DNA of 64,000 nt from Pseudoalteromonas espejiana DSM 9414. GTDB taxonomy: Bacteria; Pseudomonadota; Gammaproteobacteria; Enterobacterales; Alteromonadaceae. Location: positions 1,871,001 to 1,935,000 of the forward strand of contig NZ_CP011028.1 in NCBI RefSeq assembly GCF_002221525.1, given 5' to 3'. The notes beneath the pieces were generated by a model. The model saw only the letters and a list, made by a program, of their open reading frames with translations, did no database searches and was not told the origin of the DNA. The position numbers and the translations under genes are program-made. How positions within the stretch are numbered: position 1 is the stretch's first letter; every line of letters starts with the position of its first letter. This document shows positions 1 to 64,000 of the stretch, piece by piece.

Positions 1-525
1 CAGCTCTCGCTCTTTACCTGCACTAAGCTCAAACAAAAACAGTTTTAGCTCTTTGTACAAAGGGTGCTTTTTACTTAAACCATGATCAACCGCTAAAGAG
101 AATGCCCGCTCAAGTGAGAACCCCGCGCGCATGTAAACAAGTAACACACTTAGAAAAAACTCTAGGCTATTGTTAATTTGTTGCTTACGTTGGCCCTTTC
201 TAAACAAAAACCATATATCTGGCATAAAAAAGCACAATACACATAGTATAGAAGTTGCTGTTATGCTCAGTTCATAACCCGATATCTCTATAGCTGTGTA
301 ACCACAAAATGCAGCTGCCATTTTAAAACAGTACATACTTAATAAAATTTTATTTATTTGAAACCCAGCTTGTCTAAGCTGCGACTTAGAAATAATTATG
401 AGTGGGTACCAATTAATACTTTTTTTAACGGGCTTTTGTACTTCAGCTTTTAATGATTGCTTATGAATATGAATAAACGCACCCATAGAGATCATAAGGC
501 CTATAAATAAAAATAGATCTATCAT
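1..525 (-). CDS. tadC: TadC-like pilus assembly membrane protein (partial, runs off left edge)
   Basis: Translating the minus strand from the ATG at 525 gives an open frame to the window edge (175 codons, no stop seen), beginning MIDLFLFIGLMISMGAF. The protein has hydrophobic segments near its N-terminus and at about residues 55-95, followed by a sequence around residues 110-175 with the feel of a type II secretion F domain (T2SSF, TadB/TadC family). The start codon overlaps the tadB stop as ATGA, so translation is probably coupled. In Tad systems TadC pairs with TadB as the inner-membrane platform driven by the TadA ATPase. Its C-terminal half lies outside the window. The call rests mainly on position and T2SSF-like character. 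Confidence 0.8.
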   Translation of the reverse strand, partial: MIDLFLFIGLMISMGAFIHIHKQSLKAEVQKPVKKSINWYPLIIISKSQLRQAGFQINKILLSMYCFKMAAAFCGYTAIEISGYELSITATSILCVLCFFMPDIWFLFRKGQRKQQINNSLEFFLSVLLVYMRAGFSLERAFSLAVDHGLSKKHPLYKELKLFLFELSAGKEREL

Positions 526-1397
526 AGTGTTACCCTCAAGCTTAAGCGTAACCATAAAAAACCAAACAGCTGACAAAGTACTGCCACGGTTATAAATGCC
601 ATGCCATTAGGATTATTCAAAAGCGGATCAAACCACGTTGGGTCGGTGTAGTTAAATAATGGCACTAATGCATAGGGTAAAACGCCACTAAATACGGCTG
701 CGTACTTAGTGCCCGAAAGCTTAGCCTTTAATTGTTGGCGGTCTAAGGTTCTTAATGCCATCATTTTACATACGCTTTTTAGCATATCAGTTAAATCGCA
801 TTGGCTTTGTGCGTGAGTAATTATACTGTGTGCAAACAGGCGAACGGTTTCGCAGTTGTAGCGGTTAATTAGTGGGTAAAATGATGTATGTGCATCGCTT
901 CCCATACTCATACGCTGCAGTAATAAGTGGCTTTGCTCTTTTATGTATTTGTCTGCGTGTTCGTCTGCAAATTGCATCGCTTGCTGCAGAGATAATCCCG
1001 TACTTAAACAAGACTGTACAGTTTCCATATACTCTAAAAATAAATGCTCAAACTTAGCAAGCTTGTAATGAGCTAAGTCAATAACAAAAATAAAGCAGGT
1101 TATAAAAACAACCATTGCGAGTATTAGCGCGCTCGTAGAAGCCTGCGGATAATAATGCTTTGCAACAAACCATGCACTACTTGCCAGTGAACTGGCTACA
1201 CTAATAAATAAAATATTACTTATATTTATACCCAACACACGCAATGAAAGCGTAAGAATATCTTTCTCTTGTAATACATCTTCATCTTGCAGGGTGTTTG
1301 TTGCTGGTTTTTTTACATTAATGGTAATAAACACACTCAGTGCCAATGTAAGCGAAATAACACTGGCTATTGCAAGTAGGTAATCAAGCTTATTCAT
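522..1397 (-). CDS. tadB: TadB-like inner-membrane platform protein of Tad pilus
   Basis: This 291-residue membrane protein has hydrophobic segments near the N-terminus (about 5-26), at about 50-110 and at the C-terminus (about 235-290). Between them lies a cytoplasmic T2SSF-type domain (about 115-230) with the usual 'glycine-leucine-serine...A' helix (TGLSLQQAMQFADE). It is known as the inner-membrane platform subunit of Tad/Flp pili, working with TadC and the TadA ATPase. It overlaps tadA by 8 bp upstream and tadC by 4 bp downstream, so the three are surely co-transcribed. Family assignment is confident; the TadB rather than TadC label follows gene order. Confidence 0.85.
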   Translation of the reverse strand: MNKLDYLLAIASVISLTLALSVFITINVKKPATNTLQDEDVLQEKDILTLSLRVLGINISNILFISVASSLASSAWFVAKHYYPQASTSALILAMVVFITCFIFVIDLAHYKLAKFEHLFLEYMETVQSCLSTGLSLQQAMQFADEHADKYIKEQSHLLLQRMSMGSDAHTSFYPLINRYNCETVRLFAHSIITHAQSQCDLTDMLKSVCKMMALRTLDRQQLKAKLSGTKYAAVFSGVLPYALVPLFNYTDPTWFDPLLNNPNGMAFITVAVLCQLFGFLWLRLSLRVTL

Positions 1398-2688
1398 AGC
1401 TTAACTCCTCATTTGCATTGAGAAGTGTTTGAAGTCGCTGCTTATTTGCCCCTTGCTGGGTCATAAATTTAATAACACTTGAGTCGTTAACAGCATTGGC
1501 TGATACTTTTTCAATATCACTCGCGCTATATAAAGAGCTAAAGTGTGCATTGCCATTTACTTGCTTAATTTCACCAATGCTTTTGAGTGTTCTTACACCA
1601 TCGGTGCTGCGAAAAACATGCACTATTAATTGAATACTTGAGGCAATTAAAGCACTTGTATGGTTATCGCTAAGTTGCGCATTGTGTAATTGTACGAGCG
1701 TGCTAAGGCGTGTAACTGCATCACTTGCACTGTTAGCGTGAATAGTTGTCATAGAGCCTTGATGACCACAGTTCATGGCCTGGAGCATGTCGATTACTTC
1801 ACCTGAGCGTACTTCACCTACTAGTATTCTATCGGCACGCATTCTGAGTGCTGCTTTAACTAAATCTCTTAAGCTCACGGCCCCTTTGCCATCGCTGTTT
1901 GTATCATGTGCTTCAAGTTGTACAACGTGATTGTGATGCAAGCTAAGTTCGGCGCTTTCTTCAATGGTTACAACGCGCTCATTTGGATTTATTGAGTTAG
2001 CAAGCACATTTAAAAGCGTTGTTTTACCTGCGCCAGCATTTCCGCACACCAAAATGTTTACGCCCATTTTTACAGCGGTCTTTAAAAATGTAAGCGTGTT
2101 TTGATTTAGTACATTATTAGAAATTAAAAACTCATCATTAATTTTCTTATGATTAAACTTCCTAATAGAAACGATGGCTGCGCTTGTGCAAGCAGGAGGA
2201 ACAATTATATGTACCCTGCTGCCATCTTTTAGCTTGCCATCAACTATCGGCATTAATGCATTTACTTGACGCCCACAGCTATCAAGTAACCTATCTACAA
2301 AGCGACGTAAATGACGTTCATCGTCAAATTTACTTGCTGTGCACAGTAACTTACCTTGTTTATCAATCCAAATGTCTTGTGTGTCGTTAATTAAAATGTC
2401 GCTTACTTGGTCATCCAGCATAAATTGCGCAATAGGCCCTAGGCCTTGGATTTCATCATATACAGCTTGAACGACTTGTTCTTGTTGGTATTTGTTAAAT
2501 GAAGCATGTTCGAACTCTTCTAAGTCGCTGCAAAGTGAAGCTATTTTTTCAAGTACGCCGTCTGACAGTAGAGCTTTTGGGTCTTGCTCGTACTCTTCAA
2601 TGACTGCATCGTGGAGTATTTTTTTAAGCTCTTCAAAGGTGCTTAAGCTTTCGTCGATAGCATCTGATTTATTTGATAAGTTAAACAT
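1390..2688 (-). CDS. tadA: TadA/CpaF secretion ATPase of Tad pilus
   Basis: A 432-residue hexameric secretion ATPase of the TadA/CpaF/VirB11 family that powers Tad pilus assembly at the inner membrane. The Walker A motif is GNAGAGKTT at residues 216-224. The acidic ESAE box follows at about 244-248, the Walker B-like RILVGEVR at about 287-294 and the His box with TTIHANS at about 314-320. The N-terminal 90 residues are the usual variable helical region. Length is normal for the family. It starts 6 bp after the cpaB stop and overlaps tadB, inside the prepilin-cpaB-tadABC unit. No tadZ/cpaE gene is seen upstream of tadA, where many loci carry it. Confidence 0.95.
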   Translation of the reverse strand: MFNLSNKSDAIDESLSTFEELKKILHDAVIEEYEQDPKALLSDGVLEKIASLCSDLEEFEHASFNKYQQEQVVQAVYDEIQGLGPIAQFMLDDQVSDILINDTQDIWIDKQGKLLCTASKFDDERHLRRFVDRLLDSCGRQVNALMPIVDGKLKDGSRVHIIVPPACTSAAIVSIRKFNHKKINDEFLISNNVLNQNTLTFLKTAVKMGVNILVCGNAGAGKTTLLNVLANSINPNERVVTIEESAELSLHHNHVVQLEAHDTNSDGKGAVSLRDLVKAALRMRADRILVGEVRSGEVIDMLQAMNCGHQGSMTTIHANSASDAVTRLSTLVQLHNAQLSDNHTSALIASSIQLIVHVFRSTDGVRTLKSIGEIKQVNGNAHFSSLYSASDIEKVSANAVNDSSVIKFMTQQGANKQRLQTLLNANEELSYE

Positions 2689-2694
2689 AGGTAC

Positions 2695-3462
2695 TCACTT
2701 AGCCACATAGACGGCTTCGTTTTTCACACCTTTAACAACCTCTATAGTGCGACTGGTTTGTAATCTTGAAAAGTTTTGAAGCTTCCCTTGTTCAATATCG
2801 TAGGCGCTGTGAACAATAATGGAGACTTTGTCTTCTAAATCTATTCCGGCCAGTGAATACACATCTTTAGGTAACACGGCAAGCACCAAAGACACCGCGC
2901 TTGCAGGTGATGGCTCTTTATTTGAAAGGCTATCCATAACACCAGGCTTTTGTGCTTTGCCTTTAGGGCCTTTGGATACACCAATGAGCTGTACATCACG
3001 GGCAACTGTTCTTACTAAACGATTAGTTTTAGCAACAATATCTAAGCGATCACCTTTATGAACGCGAGAAAGAGGAATATCTAAACTGTTGAGTTTAAGT
3101 GTGTATAGGACTCTGCCTGCAGGAATCGCTTCAGACAGGTTTTGGCTTTTCGCCTGTATAAAATCGGTTTCAAATAAGGGTTGATCGCCCATTTTATTTG
3201 TCGCTAACTGCTTACCAATAAGCGCCCGAGGATTTTGTACACTCAGAGCAATATTTGCATAGTTAGTGGGGTCTACTTGCTTTTGAGACACATCGTTTAC
3301 ACTAATAGTTTGCCCAGCAGACATGTTTTTATTTACAACCCAAACACTGACTACATCTTGTTCATTTACTTGTCTTATCCCAAGTGCTGAAGCCAACATG
3401 CCAGAGGTAATAAGTAAGGTAAGTGCAGCTGTAGTTGCACCTTTATTATTTTTACTTTTCAT
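2695..3462 (-). CDS. cpaB: CpaB/RcpC family Tad pilus assembly protein
   Basis: A 255-residue protein with one N-terminal membrane segment (about 8-28), followed by a SAF-like domain beginning VVNKNMSAGQTISVNDVSQKQV (about residues 42-63) and the C-terminal RcpC/CpaB region (about 110-240, including SLDIPLSRVHKGDRLDIV). CpaB/RcpC proteins sit in the periplasm beside the secretin and are needed for Tad pilus export. The ATG is preceded by a strong AGGAGG. The gene follows the prepilin by 67 bp and precedes tadA by 6 bp. In many Tad loci cpaB lies directly before the secretin gene; here the secretin lies in a separate upstream unit. Confidence 0.88.
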   Translation of the reverse strand: MKSKNNKGATTAALTLLITSGMLASALGIRQVNEQDVVSVWVVNKNMSAGQTISVNDVSQKQVDPTNYANIALSVQNPRALIGKQLATNKMGDQPLFETDFIQAKSQNLSEAIPAGRVLYTLKLNSLDIPLSRVHKGDRLDIVAKTNRLVRTVARDVQLIGVSKGPKGKAQKPGVMDSLSNKEPSPASAVSLVLAVLPKDVYSLAGIDLEDKVSIIVHSAYDIEQGKLQNFSRLQTSRTIEVVKGVKNEAVYVAK

Positions 3463-3529
3463 TGCAGCCCTCCTAACAAAATCTCACTGCCACACAGTTG
3501 TGGCAGTGTGCTTTAGCTTTGTAATCAAA

Positions 3530-3919
3530 CTAGTTACCTTGGAATCCACCTGCTGTAGTTCGCGTTGCAGCGTCACCGCTTGGCGTCGCACTGATAAGCG
3601 CAGCACTTTCACTAAAGTCTGATGTTACGAAAGTAAATGAAGTGCCATCACCTGCGTAGGTGTCTACTGCATCCACATAGCCAGAACCTGAAATCTCAGC
3701 TGTACCCTCGGCGTTAATCATGCCATCAAATACATAACTTTGGTCAAGTGAACCAATGGCCTCTGCTACATCTTCAAGCTCACTCGTTACCGAGTCACGC
3801 AAGGTTGATAAACCAATTACAAGCGCTGCAACCATAGACGTAGAAAGGATGATGAGCTCTGATGTAAGTACAAAACCTTTTTGTTTTTTGCTATTTAAAT
3901 TACTTTTCATAGTTTTCAT
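3530..3919 (-). CDS. Flp/Tad-type prepilin-like protein
   Basis: A 129-residue protein with a short basic leader ending in KKQKG, a hydrophobic helix starting FVLTSELIILSTSMVAALVIGL and a Gly/Ser/Thr/Asp-rich C-terminal part. This matches a class III signal peptide cut after Gly by a prepilin peptidase. The conserved Glu falls at +6 after the cut rather than the canonical +5, and the mature part is longer than a classic Flp subunit. The ATG at 3919 is chosen because AAGGTG sits 6 bp upstream; an in-frame GTG at 3928 lies inside that site. It is first in the unit leading to cpaB-tadABC, behind a sigma-54-like promoter. It is probably the major or a minor pilin. Confidence 0.75.
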   Translation of the reverse strand: MKTMKSNLNSKKQKGFVLTSELIILSTSMVAALVIGLSTLRDSVTSELEDVAEAIGSLDQSYVFDGMINAEGTAEISGSGYVDAVDTYAGDGTSFTFVTSDFSESAALISATPSGDAATRTTAGGFQGN

Positions 3920-3965
3920 AATGATCACCTTAAAAAATTAGGAGCTTATGCTCACTTTATATATA

Positions 3966-3979
3966 GCGAGGACTATGCC
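3966..3979 (-). promoter_or_regulatory. Sigma-54-like promoter of the prepilin-cpaB-tadABC unit
   Basis: On the minus strand TTGGCATAGTCCTCGCTA contains GG-N10-GC with good agreement to the -24/-12 consensus (TGGCAC..TTGC). The -24 GG is at 3979-3978 and the -12 GC at 3967-3966. Transcription would start near 3954, giving a leader of about 35 bases before the ATG at 3919. A second promoter with the same architecture lies before the secretin gene. Confidence 0.6.
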
Positions 3980-4049
3980 AAAATTTATACCATTTAATTT
4001 CAATTACTTACATTTAAACTCTGTTATTTTATTTACTATTCCTTGATAT

Positions 4050-4068
4050 GATTCGCATTTTGCAAATC
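4050..4068 (-). promoter_or_regulatory. Palindromic upstream element (candidate enhancer site) of the prepilin unit
   Basis: The minus strand reads ATTTGCAAAATGCGAAT, a near-palindrome centred at 4059, about 93 bp upstream of the -12 element. An almost identical palindrome (ATTTGCATTTTGCAAAT) is found at an equivalent distance from the secretin promoter. The position fits an upstream activating site for a sigma-54 enhancer-binding protein. Confidence 0.55.
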
Positions 4069-4217
4069 ATTTTTAAATTACACATATTTCAAAGCACAAA
4101 AAACCATAAGTTCAAGTTAACTTACTGTTATAAATAAAATAATTTCGGATGTTTGGTTTTAATAATGAGAATTTGGGATAGGCTATTTATTGAGGGATTT
4201 GTTAGGCGCTTTGAGCA

Positions 4218-4249
4218 AGTGAGTTGACAGTCATTTTTATCAACTCACT
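4218..4249. terminator. Stem-loop between the Tad units
   Basis: AGTGAGTTGA at 4218-4227 and its exact complement TCAACTCACT at 4240-4249 enclose a 12-nt loop. It lies about 130 bp downstream of the tadD-like stop. There is no long T-run, so it may be a terminator or an mRNA-stabilising hairpin. Confidence 0.4.
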
Positions 4250-4272
4250 GGTTTATTTATAAACAAAGCTTA

Positions 4273-4340
4273 GGGTCTGTTGAGCTTTCAAGGTTAAATT
4301 TGCAGCAGCCTGTTTAGTATACAGGCGAGGCAGCGCCTAG
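4273..4340 (+). repeat. Diverged half copy of the 51.6-kb MITE-like element
   Basis: These 68 bp align without gaps to 51597-51664, sharing GGG.GTGTTGA-like ends, the core AATTTGCAGCAG and AGGC.AGGCAG.GCCTA, at roughly three quarters identity by eye. As in the full copy, it is preceded by a TA dinucleotide (4271-4272). No right-hand inverted repeat follows, so this is a solo end or decayed remnant. Confidence 0.6.
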
Positions 4341-4376
4341 TGTTTAACTGAGTATTAAATTAAAAAGGTGTTTATC

Positions 4377-5054
4377 TTAACTTGTACAGTTTCCAAGTAC
4401 GGTTAATTTAGCGTAACGCGCAACAGCACTTTTGTGGTGTGGGTCAATACTCATTGCTTTATCATAATAGTTACACGCTAAATGGTTATTAGTTGTGGCC
4501 TCTTCAATTAACCCTTTGTGGTAATAATAGCTGCTTTGGTTTACCCCAAATTTATAAGCAAGTTCTAGGTAATTAGATGAAACAACATACCCTCCTTGTG
4601 CATAATAAATTGAGGCCATTTGCAAATATGGCGAGGCATGTGTACCAAATACATCAATTGCATATTGCGCTATTTGTTTTGCTTTAGCTAAATTACCCTG
4701 CTCAATAGCTAACGTTACACCTAGCGTAAGTGTATTTAATGGTGGGTTTGGTGCATTAAGTAGCTGATTAACAATTTGCTGAGCTTGGCTATTGCGCCCA
4801 CTTTTATAATAGCTGTATGCAGCAACCGACAAAATAGCAGTGTTACTCGGGTGTTCCAGCATAAGCTGATTAAGCTCATGAACCAGCGTCAAGCAATTTG
4901 CTGCAGTTGCGCCTTCACACTTAAGTGGTGCTGTATTTATATTGTATTTAGTCACTATGTTGTTTAATGCTGTATAGGGGTTTACGCTTGGCTTGTAATC
5001 TACATGCGCACAACCAGCTAAAGTAAGTAAAATAAATATAACAATAATTTTCAT
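4377..5054 (-). CDS. tadD: TadD-like TPR lipoprotein
   Basis: A 225-residue lipoprotein. The signal peptide MKIIVIFILLTLAGC ends in a lipobox (LAGC), with Cys15 as the acylated residue. The rest is helical with tetratricopeptide repeats, clearest at about residues 70-135 and 145-215 (for example YYHKGLIEEATTNNHLACNYYDKAMSIDPHHKSAVARYAKL). TadD-type lipoproteins assist secretin assembly in Tad systems. Its ATG overlaps the secretin stop as ATGA, so the two are translationally coupled. Identity as TadD follows from the TPR lipoprotein character and neighbours. Confidence 0.75.
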   Translation of the reverse strand: MKIIVIFILLTLAGCAHVDYKPSVNPYTALNNIVTKYNINTAPLKCEGATAANCLTLVHELNQLMLEHPSNTAILSVAAYSYYKSGRNSQAQQIVNQLLNAPNPPLNTLTLGVTLAIEQGNLAKAKQIAQYAIDVFGTHASPYLQMASIYYAQGGYVVSSNYLELAYKFGVNQSSYYYHKGLIEEATTNNHLACNYYDKAMSIDPHHKSAVARYAKLTVLGNCTS

Positions 5055-6970
5055 AACCCTTGCTCCTGTATATAGCTTATTAGTTGGCTATCTATGTCAG
5101 CGTTTTGCCATGCGCGAAGACTATTAATCGGTTCACGTACTAAGTTAGGTGTTACAACAATAATTAGTTCACGGTTGTTTTCACTATTGCTGGTTGTTTC
5201 AGTTAACTTTCCTAACATGCTGTTGCCATTAGCGTCAGGCACAAAGTCATGGCTTGCGTTGTTATCTGTACTTATTAATCCGCCAATTATTAAAGGTTGG
5301 CCATCTTGTAGGCGAGTTGAAGTTTGCATACTGCGAGTATTAAATGCGCTGCTGTTTAAGCTACTGCCCGTGCTTTGTGCTATTTCTGCCGTAAGTGTTG
5401 TGTCGGGTAAAGAAATAACAGGGTTTAAATCTAGGGTTATTCGGTCTTTATCGTCTACTAATGCGCGTACGTTTAGCTCTACCCCAAACGATTTAAATTC
5501 AGTGCCACTAAATACAGAGCCACTATTACCTTGTTGACCACTAGTTACACCTGACGGGCTGTAACTGGTTGGCACGGGTACTTCGCCACCTACTTTAAAA
5601 ACAGCGCTTTCGCCAGCTAATACAGTTAATGTTGGGCGTGATAACGTGCGTGAAATACCTTCTTGCTCAAGTAATGAGAACAACATATCGATGGCAAATT
5701 GAGAGGTTGATAGCTGCAAATTGTTAGTTAGCTGTCCGCCTATGAGTTGTAATGCATTTTCAATTGTTGCAGAGCCTGACTCACGACTTGCCATACCTTC
5801 TAAGCCAAATAAACCTTGCTCTTTTTCATACCCCGTAGTCAACACACTAATATCTGGTCGCCACTGCTTTAAGCGACGTTGATTAACTTCATACAACTGA
5901 ACAGATACTCGTACTTGTGGTAAATCTTCCACTTCTATACTCGAGAGCACTTTGCCATTAGCAACAGAAAGCAACGTAGCCCGTGCTACATTTGAGCTTA
6001 CGTTACTTAAGGTAAGCCCTGAGTCTTCGTTTAATAAAGCGCCTGATTCGTTCGCTAACACTTCAATTGGGCTGCTATTATTTTGTGCTGCGTTAGTCAT
6101 CAGCCCGTTAGGATCAAGTGCAGCACCTGGTATTTGCGTAGCTTGCTCAGGCTCAAACAATTTATTTACGGTATTGAGTAACCTTACTAATTCAATTTGG
6201 TTTTTAACCGTACCAGATAGCATAAATACATCATTTTCATCATTTGATAGTTCATCAACCGAAATACGTTTAATCGTTACATTGTTAGCACCCATCGACT
6301 TTAATACTTGTGCAATTCGCTCCTCTTTAGGCTTTGGTGCTTGCGTTACTTTAATTAAGTTGATAATGGCAACTTTACTGGAGTTTTGAGAAAGCCCATT
6401 ATTTAAATTGCCCATACCTTGTAAGCGTTGAGCAAGTGAATTAAACATACCTTGATTTGGTGCTGAGGTTATAACAGGTTGAGAAGATTGCGCGCTGCTT
6501 GCATACAAATAGTTTTTTGCTGCTTCATGTGCTGCATGGCGATAGTTAAGTGTTGGCACTTCACCACGAAGCACTACTGCATGCCTGTCTGGGGCAATGG
6601 TTAATTTAACATTGGGATGTATATCATTAAGTGCGTTTTCTAGCACACTGTAATCTTCGGTTACACCCAACAGAAATGTCTCTGAAGTACTATCGTCATA
6701 CCATACCATCATAGATGTACGGCCTAACTTTTTAGCTAAGATTAATAGCTCTCGCCCATTTACAACGTTTACATCAAGCGTTGTTTCATGGCCAAGTGCC
6801 ACACGTGCTATATCACGATTAAACACAAAACGAGTATGGGTCCATTTAACTAAATGGGATACTTTTTTCACTCGTTCACCATTTGCGTTTTCTATGTAGT
6901 TTAAATTACTTTGCTGAGCCCAAATACAATAAGGTAAAAAAAGTAACACTGCGATGATTGTTTTAAACAT
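5051..6970 (-). CDS. rcpA: RcpA/CpaC outer-membrane secretin of Tad pilus
   Basis: A 639-residue secretin with signal peptide MFKTIIAVLLFLPYCIWA. The N-terminal periplasmic part (about 20-330) includes the pilus-secretin N domain (VARVALGHETTLDVN-like segment near 55-100) and a BON-like region. The C-terminal secretin core is at about 340-620, with typical stretches RPTLTVLAGESAVFKVGGEVPVP and SSLNSSAFNTRSMQTSTRLQDGQPLIIGGL. It forms the outer-membrane channel through which the Tad pilus emerges. At 639 residues it is long for RcpA/CpaC, through inserts rich in Asn and Ser near 165-200 and 285-330. It heads its own unit with the tadD-like gene, behind a sigma-54-like promoter. Confidence 0.9.
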   Translation of the reverse strand: MFKTIIAVLLFLPYCIWAQQSNLNYIENANGERVKKVSHLVKWTHTRFVFNRDIARVALGHETTLDVNVVNGRELLILAKKLGRTSMMVWYDDSTSETFLLGVTEDYSVLENALNDIHPNVKLTIAPDRHAVVLRGEVPTLNYRHAAHEAAKNYLYASSAQSSQPVITSAPNQGMFNSLAQRLQGMGNLNNGLSQNSSKVAIINLIKVTQAPKPKEERIAQVLKSMGANNVTIKRISVDELSNDENDVFMLSGTVKNQIELVRLLNTVNKLFEPEQATQIPGAALDPNGLMTNAAQNNSSPIEVLANESGALLNEDSGLTLSNVSSNVARATLLSVANGKVLSSIEVEDLPQVRVSVQLYEVNQRRLKQWRPDISVLTTGYEKEQGLFGLEGMASRESGSATIENALQLIGGQLTNNLQLSTSQFAIDMLFSLLEQEGISRTLSRPTLTVLAGESAVFKVGGEVPVPTSYSPSGVTSGQQGNSGSVFSGTEFKSFGVELNVRALVDDKDRITLDLNPVISLPDTTLTAEIAQSTGSSLNSSAFNTRSMQTSTRLQDGQPLIIGGLISTDNNASHDFVPDANGNSMLGKLTETTSNSENNRELIIVVTPNLVREPINSLRAWQNADIDSQLISYIQEQGL

Positions 6971-7004
6971 ATACGCGTCCTCATTTATGCTTTGTATATA
7001 CAGA

Positions 7005-7018
7005 GCAATTATAAGACC
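7005..7018 (-). promoter_or_regulatory. Sigma-54-like promoter of the secretin-tadD unit
   Basis: The minus strand reads CTGGTCTTATAATTGCTCTG, giving GG-N10-GC with a complete TTGC at -12. The -24 GG is at 7018-7017 and the -12 GC at 7006-7005. The predicted start near 6993 gives a leader of about 23 bases before the ATG at 6970. Confidence 0.6.
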
Positions 7019-7089
7019 AGCGTTATATTATAAGTAAATTCAAGTGGTTAACTAAAGGTGGTGAGGATATGTGGAATGTTTTTGTATTT

Positions 7090-7110
7090 TGATTTGCAAA
7101 ATGCAAATAA
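7090..7110 (-). promoter_or_regulatory. Palindromic upstream element of the secretin unit
   Basis: ATTTGCAAAATGCAAAT (plus strand, 7092-7108, centre 7100) is a palindrome with 7-bp arms about 94 bp upstream of the -12 element. It matches the element before the prepilin promoter in sequence and, within 2 bp, in spacing. It is a candidate binding site for a shared activator. Confidence 0.55.
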
Positions 7111-7120
7111 AGTTAGGAGT

Positions 7121-7149
7121 CAGGGCACTCGCTTATGCTCAGTGCCCTG
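7121..7149 (-). terminator. Stem-loop after miaE
   Basis: CAGGGCACT (7121-7129) pairs with AGTGCCCTG (7141-7149), 8 bp beyond the miaE stop. The arms are GC-rich but no strong T-run follows on the minus strand. Confidence 0.5.
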
Positions 7150-7156
7150 CTTACTC

Positions 7157-7729
7157 TTAATGCAGTGCAGCCGTAAACGGGATGTTTTTACAAATTTCAG
7201 CTTCGGCAACCAGTAGTTCTTCTAAGCGTACGTCTACTTCTTCTTTATCAAAGTACTCGTAGGCAAGTTCAACAAACAGGTTTTTATGTTTTTCTTCTGA
7301 TTTGGCTATAGCAACATAAAAGTCTTTTTCTTTGCCTTCAGGCAGAGCTTGGGCAACTAACGAAAAACGTTCGTGGCCACGTGCTTCTATTACGCCGCCT
7401 ACTAATAATCTATCCATTAAAAAACCATCACGACCGTGTCTAAACAAAGCACGAATTTGCTTTATGTAGGGATCTTTTTTGTCATCACCTAAATTTGTAT
7501 CACGCTCAACAAGTAACTTAAGTACCTGTTTAAAGTGAATAAGCTCCTCAAGTGCTAGGTCGGTCATTGCTTTTACAAGCTTTCGTTTATCTGGGTAATG
7601 CGAGAGCATTGAAATTGCCATGCCCGATGCTTTTTTTTCAGCTGCTGCGTGGTCTTGTAAAAATGTATTAAAGTCGGCAAGTACCGCTTCGGTCCATTCA
7701 AAAGGTGTGTGGTATTTTAATTCAAACAT
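7157..7729 (-). CDS. miaE: tRNA-(ms2io6A)-hydroxylase MiaE
   Basis: A 190-residue ferritin-like diiron oxygenase that hydroxylates the isopentenyl side chain of ms2i6A37 in tRNAs reading UNN codons. Carboxylate/His ligands are visible in HAAAEKKAS (Glu31), LALEELIHF (Glu61-Glu62, His65), the ARGHERF helix (about 120-126) and SEEKHKNLF (about 144-152). Length and the whole sequence fit the bacterial MiaE family. It is single, with its own stem-loop downstream and the sulfotransferase gene 90 bp upstream on the same strand. Confidence 0.95.
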   Translation of the reverse strand: MFELKYHTPFEWTEAVLADFNTFLQDHAAAEKKASGMAISMLSHYPDKRKLVKAMTDLALEELIHFKQVLKLLVERDTNLGDDKKDPYIKQIRALFRHGRDGFLMDRLLVGGVIEARGHERFSLVAQALPEGKEKDFYVAIAKSEEKHKNLFVELAYEYFDKEEVDVRLEELLVAEAEICKNIPFTAALH

Positions 7730-7818
7730 TTTTTGTACTACTTAAAAAATAATGCGGAGATTTTAACTGATCTGATAAAAAAAATCTTGTGCAAACAACG
7801 CTAATAAACAGCCTCTCT

Positions 7819-8448
7819 TTAAGCACTATAAGGTAAAAATTTATCAATCCGTCCTTTTGCAGTTGATTCAATTTTTAATGGGTGTTTTATATCATTCCAT
7901 GCGGTTACTTTGCCGCCCATATTCATTTTTTCAAAGTCAGCTAAATCGCTATTTATACCTAAAAAGTGCTTAAGCGCGTTAATGCTGTTTGGCTTTGCTA
8001 TATCAATGGCTAAAAAGTCATGCTCACGGTGTTTAAAGTAGTCAGCAGCTTGCTGGTAATGGCTGTTATAACACTGAGCTAAATAGCTATCACTTTGTAT
8101 ATTCTCAAGCGAAAAGTCGATAAATGTATTTAAATAACAGCGTTTTATATGAATATTAAAACCGCCATCGGGTCGCGTTAAATTAGTGTGCATACGCGTT
8201 AACAACTGCCTAATAGAGGGCAACCATGCACTAAAGTCTCGCGTTAAATATATAAACTTAGAACCAGGATAATGCTTATCTAGCTGTTGGTAGTCGTTAA
8301 ATACGGGGGTGTCTGCAATGGCTGTTGCCTTGTTAAAACAAGCTTGTGTATAAGCGGTATGTGCTGTTGCAATACCAAACTCTAAAAAAGCATGGCATAT
8401 ACTGGTGGTGCCTGTACGAGGTAAACCAATTATAAATATTTTACTCAT
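7819..8448 (-). CDS. Sulfotransferase family protein
   Basis: A 209-residue protein with the 5'-phosphosulfate-binding loop GLPRTGTTS at residues 8-16 and a second conserved region SKFIYLTRDFSAWLPSIRQLL (about 63-83) that resembles the 3'-phosphate-binding segment. It would transfer sulfate from PAPS to an unidentified acceptor. It is short but within the range of bacterial Sulfotransfer_3-type proteins. It begins 5 bp after the MAPEG gene, so the two form a small operon. The acceptor cannot be deduced. Confidence 0.8.
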   Translation of the reverse strand: MSKIFIIGLPRTGTTSICHAFLEFGIATAHTAYTQACFNKATAIADTPVFNDYQQLDKHYPGSKFIYLTRDFSAWLPSIRQLLTRMHTNLTRPDGGFNIHIKRCYLNTFIDFSLENIQSDSYLAQCYNSHYQQAADYFKHREHDFLAIDIAKPNSINALKHFLGINSDLADFEKMNMGGKVTAWNDIKHPLKIESTAKGRIDKFLPYSA

Positions 8449-8453
8449 TAGGC

Positions 8454-8828
8454 TTAACTATTACGGGTTATAAGCAGTAAAAAAGCGCAAATAATCATTA
8501 CTAAAAATGTGGTAATTGTACCAATTTGGCGATACTTAAGGTTTTTTTCAACTATGCCTAAATTGTGAAATACGCGCCCTATTAATAATGCGCCACCTAA
8601 CAAATTACAATAATGGCTAGCCAGGCCTTGGTATTCTGCTAAAAATAATAAAATAACAGCAAACGGTACATATTCCATAAAGTTAGCATGGGCGCGCACT
8701 GCGCGTTGCAATTTAGCGTTGCCATTATCGCCAAGCGACACTTGTTCACTGCGGCGCACTTTAATTACATTAAAACTTAAATAAATATAGTAAAACGCTA
8801 AAAGCGCAGCATAGGTTGAAATAATCAC
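8454..8828 (-). CDS. MAPEG family membrane protein
   Basis: A 124-residue protein with four hydrophobic segments (about 3-20, 52-68, 72-90 and 100-120) and the MAPEG signature region R..RAHANFMEYVPF (about 44-57). MAPEG proteins include microsomal glutathione transferases; bacterial members are mostly uncharacterised. It is the first gene of a two-gene operon with the sulfotransferase. Substrate and role are unknown. Confidence 0.85.
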   Translation of the reverse strand: MIISTYAALLAFYYIYLSFNVIKVRRSEQVSLGDNGNAKLQRAVRAHANFMEYVPFAVILLFLAEYQGLASHYCNLLGGALLIGRVFHNLGIVEKNLKYRQIGTITTFLVMIICAFLLLITRNS

Positions 8829-8943
8829 GATGTTGTCCTGTTATATTTTTGGCAATAATAACATAGTTTTGCACAATCATAAGTTTACTTAGCAACTATG
8901 CTACAGTGTGTGTAATTGAAAAATTTAAACAATAAAGGAATTT

Positions 8944-10296
8944 ATGTTTGTACCTCGCAAAGTAGCCGACCGTTATCGTGAAATGATTAACAGTATTGGC
9001 TTTTATCCTTCTTTTCTTTCTGTTGGCTTTTTATTGTTTGCTGTTTTAACTATGTCGCTGGAGTATGTTGCCCCTGTTGAGCAAATAAAGTCGTTTATAT
9101 CTGTGGTGTTAGTAGATAGCGCTGAAAATGCCCGTACTATTTTAAGCACCTTAGCGGGCAGTATTATTTCGTTAACGGTGTTTAGTTTTTCTATGGTGAT
9201 GGTGGTTTTAAACTCAGCCAGTGCTAGCTTATCACCGCGTGTTGTACCTGGGCTTATTACCCGTAAGTCGCACCAAATGGTGTTAGGTTTTTACTTAGGC
9301 AGCATAATTTACTCAATTATAATGCTTATAAATATTAATAAGCTAGAAGGTGGCGATACGGCTATTCCATCACTTGGGGTGCTTTTTTCGTTAGTGTTTG
9401 GGCTTATTTCATTGGGCTTATTTGTATTTTTTATTCATTCAATTTCTAAGGCAATTCAGGTTGATAATGTATTGAATGGGTTATTTAGCCAAACCAAAAG
9501 TGAGATCAAATCTATTGTAGACAGGCAAGAAGAAAAGCCCTTTACAGACTTTCCAGACTTTACCAAGTGGCATTCAGTAAACAGTACAACCGAAGGTTAC
9601 TACAAAGGTGTACACACAGATAAATTGTGCGCCATATTAGCTGAGGAAAATATTTGTGTTTATATTTCGGTTAACCAAGGCTACTTTACAGTTAAAGGGT
9701 ATCCGTTTTTAAAGTGTGATAAAGACATTTCTAACAACGATGAGCTGATAGCTAAAATTTTAGACTGCTTTATTTTTTATATAGAAGAATACATAAGCGA
9801 TCATTACCGTTATGGTCTAACGCAAATTTCAGAAATAGCCGTAAAAGCTATGAGCCCAGGGATTAACGATCCTGGTACTGCTGTAAAATCGATTGATATG
9901 CTGAGTATTTTACTTATAGAGCGGCTATCGCTAAACGATACGAACTATTCGTTTAAACACAGTGAGGGCAACCCGCTGTTATTTATTCATGAAACAAGCT
10001 TTGATGAACTCCTGCACGATAACTTTACGCCGCTACGTAATTACGCCAAAGGCGATGCCTACGTGATGACTAACGTACTAGAGGCGTTTAAAAACATTTT
10101 GTTTGTAGCACATAAGGATGAAGATGCCCGAAGCAGTTTGTTTAATTATTTAAATGCCATAGTAGATGATATAAACGAGCAAGTGAGTAACGAATACGAC
10201 AGACGAGAAATAACAAATATGTTAAATGCCATAGCGCGTATAAGTGAACAAGAAGGTGAAAAATTAGTGGCGCGTTTTGAGCGCCACAAAGTATAG
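8944..10296 (+). CDS. DUF2254 family membrane protein
   Basis: A 450-residue protein with four hydrophobic segments in its first 170 residues (about 20-42, 70-92, 112-132 and 142-166) and a long soluble C-terminal part. The segments SAENARTILSTLAGSIISLTVFSFSM and YGLTQISEIAVKAMSPGINDPGTA are typical of the DUF2254 family. The function is unknown. The ATG is preceded by AAAGGA. It converges on the SIMPL gene with only 1 bp between the stops and no visible terminator. Confidence 0.85.
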   Translation: MFVPRKVADRYREMINSIGFYPSFLSVGFLLFAVLTMSLEYVAPVEQIKSFISVVLVDSAENARTILSTLAGSIISLTVFSFSMVMVVLNSASASLSPRVVPGLITRKSHQMVLGFYLGSIIYSIIMLININKLEGGDTAIPSLGVLFSLVFGLISLGLFVFFIHSISKAIQVDNVLNGLFSQTKSEIKSIVDRQEEKPFTDFPDFTKWHSVNSTTEGYYKGVHTDKLCAILAEENICVYISVNQGYFTVKGYPFLKCDKDISNNDELIAKILDCFIFYIEEYISDHYRYGLTQISEIAVKAMSPGINDPGTAVKSIDMLSILLIERLSLNDTNYSFKHSEGNPLLFIHETSFDELLHDNFTPLRNYAKGDAYVMTNVLEAFKNILFVAHKDEDARSSLFNYLNAIVDDINEQVSNEYDRREITNMLNAIARISEQEGEKLVARFERHKV

Positions 10297-10297
10297 C

Positions 10298-11026
10298 TTA
10301 ATCTATAAAGTAAACGGCATAGCTTGATGCGGTCACTTTAATTTCTCCTGCATGGTAGGCATCAGGTACAAATTTTCCTGATGCACTATCTGCACTCATC
10401 ATGGTTTTTTCAGCGCGCATGTATGGCTGAGTTGGCGCATTCATAGGGCTCAATGACGCAGTGTATAATCCTTTTAATTTAACGCCGTAATCGGTGCTTA
10501 ATTCTTTTGCTGCTTTACGGGCATCTTCAATTGCTAATTTTTGCGCTTTTTTATGCAGCTCATTGTAATTGCTTGCTAAAAACTGAGTTTGATTAATTTG
10601 GTTAATACCATTATTAACTAAATTTTGTAAAAGCTGTGGGTATTTATCTATGTTTGATAATTTTACACTTAATGTGCGCGATACTCTAAACCCTTTAAAA
10701 TCTTGATTACCCGAAGTGCGGTTATATTGGCTTTCACGATTGATAGAAATATGGCCTGCATTAATATTACCATCTTCAATACCCAGCTCTTTAACAAGTT
10801 TTATTGCTTTAGCCATGGTTTTGTCGGCTTTATTTTTTGCAGCAATTAAGTCTTTATCTATTTCAACAATGCCTACGCTTAATTGTACGTAGTCAGGCAT
10901 GGTGGTTATTGTGGCCTCACCTTTTACATAAATGTGCGGGGCATCAGGTGTAGAGCCTGCAACCGCATTAAAACTAAGTGTACTAAATGCTAAAGCGCTG
11001 CCTAAAAAAAGTTTTAGTGTATTCAT
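10298..11026 (-). CDS. SIMPL (DUF541) domain periplasmic protein
   Basis: A 242-residue protein with signal peptide MNTLKLFLGSALAFSTLSFNAVA and a SIMPL/DUF541 domain over most of the mature part, beginning PHIYVKGEATITTMPDYVQLSVGI. The family includes E. coli YggE, linked to oxidative stress protection, and periplasmic or outer-membrane oligomers. There is no operon partner; malic enzyme lies 118 bp upstream behind its own terminator. Family call is firm, role uncertain. Confidence 0.85.
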   Translation of the reverse strand: MNTLKLFLGSALAFSTLSFNAVAGSTPDAPHIYVKGEATITTMPDYVQLSVGIVEIDKDLIAAKNKADKTMAKAIKLVKELGIEDGNINAGHISINRESQYNRTSGNQDFKGFRVSRTLSVKLSNIDKYPQLLQNLVNNGINQINQTQFLASNYNELHKKAQKLAIEDARKAAKELSTDYGVKLKGLYTASLSPMNAPTQPYMRAEKTMMSADSASGKFVPDAYHAGEIKVTASSYAVYFID

Positions 11027-11093
11027 AATGTTATCCTTTTTTGTATTAGGCCTATTAAATAGCCTATGGGGTTAACAATAAATGAACAGGCAT

Positions 11094-11121
11094 AAAAAAA
11101 CAGGCAATTGCCTGTTTTTTT
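11094..11121 (-). terminator. Intrinsic terminator after maeA
   Basis: CAGGCAATTGCCTG (11101-11114) is a perfect palindrome flanked by an A-run and a T-run. It works for the minus-strand malic enzyme, whose stop is at 11144, and could act in both directions. Confidence 0.8.
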
Positions 11122-11143
11122 ATTATTTATTACTTTTAAAGTA

Positions 11144-12838
11144 TTAAATACTACAACGTTTGTAGTTGCGGTATTTAGGTAACCAGTAGTTTCTGTCAAT
11201 TGCAGCCCACAGTGCATCGTCGCTAATTTCAAGAGCTACGCCCTCTTCAATCGCTTTTTTAGCTACTGCAAATGCAATACGCTTACTTAACGTTTCAATT
11301 TCAGTAAGCGCTGGTAATAAGCTGCCTTTACCTGTGTTTGCACGCGGAGAAGACTCTGCAAGCATTTCGCTCGACATACTCAACATTGCATCAGTTATAC
11401 GTGTCGCTTTAGCAGCAATTACACCTAAACCAATACCCGGGAAAATATAACTGTTGTTACACTGCGGAATTGGGAAAATGTCGCCGTTGTACTCTACAGG
11501 TTCAAACGGGCTACCGGTTGCAACAAGTGCTTTACCGTCGGTCCATTTAATAACATCTGACGGGTGTGCTTCAACCTGTTTAGATGGATTACTTAATGGG
11601 AAAATAATAGGTTGCTCACAACCTGCATGCATTGCACGAATTACTTGCTCAGTAAATAAGCCAGGTTGGCCAGATACACCAATTAAAATATCAGGCGCGG
11701 CGCAGTGCATAACATCTAATAATGAGGCGTATTCACCGCTGTAAGTCCATTCACTTAAGCTTGCTGTAGGCTGAGCGAGTGCTTGTTGAAAATCACGTAG
11801 ACCTTCCATACCCTCAGATACAAGACCAAAACGGTCAACCATAAATACTTGGCTGCGCGCTTGTGCTTCGCTAATACCTTCAAATACCATTTGGCTAATA
11901 ATTTGTTCAGCAATACCACATCCAGCAGAGCCTGCACCCACAAACACCACTTTTTGCTCGCTAAGGGTTGAGCCCTTAACTCGACACGCGGCAAGTAATG
12001 AGCCTACAGTTACCGCTGCAGTTCCTTGAATGTCATCGTTAAAGCTACAAATTTCATTGCGGTAGCGTTTAAGCAATGGCATTGCATTAGGTTGTGCAAA
12101 ATCTTCAAACTGAAGTAACACATTTGGCCAACGACGTTTCACTGCTTTAATAAATAAGTCTAAAAACTCATCGTACTCATCTTGTGCAATACGTTTATGG
12201 CGTGCACCCATGTACATAGGGTCGTTAAGTAGTTTTTCGTTATTAGTACCTACATCAAGCATTACTGGTAACGTGTATGCTGGGCTAATACCGCCACACG
12301 CTGTGTAAAGTGATAATTTACCAATAGGAATACCCATGCCACCAATACCCTGATCGCCTAGGCCTAAAATACGCTCGCCATCGGTAACAACAATAACTTT
12401 TACTTTGCCTTTAGTTGCGTTGCGTAAAATGTCGTCAATTTGAAAACGGTCTTCGTATGAGATAAATAAACCACGCGCACTGCGATAAATATCTGAGAAT
12501 TTTTCACAGGCATCACCTACTGTAGGCGTGTAAATAATTGGCATCATTTCTTCAAGATGGTCACGCACTAAACGGTAATAAAGTGTTTCGTTGTTATCTT
12601 GAATAGCACGTAAGTAAATATGTTTGTTTAAGTTATCGTTAAAGCTTGAATACTGCTGATAACAACGCTCAACCTGCTCTTCTATTGTTTCAAAACGAGG
12701 AGGTAGCAAACCTGCAAGGTTAAAGTTTTCACGTTCTTTTTTACTAAACGCGCTGCCTTTATTTAAAAGCGGCGTTTCGATTAGGCCAGGGCCAGAGTAA
12801 GGAATATATAGGTAGTTAGGATCAGTATTTGTTGTCAT
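11144..12838 (-). CDS. maeA: NAD-dependent malic enzyme MaeA
   Basis: A 564-residue enzyme that oxidatively decarboxylates malate to pyruvate. It follows E. coli MaeA/SfcA closely along its length. It has the N-terminal [22 protein letters not shown], the malate/metal region [14 protein letters not shown] and [15 protein letters not shown], the [12 protein letters not shown] stretch with metal-binding acids, and the NAD-binding [14 protein letters not shown] at about 302-315. The C-terminus RNYKRCSI also matches. It is monocistronic, with a terminator downstream, and is expected in the cytosol for gluconeogenic or anaplerotic balance. Confidence 0.96.
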
Positions 12839-12942
12839 ATTTCCAGGCTTTAACGGAGTCTTAAGTTATGATCTGCCATTATCATTGTAAAAGGTTAAAT
12901 TGCAATGACAATTAAGCTTGTCAGACCATTGAGAGAAAACAT

Positions 12943-12964
12943 ATGCAGGCCTCACTGCCTGCAT
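12943..12964 (-). terminator. Stem-loop after ggt
   Basis: ATGCAGGC (12943-12950) pairs exactly with GCCTGCAT (12957-12964) with a 6-nt loop, 16 bp past the ggt stop. A weak T-rich stretch follows on the minus strand. Confidence 0.5.
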
Positions 12965-12980
12965 AGCTATTATACATAAT

Positions 12981-14759
12981 TTAAAATCTGATAGGGGCGT
13001 TTTTGTCAGTTAAATCAGACAAAGCCACACCTTCTCGGCGCGGATCTGCACCACCATACAATTTGTTGTTTTTAACTTCTACGGCGTGTAAACCTGAGTT
13101 TAAATCAAGCACACGTACATTATGGCCGCGTTTAGTTAATTGTGGGGCAATAGCTTCAAGCGCCGTGCCTTTTTCAAGGCTAGTGTAATCATTACGATTA
13201 GTTGTGCGCGGTAAGTTAATAGCCTCTTGTGCCGATAACTCCCAGTCAAGTACACCAATTACCACTTGAGCTACATAATCAATAATACGGCTTCCGCCAG
13301 GTGAACCAACCACTAAACGTAAGCTACCGTCTTTGTTAAACACCATTACTGGCGACATAGAGCTGCGCGGGCGTTTACCAGCCTCAACACGGTTAGCCAC
13401 TAATTTGCCGTCTATACGAGGCGAGAGCGCAAAATCGGTTAATTGGTTATTTAAAATAAAGCCATTAACCATAACCGTAGAACCAAATGCCATTTCAATA
13501 GAGCTGGTCATTGAAACCGCATTACCAAAGCTATCAACAATAGACACATGCGATGTAGAAGGCAGCTCATATGAGTCATCTTGCGCGTAACTTAAATACC
13601 CTACCGGGTTACCGGCAACTGCTATTGTGTCTTGCTCGGTAATAAGCTTGGCACGTGACGCGATGTATTTTTTATTTAATAGCTCTTTAGTGGGTACTTG
13701 TGTGAAATCGGGGTCACCCATGTACATGTTTCGATCGGCAAACGCAATTCTTGAAGCTTGGCTAAAGTAATGTATTGCTTCTTCGCTATTTGGTTTAAGA
13801 GCGGCCATGTCTTTGTGTTCTAACAAGCCTAAAATTTGTAGTACTGCCACACCGCCGCTACTTGGTGGTGCCATAGAGCACACATTGTAAACGCGGTAAT
13901 CAATGCACACAGCATCGCGTTGCTTACTTTTATAGTTGGCTAAATCAGACTCGGTTAACGTCCCCGGAGCAACCTTTGCTTTTTGCACGGCATTAACCAT
14001 TTGCTTAGCATTGTCGCCTTTATAAAACGCATCAATACCTTGCTGGGCTATGTCTTTGTATAAATCAGCAAGCGGCTGGTTTTTTTTAACCGTTCCGGCT
14101 TTTATTAACTCACCATTAGGGTAAAAGTATTCGTTAATAACCGGCATGCTCATCACACCTGGGTTTAATTGGCGTGCCAGTAAACCGTGTAAACGCGGTG
14201 ATACCACAAAGCCTTGTTCAGCAAGTTTTATAGCCGGTTTAAACAGCTCGCTCCAGGCTAGTTTGCCGTATTGCTTATGCGCATTAGCAAAGGCATGTAA
14301 AATGCCAGGTACGCCTACTGAACGCCCGCCTACTACGGCTTCAATCCATTTTACGGCTTTACCGTGTTTATCTAAAAATAGATTTTCGTCTGCATTTTCT
14401 GGCGCTGTTTCACGTCCATCAAAGCTGGTGAGTTTATTGTTTGCTTTGTTGTAGTACATCATAAATGTACCGCCACCAATGCCTGATGATTGCGGCTCAA
14501 CTAAGGTAAGCACCAATTGTGTTGCTATGGCTGCATCAACGGCGCTGCCGCCTTTTGCTAATATTTGTTGCCCCGCTTTTGACGCATACGGGTTGGCTGC
14601 GGCCACCATATATTGCTCACCCGTTACCAATTGCTTTTGCACAATGGCTGTGGTGGCTTCTGGCTCGCGAGTTTCTACTTTTGCAGGTTCTTTGGCTATT
14701 GTTGGCAGTGATACGGCAAACAAACCGATGGCAAATAATGACTTAAGTTTAAATTGCAT
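12981..14759 (-). CDS. ggt: Gamma-glutamyltranspeptidase
   Basis: A 592-residue periplasmic Ntn-hydrolase that cleaves glutathione and other gamma-glutamyl compounds. It has signal peptide MQFKLKSLFAIGLFAVSLPTIA. The large-subunit signature LVEPQSSGIGGGTFMMYY and the substrate-binding FDGRET (about 114-119) are present. The autocleavage site precedes the small subunit at about TSHVSIVDSFGNAVS, with Thr402 as expected nucleophile, and the GSPGGSRI loop lies near 490-497. Length is normal. It is single, with a terminator-like hairpin downstream and the rhombosortase gene divergent upstream. Confidence 0.95.
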   Translation of the reverse strand: MQFKLKSLFAIGLFAVSLPTIAKEPAKVETREPEATTAIVQKQLVTGEQYMVAAANPYASKAGQQILAKGGSAVDAAIATQLVLTLVEPQSSGIGGGTFMMYYNKANNKLTSFDGRETAPENADENLFLDKHGKAVKWIEAVVGGRSVGVPGILHAFANAHKQYGKLAWSELFKPAIKLAEQGFVVSPRLHGLLARQLNPGVMSMPVINEYFYPNGELIKAGTVKKNQPLADLYKDIAQQGIDAFYKGDNAKQMVNAVQKAKVAPGTLTESDLANYKSKQRDAVCIDYRVYNVCSMAPPSSGGVAVLQILGLLEHKDMAALKPNSEEAIHYFSQASRIAFADRNMYMGDPDFTQVPTKELLNKKYIASRAKLITEQDTIAVAGNPVGYLSYAQDDSYELPSTSHVSIVDSFGNAVSMTSSIEMAFGSTVMVNGFILNNQLTDFALSPRIDGKLVANRVEAGKRPRSSMSPVMVFNKDGSLRLVVGSPGGSRIIDYVAQVVIGVLDWELSAQEAINLPRTTNRNDYTSLEKGTALEAIAPQLTKRGHNVRVLDLNSGLHAVEVKNNKLYGGADPRREGVALSDLTDKNAPIRF

Positions 14760-14856
14760 AAAAATACTAAAAACACTTAATTACGTAGTTGTATTTGGCA
14801 TCTTAAAGTTAAACGGGCACAATATGCAAAAATTTTGACTAAAAAAATATAATAAA

Positions 14857-15447
14857 ATGCTTAATTTACCGCTTCAACCCCGTTATTTACTTCCGCCTTT
14901 ATTTTTGATGCTTTTTAGCTTTATTTTTGCTGCATTTGATTTAAATAATTTACTTGAATTTAACCGCACCTTAGTGGAACAAGGTGAACTATGGCGACTT
15001 TTTACGAGCCAATTTGTTCACGCAAACTATGCGCATTTGGGCTTAAATTGTTTAGGTATTTTTTTAATTTGGCTATTACATGGTGAGTACACATCAGCAA
15101 GGCGTTATGCCTTTAATGTATCTGTGCTTGCTGTGTGGTGTGGATTGGGCGTGTATTTGTTTTGCCCAAGTATACATATATACACAGGGCTGAGCGCCCT
15201 ACTGCATGGTGTCATTATTTGGGGCGCCGTAAAAGATACAACCTTAGGGCTTAAATCGGGCTATTTATTATTTGTAGGCGTGTGGATAAAAATAGTAATG
15301 GAACAAATCAATGGTCCAGATGCCAGCATAGGTAAATTAATCAACTCTACCGTTGCCATAGACGCCCATCTAATTGGCGCAATAGGCGGTACGCTTTTGG
15401 CTATTCCGCTTGTGGTTACTTATTTAAAAAACAAAAACGCCACTTAA
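14857..15447 (+). CDS. rrtA: Rhombosortase (rhomboid-family intramembrane serine protease)
   Basis: A 196-residue protein with about six membrane helices. The catalytic Ser sits in TGLSALLHG (about 110-118) and the catalytic His in DAHLIGAIGG (about 168-177). The helix-2 motif HANYAHLGLNCLGIFL supplies the oxyanion His/Asn. Rhombosortases process proteins with a C-terminal GlyGly-CTERM signal in Vibrio, Shewanella and relatives. No protein with such a tail is encoded next to it here. The stop codon lies inside the loop of its own terminator. No good ribosome-binding site precedes the ATG. Confidence 0.8.
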   Translation: MLNLPLQPRYLLPPLFLMLFSFIFAAFDLNNLLEFNRTLVEQGELWRLFTSQFVHANYAHLGLNCLGIFLIWLLHGEYTSARRYAFNVSVLAVWCGLGVYLFCPSIHIYTGLSALLHGVIIWGAVKDTTLGLKSGYLLFVGVWIKIVMEQINGPDASIGKLINSTVAIDAHLIGAIGGTLLAIPLVVTYLKNKNAT

Positions 15448-15461
15448 TTAAGTGGCGTTTT
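15434..15461. terminator. Bidirectional terminator between rhombosortase and S9 peptidase genes
   Basis: AAAACGCCACTT and AAGTGGCGTTTT form a perfect inverted repeat around the TTAA centre. It includes the rrtA stop codon and lies 19 bp beyond the stop of the convergent peptidase gene. Confidence 0.8.
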
Positions 15462-15479
15462 AGGTGTTACTTAAATGCT

Positions 15480-17981
15480 TTAAAGCGTTTCTTTAAATAA
15501 CTTATGAATACGACGGTATTCGTCTAGCCAGCTTGAAGGCTGCACAAAACCATGCGGTTCTACTGGGAAAATAGCCGTTTCAAAGTTTTGTTTTTTAAGC
15601 TCTATTAATCGCTGTACTAAACGTACTGAGTCTTGAAAAAACACGTTATCGTCAACCATAGGTGCATTAATTAATAAGCGTTTATTCAACCCTTCTGCAA
15701 AATAAATTGGTGAGCTGCGCTCATAAGCGATTGGATCTACATCTGGGTGGTTTAATATATTTGCCGTGTAAGCTGTGTTGTAATGTGCCCAATCCGTCAC
15801 AGGGCGAAGCGCCGCTCCCGACTGAAACAACTCAGGCGCTGTAAACAATGCCATAAAAGTCATAAAGCCACCGTATGAGCCACCATATGTGCCTACTGCT
15901 TTGGTATCAACATTGGCATTTTGCGCCATCCATTTAACACCATCGGCTAAATCTTGTGTTTCTGGTGTGCCCATTTGACGATAAATAGCGGTACGCCAAT
16001 CACGGCCATACCCTTTAGATGCGCGGTAATCCATGTCCATAACTATGTAACCTTCATCAGCAAGCAATGAATGAAACATAAATTCACGAAAATACACCGA
16101 AAAGCCCATATGCGAGTTTTGTAAATACCCTGCTCCGTGATTAAAAATAACCGCTTTACGTGTTTTACCCGTTTCGCCTTCTACGTAATCACTTGGGTAA
16201 TACACTTTTGCGTAAATTGGCTGGTCGGTATGGCTCGACGGCACAGCCACAATTTTAGGTGCGGTTAGTTTTTTAGCTAAAAACGCATCCGATACTGTAT
16301 AGGTTAATTGCGTAGCTTGTGTATTGGCTTTAGCATCAGCAACGTATAGCTCTGTAGGCATAGTGATTTTAGAATGCTTAAGTAATAATTTTGATTCATC
16401 TGGGCTTAGCGTATAATCGGTCATACCGTTAAGGTCGGTTACTTGCTCGTTTTTACCTGTTTGTGGGTTAACACGGTAAACTTCGTAAAGGCCTGGGTGC
16501 TCTATGTTTGCTTTATAATAAATAGCGGCATTGTCGTGCGTTAATGTAATGTCCGATACTTCAAACTGCCCGCTAGTTAAAGCGGTTGCTTTGCCATTAA
16601 TTGGCTTTTTATAAAGCTGACTATAACCCGACTCTTCTGAGAGGTAATAAAGGGTATTTGAATTGTGTAACCAACCAAAATTATTAAAGGCGTAGGCTAT
16701 CCATGCGTCATCGTGCAGGCGATGCTGTGATACAAGCGCCTTATTGTCAAAATCAACAGTGGCTATCCAACGGTCTTTGTTATCCCATGCTTCAAGCATA
16801 ATGGCAACTTGCGAGCCATCGTCGTTCCATACAACCGCGCTTTGGTTTAAACCCCAGTCCATAATTAAATTAATGCCACGCGGCTTTTTCTCTGACTTAT
16901 ATGTTTTACCAATTCGTGCGTGGTTTTCTTTTTTAACTTCGGCTAATACGTCTTCATCAAAACCTGGTAGGGTTTCAAAGCTTAATGATGTTTGTGTTTT
17001 ATCAGCCAAGTTTATGTATATAAGCTGTGATGTTTGCTCTTTTGAGTCGGCAACACGACGGCGGGCTTTTTTAGGGTCTATGGTTGCATCACCGGTGATG
17101 TAATTAGGCATTATATCGCCCTCACCGCGCCACGACTGTTGCTTTTGCACAACCACAAGTAATGCATCGCCGTTTGGAGAAAGCTGAGCTTCTTTAATTG
17201 TATTGCCATCACCTAAGTAAAAAGCGGTGTTAGCAATTGAGTCATTTTGCTCAGTTATTTGCTCATTGCGCGTGTATTGGTCTTGCTTATTTTTATGTTC
17301 AAGTGCCACAAATTCAATGAGTTTGTGTTGCTCTTTAGCAATGTAACTTGTTGGTGCTTGTATGCCTTTTGGTTTATCTGCAAGTTTTAAATTAACAAGC
17401 TCTGTAGATAAACCCGTTTTTAAATCAACACTAAAAAATACGTTCCCTTGGCGATAAACCAAGTTACCGTTATTTAAAAATTGTGGCTTAGATTCGGTCG
17501 CTGATGTGGCTGTAATTTGTTTAAGCTCACCTGTTTTTATGTTTTTAACAAACACATTGCCTTTAAAAGTATAGGCTTGCAGTGCTTTATCATTTGAATA
17601 AACGGCTTTTGCAGCGCCTAAAGTATGTAGTTTATTTAAAGCAACCTGTTGCGCTGTTTGCTCAGTTACACCTTGGCTGTACACATCGCGCAGCGTGCTG
17701 CCTTGTTGTTTTTGCGAATAAATAATAGTTGAAGAATCACTCGCCCAATAGGCATTTTGTGGCTTGTTACCCATCCAATCAGGATCAGCCATCGCTTGCT
17801 CTAGGGTAATATTTTGCGTTCCGCTATCTGCTGGTGTGTTTACAACCGCTAAAGCAGGTGTGGCTACTTTTGCGCTTTGCTCTGATGAGGTGGTTGCAGT
17901 TGCACTACAACCTGCAAGCATAACGCTTGAGGCAACAGCCAGTGCCACTAATGTTTTAGATGAAGATAATTTAAAAATCAT
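15480..17981 (-). CDS. Prolyl oligopeptidase family (S9) lipoprotein peptidase
   Basis: An 833-residue peptidase. The N-terminal signal carries a lipobox (SVMLAGC), so it is probably anchored in the outer membrane. The middle part (about 60-560) has the repeated beta-propeller character of DPP-IV/S9 enzymes. The C-terminal alpha/beta-hydrolase domain (about 580-833) carries the nucleophile motif GGSYGG (near 700), Asp in MVDDNVFF and His in EPHGF, completing the triad. It would cleave peptides in the periplasm or at the surface. It is monocistronic. Confidence 0.88.
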   Translation of the reverse strand: MIFKLSSSKTLVALAVASSVMLAGCSATATTSSEQSAKVATPALAVVNTPADSGTQNITLEQAMADPDWMGNKPQNAYWASDSSTIIYSQKQQGSTLRDVYSQGVTEQTAQQVALNKLHTLGAAKAVYSNDKALQAYTFKGNVFVKNIKTGELKQITATSATESKPQFLNNGNLVYRQGNVFFSVDLKTGLSTELVNLKLADKPKGIQAPTSYIAKEQHKLIEFVALEHKNKQDQYTRNEQITEQNDSIANTAFYLGDGNTIKEAQLSPNGDALLVVVQKQQSWRGEGDIMPNYITGDATIDPKKARRRVADSKEQTSQLIYINLADKTQTSLSFETLPGFDEDVLAEVKKENHARIGKTYKSEKKPRGINLIMDWGLNQSAVVWNDDGSQVAIMLEAWDNKDRWIATVDFDNKALVSQHRLHDDAWIAYAFNNFGWLHNSNTLYYLSEESGYSQLYKKPINGKATALTSGQFEVSDITLTHDNAAIYYKANIEHPGLYEVYRVNPQTGKNEQVTDLNGMTDYTLSPDESKLLLKHSKITMPTELYVADAKANTQATQLTYTVSDAFLAKKLTAPKIVAVPSSHTDQPIYAKVYYPSDYVEGETGKTRKAVIFNHGAGYLQNSHMGFSVYFREFMFHSLLADEGYIVMDMDYRASKGYGRDWRTAIYRQMGTPETQDLADGVKWMAQNANVDTKAVGTYGGSYGGFMTFMALFTAPELFQSGAALRPVTDWAHYNTAYTANILNHPDVDPIAYERSSPIYFAEGLNKRLLINAPMVDDNVFFQDSVRLVQRLIELKKQNFETAIFPVEPHGFVQPSSWLDEYRRIHKLFKETL

Positions 17982-18085
17982 AGTGCTTCTATACGGTTAT
18001 TATAATTGAGCCGTATTTAAGCAGAAGCACTTGAGTTATTGCAATTTTTTAAGACAAATAGCACATTAATAAGGTAAAGCTGTGT

Positions 18086-19249
18086 TTACTCTACAATAAG
18101 GTCAAGCCACACTAAGCGATGATCGCTTGATGCGTTTCTGTCTTTTATTAATCGATACTGCTCGCTGTTTTCAGTGGGCCAAAACACCCCACCATCCACT
18201 ATTTTAAACCCATAATTTGAAGGGAGTACATAATCTACACGGGCTTGCCAGTTAGCAGTAAAATTTTGCGCATAAGCTTGAGTGTATTGCTCTTTTGCAC
18301 CATCACTTTTTGGTATAAATTGCGCGTTAATAAGCGGGTTATTTAAAATTTGATTAGTGGTCTCTAGCCTTGCTTTGTCGCCCTCTGGCGCTGCATTTAA
18401 ATCGCCTAAAATAACAAAACGCGTATTTTCTTTTAAGCCACCTTTTTGGCCTTTATCATCATAAAGATAAGGCTTATTCGTCACATAATCGGCAATTAAC
18501 CTGACTTCATCGTGATTACGTTTACCGTTTCTGTCTTCATCGCCATCAAACACTGGCGGCGTTGGGTGCGAGGCCAATACATGAACCGTTTTGTCGTTTA
18601 TAACAACAGGTACATCCCAAAACGATTTAGAGCTGAGCCTAAACGCCTGCCATTCTTGCTCGTTATACCAATTTTCACCTGTTTTTGGGTGCACAGGCAT
18701 GTGTGCATTAGGCATATCTTTATATTTAAATGTTTGTAATGTGCGTAGTTTTTCAAGGTTAATAGGATACTTAGATAAAATAGCCATCCCGTAGTGGCCT
18801 TCAAAAAAGCCAAAACCTTGCGCATCACCCATTACACCGGTTGTTTTACCATTATTATCTAAGTCAAATTTAGTGGCTAAGCCTGTATTTACAGGGGCAA
18901 TAAAACTGTATGGGTACTCAATGGCGTGTTGCTTGTTTTGGCTTATGTTCAAGTAATGCTTTTTAAAATACTCAATACCCTGCTCTTTTGGTACGTAGTC
19001 AAATTCGTTGAGCAAAATAATATCAGGGCGTACACGCTGTATTATTTCAGCAATATTTTTAATTTGTTGATGATTGGCTTTAAGTGCATTGACTAAAGCA
19101 TCTGGGTTAACCTGCTCGCCTTGAGGAGTATGATTTGTTGCATCCATACTCACATTAAATGTAGCTACACGCACGGTTTCACTCGCTAATGCGTTAAAGC
19201 TAAATGAAGCGGCGACTACAAGGGCGCCATAAATTGTTTTTAGTTTCAT
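18086..19249 (-). CDS. Exported endonuclease/exonuclease/phosphatase-family protein
   Basis: A 387-residue protein with signal peptide MKLKTIYGALVVAASFSFNALA, then an EEP (DNase I-like) fold. Conserved catalytic stretches are RVATFNVSMD (about 27-36), IILLNEFDY (about 77-85, catalytic Glu), GLATKFDL/HYGMAILSKYPI, VLASHPTPPVFD, VILGDLNAAPEGD (Asp/Asn pair) and ASSDHRLVWLDL (final Asp-His). It probably hydrolyses phosphodiester or phosphomonoester bonds outside the cytoplasm; nuclease and phospholipase-type roles are both possible. No operon partner. Confidence 0.85.
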   Translation of the reverse strand: MKLKTIYGALVVAASFSFNALASETVRVATFNVSMDATNHTPQGEQVNPDALVNALKANHQQIKNIAEIIQRVRPDIILLNEFDYVPKEQGIEYFKKHYLNISQNKQHAIEYPYSFIAPVNTGLATKFDLDNNGKTTGVMGDAQGFGFFEGHYGMAILSKYPINLEKLRTLQTFKYKDMPNAHMPVHPKTGENWYNEQEWQAFRLSSKSFWDVPVVINDKTVHVLASHPTPPVFDGDEDRNGKRNHDEVRLIADYVTNKPYLYDDKGQKGGLKENTRFVILGDLNAAPEGDKARLETTNQILNNPLINAQFIPKSDGAKEQYTQAYAQNFTANWQARVDYVLPSNYGFKIVDGGVFWPTENSEQYRLIKDRNASSDHRLVWLDLIVE

Positions 19250-19312
19250 TTTTTTACTTCAAAAATTTAAAAATAGACTTTAACAGTATTACACAGCTAG
19301 TGCCCTTTTTTA

Positions 19313-19344
19313 TGACAAAAAAATACCGGCATATGCCGGTATTT
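19313..19344 (-). terminator. Intrinsic terminator after purEK
   Basis: AATACCGGCATATGCCGGTATT (centre near 19333) is a perfect palindrome followed on the minus strand by a T-run (plus-strand A-run at 19316-19323). It lies about 40 bp past the purK stop. Confidence 0.8.
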
Positions 19345-19382
19345 ATATAATTAAATCTCGTTAGGCTAACTAAGTAGTAAAG

Positions 19383-20534
19383 CTACTCACATAGCATTAA
19401 GTTAGTCGCTGCTTTTAATATACCTGGGTAGTCTTGCTCCGGTAAGTAATCAGTTAGCTCACCAAGCTTATCGGCCAAGTCATTGATACTTTCGGCCGAT
19501 ACATTGACATGACCCATTTTACGACCTGGTTTTGCCGTTTTACCGTACCAGTGGCTGGTTACATCGCTGGTTTTAAGTACGCCGTTTGGAATACTTGGCT
19601 GACCTAATACGTTTATCATAGCGGTAATGTGCTTAAGCTGCGTATTCCCAAGCGGTAAACCAGCTACGGCGCGCATGTGGTTTTCAAATTGAGAGCAATG
19701 ACAACCTTGCTGTGTCCAATGGCCCGAATTATGGACCCGAGGCGCAATTTCATTAACTAATAATGTGCCGTTCACATCAAAAAACTCAATGGCCAGTACA
19801 CCAACATAGTTAAGCTCGTTAGCTATTTTGGTAAAAGCATCGTTGGCTTGTTGCTCAATTTGCTGATTATTTTTACCCGCAATTGAAAGTGTTAGCACCC
19901 CATTGGTGTGCTCGTTTTCAGTAATTGGGTAAATTGCCACATTGCCTTGCTTATCACGTGCGCCAATAATAGAGACTTCACGGTCAAACGGGATCATTTT
20001 TTCAGCAATAATACTATGCGGCGCATCTTCTGCGCCTGAGGCAATAAATTCAGCCATTTCTGACCAAATTTGTGCTATTTGATCATCAGATTTTAGTCGC
20101 CATTGACCTTTACCGTCGTAGCCTGCTTGGCAGGTTTTAATAACAAGTGGCTTACCTAGGTTTTTAACAGCCAACTCTAAATGCGCTTTTTCAGTAATTA
20201 ATTGGTACGGCGCGCAAGCTACCTGTGTTTTATCAAGTAATGCTTTTTCTAAGCTACGGTCGCCACCTGTTTTAATGGCTGCTTTTCCAGGATAAAACTT
20301 ATTGCTGTTACAGCAAAGCGTGAGCACATCATCAGGAATGTGCTCAAATTCAGCAGTAATTGCATCTGCTGATTCAATTGCTTGCTCAAGCGTGGTTTTG
20401 TAAACCTCACCCGTTAAAGGGTGCATAATTTGTTGGCTACCTACATCGTAAGCAACCACATTTAAATTAAGGGGGGCGCCAGCTAAGCTCATCATACGTG
20501 CGAGTTGGCCCGCACCTAAAATTAAAATAGTCAT
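19383..20534 (-). CDS. purK: 5-(carboxyamino)imidazole ribonucleotide synthase PurK
   Basis: A 383-residue ATP-grasp enzyme that carboxylates AIR with bicarbonate to N5-CAIR in purine synthesis. It begins with the dinucleotide-like MTILILGAGQLARMM. The ATP-grasp core contains KTCQAGYDGKGQWRL (about 133-147), AEKMIPFDREVSII and the metal-binding LAIEFFDVNGTLLVNEIAPRVHNSGHWT (about 246-274). It follows purE by 2 bp in a two-gene operon with a downstream terminator. Confidence 0.96.
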   Translation of the reverse strand: MTILILGAGQLARMMSLAGAPLNLNVVAYDVGSQQIMHPLTGEVYKTTLEQAIESADAITAEFEHIPDDVLTLCCNSNKFYPGKAAIKTGGDRSLEKALLDKTQVACAPYQLITEKAHLELAVKNLGKPLVIKTCQAGYDGKGQWRLKSDDQIAQIWSEMAEFIASGAEDAPHSIIAEKMIPFDREVSIIGARDKQGNVAIYPITENEHTNGVLTLSIAGKNNQQIEQQANDAFTKIANELNYVGVLAIEFFDVNGTLLVNEIAPRVHNSGHWTQQGCHCSQFENHMRAVAGLPLGNTQLKHITAMINVLGQPSIPNGVLKTSDVTSHWYGKTAKPGRKMGHVNVSAESINDLADKLGELTDYLPEQDYPGILKAATNLMLCE

Positions 20535-20536
20535 TG

Positions 20537-21019
20537 TTACTCAGCAGGGTTTGGGTTAGCTAAAATAGTCTCGGTTTGCTCTTTACGAAACGCTTCAATT
20601 TTTGCGAAGATTTCTGGGTTTTGGCAACCTAAAATTTGTGCCGCTAATAAACCCGCATTTGCAGCGCCTGGCTCACCAATAGCCAATGTACCTACCGCTA
20701 CACCTTTTGGCATTTGGCAAATAGAAAGCAGTGAATCAACACCATTTAATGCCTTTGATTTAACAGGTACACCTAATACAGGTAGAGATGTGAATGCTGC
20801 GGCCATACCCGGTAAATGAGCAGCGCCGCCAGCGCCTGCAATAATTACTTTAATGCCACGATCGCTTGCAGAATTAGCGTAATCAGCAAGTAGTTGAGGA
20901 GTTCGGTGGGCTGAGACCACTTTGGTTTCGTACTCAATGCCAAATTTTTCTAGCATGAGCGCTGCGTGTTCCATGGTTGGCCAATCTGATTTAGAACCCA
21001 TAATAATGCCAACAGTCAT
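20537..21019 (-). CDS. purE: N5-CAIR mutase PurE
   Basis: A 160-residue cytosolic enzyme that rearranges N5-CAIR to CAIR. It has the class I PurE signatures [13 protein letters not shown] (residues 4-16), VVSAHRTPQ (about 38-46) and [34 protein letters not shown] precedes the ATG. It is the first gene of purEK. No clear PurR operator was recognised upstream. Confidence 0.97.
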
Positions 21020-21117
21020 AAATACTCCTCAGTAATGTATTTTAAAATAGCGGACTTATGTCCGGTTTTAGGCGGGTATTATACCCAAATAGCGTTTAAA
21101 TGCGACTCACAAAAACA

Positions 21118-21146
21118 AAAAAAGCCATGTTTAAACATGGCTTTTT
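21118..21146 (-). terminator. Intrinsic terminator after ybiT
   Basis: AAAGCCATGTTTAAACATGGCTTT is a perfect inverted repeat flanked by A-run and T-run, about 20 bp after the ybiT stop at 21169. It acts on the minus strand and separates ybiT from purE. Confidence 0.8.
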
Positions 21147-21168
21147 GCTGGTTACAAGTACAAAGCGT

Positions 21169-22758
21169 TTACGCTTCTTTACTTGCTAGGTATTCGGTGT
21201 AGTTGCCTCTAAAGTCAATTACCTTACCGTCTTTAATTTCCCAAATACGGGTAGCAACAGACGATACAAACTGACGGTCGTGCGATACAAACAACAAGGT
21301 ACCTTCGTAGGCTTCAAGGGCTAAGTTAAGCGCCTCGATAGACTCCATATCCATGTGGTTTGTTGGCTCATCCATTAATAGTATGTTTGGTTTATGCATC
21401 ATAATTTTGCCAAACAACATGCGGCCTTGCTCACCACCTGAAATAACCTTAACCGACTTTTTAATATCATTTTGTGAAAACAGCATACGCCCTAAAAAGC
21501 TACGAACCACTTGCTCGTCGTCGCCCTCTTGCTGCCATTGCTCCATCCACTCAAACAGGTTTATGTCTTTATCAAATTCATCGGCATGGTCTTGCGCGTA
21601 GTAACCAATGTTGGCATTTTCAGACCACTTATACTCACCTTCTTTTGGTGCTAAGCGCCCTGAAAGTGTATTTAGTAGGGTTGTTTTACCCACGCCGTTT
21701 TCACCAATTATGGCAATGCGCTCTCCTACTTCTACTAGACCTTCTAGGCCTGAAAATAAGGTATTGTCTTCAAAACCTTGGCTAAGGCTTGTCATTTCAA
21801 GTGCGTTACGGAATAACTGTTTTTCTTGCTCAAAGCGAATAAATGGCGATTGACGAGAAGAAGCCTTAACCTCATCTAATTGAATTTTATCAATACGTTT
21901 TGCACGTGATGTTGCTTGCTTAGCTTTTGAAGCATTAGCCGAGAAACGCGATACAAACTGCTGAAGTTCTGCAATTTGGCTTTTCTTTTTGGCATTTTCG
22001 CTTAATAGGCGCTCACGGGCCTGCGTTGCGGCAAACATGTACTCGTCGTAGTTACCAGGGTAAATACGCAGCTCACCGTAATCAATGTCGGCCATGTGTG
22101 TACACACTGAGTTTAAAAAGTGACGGTCATGCGAGATGATGATCATAGTACAATCGCGCTGATTAAGTACATCTTCTAACCACTTGATAGTGTATATATC
22201 CAAGTTATTGGTAGGCTCATCAAGTAGCATGATGTCTGGGTCAGAAAACAGTACTTGTGCAAGTAACACTCGTAGTTTAAAACCTGGGGCAATTTCAGAC
22301 ATAGGACCATAATGCTGTGCGGTATCTATACCTACACCTAGCAAAAGCTCACCCGCTTTAGACTCAGCTGAATAGCCATCCATTTCGGCAAATTCAGTTT
22401 CTAGGTCGGCTACTTTCATGCCGTCTTCTTCACTCATTTCTGGCAATGAGTAAATACGGTCGCGCTCTTGTTTAATATCCCATAATTCTTTGTGACCCAT
22501 GATAACAGTGTCAATTACAGAGTATTCTTCGTAAGCAAACTGGTCTTGGTTTAGTTTAGCTACACGTTCATTTGGATCTGTACTTACGTTCCCTGATGAT
22601 GGCTCAAGCTCACCACTTAGGATTTTCATAAATGTAGATTTACCACAACCATTCGCGCCAATTAAACCGTAACGGTTTCCTTCGCCAAATTTTGCTGAAA
22701 TATTTTCAAATAACGGTTTAGCACCAAATTGCATGGTGATGTTAGCTGTACTAATAAT
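21169..22758 (-). CDS. ybiT: ABC-F family ATPase YbiT
   Basis: An ABC-F translation factor-type protein with two ATPase cassettes and no membrane part. Walker [10 protein letters not shown] lies near residue 34 and the second, GENGVGKTT, near 350; [10 protein letters not shown] and [10 protein letters not shown] are the Walker B regions. The interdomain linker (about 240-310) is rich in Lys/Arg. It follows E. coli YbiT almost end to end. Family proteins begin M-(I/L)-S/V, aligning to an ATT codon at 22758 with GGAGGG 7 nt upstream. An in-frame TTG at 22773 overlaps that GGAGGG and has no site of its own. The ATT start gives 529 residues. Confidence 0.93.
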
Positions 22759-22773
22759 AGCGCTACCCTCCAA

Positions 22774-23416
22774 GGGGACATGATGTATTTAAATTGCGCG
22801 CAGTTTAAACCAAATACGGCCTTTTTTCTATGAAAGTTTAAAGGCACGCAGCTAAGTTTGCATGCATTTTAACCACACAGAATAATGTGAATTTCGTTAA
22901 TGGTTATACAAATTATTTTAACGCACGTTAAAGCGTTGCATTAGCAAAGTGTTTAAACATTGTTATTCATAAATATAAAAATTTTATGCAATAAAACTGG
23001 CACTTTCTCGGTTTATATAATTAATAAGCAAATTTAGATAAACCATTTAACGTAATTGTTAGCGGGTTTGTCGCAAAGAGTTTTAACCAAACGTAAATTG
23101 TGTATATATTTATGATCTAAAAGCGTTTTTAGAGCTTTTGCACTAACGTTTTTATTTTAACCAACATGAAATTTTTTTCAAAACTAAAAATATGGCACAC
23201 GCTTATTTTTAGCACTTTTTAACTAAATTTAGGCGTTAAAACCCAAACTGTGTAACAGTTAAAAAACACCATTAACGTTTAATGAATATTCACTCAGCCA
23301 CCCCCTATTTTTTAATGATTATTTTTCACTTTTGAGCCTATAGCGCCTTTGCTAGTCTTCATGCCTTAAATTTTACATCACTGTTTACAAGTAAAAAATC
23401 ACACAAGGCATCACAA
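22774..23416. other. Long AT-rich intergenic region before the porin gene
   Basis: About 640 bp between divergent ybiT and the porin. No credible ORF, tRNA or strong intrinsic terminator is visible. It probably holds both promoters and a long, possibly regulated porin leader; individual sites could not be assigned. Confidence 0.5.
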
Positions 23417-24625
23417 ATGATTAAAAATTTTGTAACCCTACTAATAGGCACAAGTATTATAGTTGCTCCTGCTTCGGCGGTTGAGTTATACAAGGATGAT
23501 AAAAACACAGTTAAAGTAGGTGGATACCTTGATGTGCGCGTTATCAATACACAAAACCAAACTGAAGTAGTTAACGGTACTTCACGTATTAACTTAGCTT
23601 TTTCGCGTCAGCTAAAAAAAGACTGGTCTGCCCTTGCGCTGGTGGAATGGGGTGTAAACCCTGTTGGCAGTAGCGATATAATTTACAACAACCGTTTTGA
23701 ATCAATTCAGGATGAGTTTTTATATAATCGTTTAGGTTACGCAGGCCTTTCGCACGAAAAATACGGCCAGATCACCATTGGTAAACAATGGGGTGCATGG
23801 TACGACGTTGTATATAACACTAACTACAGCTTTGTATGGGATGGTAATGCTGCAGGTGTTTACACTTACAACAAAGATGATGGCGCAGTAAATGGTACCG
23901 GCCGCGGTGATAAACTTATTCAATACCGCAACAGCTACAACGATTTTAACTTTACCTTGCAAGCACAGCTTAAAAACAGTGAGTTTTATACTTGTGACAT
24001 AAGCGATATTACAGAAGATGAATGCCAAACATTGTGGGACTCTGGTGATAGTGCTGCACAAGAAGTAGAGTTTAATTACACATTTGGTGGTGCCGTTACT
24101 TACAACGCGACCGATATGCTTACCTTAACAGCCGGTGTAAACCGAGGTGAGTTTGATGTAACTTACGGCGATGGCAGCACACAAACAGTAGAAGACTTAA
24201 TATATGGTGCGGGCATTACCTGGGGCAACATTAATAGCCCTGGCTTATACGCTGCGGCAAATATTAATAAAAGCAAAAACCACGATACCGATAATCTAGG
24301 GCGTTTAATTAAAGATTCAATCGGTGTAGAAACATTTATGTCGTACCGTTTTGATAACGATATGCGCCCGTTTATTGCTTACAACATTTTAGATGCAGGC
24401 GATGACTACGTTATTCAACCAAACTTTAACGCCGATCCTAACGATGTGTTTAAACGCCAATTTGCAGTTATTGGCCTACATTACATTATTGATAAAGACA
24501 CGATTGCTTACGTAGAAGCACGTAAAGACTTTAGTGACTTTGAAAGCGACGATAAAGATCAGCAAGCCCAAATGGAACAGTCGGAAGATGACGGCATTGC
24601 ATTTGGATTCAGATATAAGTTTTAA
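23417..24625 (+). CDS. Gram-negative porin
   Basis: A 402-residue outer-membrane beta-barrel. The signal peptide MIKNFVTLLIGTSIIVAPASA is followed by VELYKDDKNTVKVGGYLDVRVI, typical of the first strand of general porins. The alternating strand pattern continues to the C-terminal GIAFGFRYKF, whose final Phe is the outer-membrane assembly signal. The segment around 90-125 (KYGQITIGKQWGAWYDVV) matches the porin region before the constriction loop. It probably allows passive uptake of small solutes. It stands alone with a long leader and a strong terminator. Confidence 0.88.
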   Translation: MIKNFVTLLIGTSIIVAPASAVELYKDDKNTVKVGGYLDVRVINTQNQTEVVNGTSRINLAFSRQLKKDWSALALVEWGVNPVGSSDIIYNNRFESIQDEFLYNRLGYAGLSHEKYGQITIGKQWGAWYDVVYNTNYSFVWDGNAAGVYTYNKDDGAVNGTGRGDKLIQYRNSYNDFNFTLQAQLKNSEFYTCDISDITEDECQTLWDSGDSAAQEVEFNYTFGGAVTYNATDMLTLTAGVNRGEFDVTYGDGSTQTVEDLIYGAGITWGNINSPGLYAAANINKSKNHDTDNLGRLIKDSIGVETFMSYRFDNDMRPFIAYNILDAGDDYVIQPNFNADPNDVFKRQFAVIGLHYIIDKDTIAYVEARKDFSDFESDDKDQQAQMEQSEDDGIAFGFRYKF

Positions 24626-24642
24626 CTTACTCGTTCAATTTT

Positions 24643-24671
24643 TAAGCCCAGCAATTTAGCTGGGCTTTTTT
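24643..24671. terminator. Terminator between porin and lysR
   Basis: AAGCCCAGC and GCTGGGCTT pair around a short AATTTA loop, followed by TTTT. It serves the plus-strand porin and probably also the convergent LysR gene, whose stop (24670) touches it. Confidence 0.8.
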
Positions 24672-25578
24672 ATGCCATGCTTTTTTGAATTTGCTGCCTT
24701 GCATCAAGTGCTATATCTACAAATGCATTGACAGCTGCATTGGTTACTGTTTTTTTAAATTGAATTTCTACCGGTATTTGCGTAGTAACATTGTTAAGCG
24801 CAATAAAATGACACCCTTCGCTATATAGCTTACGCACGCAATAAGGCGCAATAGCCACGCCAAGCCCCGCAGCTACCTCGGTAACTAATGTTTGCATGTG
24901 CCTAGGTTGGCTAATAATATTTGGCGAAAACTGTGCTTTTTTACACTGCAAAATGGTTTCATCAAAAAGCCCAAGTGCCTCTTCGCGATTAAAAATAATA
25001 AACTGCTCATCTTTAAGACGCGCTAAATCAATGTTTTTACAACTAGCAAGAGAATGGTTTTGATTAACAATAGCCACTAACGAGTCAATATAAATACAGT
25101 GGCTTAAAAACTCATCGGCAATGGAACTTGGTAGCGCTCGTGAAAACGCAATATCAATACGTTCATTTTTAAGCGCCTCTATTTGCTCTGTAGCTGTCAT
25201 TTCAATAAGTGTAACGTGAACTTGGGGGTACTTTTCTTTATAGCTACGCACGAGCGACGCCATAAACGACAAACACGCCGAACTTAAATGGGCAATAATG
25301 AGCGTACCAGTTTGGCCATTTTGAGCACGCTTAACTTTTGTTTTGGCCTGTTGAGTTAACTCAATAATTGCATTTGCATCTTTTAATAACTGTTCACCCG
25401 CTTCGGTAATAGCAACATCGCGTGAATTTCGAATAAACAATACAACATCAAGCTCGCTTTCTAGCTGTGCAATATGCCTACTTATTGCAGGTTGAACGGT
25501 ATGTAGCTCTTTTGCAGCTTCTGAAAAGCTCTGATACTTAGCCACGCTCACAAAGCTTTTTAATGTTTTAATATCCAT
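24670..25578 (-). CDS. LysR-family transcriptional regulator
   Basis: The ATG at 25578 (MDIKTLKSFVSVAKYQSFSEAAKELHTVQPAISRHIAQLE) is preceded by AGGTG and gives 302 residues. A start six codons earlier lacks a comparable site. The N-terminal winged helix-turn-helix (about 1-60) is classic LysR. The effector-binding domain (about 88-295) includes GLGVAIAPYCVRKL. It is divergent from two MFS genes and very likely controls them. A TATAGATTCTATA palindrome lies in the shared promoter region. The ligand is unknown. Confidence 0.92.
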   Translation of the reverse strand: MDIKTLKSFVSVAKYQSFSEAAKELHTVQPAISRHIAQLESELDVVLFIRNSRDVAITEAGEQLLKDANAIIELTQQAKTKVKRAQNGQTGTLIIAHLSSACLSFMASLVRSYKEKYPQVHVTLIEMTATEQIEALKNERIDIAFSRALPSSIADEFLSHCIYIDSLVAIVNQNHSLASCKNIDLARLKDEQFIIFNREEALGLFDETILQCKKAQFSPNIISQPRHMQTLVTEVAAGLGVAIAPYCVRKLYSEGCHFIALNNVTTQIPVEIQFKKTVTNAAVNAFVDIALDARQQIQKSMA

Positions 25579-25602
25579 TACACACCTAAAATACACTATT
25601 TG

Positions 25603-25615
25603 TATAGATTCTATA
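25603..25615. promoter_or_regulatory. Candidate LysR-type operator
   Basis: TATAGATTCTATA is a palindrome with 5-bp arms, 25 bp upstream of the lysR ATG and 72 bp upstream of the MFS ATG. LysR regulators usually bind such dyads between divergent genes. Confidence 0.35.
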
Positions 25616-25686
25616 AAATAATATCATTTTTGTTATAGGTAAAGAACTCATACCATAGCTCCATCAGTTAACAAAGCAAGATAGCT

Positions 25687-26862
25687 ATGACCAAGCCTGA
25701 ACAAAGCCAGCAGATAAGCCGTTTTTTATTACTATTAATGACAAGTGCAATAGCAGCTACAGCTGCAAACCTATATTACAACCAACCCATATTGCCTTTA
25801 ATGAAAGCCGCGTTTAATTTAACCGACGCTCAATTAGGGAGTATTCCTGCACTAACGCAATTTGGTTACGCCTTTGCGCTTTTATTTATATCGCCCCTTG
25901 GTGATTCACTACTAAGGCGAAAACTAATCACTATTTTGTCAGGATTGTTAGTTGCAGCGTCACTCATTGCGGCATTAGCGCCCAATTTAACCGTATTACT
26001 TATAAGCGTATTTTTAATTGGCGTAGGCGCCAATATTACACAGCAACTCATTCCCTTTGCGGCATCAATGGTGAGTGCTCAAAACAAAGGCGCTACGCTT
26101 GCTACGTTAATGATGGGCTTAACACTTGGAATATTACTTTCACGTACGTTAAGTGGTTTTGTAGGTGAGCACTTGGGCTGGCAAAGTGTTTTTTATATGT
26201 CAGCTTTGTTAGCTACATTGTTTGGCGCCCTACTGTATGTATTTTTACCCGTTAATAAACCACATGCTAATTTAAGTTACTTAGCGCTTATAAAAAGTAG
26301 TTTAAGTTTATTTAAACAATACAAGCAACTACGTATGTTTACGTTTTCAGGCGCTTTTTGGTTTGCATCGTTCAATGTACTTTGGGCAACCCTTGCAATT
26401 TACGTAAGCGATGAGCCATTTAATTACAGTGCTCAACAAGCAGGGTTATTTGGCGCAATAGCCCTTGCAGGCGTTATTGGCGCAAAGCTAGCAGGTAATT
26501 TTGTTAGTAAGCTTGGTTCTAAAAACGTTATTACATTATCGCTTAGCGTAATTGCACTCGGTTTTTTAATTACAGGACTATTTGGTAGCAGTTTAGTGGC
26601 GTTAATAATTGGCATTATACTCATAGACTTTGGCGTATTTAGCGCTCAGGTATCAAACCAAGTACGGGTATTTAGTATAGATCCAAGCGCACAAAGCAGA
26701 ATAAACGGCATTTATATGCTGGGTTATTACATAGGTGGAGCCGTTGGTTCTGCTGCAGGTGTAAATGCATTTGATTTATACAAATGGGATGGCGTAATTG
26801 CCATAAGTATTATTTTTATAATTATTAGCGGGGTTTTTAATGCCCTAGCTAAAAAAGCGTAA
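25687..26862 (+). CDS. MFS transporter
   Basis: A 391-residue polytopic protein with about 12 hydrophobic helices and the MFS loop-2/3 region SPLGDSLLRRKLITILS (about 68-84). It resembles drug/solute efflux carriers of the AraJ/YnfM type. It is first in a two-gene unit with a second MFS protein (23-bp gap) and is divergent from a LysR regulator. Such layouts usually mean a regulator that senses the exported or imported compound. The substrate cannot be read from the sequence. Confidence 0.88.
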   Translation: MTKPEQSQQISRFLLLLMTSAIAATAANLYYNQPILPLMKAAFNLTDAQLGSIPALTQFGYAFALLFISPLGDSLLRRKLITILSGLLVAASLIAALAPNLTVLLISVFLIGVGANITQQLIPFAASMVSAQNKGATLATLMMGLTLGILLSRTLSGFVGEHLGWQSVFYMSALLATLFGALLYVFLPVNKPHANLSYLALIKSSLSLFKQYKQLRMFTFSGAFWFASFNVLWATLAIYVSDEPFNYSAQQAGLFGAIALAGVIGAKLAGNFVSKLGSKNVITLSLSVIALGFLITGLFGSSLVALIIGIILIDFGVFSAQVSNQVRVFSIDPSAQSRINGIYMLGYYIGGAVGSAAGVNAFDLYKWDGVIAISIIFIIISGVFNALAKKA

Positions 26863-26885
26863 CTTGTACATTAATTGGAGTAACG

Positions 26886-28043
26886 ATGAATTCACTTAAA
26901 GCGGCCGGTAGCTTTACCTTATTATGTATTGCCAGCTTAACCATAATGGTTGGCACTCTTTTAGCGCCTGGCTTAGTTAGCATTTCAAACGGTTTAGGCA
27001 TTACTAATAACAGGGTACTTTTAATTACCTTACCTTCTTTAGGTGCTGTTGTATTTGCGCCAATTGCCGGCCGATTAATAGATAAATACGGCGCGTATAA
27101 GCTTTTAATCATCGGGTTATTTTTATATGGCTTTGTAGGTGCTAGCGGCTATTTTTTATATGGCCCAACACTTGTATTTATTAACCGATTTATTATTGGT
27201 GGCATAACGGCCATAGTGATGGCTGGCTGCACTGTATTAATTTCTACTTGGTACAAAGGTGAAGCTCGCTTAGGCATGATAGCCAAACAAGGCATGGCAA
27301 TAGAACTTGGCGGAGTAATATTTTTATTCTTAGGTGGTTATTTAGCTTCACAGTTTTGGGGTTTACCACTGGCGCTTTATTTAATTGCCTGGGTATTTTT
27401 AGCCATGCTTTTGCTTTTTGTTCCAAGCAAACATAAAGCAAGTAACCAAGTGGAAGAACACGTAACTGAAAATACCAAAACCGTTATTGGTGCTTTTAAA
27501 TTAAAAGGGGTTTATATAGTTTCTACCCTCGCGATGACCATATTTTTTACCTCGACCGTTTTATTACCTATTACTATGAGTGCACTTAACTATAACGAAT
27601 CTCAAATTGGCCAGTTACTGGCGTTTATATCATTAGTAGCTGTAGTTACGGCGGGCGTAATGCCTAAAGCAACCAAACTAATTGGTGAAACAAACGTACT
27701 GGCACTGGCGTTTTTAGGGTTTGGATTATCGTATATATGTTTTACCCAACCAAGTACGCTAGTTTTAATTTTAGGTGCAATATTAATAGGGATAGGTTTT
27801 GGCTTTAGTATTCCCCTTTTAAACCATATGACGGTAGAACTTAGCGCAGAAAACGTACGTGGTCGTAACTTATCGTACTTTACTATGGCGGTATTCTCTG
27901 GGCAGTTTTTTACCTCGTTTATGGAATATATACCTGGGGGAATTCATAACGTATTTATTATTTGCTCCATTTTAAGTGCTGTTGTTGCTGTTACCTTATT
28001 TGTTAAAAATAAAAAGCAAGCAACTGAGCAAAACCTTAGTTAA
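26886..28043 (+). CDS. MFS transporter
   Basis: A 385-residue protein with about 12 hydrophobic helices. The loop-2/3 motif APIAGRLIDKYGAYKLLIIG lies at about residues 58-77, and the C-terminal half carries ENVRGRNLSYFTMAVFSGQFFTS. A GGAG site precedes the ATG. It is the second MFS gene of a likely operon under the divergent LysR regulator. It differs clearly from its neighbour, so the pair is not a recent tandem duplication. Substrate unknown. Confidence 0.88.
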   Translation: MNSLKAAGSFTLLCIASLTIMVGTLLAPGLVSISNGLGITNNRVLLITLPSLGAVVFAPIAGRLIDKYGAYKLLIIGLFLYGFVGASGYFLYGPTLVFINRFIIGGITAIVMAGCTVLISTWYKGEARLGMIAKQGMAIELGGVIFLFLGGYLASQFWGLPLALYLIAWVFLAMLLLFVPSKHKASNQVEEHVTENTKTVIGAFKLKGVYIVSTLAMTIFFTSTVLLPITMSALNYNESQIGQLLAFISLVAVVTAGVMPKATKLIGETNVLALAFLGFGLSYICFTQPSTLVLILGAILIGIGFGFSIPLLNHMTVELSAENVRGRNLSYFTMAVFSGQFFTSFMEYIPGGIHNVFIICSILSAVVAVTLFVKNKKQATEQNLS

Positions 28044-28469
28044 GGCTAGTTAAAACTAAATCCATGAGAGCTGAGCCCTAATCCCACAGCTCTCTGTTTA
28101 CCTACCCTAAAATATAGCTCCATTGCCAAGATATATATTAAACCAAATTAAGTATGATGTGTTCTTTAATACTCCACCAGCGGTTAAGTTTAAATAAGCC
28201 TAACTTAGCTTAATTTCATGGTGTTTATTCAAAGTAAAGCCAGATCACTAGCCGTATTCATGTTAAAGCACTAAGCAATTGGGTTAAGCATAATAACCAA
28301 AAAAGCCACCACTGTATATTAATACAGTGGTGGCTTTTTAAAACTTAATTCGCCTTATCCTTAAAAATAAGACTAAAAATACATAAAAAACATAATGTTA
28401 GCCAAATAGTAAACGAGTGCATGTTAACTTAATAATATAGAAAACAGCATTAACTGTATAAATATACAG
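28044..28469. other. Intergenic region with two long hairpins
   Basis: About 425 bp without a credible gene, between the MFS unit and the minus-strand esterase gene. It contains a strong stem-loop (28299-28340) and, at the esterase end, a second one (28441-28482). Nothing else was recognised. Confidence 0.5.
28299..28340. terminator. Strong hairpin with A/T flanks
   Basis: AAAAAGCCACCACTGTAT pairs with ATACAGTGGTGGCTTTTT around TTA, a near-perfect 18-bp stem with a T-run. It lies about 255 bp after the MFS stop, far for a terminator of that unit. It may end an unannotated transcript. Confidence 0.65.
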
Positions 28470-28482
28470 TTAATGCTGTTTA
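28441..28482 (-). terminator. Terminator of the marC-esterase unit
   Basis: AAACAGCATTAACTGTAT and ATACAGTTAATGCTGTTT form an almost perfect 18-bp stem around a short AAT loop. It includes the esterase stop at 28470. Confidence 0.7.
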
Positions 28483-29366
28483 ATTAAGCTTTGTGCAAAC
28501 TCTTTATAATCAACAAGTGCTTTAGCCACACTTTGCTTAGGGTTGTCATTATGCTCTGCGTTTGGGTTAACAGTGCTGTGCCACACTAAATTAGGGTTAG
28601 GACTTACGTTAAGCGCCGCTTTTAAACTATTAAAAGCCTCCAACATTAGCGGATGCTCTGCCCCGCCAACTGTTAAATATAAAAATGTAGGCGCTTTAAT
28701 TTTTGGGTTATTAGTTTTTAAAAAGTCACTAAAGCGTTTAACAACACTCATATCGTCGTACCAAGCTGCAGGGCTAAATGCAAAATACCCATTAAATAGC
28801 TCAGGTTTAGTATGCAGTGTATAAAGTACAAAGCTTCCCCCTGCCGAAAAGCCACTTAATACACGCTGATCATTCAATTTATAATGGGCTTGCAAATAAG
28901 GGAGTAATTCGGCTTCTATAAACTTTAAAAATTTATCAGCCTCTCCATTAGGCTCTAAAAGCGTTTGAAATTCGGGCCGAGGCTCAGTATTTACCTCTTG
29001 GCGAGCATATGGCGGCACTAAGTCACGGTTACGCGTAGTTTTCCAAAACTTATTAGGAATAGACACCAATATAGCGCCTTCTCCCTCTCCAGCTTTCCTT
29101 TGCGCGGTTAAAGTACGATCCCAATTATCTAGATTAAAATTACCGTCTGTTTTAATAATTAATGGGTAAGCTTTACTCTTATCGTAATTGGTAGGGAGTC
29201 TAATAAATACCTTACGCGACTCGTTAAGCGCTTTAGACTCTATGGTTATGTCTGTAAACGCCGATACATAATGGTTATAATACCTAATAGCGATAACAGC
29301 CAAAGCAAACATCACAATGGCTAAACACACATTTACTAAATGATACTTTGATATTTTTATTGCCAT
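28470..29366 (-). CDS. Alpha/beta-hydrolase, esterase-D-like
   Basis: The ATG at 29366 (MAIKISKYHLVNVCLAIVMF) is preceded by AGAGGA and gives 298 residues; an in-frame start 13 codons earlier lies inside marC without a site. One N-terminal membrane segment (about 9-30) suggests an anchored periplasmic enzyme. The putative esterase domain carries the nucleophile elbow GFSAGGSF (about 180-187), and an acid and His (AEHND) follow near the C-terminus. The family includes esterase D and siderophore esterases such as IroE/Fes. It overlaps nothing after the start correction but follows marC closely. Confidence 0.8.
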   Translation of the reverse strand: MAIKISKYHLVNVCLAIVMFALAVIAIRYYNHYVSAFTDITIESKALNESRKVFIRLPTNYDKSKAYPLIIKTDGNFNLDNWDRTLTAQRKAGEGEGAILVSIPNKFWKTTRNRDLVPPYARQEVNTEPRPEFQTLLEPNGEADKFLKFIEAELLPYLQAHYKLNDQRVLSGFSAGGSFVLYTLHTKPELFNGYFAFSPAAWYDDMSVVKRFSDFLKTNNPKIKAPTFLYLTVGGAEHPLMLEAFNSLKAALNVSPNPNLVWHSTVNPNAEHNDNPKQSVAKALVDYKEFAQSLIKQH

Positions 29367-29386
29367 TAGCGAATCCTCTTTTGCAT

Positions 29387-29998
29387 TTAATCTATTTTTA
29401 CCCATTGCTTTATTTCAAGCGCCGTCATAATTAGCTCTACAGAAAAAGCAGCTAAAATCATACCCATTACACGCGTTAAAATAGATGCGCCGCCCGCACC
29501 AATTAGTTTAATAATTTTACCCGAGAGTAGTAACAGTATTAATGTGACTCCTAATACACCAAGCGTAACTAACGCAGTGCCAATTTGAGTGGTAATGGGG
29601 TGTATATGGTTATCGGTAAGGAGTATTACAGCCAAAATAGCGCCTGGCGTTGCCGTTGCAGGTATAGCAAGTGGAAAAACGGCTATATCGTGCCCTGGAT
29701 CTTGCTTTGCTTTATTAGAGTCGCTGCCAAAAATCATTTGCAGGCCAAACAAAAACAATATAATTCCGCCCCCTAATTGAAACGAGACCAACCTAATACC
29801 CATCGCATTAAGTATTAGTTGCCCTATTAATATAGAGCCCAGTAATACAGCCCCTGCATAAAGCACCGTTTTAAAAGCAGTTTTACGACGTTGTTGATCA
29901 GTTAAATGAGAAGTCAGCGCCGCAAATAGTGCCATGGTGCCTATTGGGTCTATGGTGGCCCAAATAACGAGGGCATCTTGAGATAGTTTTTCTAGCAT
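29387..29998 (-). CDS. MarC family integral membrane protein
   Basis: A 203-residue protein with six hydrophobic helices and the family's opening ATIDPIGTMALFAALT (about 14-29), repeated in the second half as FPLAIPATATPGAILAVILL. MarC/UPF0056 proteins are inner-membrane proteins of unknown function. Its end lies about 20 bp before the esterase start, so the two are probably co-transcribed. Confidence 0.88.
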   Translation of the reverse strand: MLEKLSQDALVIWATIDPIGTMALFAALTSHLTDQQRRKTAFKTVLYAGAVLLGSILIGQLILNAMGIRLVSFQLGGGIILFLFGLQMIFGSDSNKAKQDPGHDIAVFPLAIPATATPGAILAVILLTDNHIHPITTQIGTALVTLGVLGVTLILLLLSGKIIKLIGAGGASILTRVMGMILAAFSVELIMTALEIKQWVKID

Positions 29999-30136
29999 AT
30001 AAAATCCTTGTTAAGCGAACACGTTTTAAAAACTCGGGTAACAAATTCATTTGCTTACACTTCACTATAAGTCAAAGAGGTTAAATTTTATATTTTATTT
30101 GTTCCTGTAATGATGAATTTTTTTAACGTGTATTCG

Positions 30137-30619
30137 CTACAGCTGCTTATGCCATATAGAATGCTCGCGCAAACTAAACCCCAATTTTAAAAGTAAATTA
30201 TGCGAACGCGCATTATGGGCACTTACCTCAGCGCTTAAATGTTTAAGGCCAATATTCAGTTTAAGCGTTTTTATAAAGCCAGTTATTACCTCAAACATTA
30301 CACCTTTATCCCAAAAGCTTGGGTGAAGCTCAAAACCAATAAACGCACTACTTTTACACACCGATAAATTATAAAGCCCACAGGTCCCCATTAACTCGCC
30401 GGTAATATTATGTTCAATTGCAACTCTAATCACTTCGCCTTCGTAATAGGCGGTAATATCATCTTGAATTAGTTGTTTAATTTGGCTTTTACTCAGCGGC
30501 GTTTTGTAATCGTTAAACTCGCTCACTTGCGGGTGATTCAAAATAGTAAATAATTGCGGGGCATGTTTGTGGGTAATTAAACGCAAAGTAACGCGTTCAA
30601 GCTTAATTGTTTTAAACAT
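30137..30619 (-). CDS. GNAT N-acetyltransferase (RimJ/RimL-like)
   Basis: A 160-residue protein from the ATG at 30619 (MFKTIKLERVTLRLITHKHAPQLF). The N-terminus fits the ribosomal-protein/antibiotic acetyltransferase subfamily, and HPSFWDKGVMFEVITGFIKTLK replaces the usual acetyl-CoA loop region. An upstream in-frame TTG at 30655 would add 12 residues; neither has a strong ribosome-binding site. The substrate is unknown. It stands alone. Confidence 0.8.
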   Translation of the reverse strand: MFKTIKLERVTLRLITHKHAPQLFTILNHPQVSEFNDYKTPLSKSQIKQLIQDDITAYYEGEVIRVAIEHNITGELMGTCGLYNLSVCKSSAFIGFELHPSFWDKGVMFEVITGFIKTLKLNIGLKHLSAEVSAHNARSHNLLLKLGFSLREHSIWHKQL

Positions 30620-30723
30620 TTTATTTAGTGAATTAAAATAGCGCTTTATGGGCAAGCATTATTAACTTACCATACCCCATTAACAAGCATTATATTTAAA
30701 GTAATAATAGGACAGAGACTCTA

Positions 30724-30924
30724 ATGAGTGATGATTTTAAAGTAATACAACCTACTACAACCGTGTATTGTCCTAAGCGTGGCGAAGGCTGGACCCTAAC
30801 CGGCATTACTAATATAAATGAGTTTACCTCAGTCATGTTTGATGGCACACGTTACACGCTTCCCGCTCGCGAAATAGTAGAAGAGCTACTCCCTAACCAG
30901 CTAGCTCGAGAACAAAATAGCTAA
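30724..30924 (+). CDS. Small conserved-looking hypothetical protein (66 aa)
   Basis: A 66-residue acidic protein, MSDDFKVIQPTTTVYCPKRGEGWTL at the start, followed by a short beta-rich part and a helical tail. I do not recognise a family. The ATG has an AGGACAGAG site upstream. The gene is bounded by the divergent GNAT gene and a strong terminator directly after its stop, which supports it being real. Confidence 0.65.
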   Translation: MSDDFKVIQPTTTVYCPKRGEGWTLTGITNINEFTSVMFDGTRYTLPAREIVEELLPNQLAREQNS

Positions 30925-30936
30925 CGCCCCATCAAT

Positions 30937-30966
30937 AAAAAAGGCTGCAGTTATGCAGCCTTTTTT
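30937..30966. terminator. Bidirectional terminator
   Basis: AAAAAAGGCTGCA pairs with TGCAGCCTTTTTT around GTTA. It lies between the convergent 66-aa gene and the CPXCG protein gene. Confidence 0.85.
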
Positions 30967-30981
30967 ATAATTTACGCCAAT

Positions 30982-31176
30982 TTAAAATGTATCGTCTTCA
31001 CTGTATACATTTACTTTTAGCTCGTCGTCATCTTCAAATACAACAAACGAAATAGGCTTACAGCATACTTGGCAGTCTTCTATGTATTGCTCATCAATAT
31101 CAGCCGCATCAAGTAATACTTCTATGCTTTCGCCGCAATATGGGCAACTTATCGATTTTTCGGTTAACTGGTTCAT
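30982..31176 (-). CDS. CPXCG-motif cysteine-rich protein
   Basis: A 64-residue acidic protein with two Cys pairs, SCPYCGESIEVL (residues 10-21) and EDCQVCCKPISFVV (about 34-47). It matches the small Cys_rich_CPXG family, probably a zinc-ribbon fold. The function is unknown. It is transcribed toward the terminator shared with the 66-aa gene. Confidence 0.85.
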   Translation of the reverse strand: MNQLTEKSISCPYCGESIEVLLDAADIDEQYIEDCQVCCKPISFVVFEDDDELKVNVYSEDDTF

Positions 31177-31402
31177 TCAACACCTGCTAATTTATTCATC
31201 AATGTTTTCACTTTAATAAACACGCTTTAATAATACAACATTGTGTTATATGGGTTACTCACTCAAAATGTGGCTTTAATTAAAAAGGTTTACGTACATT
31301 ACTTTGCACCCTATATACACTATCAATGAAATAGTAATAACACTTAGCGGGTCTAGCTATAAAGGATATGTATTTAAACTCACACTAGAGGTAGATTATT
31401 AT

Positions 31403-32002
31403 ATGAAAAACTCACTTACGCTTGCATTAACATCTGCCGCAATTTTGTTTAGCACTTTTACTCATGCCGCTAAAACCGAAAAAGCAGTGTTAGCCGGTGG
31501 TTGTTTTTGGTGTATGGAAAGCGACTTTGAAAAACTCGAAGGCGTAAAAGATGTAATATCAGGCTTTACAGGCGGTAAGCTTAAAAACCCGACCTACAAT
31601 GGCAATCATCAAGGCCATTACGAGGCTGTACAAATCACTTACGATCCGGATGTGGTGAGCTACAAAGGCATACTTGATCATTTTTGGGTAAATATTGATC
31701 CCTTTGATGCCAAAGGCCAATTTTGTGATAAAGGGCCAAGTTATTTAAGCGCAATTTTTGTAGCTAATGAGCAAGAACGTAAAATAGCAGAGCAAACCAA
31801 GCAAGCCGTTGTAGACGAATTCCCTAATCAAACAGTGGTAACGCCAATATTAAGTACCAGCACCTTTTATCCTATTAAAGGTAAAGAGAGCTACCATCAG
31901 GATTATTATAAAAATAACCCTATTCGCTACAATACATACCGTTGGCGCTGCGGCCGCGATAGTCGTCTAGAAGATATTTGGGGTGATAGAACAACTCACT
32001 AA
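31403..32002 (+). CDS. msrA: Exported peptide-methionine (S)-S-oxide reductase MsrA
   Basis: The ATG at 31403 gives 199 residues with a clear signal peptide (MKNSLTLALTSAAILFSTFTHA) and an AGAGGT site upstream; the longer frame from 31304 has no signal peptide. The catalytic motif GGCFWCMESDFEKLEGV follows at about residue 32, with the catalytic Cys in GCFW. The later GHYEAVQITYDP and YYKNNPIRYNTYRW are also typical. It repairs oxidised methionine in periplasmic proteins using an external reductant. Most MsrA are cytosolic; exported forms are less common. Confidence 0.93.
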   Translation: MKNSLTLALTSAAILFSTFTHAAKTEKAVLAGGCFWCMESDFEKLEGVKDVISGFTGGKLKNPTYNGNHQGHYEAVQITYDPDVVSYKGILDHFWVNIDPFDAKGQFCDKGPSYLSAIFVANEQERKIAEQTKQAVVDEFPNQTVVTPILSTSTFYPIKGKESYHQDYYKNNPIRYNTYRWRCGRDSRLEDIWGDRTTH

Positions 32003-32016
32003 CACGTTAATAATTA

Positions 32017-32053
32017 TAAATTTGATGGGTTAGGTGTTAACTCATCAAATTTA
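32017..32053. terminator. Bidirectional terminator after msrA
   Basis: TAAATTTGATG (32017-32027) pairs with CATCAAATTTA (32043-32053), with additional partial pairing inside the loop. The right arm touches the stop of the convergent zinc-ribbon gene. Confidence 0.65.
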
Positions 32054-32365
32054 ATCGTTATTTTTAATTTCCTCTTTTAAATTATCATGCTCTGAGAGAG
32101 TGTGTTGTTTAGGTATAAGAATCATAACTGTTACAGCAAAAGCTAACACTATTACAAATCTTAGGATTGATATAGTGATAAAAGGCTCCAACCAATTCAC
32201 TAAAAATAACAGTGGAATTACAGCAATAATACCAATTAGTTTATGTCTTTGGGTAAACTCATGCAGTGCCCCGCATTCAGTACACCTATACTTTGTAGAC
32301 ATACGGGCAACAACAAACCAAGCTAAAGATATATTCTTTTGGCAATTCAGACATTTTGGCAACAT
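32051..32365 (-). CDS. Small zinc-ribbon membrane protein
   Basis: From the ATG at 32365 the product is 104 residues, starting MLPKCLNCQKNISLAW. A CxxC pair (about 5-8) and a second CTECG pair (about 27-31) suggest a zinc ribbon, followed by two membrane segments (about 43-60 and 64-84). An in-frame start at 32395 would add 10 residues; neither has a clear ribosome-binding site. The function is unknown. Six copies of a heptamer lie just upstream. Confidence 0.65.
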   Translation of the reverse strand: MLPKCLNCQKNISLAWFVVARMSTKYRCTECGALHEFTQRHKLIGIIAVIPLLFLVNWLEPFITISILRFVIVLAFAVTVMILIPKQHTLSEHDNLKEEIKNND

Positions 32366-32401
32366 ACAAAATCCATTTAAAATTTTAACGTACAAGTAAA
32401 A

Positions 32402-32443
32402 GCTAACCGCTAACCGCTAACCGCTAACCGCTAACCGCTAACC
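32402..32443 (+). repeat. Heptanucleotide tandem repeat (GCTAACC) x6
   Basis: Six perfect copies of GCTAACC occupy 42 bp in the region between the divergent zinc-ribbon and 2OG-oxygenase genes. All reading frames of the array contain stops, so it is not coding. Copy number probably varies by slippage and would alter promoter spacing. Confidence 0.95.
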
Positions 32444-32596
32444 ATACATCAAACATTAGATTATATAATCCGCCTCTAATTATAAATATTATTTTGATAC
32501 TGTTTCCTAAAACAGCTTATTTATCTAAATTAATAAATATAATAAATTGCACTCCTAGATTGATATAAACCAATTCAACAACTGGAGTTACACAAT

Positions 32597-33511
32597 ATGT
32601 CTACCAATCAATTACAACTAGCACGTGCTCTAGATTTACCATCGCGAACAGCTATGTTAAACCGTGAGCACTCGGTACAGCAGTTTTGGTACAACAACGA
32701 CGACCTAATTACAGACGCGTGGAAAGAATGGGAAGCAAGCGAAATTGACGCTTCTACTTTCACGTTAGACGATTCGTTACTCGATAAAAATTTACGCGAA
32801 GCCGTACAACAAGCATGGGAAGACCCATCTAAAGAGCATTTAGTAAAAGCCCTTTTAGAAGAAGTGGCTCCTGATGTGTTTCAGTTTCAATTTTTTAACC
32901 CTGAGCGCCTAGCCGTTTTACGTGGCTACCTTGAACAAGTATGGAACTCTAACATTCCTATGCGCCCACCGTACGGTATTGTATTAAACCGCCGTGGTGC
33001 CATGCTCGACAAACGATCAGAGGGCTATTTAGCAGCGCCAAGTTTTCAAGCATTTTATAACGAAATGCTAAACACTTATATGCGCCCTATTTCGCGCTTA
33101 TTGTTCCCTGAAATAATGGGCTACGATACGCAAACATTTGGGTTTTCTATTTACTACGATCCAAGTACAGATGCGTCTATTCGCCCACATACCGATGCAT
33201 CGGCGGTAACGTTAAATATTAATTTAAATTTACCGGGTGAAGAGTTTACGGGTTCTGAGCTTGATTTTTACGACCAAGCAAATGGAAAAGTTATACAGCT
33301 TGGGTTTAAAGCAGGCACCGCAATGATACACCGAGGCAATGTACCTCACGCAGCAAAACCTATTACCAGTGGTGATAGAACAAACTTTGTATTATGGCTA
33401 TTTGGTGATCGCGGTCGTTTACCAGCGCAAGGCGCACAACGCCCTGAAATTGAGGCTAAAGAGCGTTGGACTACACCGGTTACAACGCCCGATGGCTACG
33501 CGCCATTTTAA
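32597..33511 (+). CDS. 2OG-Fe(II) oxygenase family protein
   Basis: A 304-residue protein with the metal triad His198-x-Asp200 (RPHTDASAV) and His251 (NVPHAAKP). The 2-oxoglutarate-binding Arg261 lies in DRTNFVLWLFGD, on a double-stranded beta-helix core (about 175-270). The first 120 residues are helical and not recognised. Such enzymes hydroxylate amino acids, peptides or small molecules; the substrate is not evident. GGAGT precedes the ATG. It is monocistronic with a terminator at 33541. Confidence 0.85.
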   Translation: MSTNQLQLARALDLPSRTAMLNREHSVQQFWYNNDDLITDAWKEWEASEIDASTFTLDDSLLDKNLREAVQQAWEDPSKEHLVKALLEEVAPDVFQFQFFNPERLAVLRGYLEQVWNSNIPMRPPYGIVLNRRGAMLDKRSEGYLAAPSFQAFYNEMLNTYMRPISRLLFPEIMGYDTQTFGFSIYYDPSTDASIRPHTDASAVTLNINLNLPGEEFTGSELDFYDQANGKVIQLGFKAGTAMIHRGNVPHAAKPITSGDRTNFVLWLFGDRGRLPAQGAQRPEIEAKERWTTPVTTPDGYAPF

Positions 33512-33540
33512 TAAAGCTTAATAAAAAGCAGATAACTATC

Positions 33541-33582
33541 AGCCCACTAAAGCTAATTAATAATTAGTTTAATGGGCTTTTT
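33541..33582 (+). terminator. Terminator after the 2OG oxygenase
   Basis: AGCCCACTAAA and TTTAATGGGCT form an imperfect stem with an inner AATTA inverted repeat, followed by TTTT. Confidence 0.65.
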
Positions 33583-33644
33583 ACTTGTTGCATAAGCAGT
33601 TAATAACTATCTTTTAATATTACTAGGTAATTTATGCAGCTAAA

Positions 33645-34394
33645 ATGACGTTAAACATTTTTATTATAGCTACACTACTCGTATCACCCTTTGTTGGAGC
33701 AACCACTGCTAAACAAAAATTAGTTGTAGGCTTTGGTGAAAAACTCCCCCCGTTTGTTATTTCCGACTCTAATACCGGCATTACCGTTGATATAATAACC
33801 TCAGCACTTACCCCGCTTGGCTATGAAATAGTCCCCATATATTCTCCTTACACACGCCGTGCTAAAGACTATAAAAACAATAAAATAGATGTATTAGCAG
33901 ACATAAATTTAAACACCGCTAATGGAAATGTGCTTAATGGCTATATTTCAGATGAGTCTTACGTGTATGAAAATGTGGCAATTGCCTTAACTAAAAGGCA
34001 ATATAATTTTACTAAAATAGCCGATTTAAAAAATCACAGCTTAATTTCGTGGCCAACTGCTGCAATCCACTTAGGTGAAGAGTATGCAAAAATGGCAAAA
34101 GCGAATACCCAATACTACGAAGTACACGACCAATCACTACAAGTTAAAATGCTTTTTTCAAACAAGGTTGATGTAATTCAAATGGATAAGCAAAGCTTTG
34201 ATTACTACCGTTCATCCCTTAAAGATATTGATACAGCACAATCTGTAGATCGCTTCGCGCTATTTGGCAAAAGCCCAAATGGCTATTTATTTAAATCAAA
34301 AAAAGTGCGAGATAAGTTTAACTTACAGCTGCAAAAGTTAAAAAAATCAGGCGAGTACAGCAAAATATTTGAAAAATACAGACACGGCAATTAG
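33645..34394 (+). CDS. Periplasmic solute-binding protein (SBP_bac_3-like)
   Basis: A 249-residue protein with signal peptide MTLNIFIIATLLVSPFVGATTA. The mature part reads like a small type II binding protein of the polar amino-acid family (KLVVGFGEKLPPFVISDSNTGITVDIITSAL at about 24-54; DKFNLQLQKLKKSGEYSKIFEKY at the C-terminus). No ABC permease or histidine kinase is adjacent, so it may be an orphan binding protein or feed a distant system. Confidence 0.82.
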   Translation: MTLNIFIIATLLVSPFVGATTAKQKLVVGFGEKLPPFVISDSNTGITVDIITSALTPLGYEIVPIYSPYTRRAKDYKNNKIDVLADINLNTANGNVLNGYISDESYVYENVAIALTKRQYNFTKIADLKNHSLISWPTAAIHLGEEYAKMAKANTQYYEVHDQSLQVKMLFSNKVDVIQMDKQSFDYYRSSLKDIDTAQSVDRFALFGKSPNGYLFKSKKVRDKFNLQLQKLKKSGEYSKIFEKYRHGN

Positions 34395-34428
34395 TGATGG
34401 TAATAATTTAGTAAACAAGCAAAAATAA

Positions 34429-34458
34429 AAAAGGTCGCTTTAAGTAAGCGACCCTTTT
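34429..34458. terminator. Bidirectional terminator
   Basis: GGTCGCTT (34433-34440) pairs with AAGCGACC (34446-34453), with an A-run and TTTT on either side. It serves both the binding-protein gene and the convergent TonB-receptor gene. Confidence 0.8.
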
Positions 34459-34507
34459 ACGTTTTACAGCGCATAAGTTAAACGCTGCACTTTTAGCTTA
34501 AACCCTA

Positions 34508-36619
34508 TTAAAACTTATATGATGCAGAAAACTTAACGTTTCTTGGTGTACCAGGTTGCACCCATGCATCGGCAAACGAGTTTGTGTAATACGTTTCATC
34601 AAACAGGTTATTTACCTCAGCCGTAATACCAATGGCGTCTGTTACATCGTAATTTACAAAAGCACGGGCTGTTGTGTAGCTTGGTAATTCAAAGTCGGTA
34701 CCAAAAAAGCCGTTACGCTTGCCCACATGTAATAAACCACCACCAAATTTAATGGCTTTACCGTATAAATCTGTTGATTGCACTAACTGTAAGCTAAGCT
34801 GTTGCTCTGGCACGTTTAATAGTGATGCGCCCGCTTCTACTGTGTAACCAAAGTTGGCATCAAAAAATGAGTTTTCGATTGTTGCATCAACGTATGCATA
34901 CGACGCCCAAATTTCAAGTGTATCGGTAAGCTCACCCGTTAGGTCTATTTCTATCCCTTTACTTTGTGCTTCACCAATGGCTGCGTAAGTAAACGCTGTT
35001 GGGTCGTCCACAACAAGCATGTTGTCTTGCTCTACTTTAAACACGGCAACAGTACCAAATAAGGCGCCATCGTTTAATGTAAATTTAACACCCACCTCAG
35101 CAGATGTAGATTGGTTTGGCTCAAAACCATCGCCATTAGCATCGGTACCTGAAAGTGGGCGGAAGTTTTCGCCATAAGCACCATAAACAGATACATAATC
35201 GCTTGCTTCATAAACCACACCAAACTGCGGGCTCACGCGTGACTCAGTTTGTTTAGTGTTGGTGTTAGCTAAGCGGTTATTTAAGCGCTGCTCGTAATCA
35301 TCAAAACGTGCACCAATACGAATATCTAACTTATCGGTTAGGCTTATTTGATCTTGAATGAATATCCCTAACGACTCTTGAATCTCTACGCGGTCAGTAT
35401 TTGATGTTGGCGTTGGTAATTCGTACGCGCCGTAAACAGGGTTAAATACATTAATGTATTGATCGCCACGTACACGTAAAATCACTTGGTCGTTTTCAAA
35501 TTTATCGGCATCAACACCCATAATTAAACGGTGCTCAAACCCACCAAACTCTAAATTACCACTTACCTCAGTTCTAAATACTTGGTATTTAGCATCAAAG
35601 TCGCGGTAGCGTCTGAAGCGATTTACTTCGCCATCAATTACGCCTCCAAAACCAGTTTCGGTTGCAAAGCCTTCCATAGAGGTATCACGGTAGTTTGCAC
35701 CAAATAAAATGCTCCAGTTATCATCAAAGTCATGAATATACTCTAACTGGTGCCCGAGTACATCGGCTTCAATTGGGCCGTCGCCCGGCTCACCTAAAAA
35801 GCGACTTTCAGGAATAAGGCCAAGCTCGCCATCTATGGCTAATACACCTCTATCAAACGGTACTTCTTGTTCGCTATATTCAAGCTCGTATATAAGCTGG
35901 CTGCTGTCGTTAATATTCCATACTATTGACGGGCTAAAGCCTTGCTTAGTGGTTTCTATGGTGTCTCTAAAGCTTTCGGCGTCTTCATAAAAACCAACCA
36001 GTCTAATTGCTACGTCGTCGTTAAGCGGTGTTGTGTAATCAACATCGGCGCGGTAAGTATCAAAACTCCCTACAGACAGCTTAATTTCGCCTTCGGTATC
36101 AAATGTTGGGCGTTTTGTAACTAAGTTTACTGTACCACCTGGTTCACCACGGCCAAATAAGGCCGCACGCGGGCCTTTTAAAACCTCAACCGACTCAATA
36201 CCCGACAAATCACGCGAGCCACCAAAGCCACGCCCTGCATTAAAACCATTTACTAAGTAGTTACTTGGTAGGTTTTCGTCGCCTACAAAACCACGTAATG
36301 CAAAACTATTCCAAAGCCCACCAAAGTTGTTTTGGCGCGCAACAGAGGCTGATAAGTCAAGCGCTTGGTCAAGGCTTACTGCACCTGCATTTTCAAGGGC
36401 TTCTAAATCAATTTTAAGCTCTGATTGTGGGGTTTCTAAAGGGCTAAAGTTACCTTGATAAGCCTGGCGAGATGCAACAACGGTTACTCTTTCAATTGCG
36501 TCATCCTTTACGCTTGTACTTTGCTGATTTTGCTCAGCAGCCATTACCTGGCTGCTAAATAAGCTTACTAGGCAAGTACTTAAATAGGTGAGCTTAAGCC
36601 CTTTTGTATTGGTTTTCAT
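34508..36619 (-). CDS. TonB-dependent siderophore-type receptor
   Basis: A 703-residue outer-membrane receptor with signal peptide MKTNTKGLKLTYLSTCLVSLFSSQVMA. A TonB-box-like DAIERVTVVASR follows (about 40-51), then the plug domain (about 60-170: SLDQALDLSASVARQNNFGGLWNSFALRGF, ESVEVLKGPRAALFGRGEPGGTVNLVTKRP). A 22-stranded barrel ends in VKFSASYKF. It is closest to ferrisiderophore receptors of the FhuA/FpvA type. It is the last gene of a minus-strand set that begins with an ABC ATPase and two DUF3526 permeases, 84 bp upstream. The ligand is inferred only by class. Confidence 0.9.
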   Translation of the reverse strand: MKTNTKGLKLTYLSTCLVSLFSSQVMAAEQNQQSTSVKDDAIERVTVVASRQAYQGNFSPLETPQSELKIDLEALENAGAVSLDQALDLSASVARQNNFGGLWNSFALRGFVGDENLPSNYLVNGFNAGRGFGGSRDLSGIESVEVLKGPRAALFGRGEPGGTVNLVTKRPTFDTEGEIKLSVGSFDTYRADVDYTTPLNDDVAIRLVGFYEDAESFRDTIETTKQGFSPSIVWNINDSSQLIYELEYSEQEVPFDRGVLAIDGELGLIPESRFLGEPGDGPIEADVLGHQLEYIHDFDDNWSILFGANYRDTSMEGFATETGFGGVIDGEVNRFRRYRDFDAKYQVFRTEVSGNLEFGGFEHRLIMGVDADKFENDQVILRVRGDQYINVFNPVYGAYELPTPTSNTDRVEIQESLGIFIQDQISLTDKLDIRIGARFDDYEQRLNNRLANTNTKQTESRVSPQFGVVYEASDYVSVYGAYGENFRPLSGTDANGDGFEPNQSTSAEVGVKFTLNDGALFGTVAVFKVEQDNMLVVDDPTAFTYAAIGEAQSKGIEIDLTGELTDTLEIWASYAYVDATIENSFFDANFGYTVEAGASLLNVPEQQLSLQLVQSTDLYGKAIKFGGGLLHVGKRNGFFGTDFELPSYTTARAFVNYDVTDAIGITAEVNNLFDETYYTNSFADAWVQPGTPRNVKFSASYKF

Positions 36620-36703
36620 TGTGAACCTTGTGAGTAATGTAAGTATTTTATAGTTATGTAGTCATTTATATAGCGCTAAACAGGTACGTTTAGCGCTGTA
36701 TTT

Positions 36704-37975
36704 TTAGTTGCTGCTTTGCGTGGTACTTTCAAAGCGTGGCATATTTTCAAGGGCTGCTTTAGTTGGGTCGCCTTTGTAAAATAACCACGGGTAATAAAAC
36801 TCGCGTAATTGCTGATGATAATCTCTAATTTTCTGCTCATAATCGTAAGCGGCTATTGAATCGGTATTGGCTGTACGCGTAAGGCTTCGCTGCAGTAATA
36901 GCGGTGGCGAAATCCAAGATACAAAACCGGCTAACTCGTATTTTTTAGCGGCTGCATCGCGGTAGGCCTTTGAAAGCTCTGCCGCTTTTAAATCGCCCAT
37001 TTGTTGAAATGCGTAATACCATTTCCACTCAAATTCACTACTCATATCTATATAAGGCGCAAACTCAGGAAACTCTTTAACAAAAGGCTGCATAGTTGCA
37101 GATTTAGGTAAATCCCATGCATCGTTTACTGCTTCACGTTGGGTAAGCATAATGTCGCCCCCTTTAGGCGAATGCACAGATTTATTTATAGCAAGGTCGC
37201 CTAAAATAGGAATAATAAAAGCAAACAACACCCATATACCAATTAAGCTAGAGGCAACACGTGGCGCACTGGTTGCATTTTTACCCCACCACACACTAAG
37301 CGCAGTCCAAAATGCAAGGTAGGCAATACACAGCAGCGATACATACACCACTTCAGACCCGCTTGCCCCAGCTATAACTGCACCCACAAAAAATGGCAGC
37401 ATTAAACATATTATTACCGCTACAAATCTCACGGTTATACGTGCGCCCCATAAAGCAAAGTAAGACTTAGCCGTAGTAACGAGTAAATCGTGCCTACCGC
37501 TGGTGCGCTCATTTGCAAATAAATCATGAAACAGCAATATAATAACCAGTGGCGCTAGCGCACTAATTACAAACACAAAATCTATTTTACCGGCTTGGGC
37601 CAGCTCAGCATTTTGCGAATCGCTTTCGTAAATTTGCCCCTCAATTGCTAATAAATTAATGCGGTGTTTCCACGGGAATATATCGCGCTCACCTAATGCA
37701 GCAAATGCAAGGTTAGAAGGCTGCGAGTACGTTAAATGAAAGCTGTAATACGCTAACATGCCCGCATCGTTTTGCTTTTGCTGTACTTTAGCGCGGTCGC
37801 TTTGATCTGCTGCTTTTAAGCGTTCAATAGTTTGCTGTTGTGCGCTTACTTCGCTTAGCCCGCTGTAAATAGCAAATCCCGATAAAATAAGGCTACACAG
37901 CAGTAATACCACTACGTACTTTTGGCGCAGTAAAAAGCCCCATTCACGCACAAGTTGTGTAATTAAATAACTCAT
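36704..37975 (-). CDS. ABC transporter permease, DUF3526 family (second)
   Basis: A 423-residue protein with a membrane segment near the N-terminus (about 18-38), a large extracytoplasmic loop (about 39-135), then five hydrophobic segments (about 140-275) and a long C-terminal extracytoplasmic part. This is the ABC-2-related DUF3526 layout. The loop includes NLAFAALGERDIFPWKHRINLLAIEGQIYESDSQN, typical of this half of the pair. The start overlaps the upstream permease stop as ATGA. It works with the ATPase at 39420-40241. Confidence 0.82.
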   Translation of the reverse strand: MSYLITQLVREWGFLLRQKYVVVLLLCSLILSGFAIYSGLSEVSAQQQTIERLKAADQSDRAKVQQKQNDAGMLAYYSFHLTYSQPSNLAFAALGERDIFPWKHRINLLAIEGQIYESDSQNAELAQAGKIDFVFVISALAPLVIILLFHDLFANERTSGRHDLLVTTAKSYFALWGARITVRFVAVIICLMLPFFVGAVIAGASGSEVVYVSLLCIAYLAFWTALSVWWGKNATSAPRVASSLIGIWVLFAFIIPILGDLAINKSVHSPKGGDIMLTQREAVNDAWDLPKSATMQPFVKEFPEFAPYIDMSSEFEWKWYYAFQQMGDLKAAELSKAYRDAAAKKYELAGFVSWISPPLLLQRSLTRTANTDSIAAYDYEQKIRDYHQQLREFYYPWLFYKGDPTKAALENMPRFESTTQSSN

Positions 37976-39420
37976 ATCAAACGTTTTCCTACAAATTTAA
38001 TACCGCCTAATAGCACTACAATCCACAGTAATAACTGTAAAAACGCAGGTACACTTCTTTGTGCGCGAACATCTGCACTGTCTACATTAAAATTAAAATC
38101 TTGTAGTATTTGCCAGTTCTCGGCGCTAACGCGTGCTTTTTTAGTGGCTGCAGCATCGGCGTTGCGGTTCATGTCGTCTTGGTAATCAAGTACCTCAATA
38201 TGAACTTTGTTAAGCCCTTGTACAAAATCAAAACGAAGCTGTTCGGTTTCGCGTAAAAAACGATGATGCGTTTCTATGCTTGTGCCAACCACAATCATAG
38301 AAAGCGAGCGAATAGCAACCATAGGGGATACCCAACCAAAATAACGCGATACTTGCGTTTGCTTAAGTTCCGCTTGCATGCGTTGCTCAGCAAATTGGTT
38401 TAGTACTTCGGTTTGCTTAGCTTCTGATTCACTGGCTACTAAACCTCTAAAGTTTACCGGCAGCTCATCAATACTATTTACGTTGTACTTTTCAAGGAGC
38501 GATTGTTTAAATTGCTTAAATGCAGGGTCGTTGGTGTTATGGCCATCGCCTAGTTTTCTAAGCTCAGCTTTAACCGCAAAGTCGGTTTCTATTTTACCGG
38601 CAGATGGTACAGCCGTAGAAGCACTGGTACTTGCTACGCGCGGCATAACAATACACAGTAAAATCCATACAAACGCAAGTGCCGTAAAGCTGCCACTGTT
38701 TTTACTAAACACGCTCGATGCTAATAAAATCAGTAATACCCACACGGTTAAATATAAAGCGTAACCTACAACAAAGCTGGCAACAGCGAGTAAGCTTTCG
38801 CCTGCAGACACAGTAAACAAAGCCGATACCGCTAGTGGTGCAATAATTAAGCCCACAACCGAAAGCAGTGCTAAGCCTTTACCAGCAATTAGCGTAATAC
38901 CCGACGTACCTTGCGCTAACAAGTACGACAGCGTATGCGATTCTCGCTCTCGGCTAATTGAGCTGTAACCAATTAATATAAGCAGTAACGGCGCTAAAGT
39001 TTGCACTATAAAAGCAGGCGTTAAGCTACCTAATTTAGTAAGCGCTGTACCTTGGCGTTGATCGGCAAACATTGCACTGTTTTGCCTATGTCCTTCTAAA
39101 AATATTGAGTTACCTGTGTATGCATCTATACCTGGGTCGAGTGTACTCAGTGGCGAAGGCGTTCTAAATGCATAATGCCCGTAGTGCACCATTCTGTGCG
39201 GGTGGCGATCGGGTTGATCAACAAAGCTTTGCTCAGCATTAGATTGTAGCTCATGGCGATCGTGGCTAAGTTCATGCATTGTAATGGTAGTCACCACTAC
39301 CGATGAAAGCGTAAGCAATAAACCAATGGCTAAAACGGTCATTGCTAGTTTTGAGCGTAGCCAATAGCGCCATTCATCTTTGGCAACTATAACCACTTTT
39401 GAAAAGTTATTTATACTCAT
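37972..39420 (-). CDS. ABC transporter permease, DUF3526 family (first)
   Basis: A 482-residue permease with membrane segments at about 24-46, 135-155, 175-260 and 455-475. The first extracytoplasmic loop is rich in His (HELSHDRHELQ at about 49-59 and HPHRMVHYGHYAF at about 73-85), which suggests metal or metal-complex contact. The family resembles the NosY-type ABC-2 permeases. It overlaps the ATPase gene by one base (TAATG) and the second permease by four. Direction of transport is unknown. Confidence 0.82.
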   Translation of the reverse strand: MSINNFSKVVIVAKDEWRYWLRSKLAMTVLAIGLLLTLSSVVVTTITMHELSHDRHELQSNAEQSFVDQPDRHPHRMVHYGHYAFRTPSPLSTLDPGIDAYTGNSIFLEGHRQNSAMFADQRQGTALTKLGSLTPAFIVQTLAPLLLILIGYSSISRERESHTLSYLLAQGTSGITLIAGKGLALLSVVGLIIAPLAVSALFTVSAGESLLAVASFVVGYALYLTVWVLLILLASSVFSKNSGSFTALAFVWILLCIVMPRVASTSASTAVPSAGKIETDFAVKAELRKLGDGHNTNDPAFKQFKQSLLEKYNVNSIDELPVNFRGLVASESEAKQTEVLNQFAEQRMQAELKQTQVSRYFGWVSPMVAIRSLSMIVVGTSIETHHRFLRETEQLRFDFVQGLNKVHIEVLDYQDDMNRNADAAATKKARVSAENWQILQDFNFNVDSADVRAQRSVPAFLQLLLWIVVLLGGIKFVGKRLI

Positions 39421-40241
39421 TACGCGCCTCTTTGCGCAAAGGCTGCGTGTACTTGTTCGGTATCAATGCGGCCGTTTTCAGGCGCGTCAAATTCGCCCAC
39501 CAGCTCACCGGCTCTAAGTAGGCCAATACGATTAGCTACTTGGCACGCACCGTATACATCATGAGTCACCATTAAAATAGTCGCGCCCGTTAATGCAAGC
39601 TCGCGCACTAACTGGTTAAACTCATCTATGGCAACAGGGTCAAGGCCCGATGTAGGCTCATCAAGTAAAAATATAGGGGCTTCACGTAAAATGGCTAATG
39701 CAATTGCGGTTTTTTGCCTCATGCCTTTAGAGTAAGTTTGTATATGACGCTCCCACGCACCTTCTTGCAAGGCTACGCGGTTAAATGCGGCATTAATTTG
39801 CTCATCTGTTTTATTAATATCAGCAAGTGATAAAAAGTATTTTACGTTTTCGCGGGCGGTTAAATGCGGGTATAACGTTGCAGACTCTGGTAAGTACGCC
39901 GTTTTTCCGCGTACAAAATCAAGTCCTTGTGTAACCTCTTTACCCGCTACTTTTACCGAGCCTTGCGTTGGTTTATTAAAACCCAATAACGTTTTTAACG
40001 TGGTTGATTTACCCGCACCATTACCGCCAAGTAACGCGTAAATTTCGCCTGAGCCCACAGTAAAGTTTAAGTTTTTTAAAATAGCGTTATTTTTAATGCT
40101 AAAACTTAACGAATTCACTTCAATAATGGCTTCGCTTTTAGCGGTTTGAGCATTATTTAATTCAGAATTACTGGTATTTTCAGGGCGTTGAGATTCTATT
40201 GGTGATGTTTGATTAATTGCAGTAGGTGTAGTCACATTCAA
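39420..40241 (-). CDS. ABC transporter ATP-binding protein
   Basis: A 273-residue ATPase with Walker A GGNGAGKST at 72-80, signature TYSKGMRQK (about 163-171) and Walker B IFLLDEPTSGLDP (about 186-198). The H-loop is in MVTHDV. It belongs to the NosF/CcmA-like class that pairs with ABC-2 permeases. An unusual polar N-terminal extension of about 38 residues (Thr/Asn/Ser rich) precedes the normal domain start. It heads the unit ending in the TonB receptor. Confidence 0.9.
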   Translation of the reverse strand: MNVTTPTAINQTSPIESQRPENTSNSELNNAQTAKSEAIIEVNSLSFSIKNNAILKNLNFTVGSGEIYALLGGNGAGKSTTLKTLLGFNKPTQGSVKVAGKEVTQGLDFVRGKTAYLPESATLYPHLTARENVKYFLSLADINKTDEQINAAFNRVALQEGAWERHIQTYSKGMRQKTAIALAILREAPIFLLDEPTSGLDPVAIDEFNQLVRELALTGATILMVTHDVYGACQVANRIGLLRAGELVGEFDAPENGRIDTEQVHAAFAQRGA

Positions 40242-40546
40242 ACTCTATATGAGGGGGAAATTAGAATGCGACGAATGTTATACTATATCAAACAATAATT
40301 GCAACACTATAACATCCTTATACTTAACAAATGATGCCATTTTTTTAGTTATGTAAAACAGCCCCTTTTTAAAATTAAACCTATTAGCTTTTATTTTTAG
40401 GTAAACCTTAAAAACAATCCTAAATACCGTGTAATTTATTTTGTTATCAGCCTAATTTATTTAGCTAAAAGTGTGTAGTTAAGTTGGGTATCTAAGATAT
40501 TGTGCTATCTTTTTATTATATTAAATTTAAATAAATATGGGCTAAC
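40242..40546. promoter_or_regulatory. Divergent promoter region, ABC/TonB unit versus OMP-GGDEF operon
   Basis: About 305 AT-rich bases. Inverted ATGTTATA (40275-40282) and TATAACAT (40308-40315) lie near the ATPase start and could be operator half-sites. No good Fur box is visible despite the siderophore-type receptor in the unit. Nothing else was recognised. Confidence 0.35.
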
Positions 40547-41809
40547 ATGTTGCTTCGAAGCACAATTGTCATTGCATTACTGGCAATCTCTGCAGCTAAT
40601 AAAACCTATGCAAACAACATTGACGCGCAGTTTAGTGGTTTTGCCTCTTTAACCCTTAGTTACACTGACGATTCAGATATTGGCTTTGCATCTAGTTATT
40701 CAAATAAAAACGATACCGGCTTTTCAGCAAAGCGCGACTCCATTTTAGGAGGGCAAGCTAATATATCTCTGGCAAAAAACTGGGACTCTGTTGTTCAAGT
40801 AGTAATACAAGATCATGCCTATAAAAGCTTTGATAATTTTTTAGAGCTGGCCTTTGTCCGTTATCGCCCTACCCGCCATTGGGCCATTCGTGCTGGCAGG
40901 CTAAATAGCGACCTTTATTTACTCTCTGAATACCCATACGTTGGATACGCTTATTTATGGGTGCGCCCGCCTCATTCGTATTATTCGTTTGCAAACATTG
41001 CAAGTAATTTTGATGGCGTTGATGTTGAGTACAGTAAAGCCATTAACGATGGTTTTTTACGTTTAAAGCTCGCTTACGGTAGCTCTACAGCAAAACTACA
41101 AGCCTATAATGACGACTTTTTTATAGATTTTGATAATTTAACAACCCTAAGTGCAACATACACTCAAGATGCATGGACTATGCGTTTTTCGTTATCACGG
41201 ACTGACTTTGGCGGTTATAAGCTAACCTCGTTGGATCAGTTTATAGCCGCGCTAGACTCAGTACCGCAAAGTATTTGGCCGCAAGCACAAAGTATGTCTG
41301 CCAAATTTAATACCCGAGGTAACAGTTTAGAGTATGCCGCCTTTGGTCTTACATACGATCATAATAATTGGCTTATTCAATCTGAGTTAGGGGTTTCAGA
41401 GTCTGATTGGATAGTGGCACCATCTGTAATTAGTGGCTACATCAGTGCGGGATACAGGGTCGATGACGCAATTTTTTACACCGGTTTTACAGCAGCTAAA
41501 AATCGCCATGATGTTGTTAAAGTAAACACCCCTGTGTTTTTACCAGGCACACCCGATGAAATTTCTGTGCCCATACAGCAACTCGCAGCTGCAACTCAAG
41601 CCGCGGCCGGAATTACAAATGTTCACCAACACTCAATTAACGTAGGCGTTAAATGGCATTTTTCGGATCGTTTAGTATTTAAAGCTCAGTTAGACCGCTT
41701 TGACATAAAAGCACAAGGCGCAGGCCTGTGGAGCCTTAGTGATCCGTCAGATGCAAATAAAAGCAACAAAGTACATATACTTAGTTTAAATGCTAGTATG
41801 GTGTTTTAG
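40547..41809 (+). CDS. Porin-like outer-membrane beta-barrel protein
   Basis: A 420-residue protein with signal peptide MLLRSTIVIALLAISAANKTYA. It has alternating beta-strand character and ends in HILSLNASMVF, with the terminal Phe of an outer-membrane barrel. Segments such as AKNWDSVVQVVIQDHAYKSFDNFLELAFVRYRPTRHWAIRAGRL resemble the early strands of porin-like proteins found beside GGDEF genes. It is followed by 2 bp and then a PstS-like gene, then a GGDEF gene, so it is first of a three-gene operon. Specific solute unknown. Confidence 0.72.
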   Translation: MLLRSTIVIALLAISAANKTYANNIDAQFSGFASLTLSYTDDSDIGFASSYSNKNDTGFSAKRDSILGGQANISLAKNWDSVVQVVIQDHAYKSFDNFLELAFVRYRPTRHWAIRAGRLNSDLYLLSEYPYVGYAYLWVRPPHSYYSFANIASNFDGVDVEYSKAINDGFLRLKLAYGSSTAKLQAYNDDFFIDFDNLTTLSATYTQDAWTMRFSLSRTDFGGYKLTSLDQFIAALDSVPQSIWPQAQSMSAKFNTRGNSLEYAAFGLTYDHNNWLIQSELGVSESDWIVAPSVISGYISAGYRVDDAIFYTGFTAAKNRHDVVKVNTPVFLPGTPDEISVPIQQLAAATQAAAGITNVHQHSINVGVKWHFSDRLVFKAQLDRFDIKAQGAGLWSLSDPSDANKSNKVHILSLNASMVF

Positions 41810-41811
41810 TT

Positions 41812-42252
41812 ATGATAAGCGCTCGCAACCTAAGCCTTAATGTAATGCTTCCCTTATGCCTGCTTTTTGTGAGCTTTTATGCTAAATCAACAGAGTTTGT
41901 TGTAGTGGTAAATAAAAGCAATACCATTAACGCCTTATCAAAACGTGAAATTATAGATATTTACATGGGGAGGTATTTAACTTTTCCTGATGGTGAAACC
42001 TCAACACCACTTGATTTACCCGCCCAATCAACACTAAAAAACGACTTTTACTTAAAACTGGTCAATAAAGACGAGCAAAAAATAAATGCGTATTGGGCCA
42101 GGTTGTTATTTTCAGGCCGTGCAAAGCCCCCTACACCTTCGGCATCAGTAGAAGATGCAATAAATAAAATTGCAGCATCACAATTTGCAATTGGTTACAT
42201 CCCGGTATCGCAGCTTACCGATACGGTAAAAGTGGTATACAGATTTGATTAA
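41812..42252 (+). CDS. Small PstS-like periplasmic binding protein
   Basis: A 146-residue protein with an N-terminal signal (about 1-27, ending FYAKS). The PBP-like mature part contains FVVVVNKSNTINALSKREIIDIYMGRYLTFPDG and the closing segment AASQFAIGYIPVSQLTDTVKVVYRF, as in short phosphate-binding-protein relatives. It is too short to be a full two-lobe PstS. No phosphate ABC transporter is adjacent; instead it overlaps a GGDEF gene by 8 bp. A sensory accessory role is likely. Confidence 0.75.
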   Translation: MISARNLSLNVMLPLCLLFVSFYAKSTEFVVVVNKSNTINALSKREIIDIYMGRYLTFPDGETSTPLDLPAQSTLKNDFYLKLVNKDEQKINAYWARLLFSGRAKPPTPSASVEDAINKIAASQFAIGYIPVSQLTDTVKVVYRFD

Positions 42253-43876
42253 AATTATTAGCCAAAAACTTTACATACGTGTTGCTATAGCAATTGCTTT
42301 AGTCGCTATTGTTGTATCTTTAGTATCGTCAATGCTGTCGTACTATTCAGGCTTTAAAGAAAAGAAAAACACCAATTACCTGCTTGTAGAACAACTAGCG
42401 CAAACAATGGAAAAAACGGCCGCTATCGCCGCCTATTTAAACGATAAAGAATTAAGCCAAGAAATAATTAATGGCCTACTAAGGAACGATTTAGTGCAAG
42501 GCGCAAGCCTAGAATCAAAAGCAAACGCAAAAGGCGAAATGGCGTTATTTATTGCAAATGGCACTATTAACAAACAAAAAGAAGCAGTGTTAGTTAAGCT
42601 AGTGCATCCTTTTTTAGATGACACTTTTATAGGTGTTTTATCAATATACCCCGACGATAATTTTATACAGCACCAGGCACAGGCTGCACTAAAAAAAGAA
42701 TTTATTTTAATGCTAATACAATCTATCGTTATCGCATTTTTTGTATCGCTGGTAGTACAGCGTTGGCTTACTCAACCTATACAAAACCTAACCGACAGCT
42801 TTGCTAAAATTAATCCATCAGAACCAGAAACCCTTAAAATGCTGACCTTTAAGCAAGGCAAACGAGACGAAATAAGCCGTTTAACCCACGGTATAAATGC
42901 CCTAATGCACGAGCTGCATTTAACCATTAGTAACGAGCAAACCTTACGTAAAAAAACCCAAGAACTAGAAGCCAAGTTTAGACTTATTTTTGAACAAGCC
43001 AGCGCAGGTATTTGTTTACTCGACAGCAAAAATATTATCACCACCTTCAACCCTGCATTTAAGCATTACTTTACCGTTCCCGGCGAAAAAGAATTATCAA
43101 CCTTGCACTTCCCTGAGCTGTTAAACAACGTTGATGAACTACAAAGCCTACTGGAAGATATTCGCTTAGCTCATAATCCGCCACAAACTACGCTAGATGT
43201 AGAATGTAAAGTGGGTTATAAAACGCTATGGTTTCACTGCTTATTTGTTAGATTAACAGACCAAAGAGACACCAACCGAGGTCCACAAGAAGAGCATTTA
43301 GTAGAAGTAATTTTACATGATGTAACCGAGCGCGCAGAACGCGAACTTAAAACCCGTTTTGAAGCCGATCACGACCCACTAACCGGCTTATTAAACCGCC
43401 GCGCCGGTGAAAAGCGCCTGCAAAAAGCACTACGCGAATGCATAAAAAATGATAACCACTTAGTCCTTATGATGATTGACTTAGACAAATTTAAACCCAT
43501 TAACGACACCTACGGCCACGAAGCCGGTGACAAAGTTCTCATAGAAACAGCGCACCGATTTAAAACACTATTTCACGAAAAAAACGACATGTGTATTCGC
43601 CTAGGCGGTGACGAGTTTATTGTTGCAAGGCAGGTAAATACATTCAATAAAGCAGCAACCTGTGAGCAAGCAACCGCCTTACTAAATGAACTACAACAAC
43701 AGGTTAGTATTTCAAACACTAAAACGTGCGTAGTGGGTGCAAGCATAGGTATTGCAGTAGCTCCTACTGATGGCACTGAGCTTCATGAATTAATGCACAA
43801 CGGTGATAAAACCCTTTATCACGTAAAAGAAACAGGCCGAGGAAAAGTCGCCTTTTACGACGATATTAAAAATTAG
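42245..43876 (+). CDS. Membrane-bound GGDEF diguanylate cyclase with PAS-like domain
   Basis: A 543-residue inner-membrane protein. Transmembrane segments lie at about 11-33 and 153-173, enclosing a periplasmic sensor domain of about 120 residues (CHASE8-like in size and position). A HAMP-like linker (about 174-225), a short coiled stretch, a PAS-like domain (about 240-360) and the GGDEF domain (about 373-540) follow. The active motif RLGGDEF is intact (GGDEF at 454-458). The inhibitory RxxD is absent: EKND stands at that place. The start is TTG at 42245, overlapping the upstream gene. It should make cyclic di-GMP in response to a periplasmic signal. Confidence 0.88.
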   Translation: MIKIISQKLYIRVAIAIALVAIVVSLVSSMLSYYSGFKEKKNTNYLLVEQLAQTMEKTAAIAAYLNDKELSQEIINGLLRNDLVQGASLESKANAKGEMALFIANGTINKQKEAVLVKLVHPFLDDTFIGVLSIYPDDNFIQHQAQAALKKEFILMLIQSIVIAFFVSLVVQRWLTQPIQNLTDSFAKINPSEPETLKMLTFKQGKRDEISRLTHGINALMHELHLTISNEQTLRKKTQELEAKFRLIFEQASAGICLLDSKNIITTFNPAFKHYFTVPGEKELSTLHFPELLNNVDELQSLLEDIRLAHNPPQTTLDVECKVGYKTLWFHCLFVRLTDQRDTNRGPQEEHLVEVILHDVTERAERELKTRFEADHDPLTGLLNRRAGEKRLQKALRECIKNDNHLVLMMIDLDKFKPINDTYGHEAGDKVLIETAHRFKTLFHEKNDMCIRLGGDEFIVARQVNTFNKAATCEQATALLNELQQQVSISNTKTCVVGASIGIAVAPTDGTELHELMHNGDKTLYHVKETGRGKVAFYDDIKN

Positions 43877-44030
43877 ATAGCGAATGCTATAGCGTTTTTA
43901 TAGCTTTTAAATAATCTTTATTATAAAAATAAGCCGCTAATCCAATTTTCCAATCAAACCTTTAAAGTACATTGAACAATTAAGTTTTCAATTGATAGAA
44001 TGCCAACCTACTTTTTTATCAAGAGATACA

Positions 44031-44732
44031 ATGGCAAATTTCAATACTCATCTTAATACTGCAGTCATCATCACCGGCTTAAGCTCAGCCACTTTATTAT
44101 CTGCAAGCCATATCGATTTAAACGGCGCACTTTGGTTATGGTTTTTAGGCTCAATTGGCGGCTTGTTACCCGACATAGATTCAGATAACTCTACATCACT
44201 CGACACTATTTTTAACTTATTTGCACTAAGCGCCGTATTACTGGTGCTGTATTACATAACCACCGAGCTTATTATTCACATTAGTTTTATCGAGTTAATT
44301 GTAGTGCCGTTATTGGTTTACGGATTTATGAAATATATTATTAGACCCATTTTTGAATGGATCACGGTACATAGAGGCAGTTGCCACTCTTTACTGTTTT
44401 TATTGCTATGTGCGCTGTTAACAACCCAAGTAACGTGGAAACTAAACGACCAAACAACCGCACAAGCCGCTACTTTTGCCTGGTTAACGGGTGGGTTTAT
44501 TTTACTCGGCGGGTTAATCCATTTATTACTCGATGAGCTTTACAGTGTAGATTTAAATAATGTCACTATTAAACGCTCTTTCGGCACCGCTTTAAAAATA
44601 GCTGACTTCGATAATAAATTAATTACCTTGGCATCGGTTATTGCCATTTCAGGTTTAATCTATGTAGCCCCGCCTACAGAGCATACTATTACCGCATTAA
44701 GTGATTGGTCTCAATTTAGGCTTTTATCTTAA
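44031..44732 (+). CDS. YdjM-like membrane-bound metal-dependent hydrolase
   Basis: The ATG at 44031 (MANFNTHLNTAVIITGLSSA) gives 233 residues; a frame 13 codons longer exists without support. The DUF457 features are visible: the opening THL, SIGGLLPDIDSDNST (about 42-56), WITVHRGSCHSLLFLL (about 106-121) and GGLIHLLLDELYSVDLN (about 160-176), which supply His/Asp metal ligands. Several hydrophobic helices lie between them. In E. coli the relative YdjM is LexA-controlled; no LexA box was recognised here. Confidence 0.85.
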   Translation: MANFNTHLNTAVIITGLSSATLLSASHIDLNGALWLWFLGSIGGLLPDIDSDNSTSLDTIFNLFALSAVLLVLYYITTELIIHISFIELIVVPLLVYGFMKYIIRPIFEWITVHRGSCHSLLFLLLCALLTTQVTWKLNDQTTAQAATFAWLTGGFILLGGLIHLLLDELYSVDLNNVTIKRSFGTALKIADFDNKLITLASVIAISGLIYVAPPTEHTITALSDWSQFRLLS

Positions 44733-45091
44733 TGAAGACGATTTAAGCCTTGCCCAACTAAATTAAGCGGCTTTTTCAACGTCGCTTATGCCCATTGCTA
44801 AAATGCATCTCAATGCCCTCTTAGTAATTCACAAAGAGGGTAAAAGGCGCTGTGCTATTAAGGGTTTAACAGCTTAACTCAATAGGGCTTTGCTCGTTTG
44901 AGTTTAATAAAAAAGCCAAAGCTTGAGCCTATTTGTAATTAATTATTATTTTTATTGGTTTTAGTGAAATTTTTAAATCGCTTTGCCTGTCTTATAGTTT
45001 CAATATTTATATACAAGTTTCAACGGTTTGATGTGTGCAAAACTACTGCATCTTTTAAAAGCGTTAAATATAAAATTATAAGAGGTCCCTA
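44733..45091. other. Intergenic region with first copy of a diverged direct repeat
   Basis: About 360 bp without a credible gene. It includes the segment 44829-44875, related to 45843-45892 beyond the next gene, and a short promoter-like AT-rich part before the AGAGGT site at 45080. Confidence 0.5.
44829..44875 (+). repeat. Diverged direct repeat, copy 1
   Basis: Shares CACAAAGAGG, AGGCGCTG and AGCTTA in the same order with 45843-45892. Together the two copies flank the membrane-protein gene at 45092-45694. Confidence 0.45.
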
Positions 45092-45694
45092 ATGGAATTT
45101 ACGAATAAACGCACCATCCTAATTTCAGCATCTTTGTTGTTAGTATTGGCCATATCACAGGCTATTTTTTCAGTTCTTTACAGTGCAGAAATTAGTTTTT
45201 CAAGGCAGTTTGCTTGGGGGCTAGAAGCGCTGGTATTTACTTTGCTCGTTGCCTTTGCAGGCTCGGCTATGGTGCAAGCAAAAAACGCTCAATTAGGCTG
45301 GTCGGCTATCGCGTTTAGCGCAGTACTTAACATAGTACAGGTAAGTGTTGGTCTTACGTTGTTTTCAACATTTGGTAAAGTTGCGGGCACAGTAGAAGGC
45401 GCACAACCTTTAATTGGTGGCGTGGTGGCGTTGTCATTCATGATTTACTACGCAGCCAAAGTATTATTGGGATTAGCAGCACTAGTGTTTGGCCTGTCGT
45501 ACTTCGCTAAAGGTGGCAAAGCCATTGGCAGCCTTACAGCCCTTGCAGGCGCAGTTGCTATGCTTGCCAATGGTATTTTAATTACCTTTGGCCGCGATGG
45601 ATTCTTACCATCAGGTGTTGCTGGCGCATCAGGCATGATTGCAACGTTGCTTTTAGCAATCTGTTTAATAAGCCTTAACCGTAAAGCAGATTAA
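45092..45694 (+). CDS. Hypothetical integral membrane protein
   Basis: A 200-residue very hydrophobic protein with about six membrane helices (about 9-28, 41-60, 72-92, 105-125, 128-150 and 175-195) and short loops. I do not recognise a conserved motif that fixes a function. The ATG follows AAGAGGTCCCTA, a good ribosome-binding site. It is monocistronic and flanked by two diverged copies of a short repeat. Confidence 0.75.
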   Translation: MEFTNKRTILISASLLLVLAISQAIFSVLYSAEISFSRQFAWGLEALVFTLLVAFAGSAMVQAKNAQLGWSAIAFSAVLNIVQVSVGLTLFSTFGKVAGTVEGAQPLIGGVVALSFMIYYAAKVLLGLAALVFGLSYFAKGGKAIGSLTALAGAVAMLANGILITFGRDGFLPSGVAGASGMIATLLLAICLISLNRKAD

Positions 45695-46023
45695 GGTTTA
45701 ATGCCTTTTTAGTAAGGTAGTTACTTAAATAGGTTATAAACATCGGCGTGTATTAGAGGACCTAATTCGCCGATGTTTTACGTTTAATGTATACGCTTAG
45801 CGCATCCCTAGTTTGTTACCTTTCAATAATCTAAAGACTAATCCACAAAGAGGCTATGAGGCGCTGCGCTTTTAGAGGCTATAAATAGCTTATATTAAAA
45901 GCTTTTAATCGATTTATGTGTTGATGTATGAAGTCAAGATTTGACCCCTTTGGCTTTTGGCTTTTTCTAATGGGTGTCTTGTTAAATTTACCATAATGGG
46001 TAACCCTGACCAATCCAACCAAA
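45695..46023. other. Intergenic region at the left border of the HerA/OLD unit
   Basis: About 330 bp without a gene. It holds the second diverged repeat (45843-45892) and GAAGTCAAGATTTGACCCC (45930-45948), a sequence with the look of mobile-element or REP-associated borders. The OLD gene ends 75 bp further on. No clear terminator for the OLD gene was found. Confidence 0.45.
45843..45892 (+). repeat. Diverged direct repeat, copy 2
   Basis: Same order of shared blocks (CACAAAGAGG, AGGCGCTG, AGCTTA) as copy 1 at 44829-44875, about 1 kb apart in direct orientation. Confidence 0.45.
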
Positions 46024-47867
46024 CTATTTCCGAATAAAATCAACTAAATCTTTCAGTTTATTTTCTAGATCAAGTATCGAACAATGTGTTTTATCGAGCT
46101 TATCGACTACCGCTTTAGCAATAGGTACTTTTTTGCTTGCATAACTTAAAGCAATATTACTCAATGAAGGTGTATCTAGCTGAGTAGCATCATCAAATTG
46201 ATAACAATCGGAAATAGCTTTATCGAATGAATCAAATTTTTCGAATATAAAGTCTGAAGCTTGAGTTGATTTTAACGACAGTTTCTTATGGTTATTTCCC
46301 TGACCAATTGATTCACGCTTGAAACCTTGGCTAGTTAAAATATCAAAGAATAGATCTTTGCAAATATAATTCTCAATTTCACGACCCTCCGTAATCCACA
46401 CTTTGACATAATCATCTAATGTTGAATCTAAACCAGCATTATCAGCATTGGCTGTTCGAAGTCTATCCAACATCGAACTTAGATATGCTTTAAAACCCTC
46501 ATCATCTCGATCTGCTTGCGAAGAACAATCAGAATCGGCAATCAAGCATGCCTTCCTACTGGTGCTAAAAATATTAATTAGATTTTCACCAATATCATCT
46601 AGTACTGTGAAAGAGGCTAAGTTTGTACCACCAAAGTATAAGAAGGAGTAGTCTTTTCCTTCTTTCAGTTCTCCGTCAGAATATATATCAATCCATTTTT
46701 TCAAGTAAATCCTATCACTAGGCCCTTCAACCCATAAAACAGTATTAGCTTGAAGTATTTGAGAAGCTTTTACGCCCAATGAATCTAATGTTTCATAATA
46801 CTTGATTACATTGTCATTCGGGGTAATTGAGCTTGCGCCATTGGGCGATTTTAAAGTTCTGTATACAGCCCAGTTTTCATTTAGGCAGTCAATAAGGGAT
46901 GGAGAATGAGTAGTGATAAAGAATCTATGATTTATTAGCTCTTTCTCAAAAATACTTATAAGTTTAACTACTGCTTCTGGATGTAAATTGGCTTCTGGTT
47001 CTTCAAGAAAGACGTTTAAATTGACTTCCTTGTTAATCCAAAGGTGTGATAGCAACATCACTATTTGAGAGACGCCAGTACCTAACTGATCTAAAGAAAA
47101 GGATAGCCCTGATGCAAACTCAAGATTTAAATCCTTATCTACAACTTCAATATTAGTTACTTGCTCAGATAAAATATCAGTTAGCCACTGCTTAATTTGT
47201 TTTTTATATCCAGCCCAGTTTGATGGAGTTGCTCTGTCCAGTCTTAACTTATCAAGCTCTTCAATAATTTTTGCGCCATCAAAATAGTAGCTTTGCTCAT
47301 TATTCGAATTACGCGAGTGATGTCGAATAGGGTCAACAAATACCAATGAATTTAAGAAACTTCTCCAATAAAATTCATTATCACTAAACCCTGCTACATC
47401 GTCAGTCGGGTCTATCCATGTATCTGTTTCCAAATCAGAACAGATTAAATTACTATCATCGAAGATCTGCTTACCATTAACCTTCATGTTTAAAACAGAT
47501 GTATTAGAACTAACGTCATGGTAGCAATCTAGCGTAACTTCATTCTCACTTACCGTATAAGAAATTTTATCATTTTCCGTGAAGATATGAAGATATTATC
47601 GTTTGAAAGTAAAATTTCACAGTTGATTTTCTCCTTTTCCCAGCCCCATGTTTGGCTTTCATCAAGTTCAGTGGCAACGGAAATCGCAGTTCCAACATTC
47701 AGGTTTTCACTAGCTATACTTTTTAAGTAATTAAAATATTTCGCTAAATTAGATTTCCCTGAGTTATTTGGTCCAATAATTAAGTTAATTGACTTTAAGC
47801 CGCTTATATAGACGCCATTTAAATCATATGAGCGCCAACCACAAAGTTTTATGGAGTCAATCTTCAT
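46024..47867 (-). pseudogene. OLD-family ATP-dependent nuclease (AAA + TOPRIM), frameshifted
   Basis: Two frames encode one protein. The first (47867 to 47550) starts MKIDSIKLCGWRSYDLNG and holds Walker A GPNNSGKS. The second (46024 upward) holds the ABC signature-like FSLDQLGTGVSQIVMLL, Walker B NVFLEEPEANLHPEA and H-loop FITTHSPSLID. A TOPRIM domain follows with VLWVEGPSDRIYLKKW, YFGGTN, LIADSDCSS and TEGREIENYI. The frame changes at a perfect 8-bp tandem duplication, 47581-47596; without one copy the gene is 611 codons. The ATG overlaps the HerA stop as ATGA. OLD nucleases cut DNA and many serve phage defence. As read here the gene is off, or it is switched by slippage. Confidence 0.88.
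47581..47596 (+). repeat. 8-bp tandem duplication causing the OLD frameshift
   Basis: GAAGATAT occurs twice in direct contact. Reading on the minus strand, removal of one copy joins ...SNDNIF to TENDKISYTVSEN in one frame, and the frame then continues to the stop at 46024. Confidence 0.95.
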
Positions 47868-49516
47868 TTTGATTTGTCCTGCTTGTGCCAAGAATCCACC
47901 AAAGCTTTTAGTGAGTAATTAGTCGGCTTCCCTGACTTCCAATACTTATGATATCTAACATCATTGCTTCTAGGCATAGGGTTAGGCTCTCTAAATTGAA
48001 CTTTCCTTGGTAAATTAATCGAATCACCAGAAACAAATGCCTCACCATCTCGAAGGCTAGGTAAGAAATCTACTTGGCCAGCCAATGTGTCAGGTAATAG
48101 ACGCTTAATCTTATTTTGATCAAGATCATTAGTTAATCGAAGCGCTATATACGTACCACATTGCGATAAAACTGTTGTAGAAACATTTGACGGACGTTGA
48201 GTTACAACTGTCAAACCTATACCGTACTTCCGACCTTCTTTAGCAATTCTTTCAACCCGTTCTTTTGCTATATTGAATTTTGAATCGCTATCTTCTGGAA
48301 TATAAGTGTGAGCTTCTTCTAATATTAAGTTAAGAGGGATATTTTCAGGATCTAAATCCCAATATTTAAAGTCGAAACATAGCCTTGAAATAACGCCAAC
48401 ACATACAGCCCTTACTTCTGCTGGCAAGCCACTTAAATCTAATATATTTAAATATGCTTCAGATTCAGCTAAACCTAAAATAAATTCAAAATATTCGGCT
48501 ATTGAGGTTTCATTATCAATTTTTCGATGAAGAAATGAGTAACGAGTGTCATGACGTACAGCTTGGAGTTTTAGAATAATACTCTCATATGGTTTCTTGT
48601 TAGTAGCATTACTTTGAGAGTCCTTTTCAGCTATTATTTCATCTAAAAGAGCATCAATACTGAAAAAAATTGGAGTGTCTGCAGAAACGACTACACCATC
48701 AATATTTTGCTTTTCAGCTTCTATTTCTTTTTGTTTCGTTATAAGCCTTTTTATTATGGCTTTCTGATTAGATCCAGGCTCAAGATTATAAACACCAAAG
48801 AACTCTTCTAAATCTAAAAACCAGTATGGGAGTGTAAACTCATTCCAAGGGATTGCGTTTGTCCTATTTTTAAAGCCTTCGTTTGGTGCTTTATCGTTAT
48901 AGCCAAATGCTGAAGGATATTCATTATGAATATCAAAAAACAATATTCTCGGGCACTCATAGCTTGATAATATCGATTGAACTATCGATGCAACGGTGCA
49001 ACTTTTACCACTACCTGTAGTACCCAATATGGCTGTATGGCGCCCCATTAGCTTATCTAAGTTTAAATACGTTTGATCGTCATCGTTTGAATCAGTAACA
49101 CAAAAGTGCTCTTTGTCTTCTTCTAAGTCTATGCCTATTAATTGGTTTACTTGGTCACTGCTAAGAAAGTATGTATCACAATTTATTGTGGGAAGACGTT
49201 TGGTGCCTCGATTAAACTTACCGTTGATAGCACAACCCAATATTGAAAGCGTTACTACTTTCCTCTCTTCCCTAACAATTTCAAACCCATCAGCTGATCT
49301 TTTTGTTTTCTCAATTTCAGTGATCTGAACTTTGCTTATGGTACAAATTGTATTACCGTGCGCTCCGCCACAGTTAACATAAGCACCAACCTCTGCGCAG
49401 TGCTTTATACCTTGAAACTCGCGCTCTAGAGCATCTGCATGAAGTATAATTGCGGCACCGTCAACTTCTTTAATTTTACCAAATTTTAAATCATCTTCTC
49501 TTAATGATGTTGTCAA
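47864..49516 (-). CDS. HerA/FtsK-like DNA-translocating ATPase
   Basis: A 550-residue ATPase. The N-terminal HAS-barrel-like beta domain (about 8-120) precedes a P-loop GTTGSGKS at 165-172. Walker B LILEEAH lies at 397-403, and sensor/arginine-finger regions are in VVTQRPSNVSTTVLSQCGTYIALRLTND (about 435-465). HerA proteins form hexameric rings that drive DNA through partner nucleases (NurA, or SIR2/DUF4297 in defence). The partner here is an OLD-family nuclease, coupled by an ATGA overlap. The start is TTG at 49516, with AAGGAAG upstream. The unit looks like an inserted accessory locus. Confidence 0.88.
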   Translation of the reverse strand: MTTSLREDDLKFGKIKEVDGAAIILHADALEREFQGIKHCAEVGAYVNCGGAHGNTICTISKVQITEIEKTKRSADGFEIVREERKVVTLSILGCAINGKFNRGTKRLPTINCDTYFLSSDQVNQLIGIDLEEDKEHFCVTDSNDDDQTYLNLDKLMGRHTAILGTTGSGKSCTVASIVQSILSSYECPRILFFDIHNEYPSAFGYNDKAPNEGFKNRTNAIPWNEFTLPYWFLDLEEFFGVYNLEPGSNQKAIIKRLITKQKEIEAEKQNIDGVVVSADTPIFFSIDALLDEIIAEKDSQSNATNKKPYESIILKLQAVRHDTRYSFLHRKIDNETSIAEYFEFILGLAESEAYLNILDLSGLPAEVRAVCVGVISRLCFDFKYWDLDPENIPLNLILEEAHTYIPEDSDSKFNIAKERVERIAKEGRKYGIGLTVVTQRPSNVSTTVLSQCGTYIALRLTNDLDQNKIKRLLPDTLAGQVDFLPSLRDGEAFVSGDSINLPRKVQFREPNPMPRSNDVRYHKYWKSGKPTNYSLKALVDSWHKQDKSK

Positions 49517-49817
49517 TTTATAACTTCCTTATTAGTTAAAGGTTTTAATTTATGCAAAGCCATCTATCAGCTTATAGAATACCGCACCATTTGGTTATAA
49601 CACCCCAAAACGGCGTATATTTCGTTGTTCGATAATTACACCAAACAACTCGTTTATAATCAGACAATAACAATTGCTACTCAGTAGCCTTTGTTATTTA
49701 ACCCCATAACGCCTTTAAATAATGCTATGGGATAAACTGCGCACCACTGTATTTTTATACAGCACACGGTAAAAACCATCTTAAATTTAACTTTTAGCTA
49801 ATCGATTAATAAAATTA
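49517..49817. other. Intergenic region upstream of the HerA gene
   Basis: About 300 bp between two minus-strand genes; it should hold the HerA promoter. CTGTATTTTTATACAG (near 49750) is a short palindrome that might end transcripts entering from the HerA side. No repeat matching the left border of the unit was recognised. Confidence 0.4.
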
Positions 49818-50423
49818 CTACTCATTTTTAAACCGCGAATCCCTCTCACACGGCTTACCATCTTTATCGCCATCCATTTTTGTATTTGGGCAGTTATTTA
49901 TAAAAAATACGGCCTCTGCACGTGAGGTCATTTGGCTACAGTGCTGCCTGCCATCGCAAGTAAAGTTTTGTGAGCTTTGAGGAATCACAATTTTTGGGTA
50001 TTGTTCGTCAAAGGTGGCTAAATCGGCGTTGGTAATAACGGGAGTGTGGCTATTAAATTGCTCGCTACTTTTATAATGGTTGTATTTATTTACTGCGATA
50101 AAGCCAAGTACAGCGATAATGCTAATTGAGGCGACTTTCCCTAAAAAACTGTCGGTAAAATTAGATTTAGCAACACGATGATGGTTTGATTTTTTATGTG
50201 TGACTTTAAGTGCAGCTACGCCTTCTATGCGGCAATTAACGGCTTTTGATTTACCATCGGGCTGTTTAGCCACTTCAAAATAAAGGGTGTCGCCCACTTT
50301 GGGCTTGCGGCTCATGTGTTTGAGCGCTGAAATGTGTATAAAGGTGTCGTGCTCTAGGGTGTCTGATTTAATAAAACCAAAGCCCTTTTCGTCATTCCAC
50401 GCTTTTAACAATCCTTTGTTCAT
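49818..50423 (-). CDS. Cold-shock domain / membrane helix / Excalibur domain protein
   Basis: The ATG at 50423 gives 201 residues; an in-frame start 25 codons earlier lacks support. The N-terminal cold-shock domain (1-68) has the RNA-binding pattern KGFGFIK and DTFIHIS. A basic linker (about 75-95) is followed by one membrane helix (about 96-112), then an extracytoplasmic part ending in an Excalibur-type motif DGDKDGKPCERD (about 184-195) with Cys pairs, likely calcium binding. The domain order places the nucleic-acid-binding part in the cytoplasm and the calcium-type domain outside. Function unknown. Confidence 0.85.
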   Translation of the reverse strand: MNKGLLKAWNDEKGFGFIKSDTLEHDTFIHISALKHMSRKPKVGDTLYFEVAKQPDGKSKAVNCRIEGVAALKVTHKKSNHHRVAKSNFTDSFLGKVASISIIAVLGFIAVNKYNHYKSSEQFNSHTPVITNADLATFDEQYPKIVIPQSSQNFTCDGRQHCSQMTSRAEAVFFINNCPNTKMDGDKDGKPCERDSRFKNE

Positions 50424-50595
50424 TTTTATTCTTACCTTTAAGTAACTTCTTTTAGCCAGTTTTATTAATCCTTGCTTAACATTAGCACACGTTCCCAATT
50501 TAATACCATCCTTTTTATTAGGTTATAAGCTACTGCTATTAATGTAGATTTTAAAAACAGGCTTTTATTTTTATAAAAAACACAAAAGCACACTT

Positions 50596-50607
50596 GCACA
50601 TTTGTGC
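50596..50607. promoter_or_regulatory. Palindrome upstream of the metal-efflux-type permease
   Basis: GCACATTTGTGC is a perfect palindrome about 55 bp before the GTG start, inside a promoter-like AT-rich stretch. It is a candidate operator for the ArsR regulator encoded downstream. Confidence 0.4.
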
Positions 50608-50659
50608 ATATATGATTATATTGCGACCTCAAACATGGTTCTATACATTAGAGGTTATT

Positions 50660-51592
50660 GTGAATACAGATAAAATGATGGTTGCACTGGATGAATTTAT
50701 TCATGTTGGTGGAGGCTTAATATTAATTATTGCTGCTGTTTCAATTTTGACAGGGTTGATCAGAGAGTTTGTTCCGCAAGACAAGCTTCAAGCTAAATTA
50801 ACAAAGCATGATAAGTGGGGCTCACTGTTAGGAGCTAGCTTTGGTATGTTAACCCCTTTTTGTAGCGCTGCTGTAGTGCCTGTTACCATGGGTATGGCTA
50901 CTATGGGTACGTCGCTAGGTACTATTTTAAGCTTTTTAATTTCGGCCCCTTTATGTAACTTTATCGTACTTGCAATGATATATGCTGCATTTGGTTTTAA
51001 AGTGACTGCTATATATTTAGCACTAACCTTTAGTGCTGCTGTTATAGGTGGATGGTTAATATCTAAATCACCTTGGAAAAATGAAGTAAGACGTGGAGAT
51101 GAGTTAGAGCTGGCTACAAACGGCAAAAGCTGTAGTTCAGACTGCAGTTCAGATAGTGCCGAAATATTGCACACTACGAATTCTGATAAGTTTAAAAATG
51201 TTTTAAAATTTGCTGTATCTTTATTTAAAAGAATTATTCCGTATGTGTTATTGGGAGCATTAATTAGTGGTTTGTCGGCAGCATATTTACCAGCTGAATT
51301 AGTTGAAAAATACGTAGGTGGCGGAGATTTAAGTTCCATTATTATTGCTGCACTAATTGGTATTCCACTTTATTTGAGAATAGAAATGGCTATCCCGCTT
51401 TTAAATGTGTTGATTTTAAAAGGTATGGGCATGGGGCCAGCTTTAGCACTTATTATTGGTGGTACAGGTGCGAGTTTACCTGAAATTGCCTTAGTATCTT
51501 CGGTATTAAAAAGAAAGGCTGTATTAGCATTTGTATTAATTATATTAAGTACTGCAGTAACAGGCGGTGTAATTTTTCAATACATTATTTAA
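50660..51592 (+). CDS. SO_0444-type permease, putative Cu/Zn efflux
   Basis: The GTG at 50660 (read as MNTDKMMVALDEF) with GAGG 5 nt upstream gives 310 residues. It is a DUF318/ArsP-like permease with eight or so helices in two halves, each carrying a family motif: GMLTPFCSAAVVPVTMGM (about 58-75) and GGTGASLPEIALVSSVL (about 270-286). A Cys/Ser-rich loop KSCSSDCSSDS (about 155-165) between the halves could bind soft metals. An ArsR regulator follows on the same strand, but a 264-bp MITE-like element sits between them. Confidence 0.82.
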   Translation: MNTDKMMVALDEFIHVGGGLILIIAAVSILTGLIREFVPQDKLQAKLTKHDKWGSLLGASFGMLTPFCSAAVVPVTMGMATMGTSLGTILSFLISAPLCNFIVLAMIYAAFGFKVTAIYLALTFSAAVIGGWLISKSPWKNEVRRGDELELATNGKSCSSDCSSDSAEILHTTNSDKFKNVLKFAVSLFKRIIPYVLLGALISGLSAAYLPAELVEKYVGGGDLSSIIIAALIGIPLYLRIEMAIPLLNVLILKGMGMGPALALIIGGTGASLPEIALVSSVLKRKAVLAFVLIILSTAVTGGVIFQYII

Positions 51593-51596
51593 GTTA

Positions 51597-51860
51597 GGGC
51601 GTGTTGATCTTTGATGGTTGAATTTGCAGCAGTATGTTTGGTTTTTAGGCAAGGCAGAGCCTATGAAGTGTGGTTACTCCCCATAAATAGGCGATAACGC
51701 AGCATAAATGCCAAACATGCGCTGCCCTTCGGGCTCTGCCTAGGGGCGATAAACTCTTTGTTGCTCGGTTTTTACTTAGCCCACTAGGTTACAAACCTCG
51801 CGCCGCGATTTAATCGCCCCTAGATTGAACAAATTTCAATCCGCAAAGGTCAACACGCCC
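51597..51860. mobile_element. MITE-like element with terminal inverted repeats and TA flanks
   Basis: The left end GGGCGTGTTGATCTTTG and the inverted right end (GGGCGTGTTGACCTTTG on the minus strand) match over about 30 bp with few changes. TA dinucleotides flank both sides (51595-51596, 51861-51862), as for Tc1/IS630-type insertions. Internal inverted repeats include CTAGGGGCGAT with ATCGCCCCTAG and AGGCAGAGCC with GGCTCTGCCT. No ORF of useful size is present, so it would be non-autonomous. It begins 4 bp after the permease stop codon. Confidence 0.8.
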
Positions 51861-52022
51861 TAGTAAGCACCACTTTTAAGTGGTGCTTTTACTATTTTTT
51901 GATGGTGTAAATTTTAAAGCACAGCCTTAGCGCCTGTTAGATTTGAGGAAATTTTATTTAGGCTCTGGTATAATCCGTTCGTAAATTTTTATGGTATTTT
52001 ATTATTATCAAGAAGGTACATA

Positions 52023-52430
52023 ATGGATGAAATGTATATTGATGCGCTTAAAGCGTTATCAGACCCTACCCGATTAAGATTATTTTGGTTAGTGGTTCAT
52101 GTTGGCCAACATATAAATGTTGCTGAAGCAATGGATGTTATTGGTGATACGCAATATAACGTTTCTCGAAATCTTAAAATGCTACATAAAGCGGGTTTAC
52201 TTACTTTAGAAAAAAAAGGAAAGTGGGTTTACTATACACTTAAAGAGCAAAGCGCCCCGCACTGCCAAGCTTTAGTAAACTCTGTAAAGTTTTTACCTAA
52301 AGAAACGTTTTCTGATGTTACAACTCGCTGCATGATGCGTTTATCAATGCGTGTAAATGGAGAGTGTGTTATTGGCGCCAATAGTGAACAGTGGTTAGCG
52401 GCATTAAAAGCTGAATCACCAACTAACTAA
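52023..52430 (+). CDS. ArsR-family transcriptional regulator
   Basis: A 135-residue winged-helix repressor: LKALSDPTRLRLFWLVV (about 9-25) and the recognition helix TQYNVSRNLKMLHKAGLLTLEKKGKWVYYTL (about 48-78). Cys residues in TTRCMMRLSMRVNGECVIG near the C-terminus could sense metal. AGAAGG precedes the ATG. Together with the SO_0444-type permease this is a metal-resistance pair, now separated by an inserted element that may give the regulator its own transcript. Confidence 0.9.
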   Translation: MDEMYIDALKALSDPTRLRLFWLVVHVGQHINVAEAMDVIGDTQYNVSRNLKMLHKAGLLTLEKKGKWVYYTLKEQSAPHCQALVNSVKFLPKETFSDVTTRCMMRLSMRVNGECVIGANSEQWLAALKAESPTN

Positions 52431-52671
52431 ATTATGTATTAGATGAATTTAATACTATTTATTTTTATACATGGCGGCCATTTGTCCTTTGTTCTAACAC
52501 TGCTAGCTTCTCCCTACTAATTGGCTTAACAGCTTGTTTACAAAGCATTTATCTATTAGATATTTCTATCTGAATTAAGCCAATTTAGTATGATTTTTCA
52601 TTCGTTATTTACTTAATTTATCTATACAATCCTCACCTTATTTTTACGCACAGATCTCAAGTGATTATCTC

Positions 52672-53292
52672 ATGCTACTAACCGTTGTTTATATTATTGG
52701 TATTACCGCAGAAGCCATGACCGGCGCACTTAGCGCAGGCAGAATGAAAATGGATTGGTTTGGCGTTGTACTGGTTGCCAGTGCAACAGCAATTGGTGGT
52801 GGCAGTGTGCGAGATATTTTACTTGGCAATTACCCACTTACCTGGGTACAACACCCAGAGTATTTATTAATTACTTGTATTGCGGGTATTGTGACTACTT
52901 GGCTTGCTAAGTGGGTGGTTAAATTTAAGGGCATTTTTATGCGCTTAGATGCGCTGGGCCTTGCGGCGTTTAGTATTATTGGCTGCCAAGTTGGGCTAAA
53001 TATGGGTTTGCATTATGGTATTTGTGCAGTGGCTGCGGTTGTGACCGGTGTATTTGGTGGATTACTGCGAGATTTAATATGTCGTCAAGCGCCGCTTGTA
53101 TTACATAACGAGCTATACGCGAGTGTATCGTTACTTGTTGCCTGCTTATACTTAGCGCTGCACCATTATAATATTGATGACAATATCAGCATTATTGTAA
53201 GCCTTGTTGCAGGCTACTTAATACGTATGGCGTCAATACGCTTTAAATGGCGCCTACCTACCTTTAGTTTATTAGAGCAGCACGCTAAATAA
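52672..53292 (+). CDS. TRIC/UPF0126 family membrane channel protein
   Basis: A 206-residue protein with seven hydrophobic helices in two repeats. The conserved glycine motifs ATAIGGGSVRDILLGNYPLTWV (about 38-59) and VVTGVFGGLLRDLICRQAPLVL (about 123-144) mark the bacterial trimeric intracellular cation channel family (YadS-like; some members are linked to glycine transport). It is monocistronic with a terminator at 53314-53334. Confidence 0.9.
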   Translation: MLLTVVYIIGITAEAMTGALSAGRMKMDWFGVVLVASATAIGGGSVRDILLGNYPLTWVQHPEYLLITCIAGIVTTWLAKWVVKFKGIFMRLDALGLAAFSIIGCQVGLNMGLHYGICAVAAVVTGVFGGLLRDLICRQAPLVLHNELYASVSLLVACLYLALHHYNIDDNISIIVSLVAGYLIRMASIRFKWRLPTFSLLEQHAK

Positions 53293-53313
53293 CTTAGGCT
53301 TTAATACAAATTA

Positions 53314-53334
53314 AGGCAGGTATAAAGCCTGCCT
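53314..53334. terminator. Bidirectional terminator
   Basis: AGGCAGG (53314-53320) pairs with CCTGCCT (53328-53334). It lies between the convergent TRIC and DUF421 genes. Confidence 0.65.
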
Positions 53335-53357
53335 TGGGTAATTTGTAGCGCATTATT

Positions 53358-53873
53358 TTAATAGACACTTACATCACTTAAAGCGGTTTTTATGCCGCTG
53401 TTATTTTGCTTAAGTACGCTAAAACTGCCGTCGGTTTCTAGCACGACTGCGGCTACATCTTCTATGGCCAATATTCCCGCGCCACGAATAGCCGCGCGAA
53501 TTTCTGATTTAGTTACCCGCTGCGACTTAAGTGCAGCCGTGCAGTATTCACCATCACTCAATAACAGCGTGGGCTCTGCTTTTACTAAAGCCGCAAATTT
53601 AGAGGAGCGTACGCTTAGCCACGTAATTAAGTATTGCAGCCCTATTAACACAACAAAGGCCAATATGCCCTCAAGTAGCGCCACACTTTTTGAAATAATC
53701 ACCGACGCTAAAATAGAACCCAGCGCAATAGTCACTATAAAGTCGAACACGTTCCATTTAGATAGCGTACGCTTGCCCGATACGCGCAGCCAAAACACCA
53801 ACGCTACATAACCCAGTACACCAATAATAAGTACGCGTATTAAACCCTGCATATCATCAAAAAACATAGTCAC
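53358..53873 (-). CDS. DUF421 family membrane protein
   Basis: A 171-residue protein with three N-terminal helices (about 10-28, 40-60 and 65-88) and the family motif RVSGKRTLSKWNVFDFIVTIALGSILAS (about 26-53). The soluble C-terminal domain includes KSEIRAAIRGAGILAIEDVAAVVLETDGSFSVL (about 122-154). DUF421 (YetF/YdfS-like) proteins have no assigned biochemical role. Monocistronic. Confidence 0.88.
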   Translation of the reverse strand: MTMFFDDMQGLIRVLIIGVLGYVALVFWLRVSGKRTLSKWNVFDFIVTIALGSILASVIISKSVALLEGILAFVVLIGLQYLITWLSVRSSKFAALVKAEPTLLLSDGEYCTAALKSQRVTKSEIRAAIRGAGILAIEDVAAVVLETDGSFSVLKQNNSGIKTALSDVSVY

Positions 53874-53973
53874 TCCTTTATATACGTTATTTTCTGTATA
53901 AGTAATTGCCCGCAGTAGTTATTTAAACCCTACATGGTACTTAGTTAAATAACGATGAATAAAGCGCCCTGTT

Positions 53974-54414
53974 TTATTTTGCTAACTGTTTTACAAACTT
54001 AATTTTACTGAGCTCTGTACTTTGTTTATCGACATAGCCACCAATGTGATAGCCATTAGTGATAAGCATAGTGAGCATTTGAGGAAACTGGTTCATCGAT
54101 TTTACATGTATATGTGTATAGCCTTGCTCAGCGGCCCATTGCTCCTGCTGAATAAGTAGCTTTTTAGCTATACCCAGCCTCCGGTATTTAAAATGTACGC
54201 CGCCAAGCCAGCTGTAAAACTGCGTGCTAGATTGCTCATAGCCAATTTTAAAACCAACTAATGTACCTTTATGGTAGGCAACTAATATAAGTGCTTTTTT
54301 ATTATTTAAGCGGCTTTCTAATGCTTGATTATCAATAGTGGTTAGCAGTTCGGGAATATGTTTACTTACTGCGGTAACATCTTCAATTGTGCCTGTGGCT
54401 ATTGTGATGGCCAT
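53974..54414 (-). CDS. GNAT N-acetyltransferase
   Basis: A 146-residue acetyltransferase. The acetyl-CoA loop appears as VHFKYRRLGIAKKLLIQQEQWAAEQGY (about 73-99), and LVGFKIGYEQSSTQFYSWLGG precedes it. Substrate unknown. It is transcribed away from glyoxalase I. Confidence 0.85.
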   Translation of the reverse strand: MAITIATGTIEDVTAVSKHIPELLTTIDNQALESRLNNKKALILVAYHKGTLVGFKIGYEQSSTQFYSWLGGVHFKYRRLGIAKKLLIQQEQWAAEQGYTHIHVKSMNQFPQMLTMLITNGYHIGGYVDKQSTELSKIKFVKQLAK

Positions 54415-54518
54415 AAAAGTCCTTTTTTAATACGCTTTGTAATTTAAACAACGGTTGATTATGATGGTTTAAGCATTATATCTCTATTTTCGCTGTTTAA
54501 TTATTAGAAAGGATCATC

Positions 54519-55046
54519 ATGTCTAGCTATAACGAATCTCCAGAGCAAATTGAACAAGCCACTAAAGGCTATGTGATGCAACAAACTATGTTGCGTATTA
54601 AAGATCCCAAACCATCGCTCGAATTTTATCAAAATGTTTTAGGTATGAAACTGTTAGGTAAGTATGACTTTCCTGAGATGAAGTTTACGCTGTACTTTTT
54701 AGGCTACGAGCCAGAGCAGCCGCAAGGTGATGATAAAACTAAAGCTAAGTGGGTATTTGGTCGCCCTGCTTTAATTGAGCTTACCCATAACTGGGGTACA
54801 GAAGACGACGATAGCTTTGAGGGTTACCACAGTGGCAACCAAGAGCCTAAAGGCTTTGGTCACATTGGTATTAGTGTACCCGATGTTTACGCAGCCAGTG
54901 AGCGTTTTGCAAAGTACGATGTAGAGTTTGTTAAAAAGCCAGACGATGGCTCAATGAAGGGCTTAGCATTTATAAAAGACCCTGACGGCTACTGGATAGA
55001 AATACTCTCACCAGAGGGCATTACCGATATTATTTTTGGTAAATAA
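54519..55046 (+). CDS. gloA: Lactoylglutathione lyase (glyoxalase I), long form
   Basis: A 175-residue enzyme that isomerises the methylglyoxal-glutathione hemithioacetal to S-lactoylglutathione. Expected metal ligands lie in [10 protein letters not shown] (Gln), [10 protein letters not shown] (Glu, about 88), [11 protein letters not shown] (His, about 115) and YWIEILSP (Glu, about 161). The insertion [22 protein letters not shown] marks the long, typically zinc-dependent type found in eukaryotes and some pseudomonads rather than the short nickel-dependent E. coli type. A terminator follows. Confidence 0.92.
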
Positions 55047-55062
55047 CCAGCGCCTACATACT

Positions 55063-55089
55063 AAAAAGCCAGCTATTACGCTGGCTTTT
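55063..55089. terminator. Bidirectional terminator between gloA and htpX
   Basis: AAAAAGCCAGC pairs with GCTGGCTTTT around TATTAC, with A- and T-runs outside. The two genes converge on it. Confidence 0.8.
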
Positions 55090-55111
55090 GTGTTTTTAAA
55101 TAAGCGTTACT

Positions 55112-55975
55112 TTATTTACGTAGTGCGTCTATTCGCGCATCAAGCGGCGGGTGAGATGAAAACAGCTCAGCCATACCTTTACCACTTGCAATACCAAAGG
55201 CCATCATAGAGCCTTGTAATTGCGACGGGTGGTTTTGCTTTAATCGCTCAAGCGCTGATCGCATTTTGTCTGCACCTACCAATTTAGCGGCGCCGCTGTC
55301 GGCTGCAAATTCGCGCTTACGGCTGTAACTAGCAACCACTATGCTTGCAAGTACACCAAATAATACTTGGAATAGCATGTCGAATAAAAAGTAAGACCAG
55401 CTGCTACCGCCCTCTTCTTCGTCGCCATTTAAAAAGTTATCTACTATGCCAGCCAGTACTTTTGCGGCAAATATTACAAAGGTATTTACCACGCCTTGTA
55501 TTAGCGTAAGCGTTACCATGTCACCGTTAGCTACGTGCGATACTTCGTGGGCAAGTACCGCTTCGGCTTGGTCTTGGCTCATGTTATGTAATAAACCTGT
55601 GCTAACCGCCACCAGCGAGTTATTTTTACTTGGGCCAGTTGCAAAGGCGTTCATTTCTGGGCTATCGTAAATTGCCACTTCTGGCATTTTTATACCTGCT
55701 TTTTGTGCTTGTGCAGATACGGTTTGTACAAGCCAATGCTCGGTTTCATTACGTGGTTGGGTAATTACCTGTGCACCCGTTGATTTTTTAGCAATCCACT
55801 TAGACATAAATAACGAAATAAACGAACCACCAAAGCCAAATACAGTGGCTATAAGTAATATTCCGCCAAGGCTACGATGGCTTAAGCCCAGCACGCTCAT
55901 TATTATTGAAAGCACTACACCTAATACCAACATAACCGCTAGGTTAGTTAATAAAAACAAAAATATACGTTTCAT
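55112..55975 (-). CDS. htpX: Membrane protease HtpX
   Basis: A 287-residue M48 zinc metalloprotease of the inner membrane that removes misfolded membrane proteins. Helices lie at about 4-26 and 33-55, and the zinc motif is [10 protein letters not shown] (HEVSH at about 142-146). Two more helices (about 158-178 and 193-215) follow, and the third ligand Glu lies in [16 protein letters not shown] (about 218-233). The C-terminus [15 protein letters not shown] is typical. Upstream lies a cluster of three palindromes that may control it. Confidence 0.95.
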
Positions 55976-56051
55976 ATTGTCCTCACAAAAATAGGTTTGA
56001 TCACTAAGCCATTTACGAATTTTAAATTAAATCAGCTAAAAGCAATCACCG

Positions 56052-56120
56052 CGCTATGACACACTATGTCATAGCGTTAGCGCCATTCTGTGACAAACTA
56101 TGTCATAACGCAAGCGTTAT
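56052..56120 (-). promoter_or_regulatory. Cluster of three palindromes upstream of htpX
   Basis: CGCTATGACA-CACTA-TGTCATAGCG (56052-56076) is a perfect dyad. TGACA-AACTA-TGTCA (56091-56105) repeats its core 34 bp further on. ATAACGCAAGCGTTAT (56105-56120) is a third palindrome. They lie 77-145 bp before the htpX start and look like tandem operators. Confidence 0.5.
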
Positions 56121-56245
56121 TTATGTGTTTATAAATAAATATTTTGGGAGTATTTAGAGGCGTAAAGTTTTATAGGCTTGCTGTTAGTTAATAATAACAG
56201 CAAGCCTTAAATCGCTATTTAATCAGATGGTTAAGAGGTTAAACT

Positions 56246-57814
56246 TTAGGTACTTTTGTTTATACCGTTATTAATATTTGCCATAGCCACTGGGAAGCCA
56301 CGTTCTTTTGCCAAGACTTGTGCAATTTTGCTTATGTCTTCATTACAATTTTGCTCAAGGTACGCCCATTGATGGTTGTTACGGTGGTTATTAATATCGT
56401 GATCGCTGCTTATTAGGCCAAGTTTTGTAAATTCAGCGACTATTTCGTCGGCAGCGATAAGCGTAGATGACGCTTTTACGTTTTCGGCGCGCGCATAACT
56501 AATATCTGAATATAAGCTAACATCGGCTACACGTAATGTGTCGTCTTCTCCTGGGATTTGTTGGCCACCAAATAACGCATTGTTTTGTGTATTTGCATTA
56601 TTAAATGCCGGTACAAACTCGGCAACATAATTTATCGCTTTTTGGCTGCGTGCTTTAAGTGCGGTTTCATCCCACCCTTCGCTTATGTACTCTAAATATT
56701 TACTAGGTAATTGAGGTTGCGCGCTACTGCCGTTTGTTTCTACAAGCCCATCGTTAAATAGCGTAATTGCGTTGGTCATACCGTGTATTTGAAAGTACCC
56801 GTCTGGGTAAGGCGTTAACTGCGCCATACCTTCGGGCGTACCGCGGTTACCATAAATAATAATTTCAGGGATTTGACCACCAGCGCCCTGCCAATGAGTA
56901 ATATACGAGGCTTTAAATTCAACCATACGTTTGGCATCAACCCCTACCATGTCATCAACAATACCGGTTTGAAACCCACAGGCATTAATAAGGTAATCAA
57001 CCTCTGTTGATTGCGTGGCGTTGCTTTGTGCGTTTTGGTATTCAATTTGCCAAGTTGATGATTGGGTTTTGCCATTACTGCCATTACTGCTATTAACTTG
57101 GCTAACCTGTTTAACCTCTGTACTGGTAAGTACGTTAGCGTGTTCGTATTGTGCTAGTGCAAGCTGAGCACTGGCCGACAACCTAAATATGTTCCAGCCA
57201 TATTCTTGAGCAACAATGAGTGGGTATTTAATTTTGTTTAAATTTAGGTGCTTAGCAACAGGAATCATCCACTCATCAAGTGTTTTAGGCTCTGCTATTT
57301 GCTCTTTATGTGAAAGCGCGACCATTTGCTCATAACTATAAAGCTGGTAGTAATTATCGGGCTCGCCAAGCACTTGGTTGTTAGGGTCTTGCTTAACTAA
57401 GTCTTTATACGCATTGGTTATTTTATTTAATCTTGGTAGTAAATCATCGGGTGAGTCGTCATCACGCGTTGGCACAGCAAACACTGTTGGGCGTACGTCT
57501 ATGGTGTAAGGGTATAACCTTAAAATATCAATGCATTGTTTAAGTAGGTCTATGCAGTCTTCGTCGGAGATCTCTCGGTATAAATTACCCCCTGCGTGCA
57601 AGTGGCACATAGGCGGGCCATCTATTAATGACTTTTTTTTCTCAAAAACAGTAGTGTGTATTCCCAATGCCGCTAAGCGAATTGCTATTGTTGCCCCTGC
57701 AGTGCCCCCACCTAAAATACCCACACGGGTTTTAGGCAAAGCACTTTTTAGTACGTCTGGCTCGGCCTTTACGTGCGTATTTTGAGCGTAATTTTCGATA
57801 AATGGGTGGGTCAT
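56246..57814 (-). CDS. FAD-dependent oxidoreductase
   Basis: A 522-residue flavoprotein. The FAD-binding Rossmann motif VGILGGGTAGATIAIRLAALGI lies at about 31-52, and the second FAD-contact segment VDYLINACGFQTGIVDDM at about 275-292. The middle contains the Pro/Met/Cys/His-rich GPPMCHLHAGGNLY (about 66-79). The overall layout resembles FAD oxidases/dehydrogenases and tryptophan-halogenase relatives, but no family-specific catalytic residue could be assigned. It lies between htpX and the biotin genes and has its own leader; there is no sign that it joins biotin synthesis. Confidence 0.75.
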   Translation of the reverse strand: MTHPFIENYAQNTHVKAEPDVLKSALPKTRVGILGGGTAGATIAIRLAALGIHTTVFEKKKSLIDGPPMCHLHAGGNLYREISDEDCIDLLKQCIDILRLYPYTIDVRPTVFAVPTRDDDSPDDLLPRLNKITNAYKDLVKQDPNNQVLGEPDNYYQLYSYEQMVALSHKEQIAEPKTLDEWMIPVAKHLNLNKIKYPLIVAQEYGWNIFRLSASAQLALAQYEHANVLTSTEVKQVSQVNSSNGSNGKTQSSTWQIEYQNAQSNATQSTEVDYLINACGFQTGIVDDMVGVDAKRMVEFKASYITHWQGAGGQIPEIIIYGNRGTPEGMAQLTPYPDGYFQIHGMTNAITLFNDGLVETNGSSAQPQLPSKYLEYISEGWDETALKARSQKAINYVAEFVPAFNNANTQNNALFGGQQIPGEDDTLRVADVSLYSDISYARAENVKASSTLIAADEIVAEFTKLGLISSDHDINNHRNNHQWAYLEQNCNEDISKIAQVLAKERGFPVAMANINNGINKST

Positions 57815-57927
57815 AGTGGTTGTAATTTCCTTAGTAACAATAACGGCTTAGTTATAAATGTTATATGTGTACTAAAGAGGGTTATTTCAAGGTGCAAATA
57901 AAAATATTAAGCATATGTTTTTAAAAC

Positions 57928-57973
57928 AAAAACTGCTTTGTATATTTATTAAAAATTACAAAGCAGTTTTTTT
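57928..57973 (-). terminator. Terminator of the bioBFCD operon
   Basis: AAAAACTGCTTTGTA (57928-57942) pairs with TACAAAGCAGTTTTT (57957-57971). It lies just beyond the bioD stop and is T-rich on the minus strand. Confidence 0.8.
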
Positions 57974-57978
57974 AACTT

Positions 57979-58662
57979 TTAAGAATTTAAATCAAGAGTA
58001 TTGAGTAACGTTTTGTATATTTGCAGCTTTGGTGTCTGTTCGCTGTAGGGGCTTATTGCAAGAATAGGAAATGGTAAACGCTCTTTTAGCGAATCAAGGT
58101 TGGCTTGGTATTCGTCCATGTTAGGGTCTACCTGGTTTGCAATCCACCCTACACAGTTAATACCTAAACTTTGCATATGGGCAGCAGTAAGTAAGGCATG
58201 GTTTAAACAGCCTAGCTTCATGCCTACCACTAAAACTACTGGCAGTTGCTCTGCTTTAACCCAATCGTATAAATAATCGGTGCTATTAATAGGTAGTGCC
58301 CAACCACCAGCGCCTTCGGTTAGGTGGTAATCGGCACCTTGTTGTTTAAGGGTTGAATACGCTGCGCTGAGTTTATCAAGCGTTATGGTTACGCCTACTT
58401 GCTCTGCTGCTATATGCGGTGCAATTGGCGGTGCAAAAGCAAACGGATTTATTACATCGTATTTGGCACTGACCGTTGCGCTTTCCATAAGCATAAGTGC
58501 ATCAGCGTTTACGAGTTGATCAAATGCCATTTCGCAGCCTGCTGCAAGGGGTTTAAAACCAATCGCGTTTTTTTTATGTTGGGCAAGCAGCTTTAATAGC
58601 AAACTGGTAACGTGGGTTTTTCCGGCGTCGGTGTCGGTGCCGGTAATAAAAAATTCTTTCAT
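57979..58662 (-). CDS. bioD: Dethiobiotin synthetase BioD
   Basis: A 227-residue ATP-dependent enzyme that closes the ureido ring of dethiobiotin from DAPA and CO2. The P-loop GTDTDAGKTHVT lies at about 7-18, LTEGAGGWALPIN (about 114-126) is the substrate/metal loop, and VVGMKLGCLNHALLT follows. It is last in bioB-F-C-D, 36 bp after bioC, with a terminator behind it. Confidence 0.96.
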   Translation of the reverse strand: MKEFFITGTDTDAGKTHVTSLLLKLLAQHKKNAIGFKPLAAGCEMAFDQLVNADALMLMESATVSAKYDVINPFAFAPPIAPHIAAEQVGVTITLDKLSAAYSTLKQQGADYHLTEGAGGWALPINSTDYLYDWVKAEQLPVVLVVGMKLGCLNHALLTAAHMQSLGINCVGWIANQVDPNMDEYQANLDSLKERLPFPILAISPYSEQTPKLQIYKTLLNTLDLNS

Positions 58663-58698
58663 TGCTTAGCCTTGGTATTTATTTTTAACGTGTGCTAC

Positions 58699-59613
58699 TT
58701 ACGTTTTTGTAATCGGTTTTTTTAATGATAATAATACCACATGGTATGACACACACGCTTTATTGTTTGTAAGCGGATACGCATTACACACTTTTTGCAG
58801 TGCCGATTTAGTTAATAACCCTTGGCGTGTATTAGTATGGTTTTGCGTAGTCGCACCAATGGCTTTAATTGATTTAATAGCTTTTAAGGGCGTTGAGTAG
58901 CAATCAGTATAAACCTGTTTTTGCGAGCTATTAATTTCAAACCCTGCCTTTTGGACTGATTGGTTTATATAGCCATGTGAATTAAAGGTGTTTATGTGGC
59001 TGCTGTTATCAAGGGCTGTAAAGGCGGTTTTAATTTCATTAAGCGACCCCTCAACCACCGTGCTTATATACGCCTGCCCGCCTGGTTTTAAAACACGATA
59101 AAGTGATTGCATTAACAATTCAAAATTAGCAGACCACTGCACAGCAAAGTTACTAAATATAGCATCTACACTGTTTGCCTGTAGCGGTAGGTTATCCATA
59201 TCGGCGCAAATACGAGGTGTATTTAACGTGCTGCTTTTTAACATGTTTAAGCTTAAATCTATGGCAAAGACCTGCCCAAACTGATTTTGCAACGTGTGGA
59301 TATTTACAAGCGGGCCTGCTCCTAAATCTACACACAGTTTATTTTTATTTTGTGGGTTTGCATTTATTAATTTAAATAAGTCGTTTGCTGCAAGTTTTTG
59401 TACATTAGCATGGCTGTTGTATTGCTCTGCCGCTTGTGAAAACTTAGTTTGCGCTGCTTTTTTTAGTGACTTATTTGCAGGATGTTTAGTTATACCGCTC
59501 GGCGTATTTGCAAATGGTTTTATGTTTTCAGGCACTTTTAGCTCAACTAACTCAACTACCTCAGTTTTACGCTCAGCTTGCTTTTGTATATTACTTAATG
59601 CGTGTGCAATCAT
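58699..59613 (-). CDS. bioC: Malonyl-ACP O-methyltransferase BioC
   Basis: A 304-residue SAM-dependent methyltransferase that methylates the malonyl-ACP primer for pimelate synthesis. The BioC-type start KFSQAAEQYNSHANVQKLAANDL appears at about 58-80, motif I VDLGAGPLVNI at about 94-104, and SNFAVQWS and LKPGGQAYIST follow. About 50 residues precede the usual start; no later Met fits, and the ATG overlaps the bioF stop as ATGA, so the extension seems real. The C-terminal half is divergent. Confidence 0.9.
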   Translation of the reverse strand: MIAHALSNIQKQAERKTEVVELVELKVPENIKPFANTPSGITKHPANKSLKKAAQTKFSQAAEQYNSHANVQKLAANDLFKLINANPQNKNKLCVDLGAGPLVNIHTLQNQFGQVFAIDLSLNMLKSSTLNTPRICADMDNLPLQANSVDAIFSNFAVQWSANFELLMQSLYRVLKPGGQAYISTVVEGSLNEIKTAFTALDNSSHINTFNSHGYINQSVQKAGFEINSSQKQVYTDCYSTPLKAIKSIKAIGATTQNHTNTRQGLLTKSALQKVCNAYPLTNNKACVSYHVVLLSLKKPITKT

Positions 59614-60767
59614 GCTATTGCACCTTTTAAATGCTCAATGAGTGTTGTTATATCAGATTGCGTATGTGCAGCTGTTAACGTAATTCGTAATCGCGCGGTA
59701 TTATGTGCAACCGTGGGTGGGCGAATAGCCGTAAGCCAAATTCCGTGCTTTTTTAGTTGCTCAGCAGCTTTTAGTGTTTGCTCAGCGCAGCCAAGTACAA
59801 TGGGTTGAATTGCTGTGTTTGACTCCATAACCGCAATGTTATGCGTTTTAGCAAGCTGTTTAAAAAAGGCAATATTGCTATTAAGTTGCTCGCGTTTGCT
59901 GTTTGCCGTTTTAATTGCTTTTAAACGGATAAGCGTAAGGTGCGCCATAAGCGGCGACATAGCAGTTGAATAAGTGTAATCACGGTTATATTGCAGCATG
60001 TAATTTATGAACTCTTTACTTGCTAATACACACGCCCCGCTACTTGCTACGGCTTTGCCAAAGGTAATAACCAGTATTTCTGGAAGTGCTAACCCCTCAT
60101 TTAACAATGCTTCGCAACTACCTAAGCCCGTTTTACCTAAAGCGCCAAAGCCGTGGGCGTCGTCTATCATAAGCCAGGCATTATGTTGCTTTGCCAAGGC
60201 GAGTAACGCTTTTAATGGTGCAGTATCGCCATCCATCGAAAATACGCCTTCGCTTATAATAAGCTTATTGTGGGCTTTTGATTTTTCGAGCCGAGAGCGT
60301 AAATGGTTTAAATCGTTATGATTAAAGCGCACTAATGCGGCGTTAGAATGCATTGCACCGTCAATTAAGCTGGCATGATTTAACTTATCTTGAAAAATAG
60401 CACTATTCTGCGCGGTGGTTTTATCTTGAAACAGCGCTTTAATTACGCTGCTGTTTGCACTAAAGCCTGAGTTAAACAACATACCTGCGCCATAGCCAAA
60501 TTGCTCACATAGGTAGTGCTCAAGCTGTTGTTGCTGCGCTTGATACCCGGTAACTAACGGCGAGCTGTGGCTACCCAGTATTTGGCTTTGCTCAAGGTTT
60601 AATGTGCAATCGCCAAAGCCTAAGTAATCATTACTCGCAAAGTTAAGGTAGGTAACGTTATTTACTGTAATGGTGCGGGCTGTGGCGCTTTGCACACTAT
60701 GGCGATTACGTAATAACGCATCTTGCTGGCGCGCTTGCAGATGCGTATTTATAAATTCAAATGGCAT
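59610..60767 (-). CDS. bioF: 8-amino-7-oxononanoate synthase BioF
   Basis: A 385-residue PLP enzyme that condenses pimeloyl-ACP with alanine to 8-amino-7-oxononanoate. LNFASNDYLGFG opens the fold (about 39-50). The PLP-ring contact DDAHGFGALG lies near 198-207 and the Schiff-base Lys in ITFGKAVASSGA (about 231-242). It starts 10 bp after bioB and overlaps bioC by four bases. Confidence 0.95.
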   Translation of the reverse strand: MPFEFINTHLQARQQDALLRNRHSVQSATARTITVNNVTYLNFASNDYLGFGDCTLNLEQSQILGSHSSPLVTGYQAQQQQLEHYLCEQFGYGAGMLFNSGFSANSSVIKALFQDKTTAQNSAIFQDKLNHASLIDGAMHSNAALVRFNHNDLNHLRSRLEKSKAHNKLIISEGVFSMDGDTAPLKALLALAKQHNAWLMIDDAHGFGALGKTGLGSCEALLNEGLALPEILVITFGKAVASSGACVLASKEFINYMLQYNRDYTYSTAMSPLMAHLTLIRLKAIKTANSKREQLNSNIAFFKQLAKTHNIAVMESNTAIQPIVLGCAEQTLKAAEQLKKHGIWLTAIRPPTVAHNTARLRITLTAAHTQSDITTLIEHLKGAIA

Positions 60768-60777
60768 GCGTTTAAAC

Positions 60778-61818
60778 TTAAGCTTCGTAAAATAGTTCTG
60801 ACGTTGCTTTATCAGCCACTTGCGATGAAAGCGACGCAGCTACAGCTTCGTCTGAATAATCTTCGCTAGTTTCTGGGTTCATGCCTAATTTTTTAATGAG
60901 GTTCATGTCGGCATCTGCTTCTGGGTTTTCGGTTGTTAGAAGCTTATCACCATAAAAAATGGAGTTAGCGCCTGCAAAAAAGCACATAGACTGCATTTGC
61001 TCGTTCATGGCGTTGCGTCCTGCCGATAAACGCACATAGCTTTGTGGCATCATAATACGGGCTGTGGCTATAGTACGTATAAATTCAAAGTGATCTAAAT
61101 CGTCAACGTTTTCAAGCGGTGTGCCTTTTACTTTAACCAGCATATTAATGGGTACGCTTTCTGGTTGTTGTGGCAAATTAGCTAATTGCATTAATAAACC
61201 AAAACGGTCGCTTGCTTGTTCGCCCATACCGACTATACCGCCTGAGCACACTTTCATGCCCGCATCACGTACGTGATCAATCGTGTTTAATCTGTCTTGA
61301 AATGTGCGAGTTGATATTATTTGCTCGTAATACTCAGGTGAGGTATCGAGGTTATGATTGTAGTAATCAAGCCCTGCACTGCTTAGTTCATGGGCTTTTT
61401 CGTTGCTAAGTTTACCTAAGGTCATACAGGTTTCTAGGCCAAGCTCTTTTACTTCTTTAACCATTTGCGAAATGTATGGCATGTCTCTGTCTTTTGGATC
61501 TGACCAAGCTGCACCCATACAAAAACGTGTTGCGCCTTTTTGTTTAGCAAGGCGTGCTTGCTCTACAACTTTTTCTACTTCTATTAGGCGTTCACGTTCT
61601 AGGTCGGTTTTATAGTGCCCCGATTGCGGGCAATATTTACAGTCTTCTGGGCAAGCGCCTGTTTTAATTGATAACAAAGTAGATATTTGTACTTCGTTAG
61701 GATTAAAATTAGCACGGTGAACCGACGCCGCTTTAAAGAGTAAATCGTTAAACGGCATTTCAAATAATGCTTTAACTTGTGTGTGGGTCCAATCGTGGCG
61801 AACAGGTGCAAATTCCAT
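60778..61818 (-). CDS. bioB: Biotin synthase BioB
   Basis: A 346-residue radical-SAM enzyme that inserts sulfur into dethiobiotin. The [4Fe-4S] motif [11 protein letters not shown] lies at about 53-63, and the other cluster ligands are in RFCMGAAW and MTLGKLS regions (about 97-140). [12 protein letters not shown] and the C-terminal region fit the family throughout. It is first in the bioBFCD operon, divergent from bioA across a BirA-type operator. Confidence 0.97.
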
Positions 61819-61876
61819 AGTAGTCTCTTATTTTTCTCAGTGGTGATGTTGGCTTAGTCTACGTCTTGAAGTACCA

Positions 61877-61910
61877 TTGTCAACGAAGCCCACCAAGTTA
61901 AAGTTTACAT
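61877..61910. promoter_or_regulatory. BirA-type biotin operator between bioB and bioA
   Basis: TTGTCAACG (61877-61885), 16 bp, then AGTTTACAT (61902-61910) matches the enterobacterial pattern TTGTAAACC-N16-GGTTTACAA in spacing and most bases. The right half-site touches the bioA ATG at 61911. Biotinyl-AMP-bound BirA would repress both directions. Confidence 0.7.
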
Positions 61911-63212
61911 ATGAATAAAAAACAAACGATTGACCTTGATTTTGATCGTGAGCACATTTGGCACCCATATACATCTATGACTCAGCCAATTCCGGTTTAC
62001 CCTGTTACCCATGCAAATCATAATTTAATTCACTTAGAAACCGGCGAGCAGCTAATCGATGGCATGGCCTCATGGTGGAGCGCTATACATGGCTATAACC
62101 ACCCTATTTTAAACGCCGCTATGGTTGAGCAAATAAACAGCATGAGCCACATCATGTTTGGTGGCATAACGCATAATAGCGCGGTTGAGCTGTGTAAAAA
62201 GCTTGTTGCTATTACCCCTGAAAGTTTAACTAAAGTATTTTTAGCCGATAGCGGCTCGGTAAGTGTAGAAGTGGCCATAAAAATGGCCCTACAATATTGG
62301 CTAAGCCAAGGCATTAGCACTAAACAAAAATTAATGACCCCGTACAAGGGTTACCATGGCGACACATTTGCTGCTATGAGCGTATGCGACCCCGTTAACT
62401 CCATGCACAGTTTATACAATGGCTTTTTACCAGAGCATATATTTGTGCCTGCGCCAGTGAGTCAATTTGGTAGCGAATTTAACCAAGCAGAAGCCCAAAC
62501 ACTTGAGCAATACTTTAAAGCGCATCACAACCAGGTAGCTGCTTTTATTATTGAACCCATAGTACAAAACGCGGGTGGCATGAACTTTTACCACCCCGAT
62601 TACTTAGCCTGCGTACGCAAACTTTGCAGCGAATATAATGTACTGCTGATTTGCGACGAAATAGCCACTGGTTTTGGCCGCACGGGTAAATTATTTGCGG
62701 TTGAGCATGCTGACATTGAACCCGACATTTTATGTATAGGTAAAGCACTTACTGGTGGCACAATGACGCTATCAGCAACACTTACCAGCGAAAAAATAGC
62801 CACGGGTATTAGTGAAGGCGAAGCCGGTGTTTTGATGCACGGACCTACATTTATGGGTAACCCACTCGCCTGCGCGGTGGCGTGCGCAAGTATAGATTTA
62901 CTACTAAATCAAAACTGGCAACAACGTATTAGCGATATAAACAGCCAATTACAACAACTTAATAAGTGCCGTGAACTTGATGATGTAGCCGATGTACGCA
63001 CATTAGGCGCAATTGGTGTAGTAGAGCTAAACGATGCTGCAGGCAGCGTTGATGTAGCTAAAATTCAAGCTTACTTTGTTGAGCAAGGTGTGTGGATTCG
63101 CCCGTTTGGTAAACTTATTTACCTCATGCCTCCGTATATAAGTGACGCAAACAGCATTAAAACACTGTGCGATGCGATTTATAATGCAATTAAAGATAAG
63201 CATTACCGCTAA
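61911..63212 (+). CDS. bioA: DAPA aminotransferase BioA
   Basis: A 433-residue PLP enzyme that converts 8-amino-7-oxononanoate to 7,8-diaminopelargonate using SAM as amino donor. FDREHIWHPYTSM opens it as in E. coli, with WWSAIHGYNHP (about 53-63), the PLP-contact LICDEIATGFGRTG (about 245-258) and the Schiff-base Lys in CIGKALTGGTMTLSA (about 273-287). The ATG at 61911 has only a weak ribosome-binding site, and the BirA operator ends at the base before it. Confidence 0.96.
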   Translation: MNKKQTIDLDFDREHIWHPYTSMTQPIPVYPVTHANHNLIHLETGEQLIDGMASWWSAIHGYNHPILNAAMVEQINSMSHIMFGGITHNSAVELCKKLVAITPESLTKVFLADSGSVSVEVAIKMALQYWLSQGISTKQKLMTPYKGYHGDTFAAMSVCDPVNSMHSLYNGFLPEHIFVPAPVSQFGSEFNQAEAQTLEQYFKAHHNQVAAFIIEPIVQNAGGMNFYHPDYLACVRKLCSEYNVLLICDEIATGFGRTGKLFAVEHADIEPDILCIGKALTGGTMTLSATLTSEKIATGISEGEAGVLMHGPTFMGNPLACAVACASIDLLLNQNWQQRISDINSQLQQLNKCRELDDVADVRTLGAIGVVELNDAAGSVDVAKIQAYFVEQGVWIRPFGKLIYLMPPYISDANSIKTLCDAIYNAIKDKHYR

Positions 63213-63249
63213 AATACCTAATTATACAAAATATGCATACTTACTATTT

Positions 63250-63280
63250 ACTTGTTATTACCTAATTTATAACAAGTTTT
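63250..63280 (+). terminator. Terminator after bioA
   Basis: ACTTGTTAT (63250-63258) pairs with ATAACAAGT (63269-63277), followed by TTT. Confidence 0.65.
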
Positions 63281-63332
63281 ATGCTTTATTTAGGCAATTT
63301 TGATATATTGATTTTGGTACGCATTACGGATA

Positions 63333-63347
63333 TGATAATGTCTATCA
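63333..63347. promoter_or_regulatory. Fur box upstream of the last gene
   Basis: TGATAATGTCTATCA differs from the 7-1-7 Fur consensus TGATAATNATTATCA at two positions and lies 30 bp before the ATG at 63377. Confidence 0.65.
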
Positions 63348-63376
63348 TTTACAATTACCCTTTCGGACCCACTGAT

Positions 63377-64000
63377 ATGAAACACCTTTCAAAATCTGTT
63401 AAAACACTAGGCGCAAGCTTATTGCTAGCTTCTGCTTTTGCTACTCAGCCTGTGCTGGCAAACGGCCCAATTGGCGAACACGTTAACCATTTACAAGCAA
63501 ACATTAAAGACTATTCAGAAGAAGTAGAATGGATGGTTGGTAAAGTAGACACTATGGTAAGTGACTACAGCAAAAGCGGCGCTAAAGCAGTTAAAAGTGA
63601 TGATTTAATTGAATATTGGGAGTCGGTTAAGTTTCATAGCGCGATTGAAACTAACTATGTACCGGTGTACGCATCTATATGGCAAGGGATTTATGGCGTA
63701 AAAATGGCCATTGATAACAACAAACCTGCCGAAGAAGTGCGCAAACAGCAAAAAGCCATGAACATAGCCTTGTGGCAAGGTCTTGGTGCTGTTAAGCTTG
63801 CCGCAAAATTCCAGCAAAAAGGCTTGCTAGACACTGTTAAAGCCACTGCAACAGAGGGCATGACTCAAAGTGCCACTATTGACGAAATTAAGCATAAGCT
63901 TGACCGTGTTGTTGCTAAATTTGCAGAGCGTTTACAAGACGAAGCCACTGAAATTGTTCATGACACTTACCTACACCTTTTTGAAGGCGTGGAAGGTACG
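63377..64000 (+). CDS. Exported protein, iron-regulated (partial, runs off right edge)
   Basis: From the ATG at 63377 there are 208 codons without a stop to the window end. The signal peptide MKHLSKSVKTLGASLLLASAFATQPVLA is clear. The mature part is helical and charged (ANIKDYSEEVEWMVGKVDTMVSDY, then ETNYVPVYASIWQGIYGVKMAIDNNK) and reaches IVHDTYLHLFEGVEGT at the edge. A Fur box directly upstream points to iron uptake. The pattern would suit the periplasmic N-terminal part of an FTR1-type iron permease, but the diagnostic REGLE motifs would lie outside the window. Confidence 0.7.
   Translation, partial: MKHLSKSVKTLGASLLLASAFATQPVLANGPIGEHVNHLQANIKDYSEEVEWMVGKVDTMVSDYSKSGAKAVKSDDLIEYWESVKFHSAIETNYVPVYASIWQGIYGVKMAIDNNKPAEEVRKQQKAMNIALWQGLGAVKLAAKFQQKGLLDTVKATATEGMTQSATIDEIKHKLDRVVAKFAERLQDEATEIVHDTYLHLFEGVEGT

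Follow-up and report, generated by a model that had tools for sequence, protein, structure and literature searches.

Two Tad pilus gene units of Pseudoalteromonas espejiana DSM 9414, both on the minus strand, are each preceded by a palindrome and a sigma-54 element, and the two palindromes are very probably upstream activating sequences through which one LuxO-family regulator would drive both units together via sigma-54. The LuxO consensus site is reported as TTGCAWWWTGCAA in the accessible part of the published work and, judged by its sequence, the tad palindrome is this LuxO box. The initial annotation of the window (the whole 64-kb stretch of DNA analysed) had proposed that the pilin and secretin units are switched on together by a dedicated enhancer-binding regulator of the sigma-54 type, and this is the best-supported reading of the sequence, since the elements are conserved in relatives and lead to one activator gene.

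The genes contain the Tad/Flp core (TadA ATPase, TadB/TadC and secretin; Table 1), with tadC barely above its cut-off and tadB assigned from position and size. Left of the window, tadC is followed by genes for a 388-aa pilin-like protein and then a 951-aa sensor-like protein. The prepilin had no Pfam or NCBIfam match in a scan with curated models, and is named in the sources as a “hypothetical” or “uncharacterized” protein and twice as a “predicted hydrocarbon binding protein”. A dedicated prepilin peptidase is absent from the tad locus, and the only Peptidase_A24 match in the genome lies at 3.27 Mb.

Table 1. Genes and sequence elements of the two tad units and of the regulator locus
Feature	Position	Strand	Basis
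Prepilin-like gene (GFVLTSEL start), first in unit 1	3530..3919	minus	
cpaB/rcpC-like gene	2695..3462	minus	TIGR03177 42 bits, under cut-off 71
tadA/cpaF ATPase gene	1390..2688	minus	PF00437 176 bits
tadB	522..1397	minus	position and size
tadC, runs on left of window	1..531	minus	PF00482 25.3 bits, cut-off 25.2
Secretin gene (rcpA/cpaC), first in unit 2	5051..6970	minus	PF00263 106 bits, PF13629 37 bits
tadD-like TPR lipoprotein gene	4377..5054	minus	TPR matches
Sigma-54 (-24/-12) element TGGCATAGTCCTCGCT, prepilin unit	3965..3980	minus	GG-N10-GC at 3966-3979
Putative LuxO-type enhancer palindrome ATTTGCAAAATGCGAAT, prepilin unit	4051..4067	minus	pattern scan, matrix score, alignment
Sigma-54 (-24/-12) element TGGTCTTATAATTGCT, secretin unit	7004..7019	minus	GG-N10-GC at 7005-7018
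Putative LuxO-type enhancer palindrome ATTTGCATTTTGCAAAT, secretin unit	7092..7108	minus	pattern scan, matrix score, alignment
Hairpin-like inverted repeat GAGC-ATAA-GCTC, predicted prepilin leader	3942..3953	minus	read from sequence
LuxO-like enhancer-binding response regulator gene	C1:1229492-1230883		
Hybrid kinase gene near the LuxO-like regulator gene	L013:6282-9104		
Small Hpt protein gene	L006:2110-2478		

Both GG-N10-GC elements stand where the initial annotation had placed them, and the matched spacing it described is borne out by distances of 92.5 and 94.5 bp from palindrome centre to the -12 GC. It had further held that such a repeat is hard to explain by chance, which is true of the palindrome and of the pair but not of GG-N10-GC, which by itself is not beyond chance: the window has 64 matches to the sigma-54 consensus at two mismatches or fewer versus 70 expected, and 239 sigma-54-type elements scoring at least 15 on both strands. 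The rarity lies in the palindrome. Allowing one mismatch, ATTTGCANNNTGCRAAT occurs in the whole window only as the two tad palindromes; at up to three mismatches there are 22 matches versus 33.5 expected, i.e. fewer. Of 24 Vibrionaceae loci, 21 have a site with at most one mismatch to the LuxO core within 500 bp upstream of luxO, and a matrix from these 21 (24 sites picked by their match to the published core, comprising 17 different 17-mers on both strands) gives the window sites 24.2 and 21.1 out of a maximum of 24.3, the next best scoring 11.7. Among 200 random Markov windows, a palindrome of at least 17 with a GG-N10-GC element of at least 15 some 40-115 bp away arose 4 times in total, compared to twice in the one real window, with thresholds (16, 17 and an element score of 15-16) that were our own choice, fixed after the data had been seen.

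Across the 4.5-Mb genome the exact 15-mer TTTGCANNNTGCRAA occurs at five places in two loci only, twice at the tad units and three times at one locus 645 kb away, which codes for a pilin-like protein, an EAL protein, a LuxU-like Hpt protein and a LuxO-like sigma-54 activator. With one mismatch allowed, it is no more frequent genome-wide than a reversed control pattern (42+44 versus 47+50), and 14 stretches around some of these matches, considered as extra targets, held no site scoring above 16.5. Two of the sites seen, both inside open frames, are at L189:1123 (score 13.9, facing TGGCACATACAATGCT) and L200:1126 (16.3, facing GGGTAAATCAGATGCA).

Chance, in the form of AT-rich palindromes next to common GG-N10-GC look-alikes, would fit the fact that the latter are no commoner than expected. 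However, 245 kb of module DNA contain 40 sites scoring at least 16 versus 1.3 expected, and their orientation is strict. Of 37 intergenic palindromes in eight genomes, 36 (35 on a fairer count) have a sigma-54 element on the gene-facing side and none on the opposite side, compared to 261 of 2000 random control positions that face such an element. The pairs are also conserved in all ten close genomes, the prepilin unit having 70 or 72 bp between its 17-mer and the GG-N10-GC that follows, and all 12 other rows of the prepilin alignment show the element at the corresponding position. As the initial annotation would have it, the two elements recur before the tad genes of relatives, the prepilin site and the secretin site each being present in 10/10 further tad genomes. 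Weaker sites are seen in strain 0303 (secretin, matrix score 15.5) and Pseudomaricurvus (prepilin, 14.8). A chance origin of the site pairs was rejected by the orientation and conservation tests, and we give it next to no credence.

The genome has one copy of rpoN together with an activator carrying a sigma-54 loop, in the variant form GAFSGA. The LuxO-like regulator has all of REC, the AAA+ sigma-54 domain and HTH_8, and its match to the LuxO model NF041946 (583 bits) leads those of the 12 strong activators in the genome by more than 200 bits (583 versus 368). Its recognition helix keeps STIYRK, including the LuxO critical residues S423, I425, Y426, R427 and K428; Asp replaces LuxO Gly409 in the Pseudoalteromonas regulators near the focal one. 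The loop reads GAFSGA rather than GAFTGA in 16/16 rows of the tad clade and GSFSGA in two more genera; in the part of a Desulfovibrio study available to us, GAFSGA is among the variants expected to stay active. A true LuxO quorum-sensing orthologue was ruled out: the activator is not LuxO, because it scores below the curated cut-off of 800 bits and the tad-type regulators form their own clade in the tree (100/100), Vibrio LuxO joining Pseudoalteromonas group 2 (98/89).

Another of the 11 remaining activators might use the sites, which would make the link to the LuxO-like regulator incidental, and group-2 activators of Pseudoalteromonas do have a similar STIYRK/STLYRK helix, one genome (G080) carrying both types. 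Against this, only the one activator in the focal genome has a LuxO-like score, the helix is missing in ten others displayed, and 10 stretches with the other 11 activators hold no matrix site above 11. Moreover, the LuxO-like regulator travels with tad across genera, so that use by another activator appears highly improbable. The initial annotation had suggested looking for an NtrC-type regulator beside the locus, to the left of the window; there is none in the 18 kb read there, the gene indicated by the sites being 645 kb away, but elsewhere the activator does lie within or beside the tad cluster, namely in Pseudoalteromonas sp. 0303, Pseudomaricurvus, Spongiibacter and four genomes of other genera (G997 and G1142 counting as one genus). 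Four genomes from other genera were picked up through their prepilin only, and in 4/4 of them the regulator gene is at most about 15 kb from the prepilin gene.

Within the genus, 12 of 108 genomes have the secretin and all 12 have the LuxO-like regulator (the G017 copy is interrupted), while the secretin occurs in 0/94 genomes without the regulator, a co-occurrence among close relatives that are not phylogenetically independent. Two genomes of the genus (G075 and G103) have the regulator without the secretin, and genome G231 has a related activator, the hydrolase, the kinase and a site, with no tad genes in the 19 kb read. A class-wide regulator search (369 genomes, E ≤ 1e-145) found only two relatives beyond the focal genome, at 53-54%; they fall outside the tad clade, their placement being unsure, and there are no tad genes in the stretches fetched for them.

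The order of events suggested by these genes is that the hybrid kinase would phosphorylate the small Hpt protein, which has the Hpt His motif, and this in turn would hand the phosphate on to the receiver domain of the LuxO-like regulator. The active regulator would then bind the palindrome, loop over about 90-95 bp and, with ATP, drive sigma-54 RNA polymerase to open the promoters of both tad units. With palindrome and opening at both, prepilin/CpaB/TadABC and secretin/TadD would therefore be made together, along with accessory genes, and the sites in the regulator's own locus would switch on the second pilin-like gene and the EAL (c-di-GMP phosphodiesterase) gene. Alternatively, the palindrome could be a repressor or poised site at tad, or control could be reversed, with the phosphorylated regulator turning tad off. 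Possible operators are two sites in the regulator locus whose genes are not preceded by a canonical sigma-54 element: the RR site has a conserved GG-N10-GA instead, and the element counted for the Hpt site sits inside the Hpt coding sequence, the site itself overlapping a conserved TTGCAA...TTA(C/T)TCT block that, as we read the alignment, is a possible sigma-70 promoter. Nevertheless, the tad, EAL and second pilin genes all have the palindrome spaced from -24/-12 as an enhancer would be, with the -24/-12 element only on the side towards the gene, which makes repression or reversal very unlikely and favours activation by the LuxO-like regulator.

The closest known arrangement is LuxU-LuxO-qrr of Vibrio, which likewise pairs a REC-AAA+-HTH_8 activator with an Hpt protein and has LuxO boxes upstream of GG-N10-GC. 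It differs from the focal system in the clade and loop of the activator, in the sites standing here before pilus and EAL genes, and in model scores, the focal Hpt protein reaching 50 bits with the LuxU model NF041948 (cut-off 140). Qrr RNA (RF00378) runs away from luxO in 10 of 11 checked Vibrionaceae loci that have the site; none was found in the window, L001 and L013, and the model had no match in the focal genome in a search whose control genomes were silent too. SypF-SypG of the Vibrio fischeri syp system, as far as its accessible description goes, also has a LuxO-related sigma-54 response regulator that receives its input from an Hpt domain and hybrid kinases and drives surface-structure operons, but its site is reported as TTCTCANNNTGMDWN and its target is a polysaccharide rather than a pilus.

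We found no literature on a LuxO-type circuit controlling Tad genes. Sigma-54 control of Tad, which the initial annotation took to be undescribed, is nonetheless in print for DVU2114 of Desulfovibrio vulgaris, a sigma-54 response regulator reported to target Flp-type pilin and Tad-like assembly genes, and therefore the circuit rather than the principle would be new. DVU2114, likened here by description alone, has a GAFTGA loop, and the available portion of its report mentions neither a LuxO relationship nor a LuxO box or Hpt protein. A similar picture is described for PprA-PprB of Pseudomonas aeruginosa, where, according to the text at hand, one response regulator governs both Flp/Tad and a chaperone-usher pilus. 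The Shewanella-like genome G997 resembles this in having sites before Flp/Tad and also chaperone-usher pilus genes. PprB is not known to be a sigma-54 activator.

The known roles of LuxO-type activators are to turn on quorum-sensing RNAs and, via SypG, biofilm polysaccharide. In the present case, a sister clade that shares their DNA box seems to be devoted to a pilus in six genera, alongside a kinase, an Hpt protein, a c-di-GMP enzyme and a hydrolase. With matching sites, and with the LuxO-like gene beside the pilus genes in relatives, the family therefore probably also runs a surface pilus. A barely named pilin family thus becomes a testable regulon, still recognisable by sequence with its two halves 645 kb apart. 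The hydrolase, of the isochorismatase family, is conserved, and its gene sits between those for a receiver protein and the hybrid kinase. More speculatively, and with considerable doubt, this could be a third LuxO-type branch that serves marine gammaproteobacteria as a private and portable circuit for attachment, in which the hydrolase makes or removes a ligand of the kinase and tad pili, joined in Shewanella by chaperone-usher pili, respond to a chemical signal.

Two smaller points concern the promoter regions. Perfect matches to the IHF motif lie between enhancer and promoter in some spacers (e.g. L145, L152 and L149-L151), many others being no better than shuffled sequence. In the prepilin alignment, the GAGC-ATAA-GCTC repeat is intact or altered at a single position in 11 of the 12 other rows, the exception being the Spongiibacter row, where it was not seen.

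The palindrome paired with a sigma-54 -24/-12 element (GG-N10-GC) that the initial annotation had placed before both tad units was found there, position for position. Taken alone, -24/-12 look-alikes occur at chance level (64 seen vs 70 expected); the palindrome, unlike them, is not explained by chance. The 15-mer TTTGCANNNTGCRAA occurs exactly at five places genome-wide, and at one mismatch or fewer its count in the genome is no higher than that of a reversed control pattern. Sites were scored with a matrix built from 24 sites before luxO, drawn from 21 of 24 Vibrionaceae loci, which are identified as qrr1 enhancers because a Qrr RNA (Rfam) lies beside luxO in 10 of the 11 matrix loci checked; one Vibrionaceae locus (L030) has neither Qrr nor site and another (L037) has Qrr without a site. 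The two window sites score 24.2 and 21.1 against a maximum of 24.3, with the third best in the window at 11.7. In 245 kb from eight genomes we found 40 sites scoring at least 16 vs 1.3 expected, 37 of them intergenic. For 36 of these 37 an element scoring at least 16 occurs 40-150 bp away on the strand that faces the gene, and for none on the opposite strand, with 261 of 2000 random positions having such an element; one of the 36, at the focal Hpt gene, falls inside that gene, which makes 35 the fairer count.

The tad units apart, the remaining three exact TTTGCANNNTGCRAA sites all lie in one locus, which encodes the putative activator. There TGGCACAGCCTTCGCA lies downstream of the palindrome at the small pilin-like gene and TGGTCTGCAATTTGCT downstream of the one at the EAL gene, and the receiver gene is preceded by a further site with one mismatch. 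The pilin-like starts tabulated below read [GSN][FWY][VI]LTxE, with Glu one residue past its usual pilin position, +5; in the second pilin the -1 residue is Ser or Asn rather than Gly. Of the 12 other aligned rows, 11 retain the inverted repeat tabulated for the prepilin leader.

Features of the tad and activator loci and of related loci; L-numbers denote the DNA stretches read (L001, left of the window; L006 and L013, focal activator locus)
Feature	Location	Strand	Remarks
Window	C1:1871001-1935000		within the 4.50-Mb focal Pseudoalteromonas genome
Unit 1		minus	prepilin-like, cpaB-like, tadA, tadB, tadC, 388-aa pilin-like, 951-aa sensor-like; last two left of window
Unit 2			secretin and tadD-like gene
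GAGC-ATAA-GCTC inverted repeat	window 3942-3953		prepilin leader
Prepilin-like gene (pilin-like start)	window 3530-3919
388-aa pilin-like protein	L001:16537-17700		unit 1, left of window; pilin-like start
Sensor-like protein	L001:13682-16537		end of unit 1, left of window
Small prepilin-like protein	L006:591-881		pilin-like start
EAL protein, Hpt protein, 464-aa activator	1.227-1.229 Mb		locus of the three remaining exact sites
Receiver protein, isochorismatase-family hydrolase, complete PAS-hybrid kinase	L013:4634-9107
Isochorismatase-family hydrolase	L013:5696-6289		within receiver-kinase cassette
Truncated activator gene and following transposase-like frame, G017	L165:1924-2889		activator gene interrupted
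G103 locus	L164:9068-9799
Related activator, hydrolase, kinase, G231	L169:6631-11015
Tandem sites and chaperone-usher region, G997; the same sites in its congener G1142	L182:6537-8574; L184:8106-8127

Among curated models LuxO matches the activator best, with 583 bits (cut-off 800; next activator of the focal genome, 368); LuxO is also its best solved relative (5ep0), and the activator keeps, as STIYRK, the helix-3 residues defined as critical in LuxO in the available part of PMC11407668. The LuxO site is given as TTGCAWWWTGCAA in the portions available of PMC11443567 and PMC10162802. For the Hpt protein the best curated match is LuxU, at 50 bits vs a cut-off of 140. That the activator is itself a Vibrio-type LuxO is ruled out by a 53-row tree, where 12 rows of tad activators from three families form one clade at 100/100 and Vibrio LuxO (13 rows) stands apart, grouped with a second Pseudoalteromonas type. 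The loop motif is GAFSGA in all 16 tad-clade rows aligned and GAFTGA in 13/13 LuxO and 12/12 second-type rows; outside the genus it is GAFSGA in G997 and G1142 and GSFSGA in G726 and G1093. GAFSGA and GSFTGA are among the variants that would keep activity according to PMC4641369, available in part. Of the 108 genomes of the genus, 36 have the second type (E <= 1e-120), which in one stretch (L039) adjoins polysaccharide-export genes and LuxO-type sites.

Within Pseudoalteromonas, the secretin was found in 12 of 108 genomes (E <= 1e-60), a subset of the 14 with the activator (at least 580 bits; next activator class in the genus, 469 or less). The activator gene of one of the 12 (G017) is interrupted, being truncated and followed by a transposase-like frame. 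Reading ten of these genomes, besides the focal one and Pseudoalteromonas sp. 0303, bore out the claimed pairing, with an element 70 or 72 bp on from the prepilin site and 60 or 72 bp on from the secretin site in all ten. Each of the 10 activator loci in these genomes has four sites (receiver operon, pilin-like, EAL and Hpt), and an eleventh, in G103, has one. The alignments show palindrome and -24/-12 set off from variable spacers, and at the receiver operon TGGCAYATAAMTTGA, of the form GG-N10-GA, is conserved in 10 of 11 rows. No conserved element precedes the Hpt gene in the genus alignments; by analogy with luxO, which controls itself, we infer that the Hpt site serves self-repression. Split secretin and a stretch after the prepilin without cpaB-tadC (G080, L154), and an activator locus without the tad secretin (G075), suggest tad erosion in these two genomes. 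G103 has the whole signalling cassette with its site, and its tad position holds only a short secretin-like protein with no Pfam hit.

At the level of sequence, sites, predicted promoters, conservation, activator identity and linkage are all in place. Phosphate would pass from the hybrid kinase to Hpt and on to the activator, which would bind the palindrome; DNA looping from there to the promoter would co-activate the tad units. The sensor-like protein has no phospho-histidine (H-box) in any of 10 rows (the focal genome and nine others of the genus) or in 0303, and in all of these has lost recognisable ATPase motifs and kept the receiver domain; its positional counterparts in Pseudomaricurvus (25%) and Spongiibacter (23% identity) are complete kinases. 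The Pseudoalteromonas protein probably acts not as the kinase but as a signal adaptor or a phosphate sink.

The initial annotation knew of no description of sigma-54 control for this Tad type; such control of an Flp/Tad locus has been reported for DVU2114 (PMC3333781; PMC4641369). Additionally, as far as the available parts of the sources go, Tad proteins are lost in FleQ mutants of Pseudomonas sp. M1 (PMC13111069), the table entry for flp/tad in an rpoN deletion of P. fluorescens PF07 is a dash (PMC9207406), and in Pectobacterium a two-component system has been linked to the flp/tad genes, which are unchanged in a vasH mutant (PMC3767616). Both "tad" and "flp" are absent from the main text of two sigma-54 regulon surveys (PMC3162934, PMC12316311). 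A LuxO-type tad circuit is not described in the available portions of two V. vulnificus papers (PMC8268162, PMC4260858), nor in the titles and abstract beginnings covered, among which most subscription papers are not included, on LuxO in connection with tad or pili, or on Tad in connection with rpoN, sigma-54 or Pseudoalteromonas.

In 0303 the two loci are joined on one contig, in the order prepilin-cpaB-tadABC-388-aa-sensor-EAL-Hpt-activator, and in Pseudomaricurvus and Spongiibacter the activator also lies within the tad region. With the prepilin as the only query, searches of 395 genomes of the family and 394 of the order turned up four from outside the genus (G726, G997, G1142 and G1093), each of which carries tad together with the activator (66-68%), Hpt and EAL. 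Of the 20 module genomes read, 18 have the hydrolase of the receiver-kinase cassette; it is absent from G071 (L161) and from the 19.9 kb of G1093. Weak sites precede the 0303 secretin (15.5) and the Pseudomaricurvus prepilin (14.8). In G231, a genome of another family, a related activator (53%) lies together with the hydrolase and a kinase, and a 271-aa gene follows a LuxO-type site with TGGTACGCAATTTGCG; the 19 kb read there contain no tad. Beside tad in the Shewanella-like G997, a chaperone-usher operon (SCPU, PapD_N, Usher) follows two LuxO-type sites in tandem with TGGCATTCTACCTGCA. Its congener G1142 carries that same pair of sites. In P. aeruginosa, PprB similarly governs both Tad and CupE (PMC10418997, available in part).
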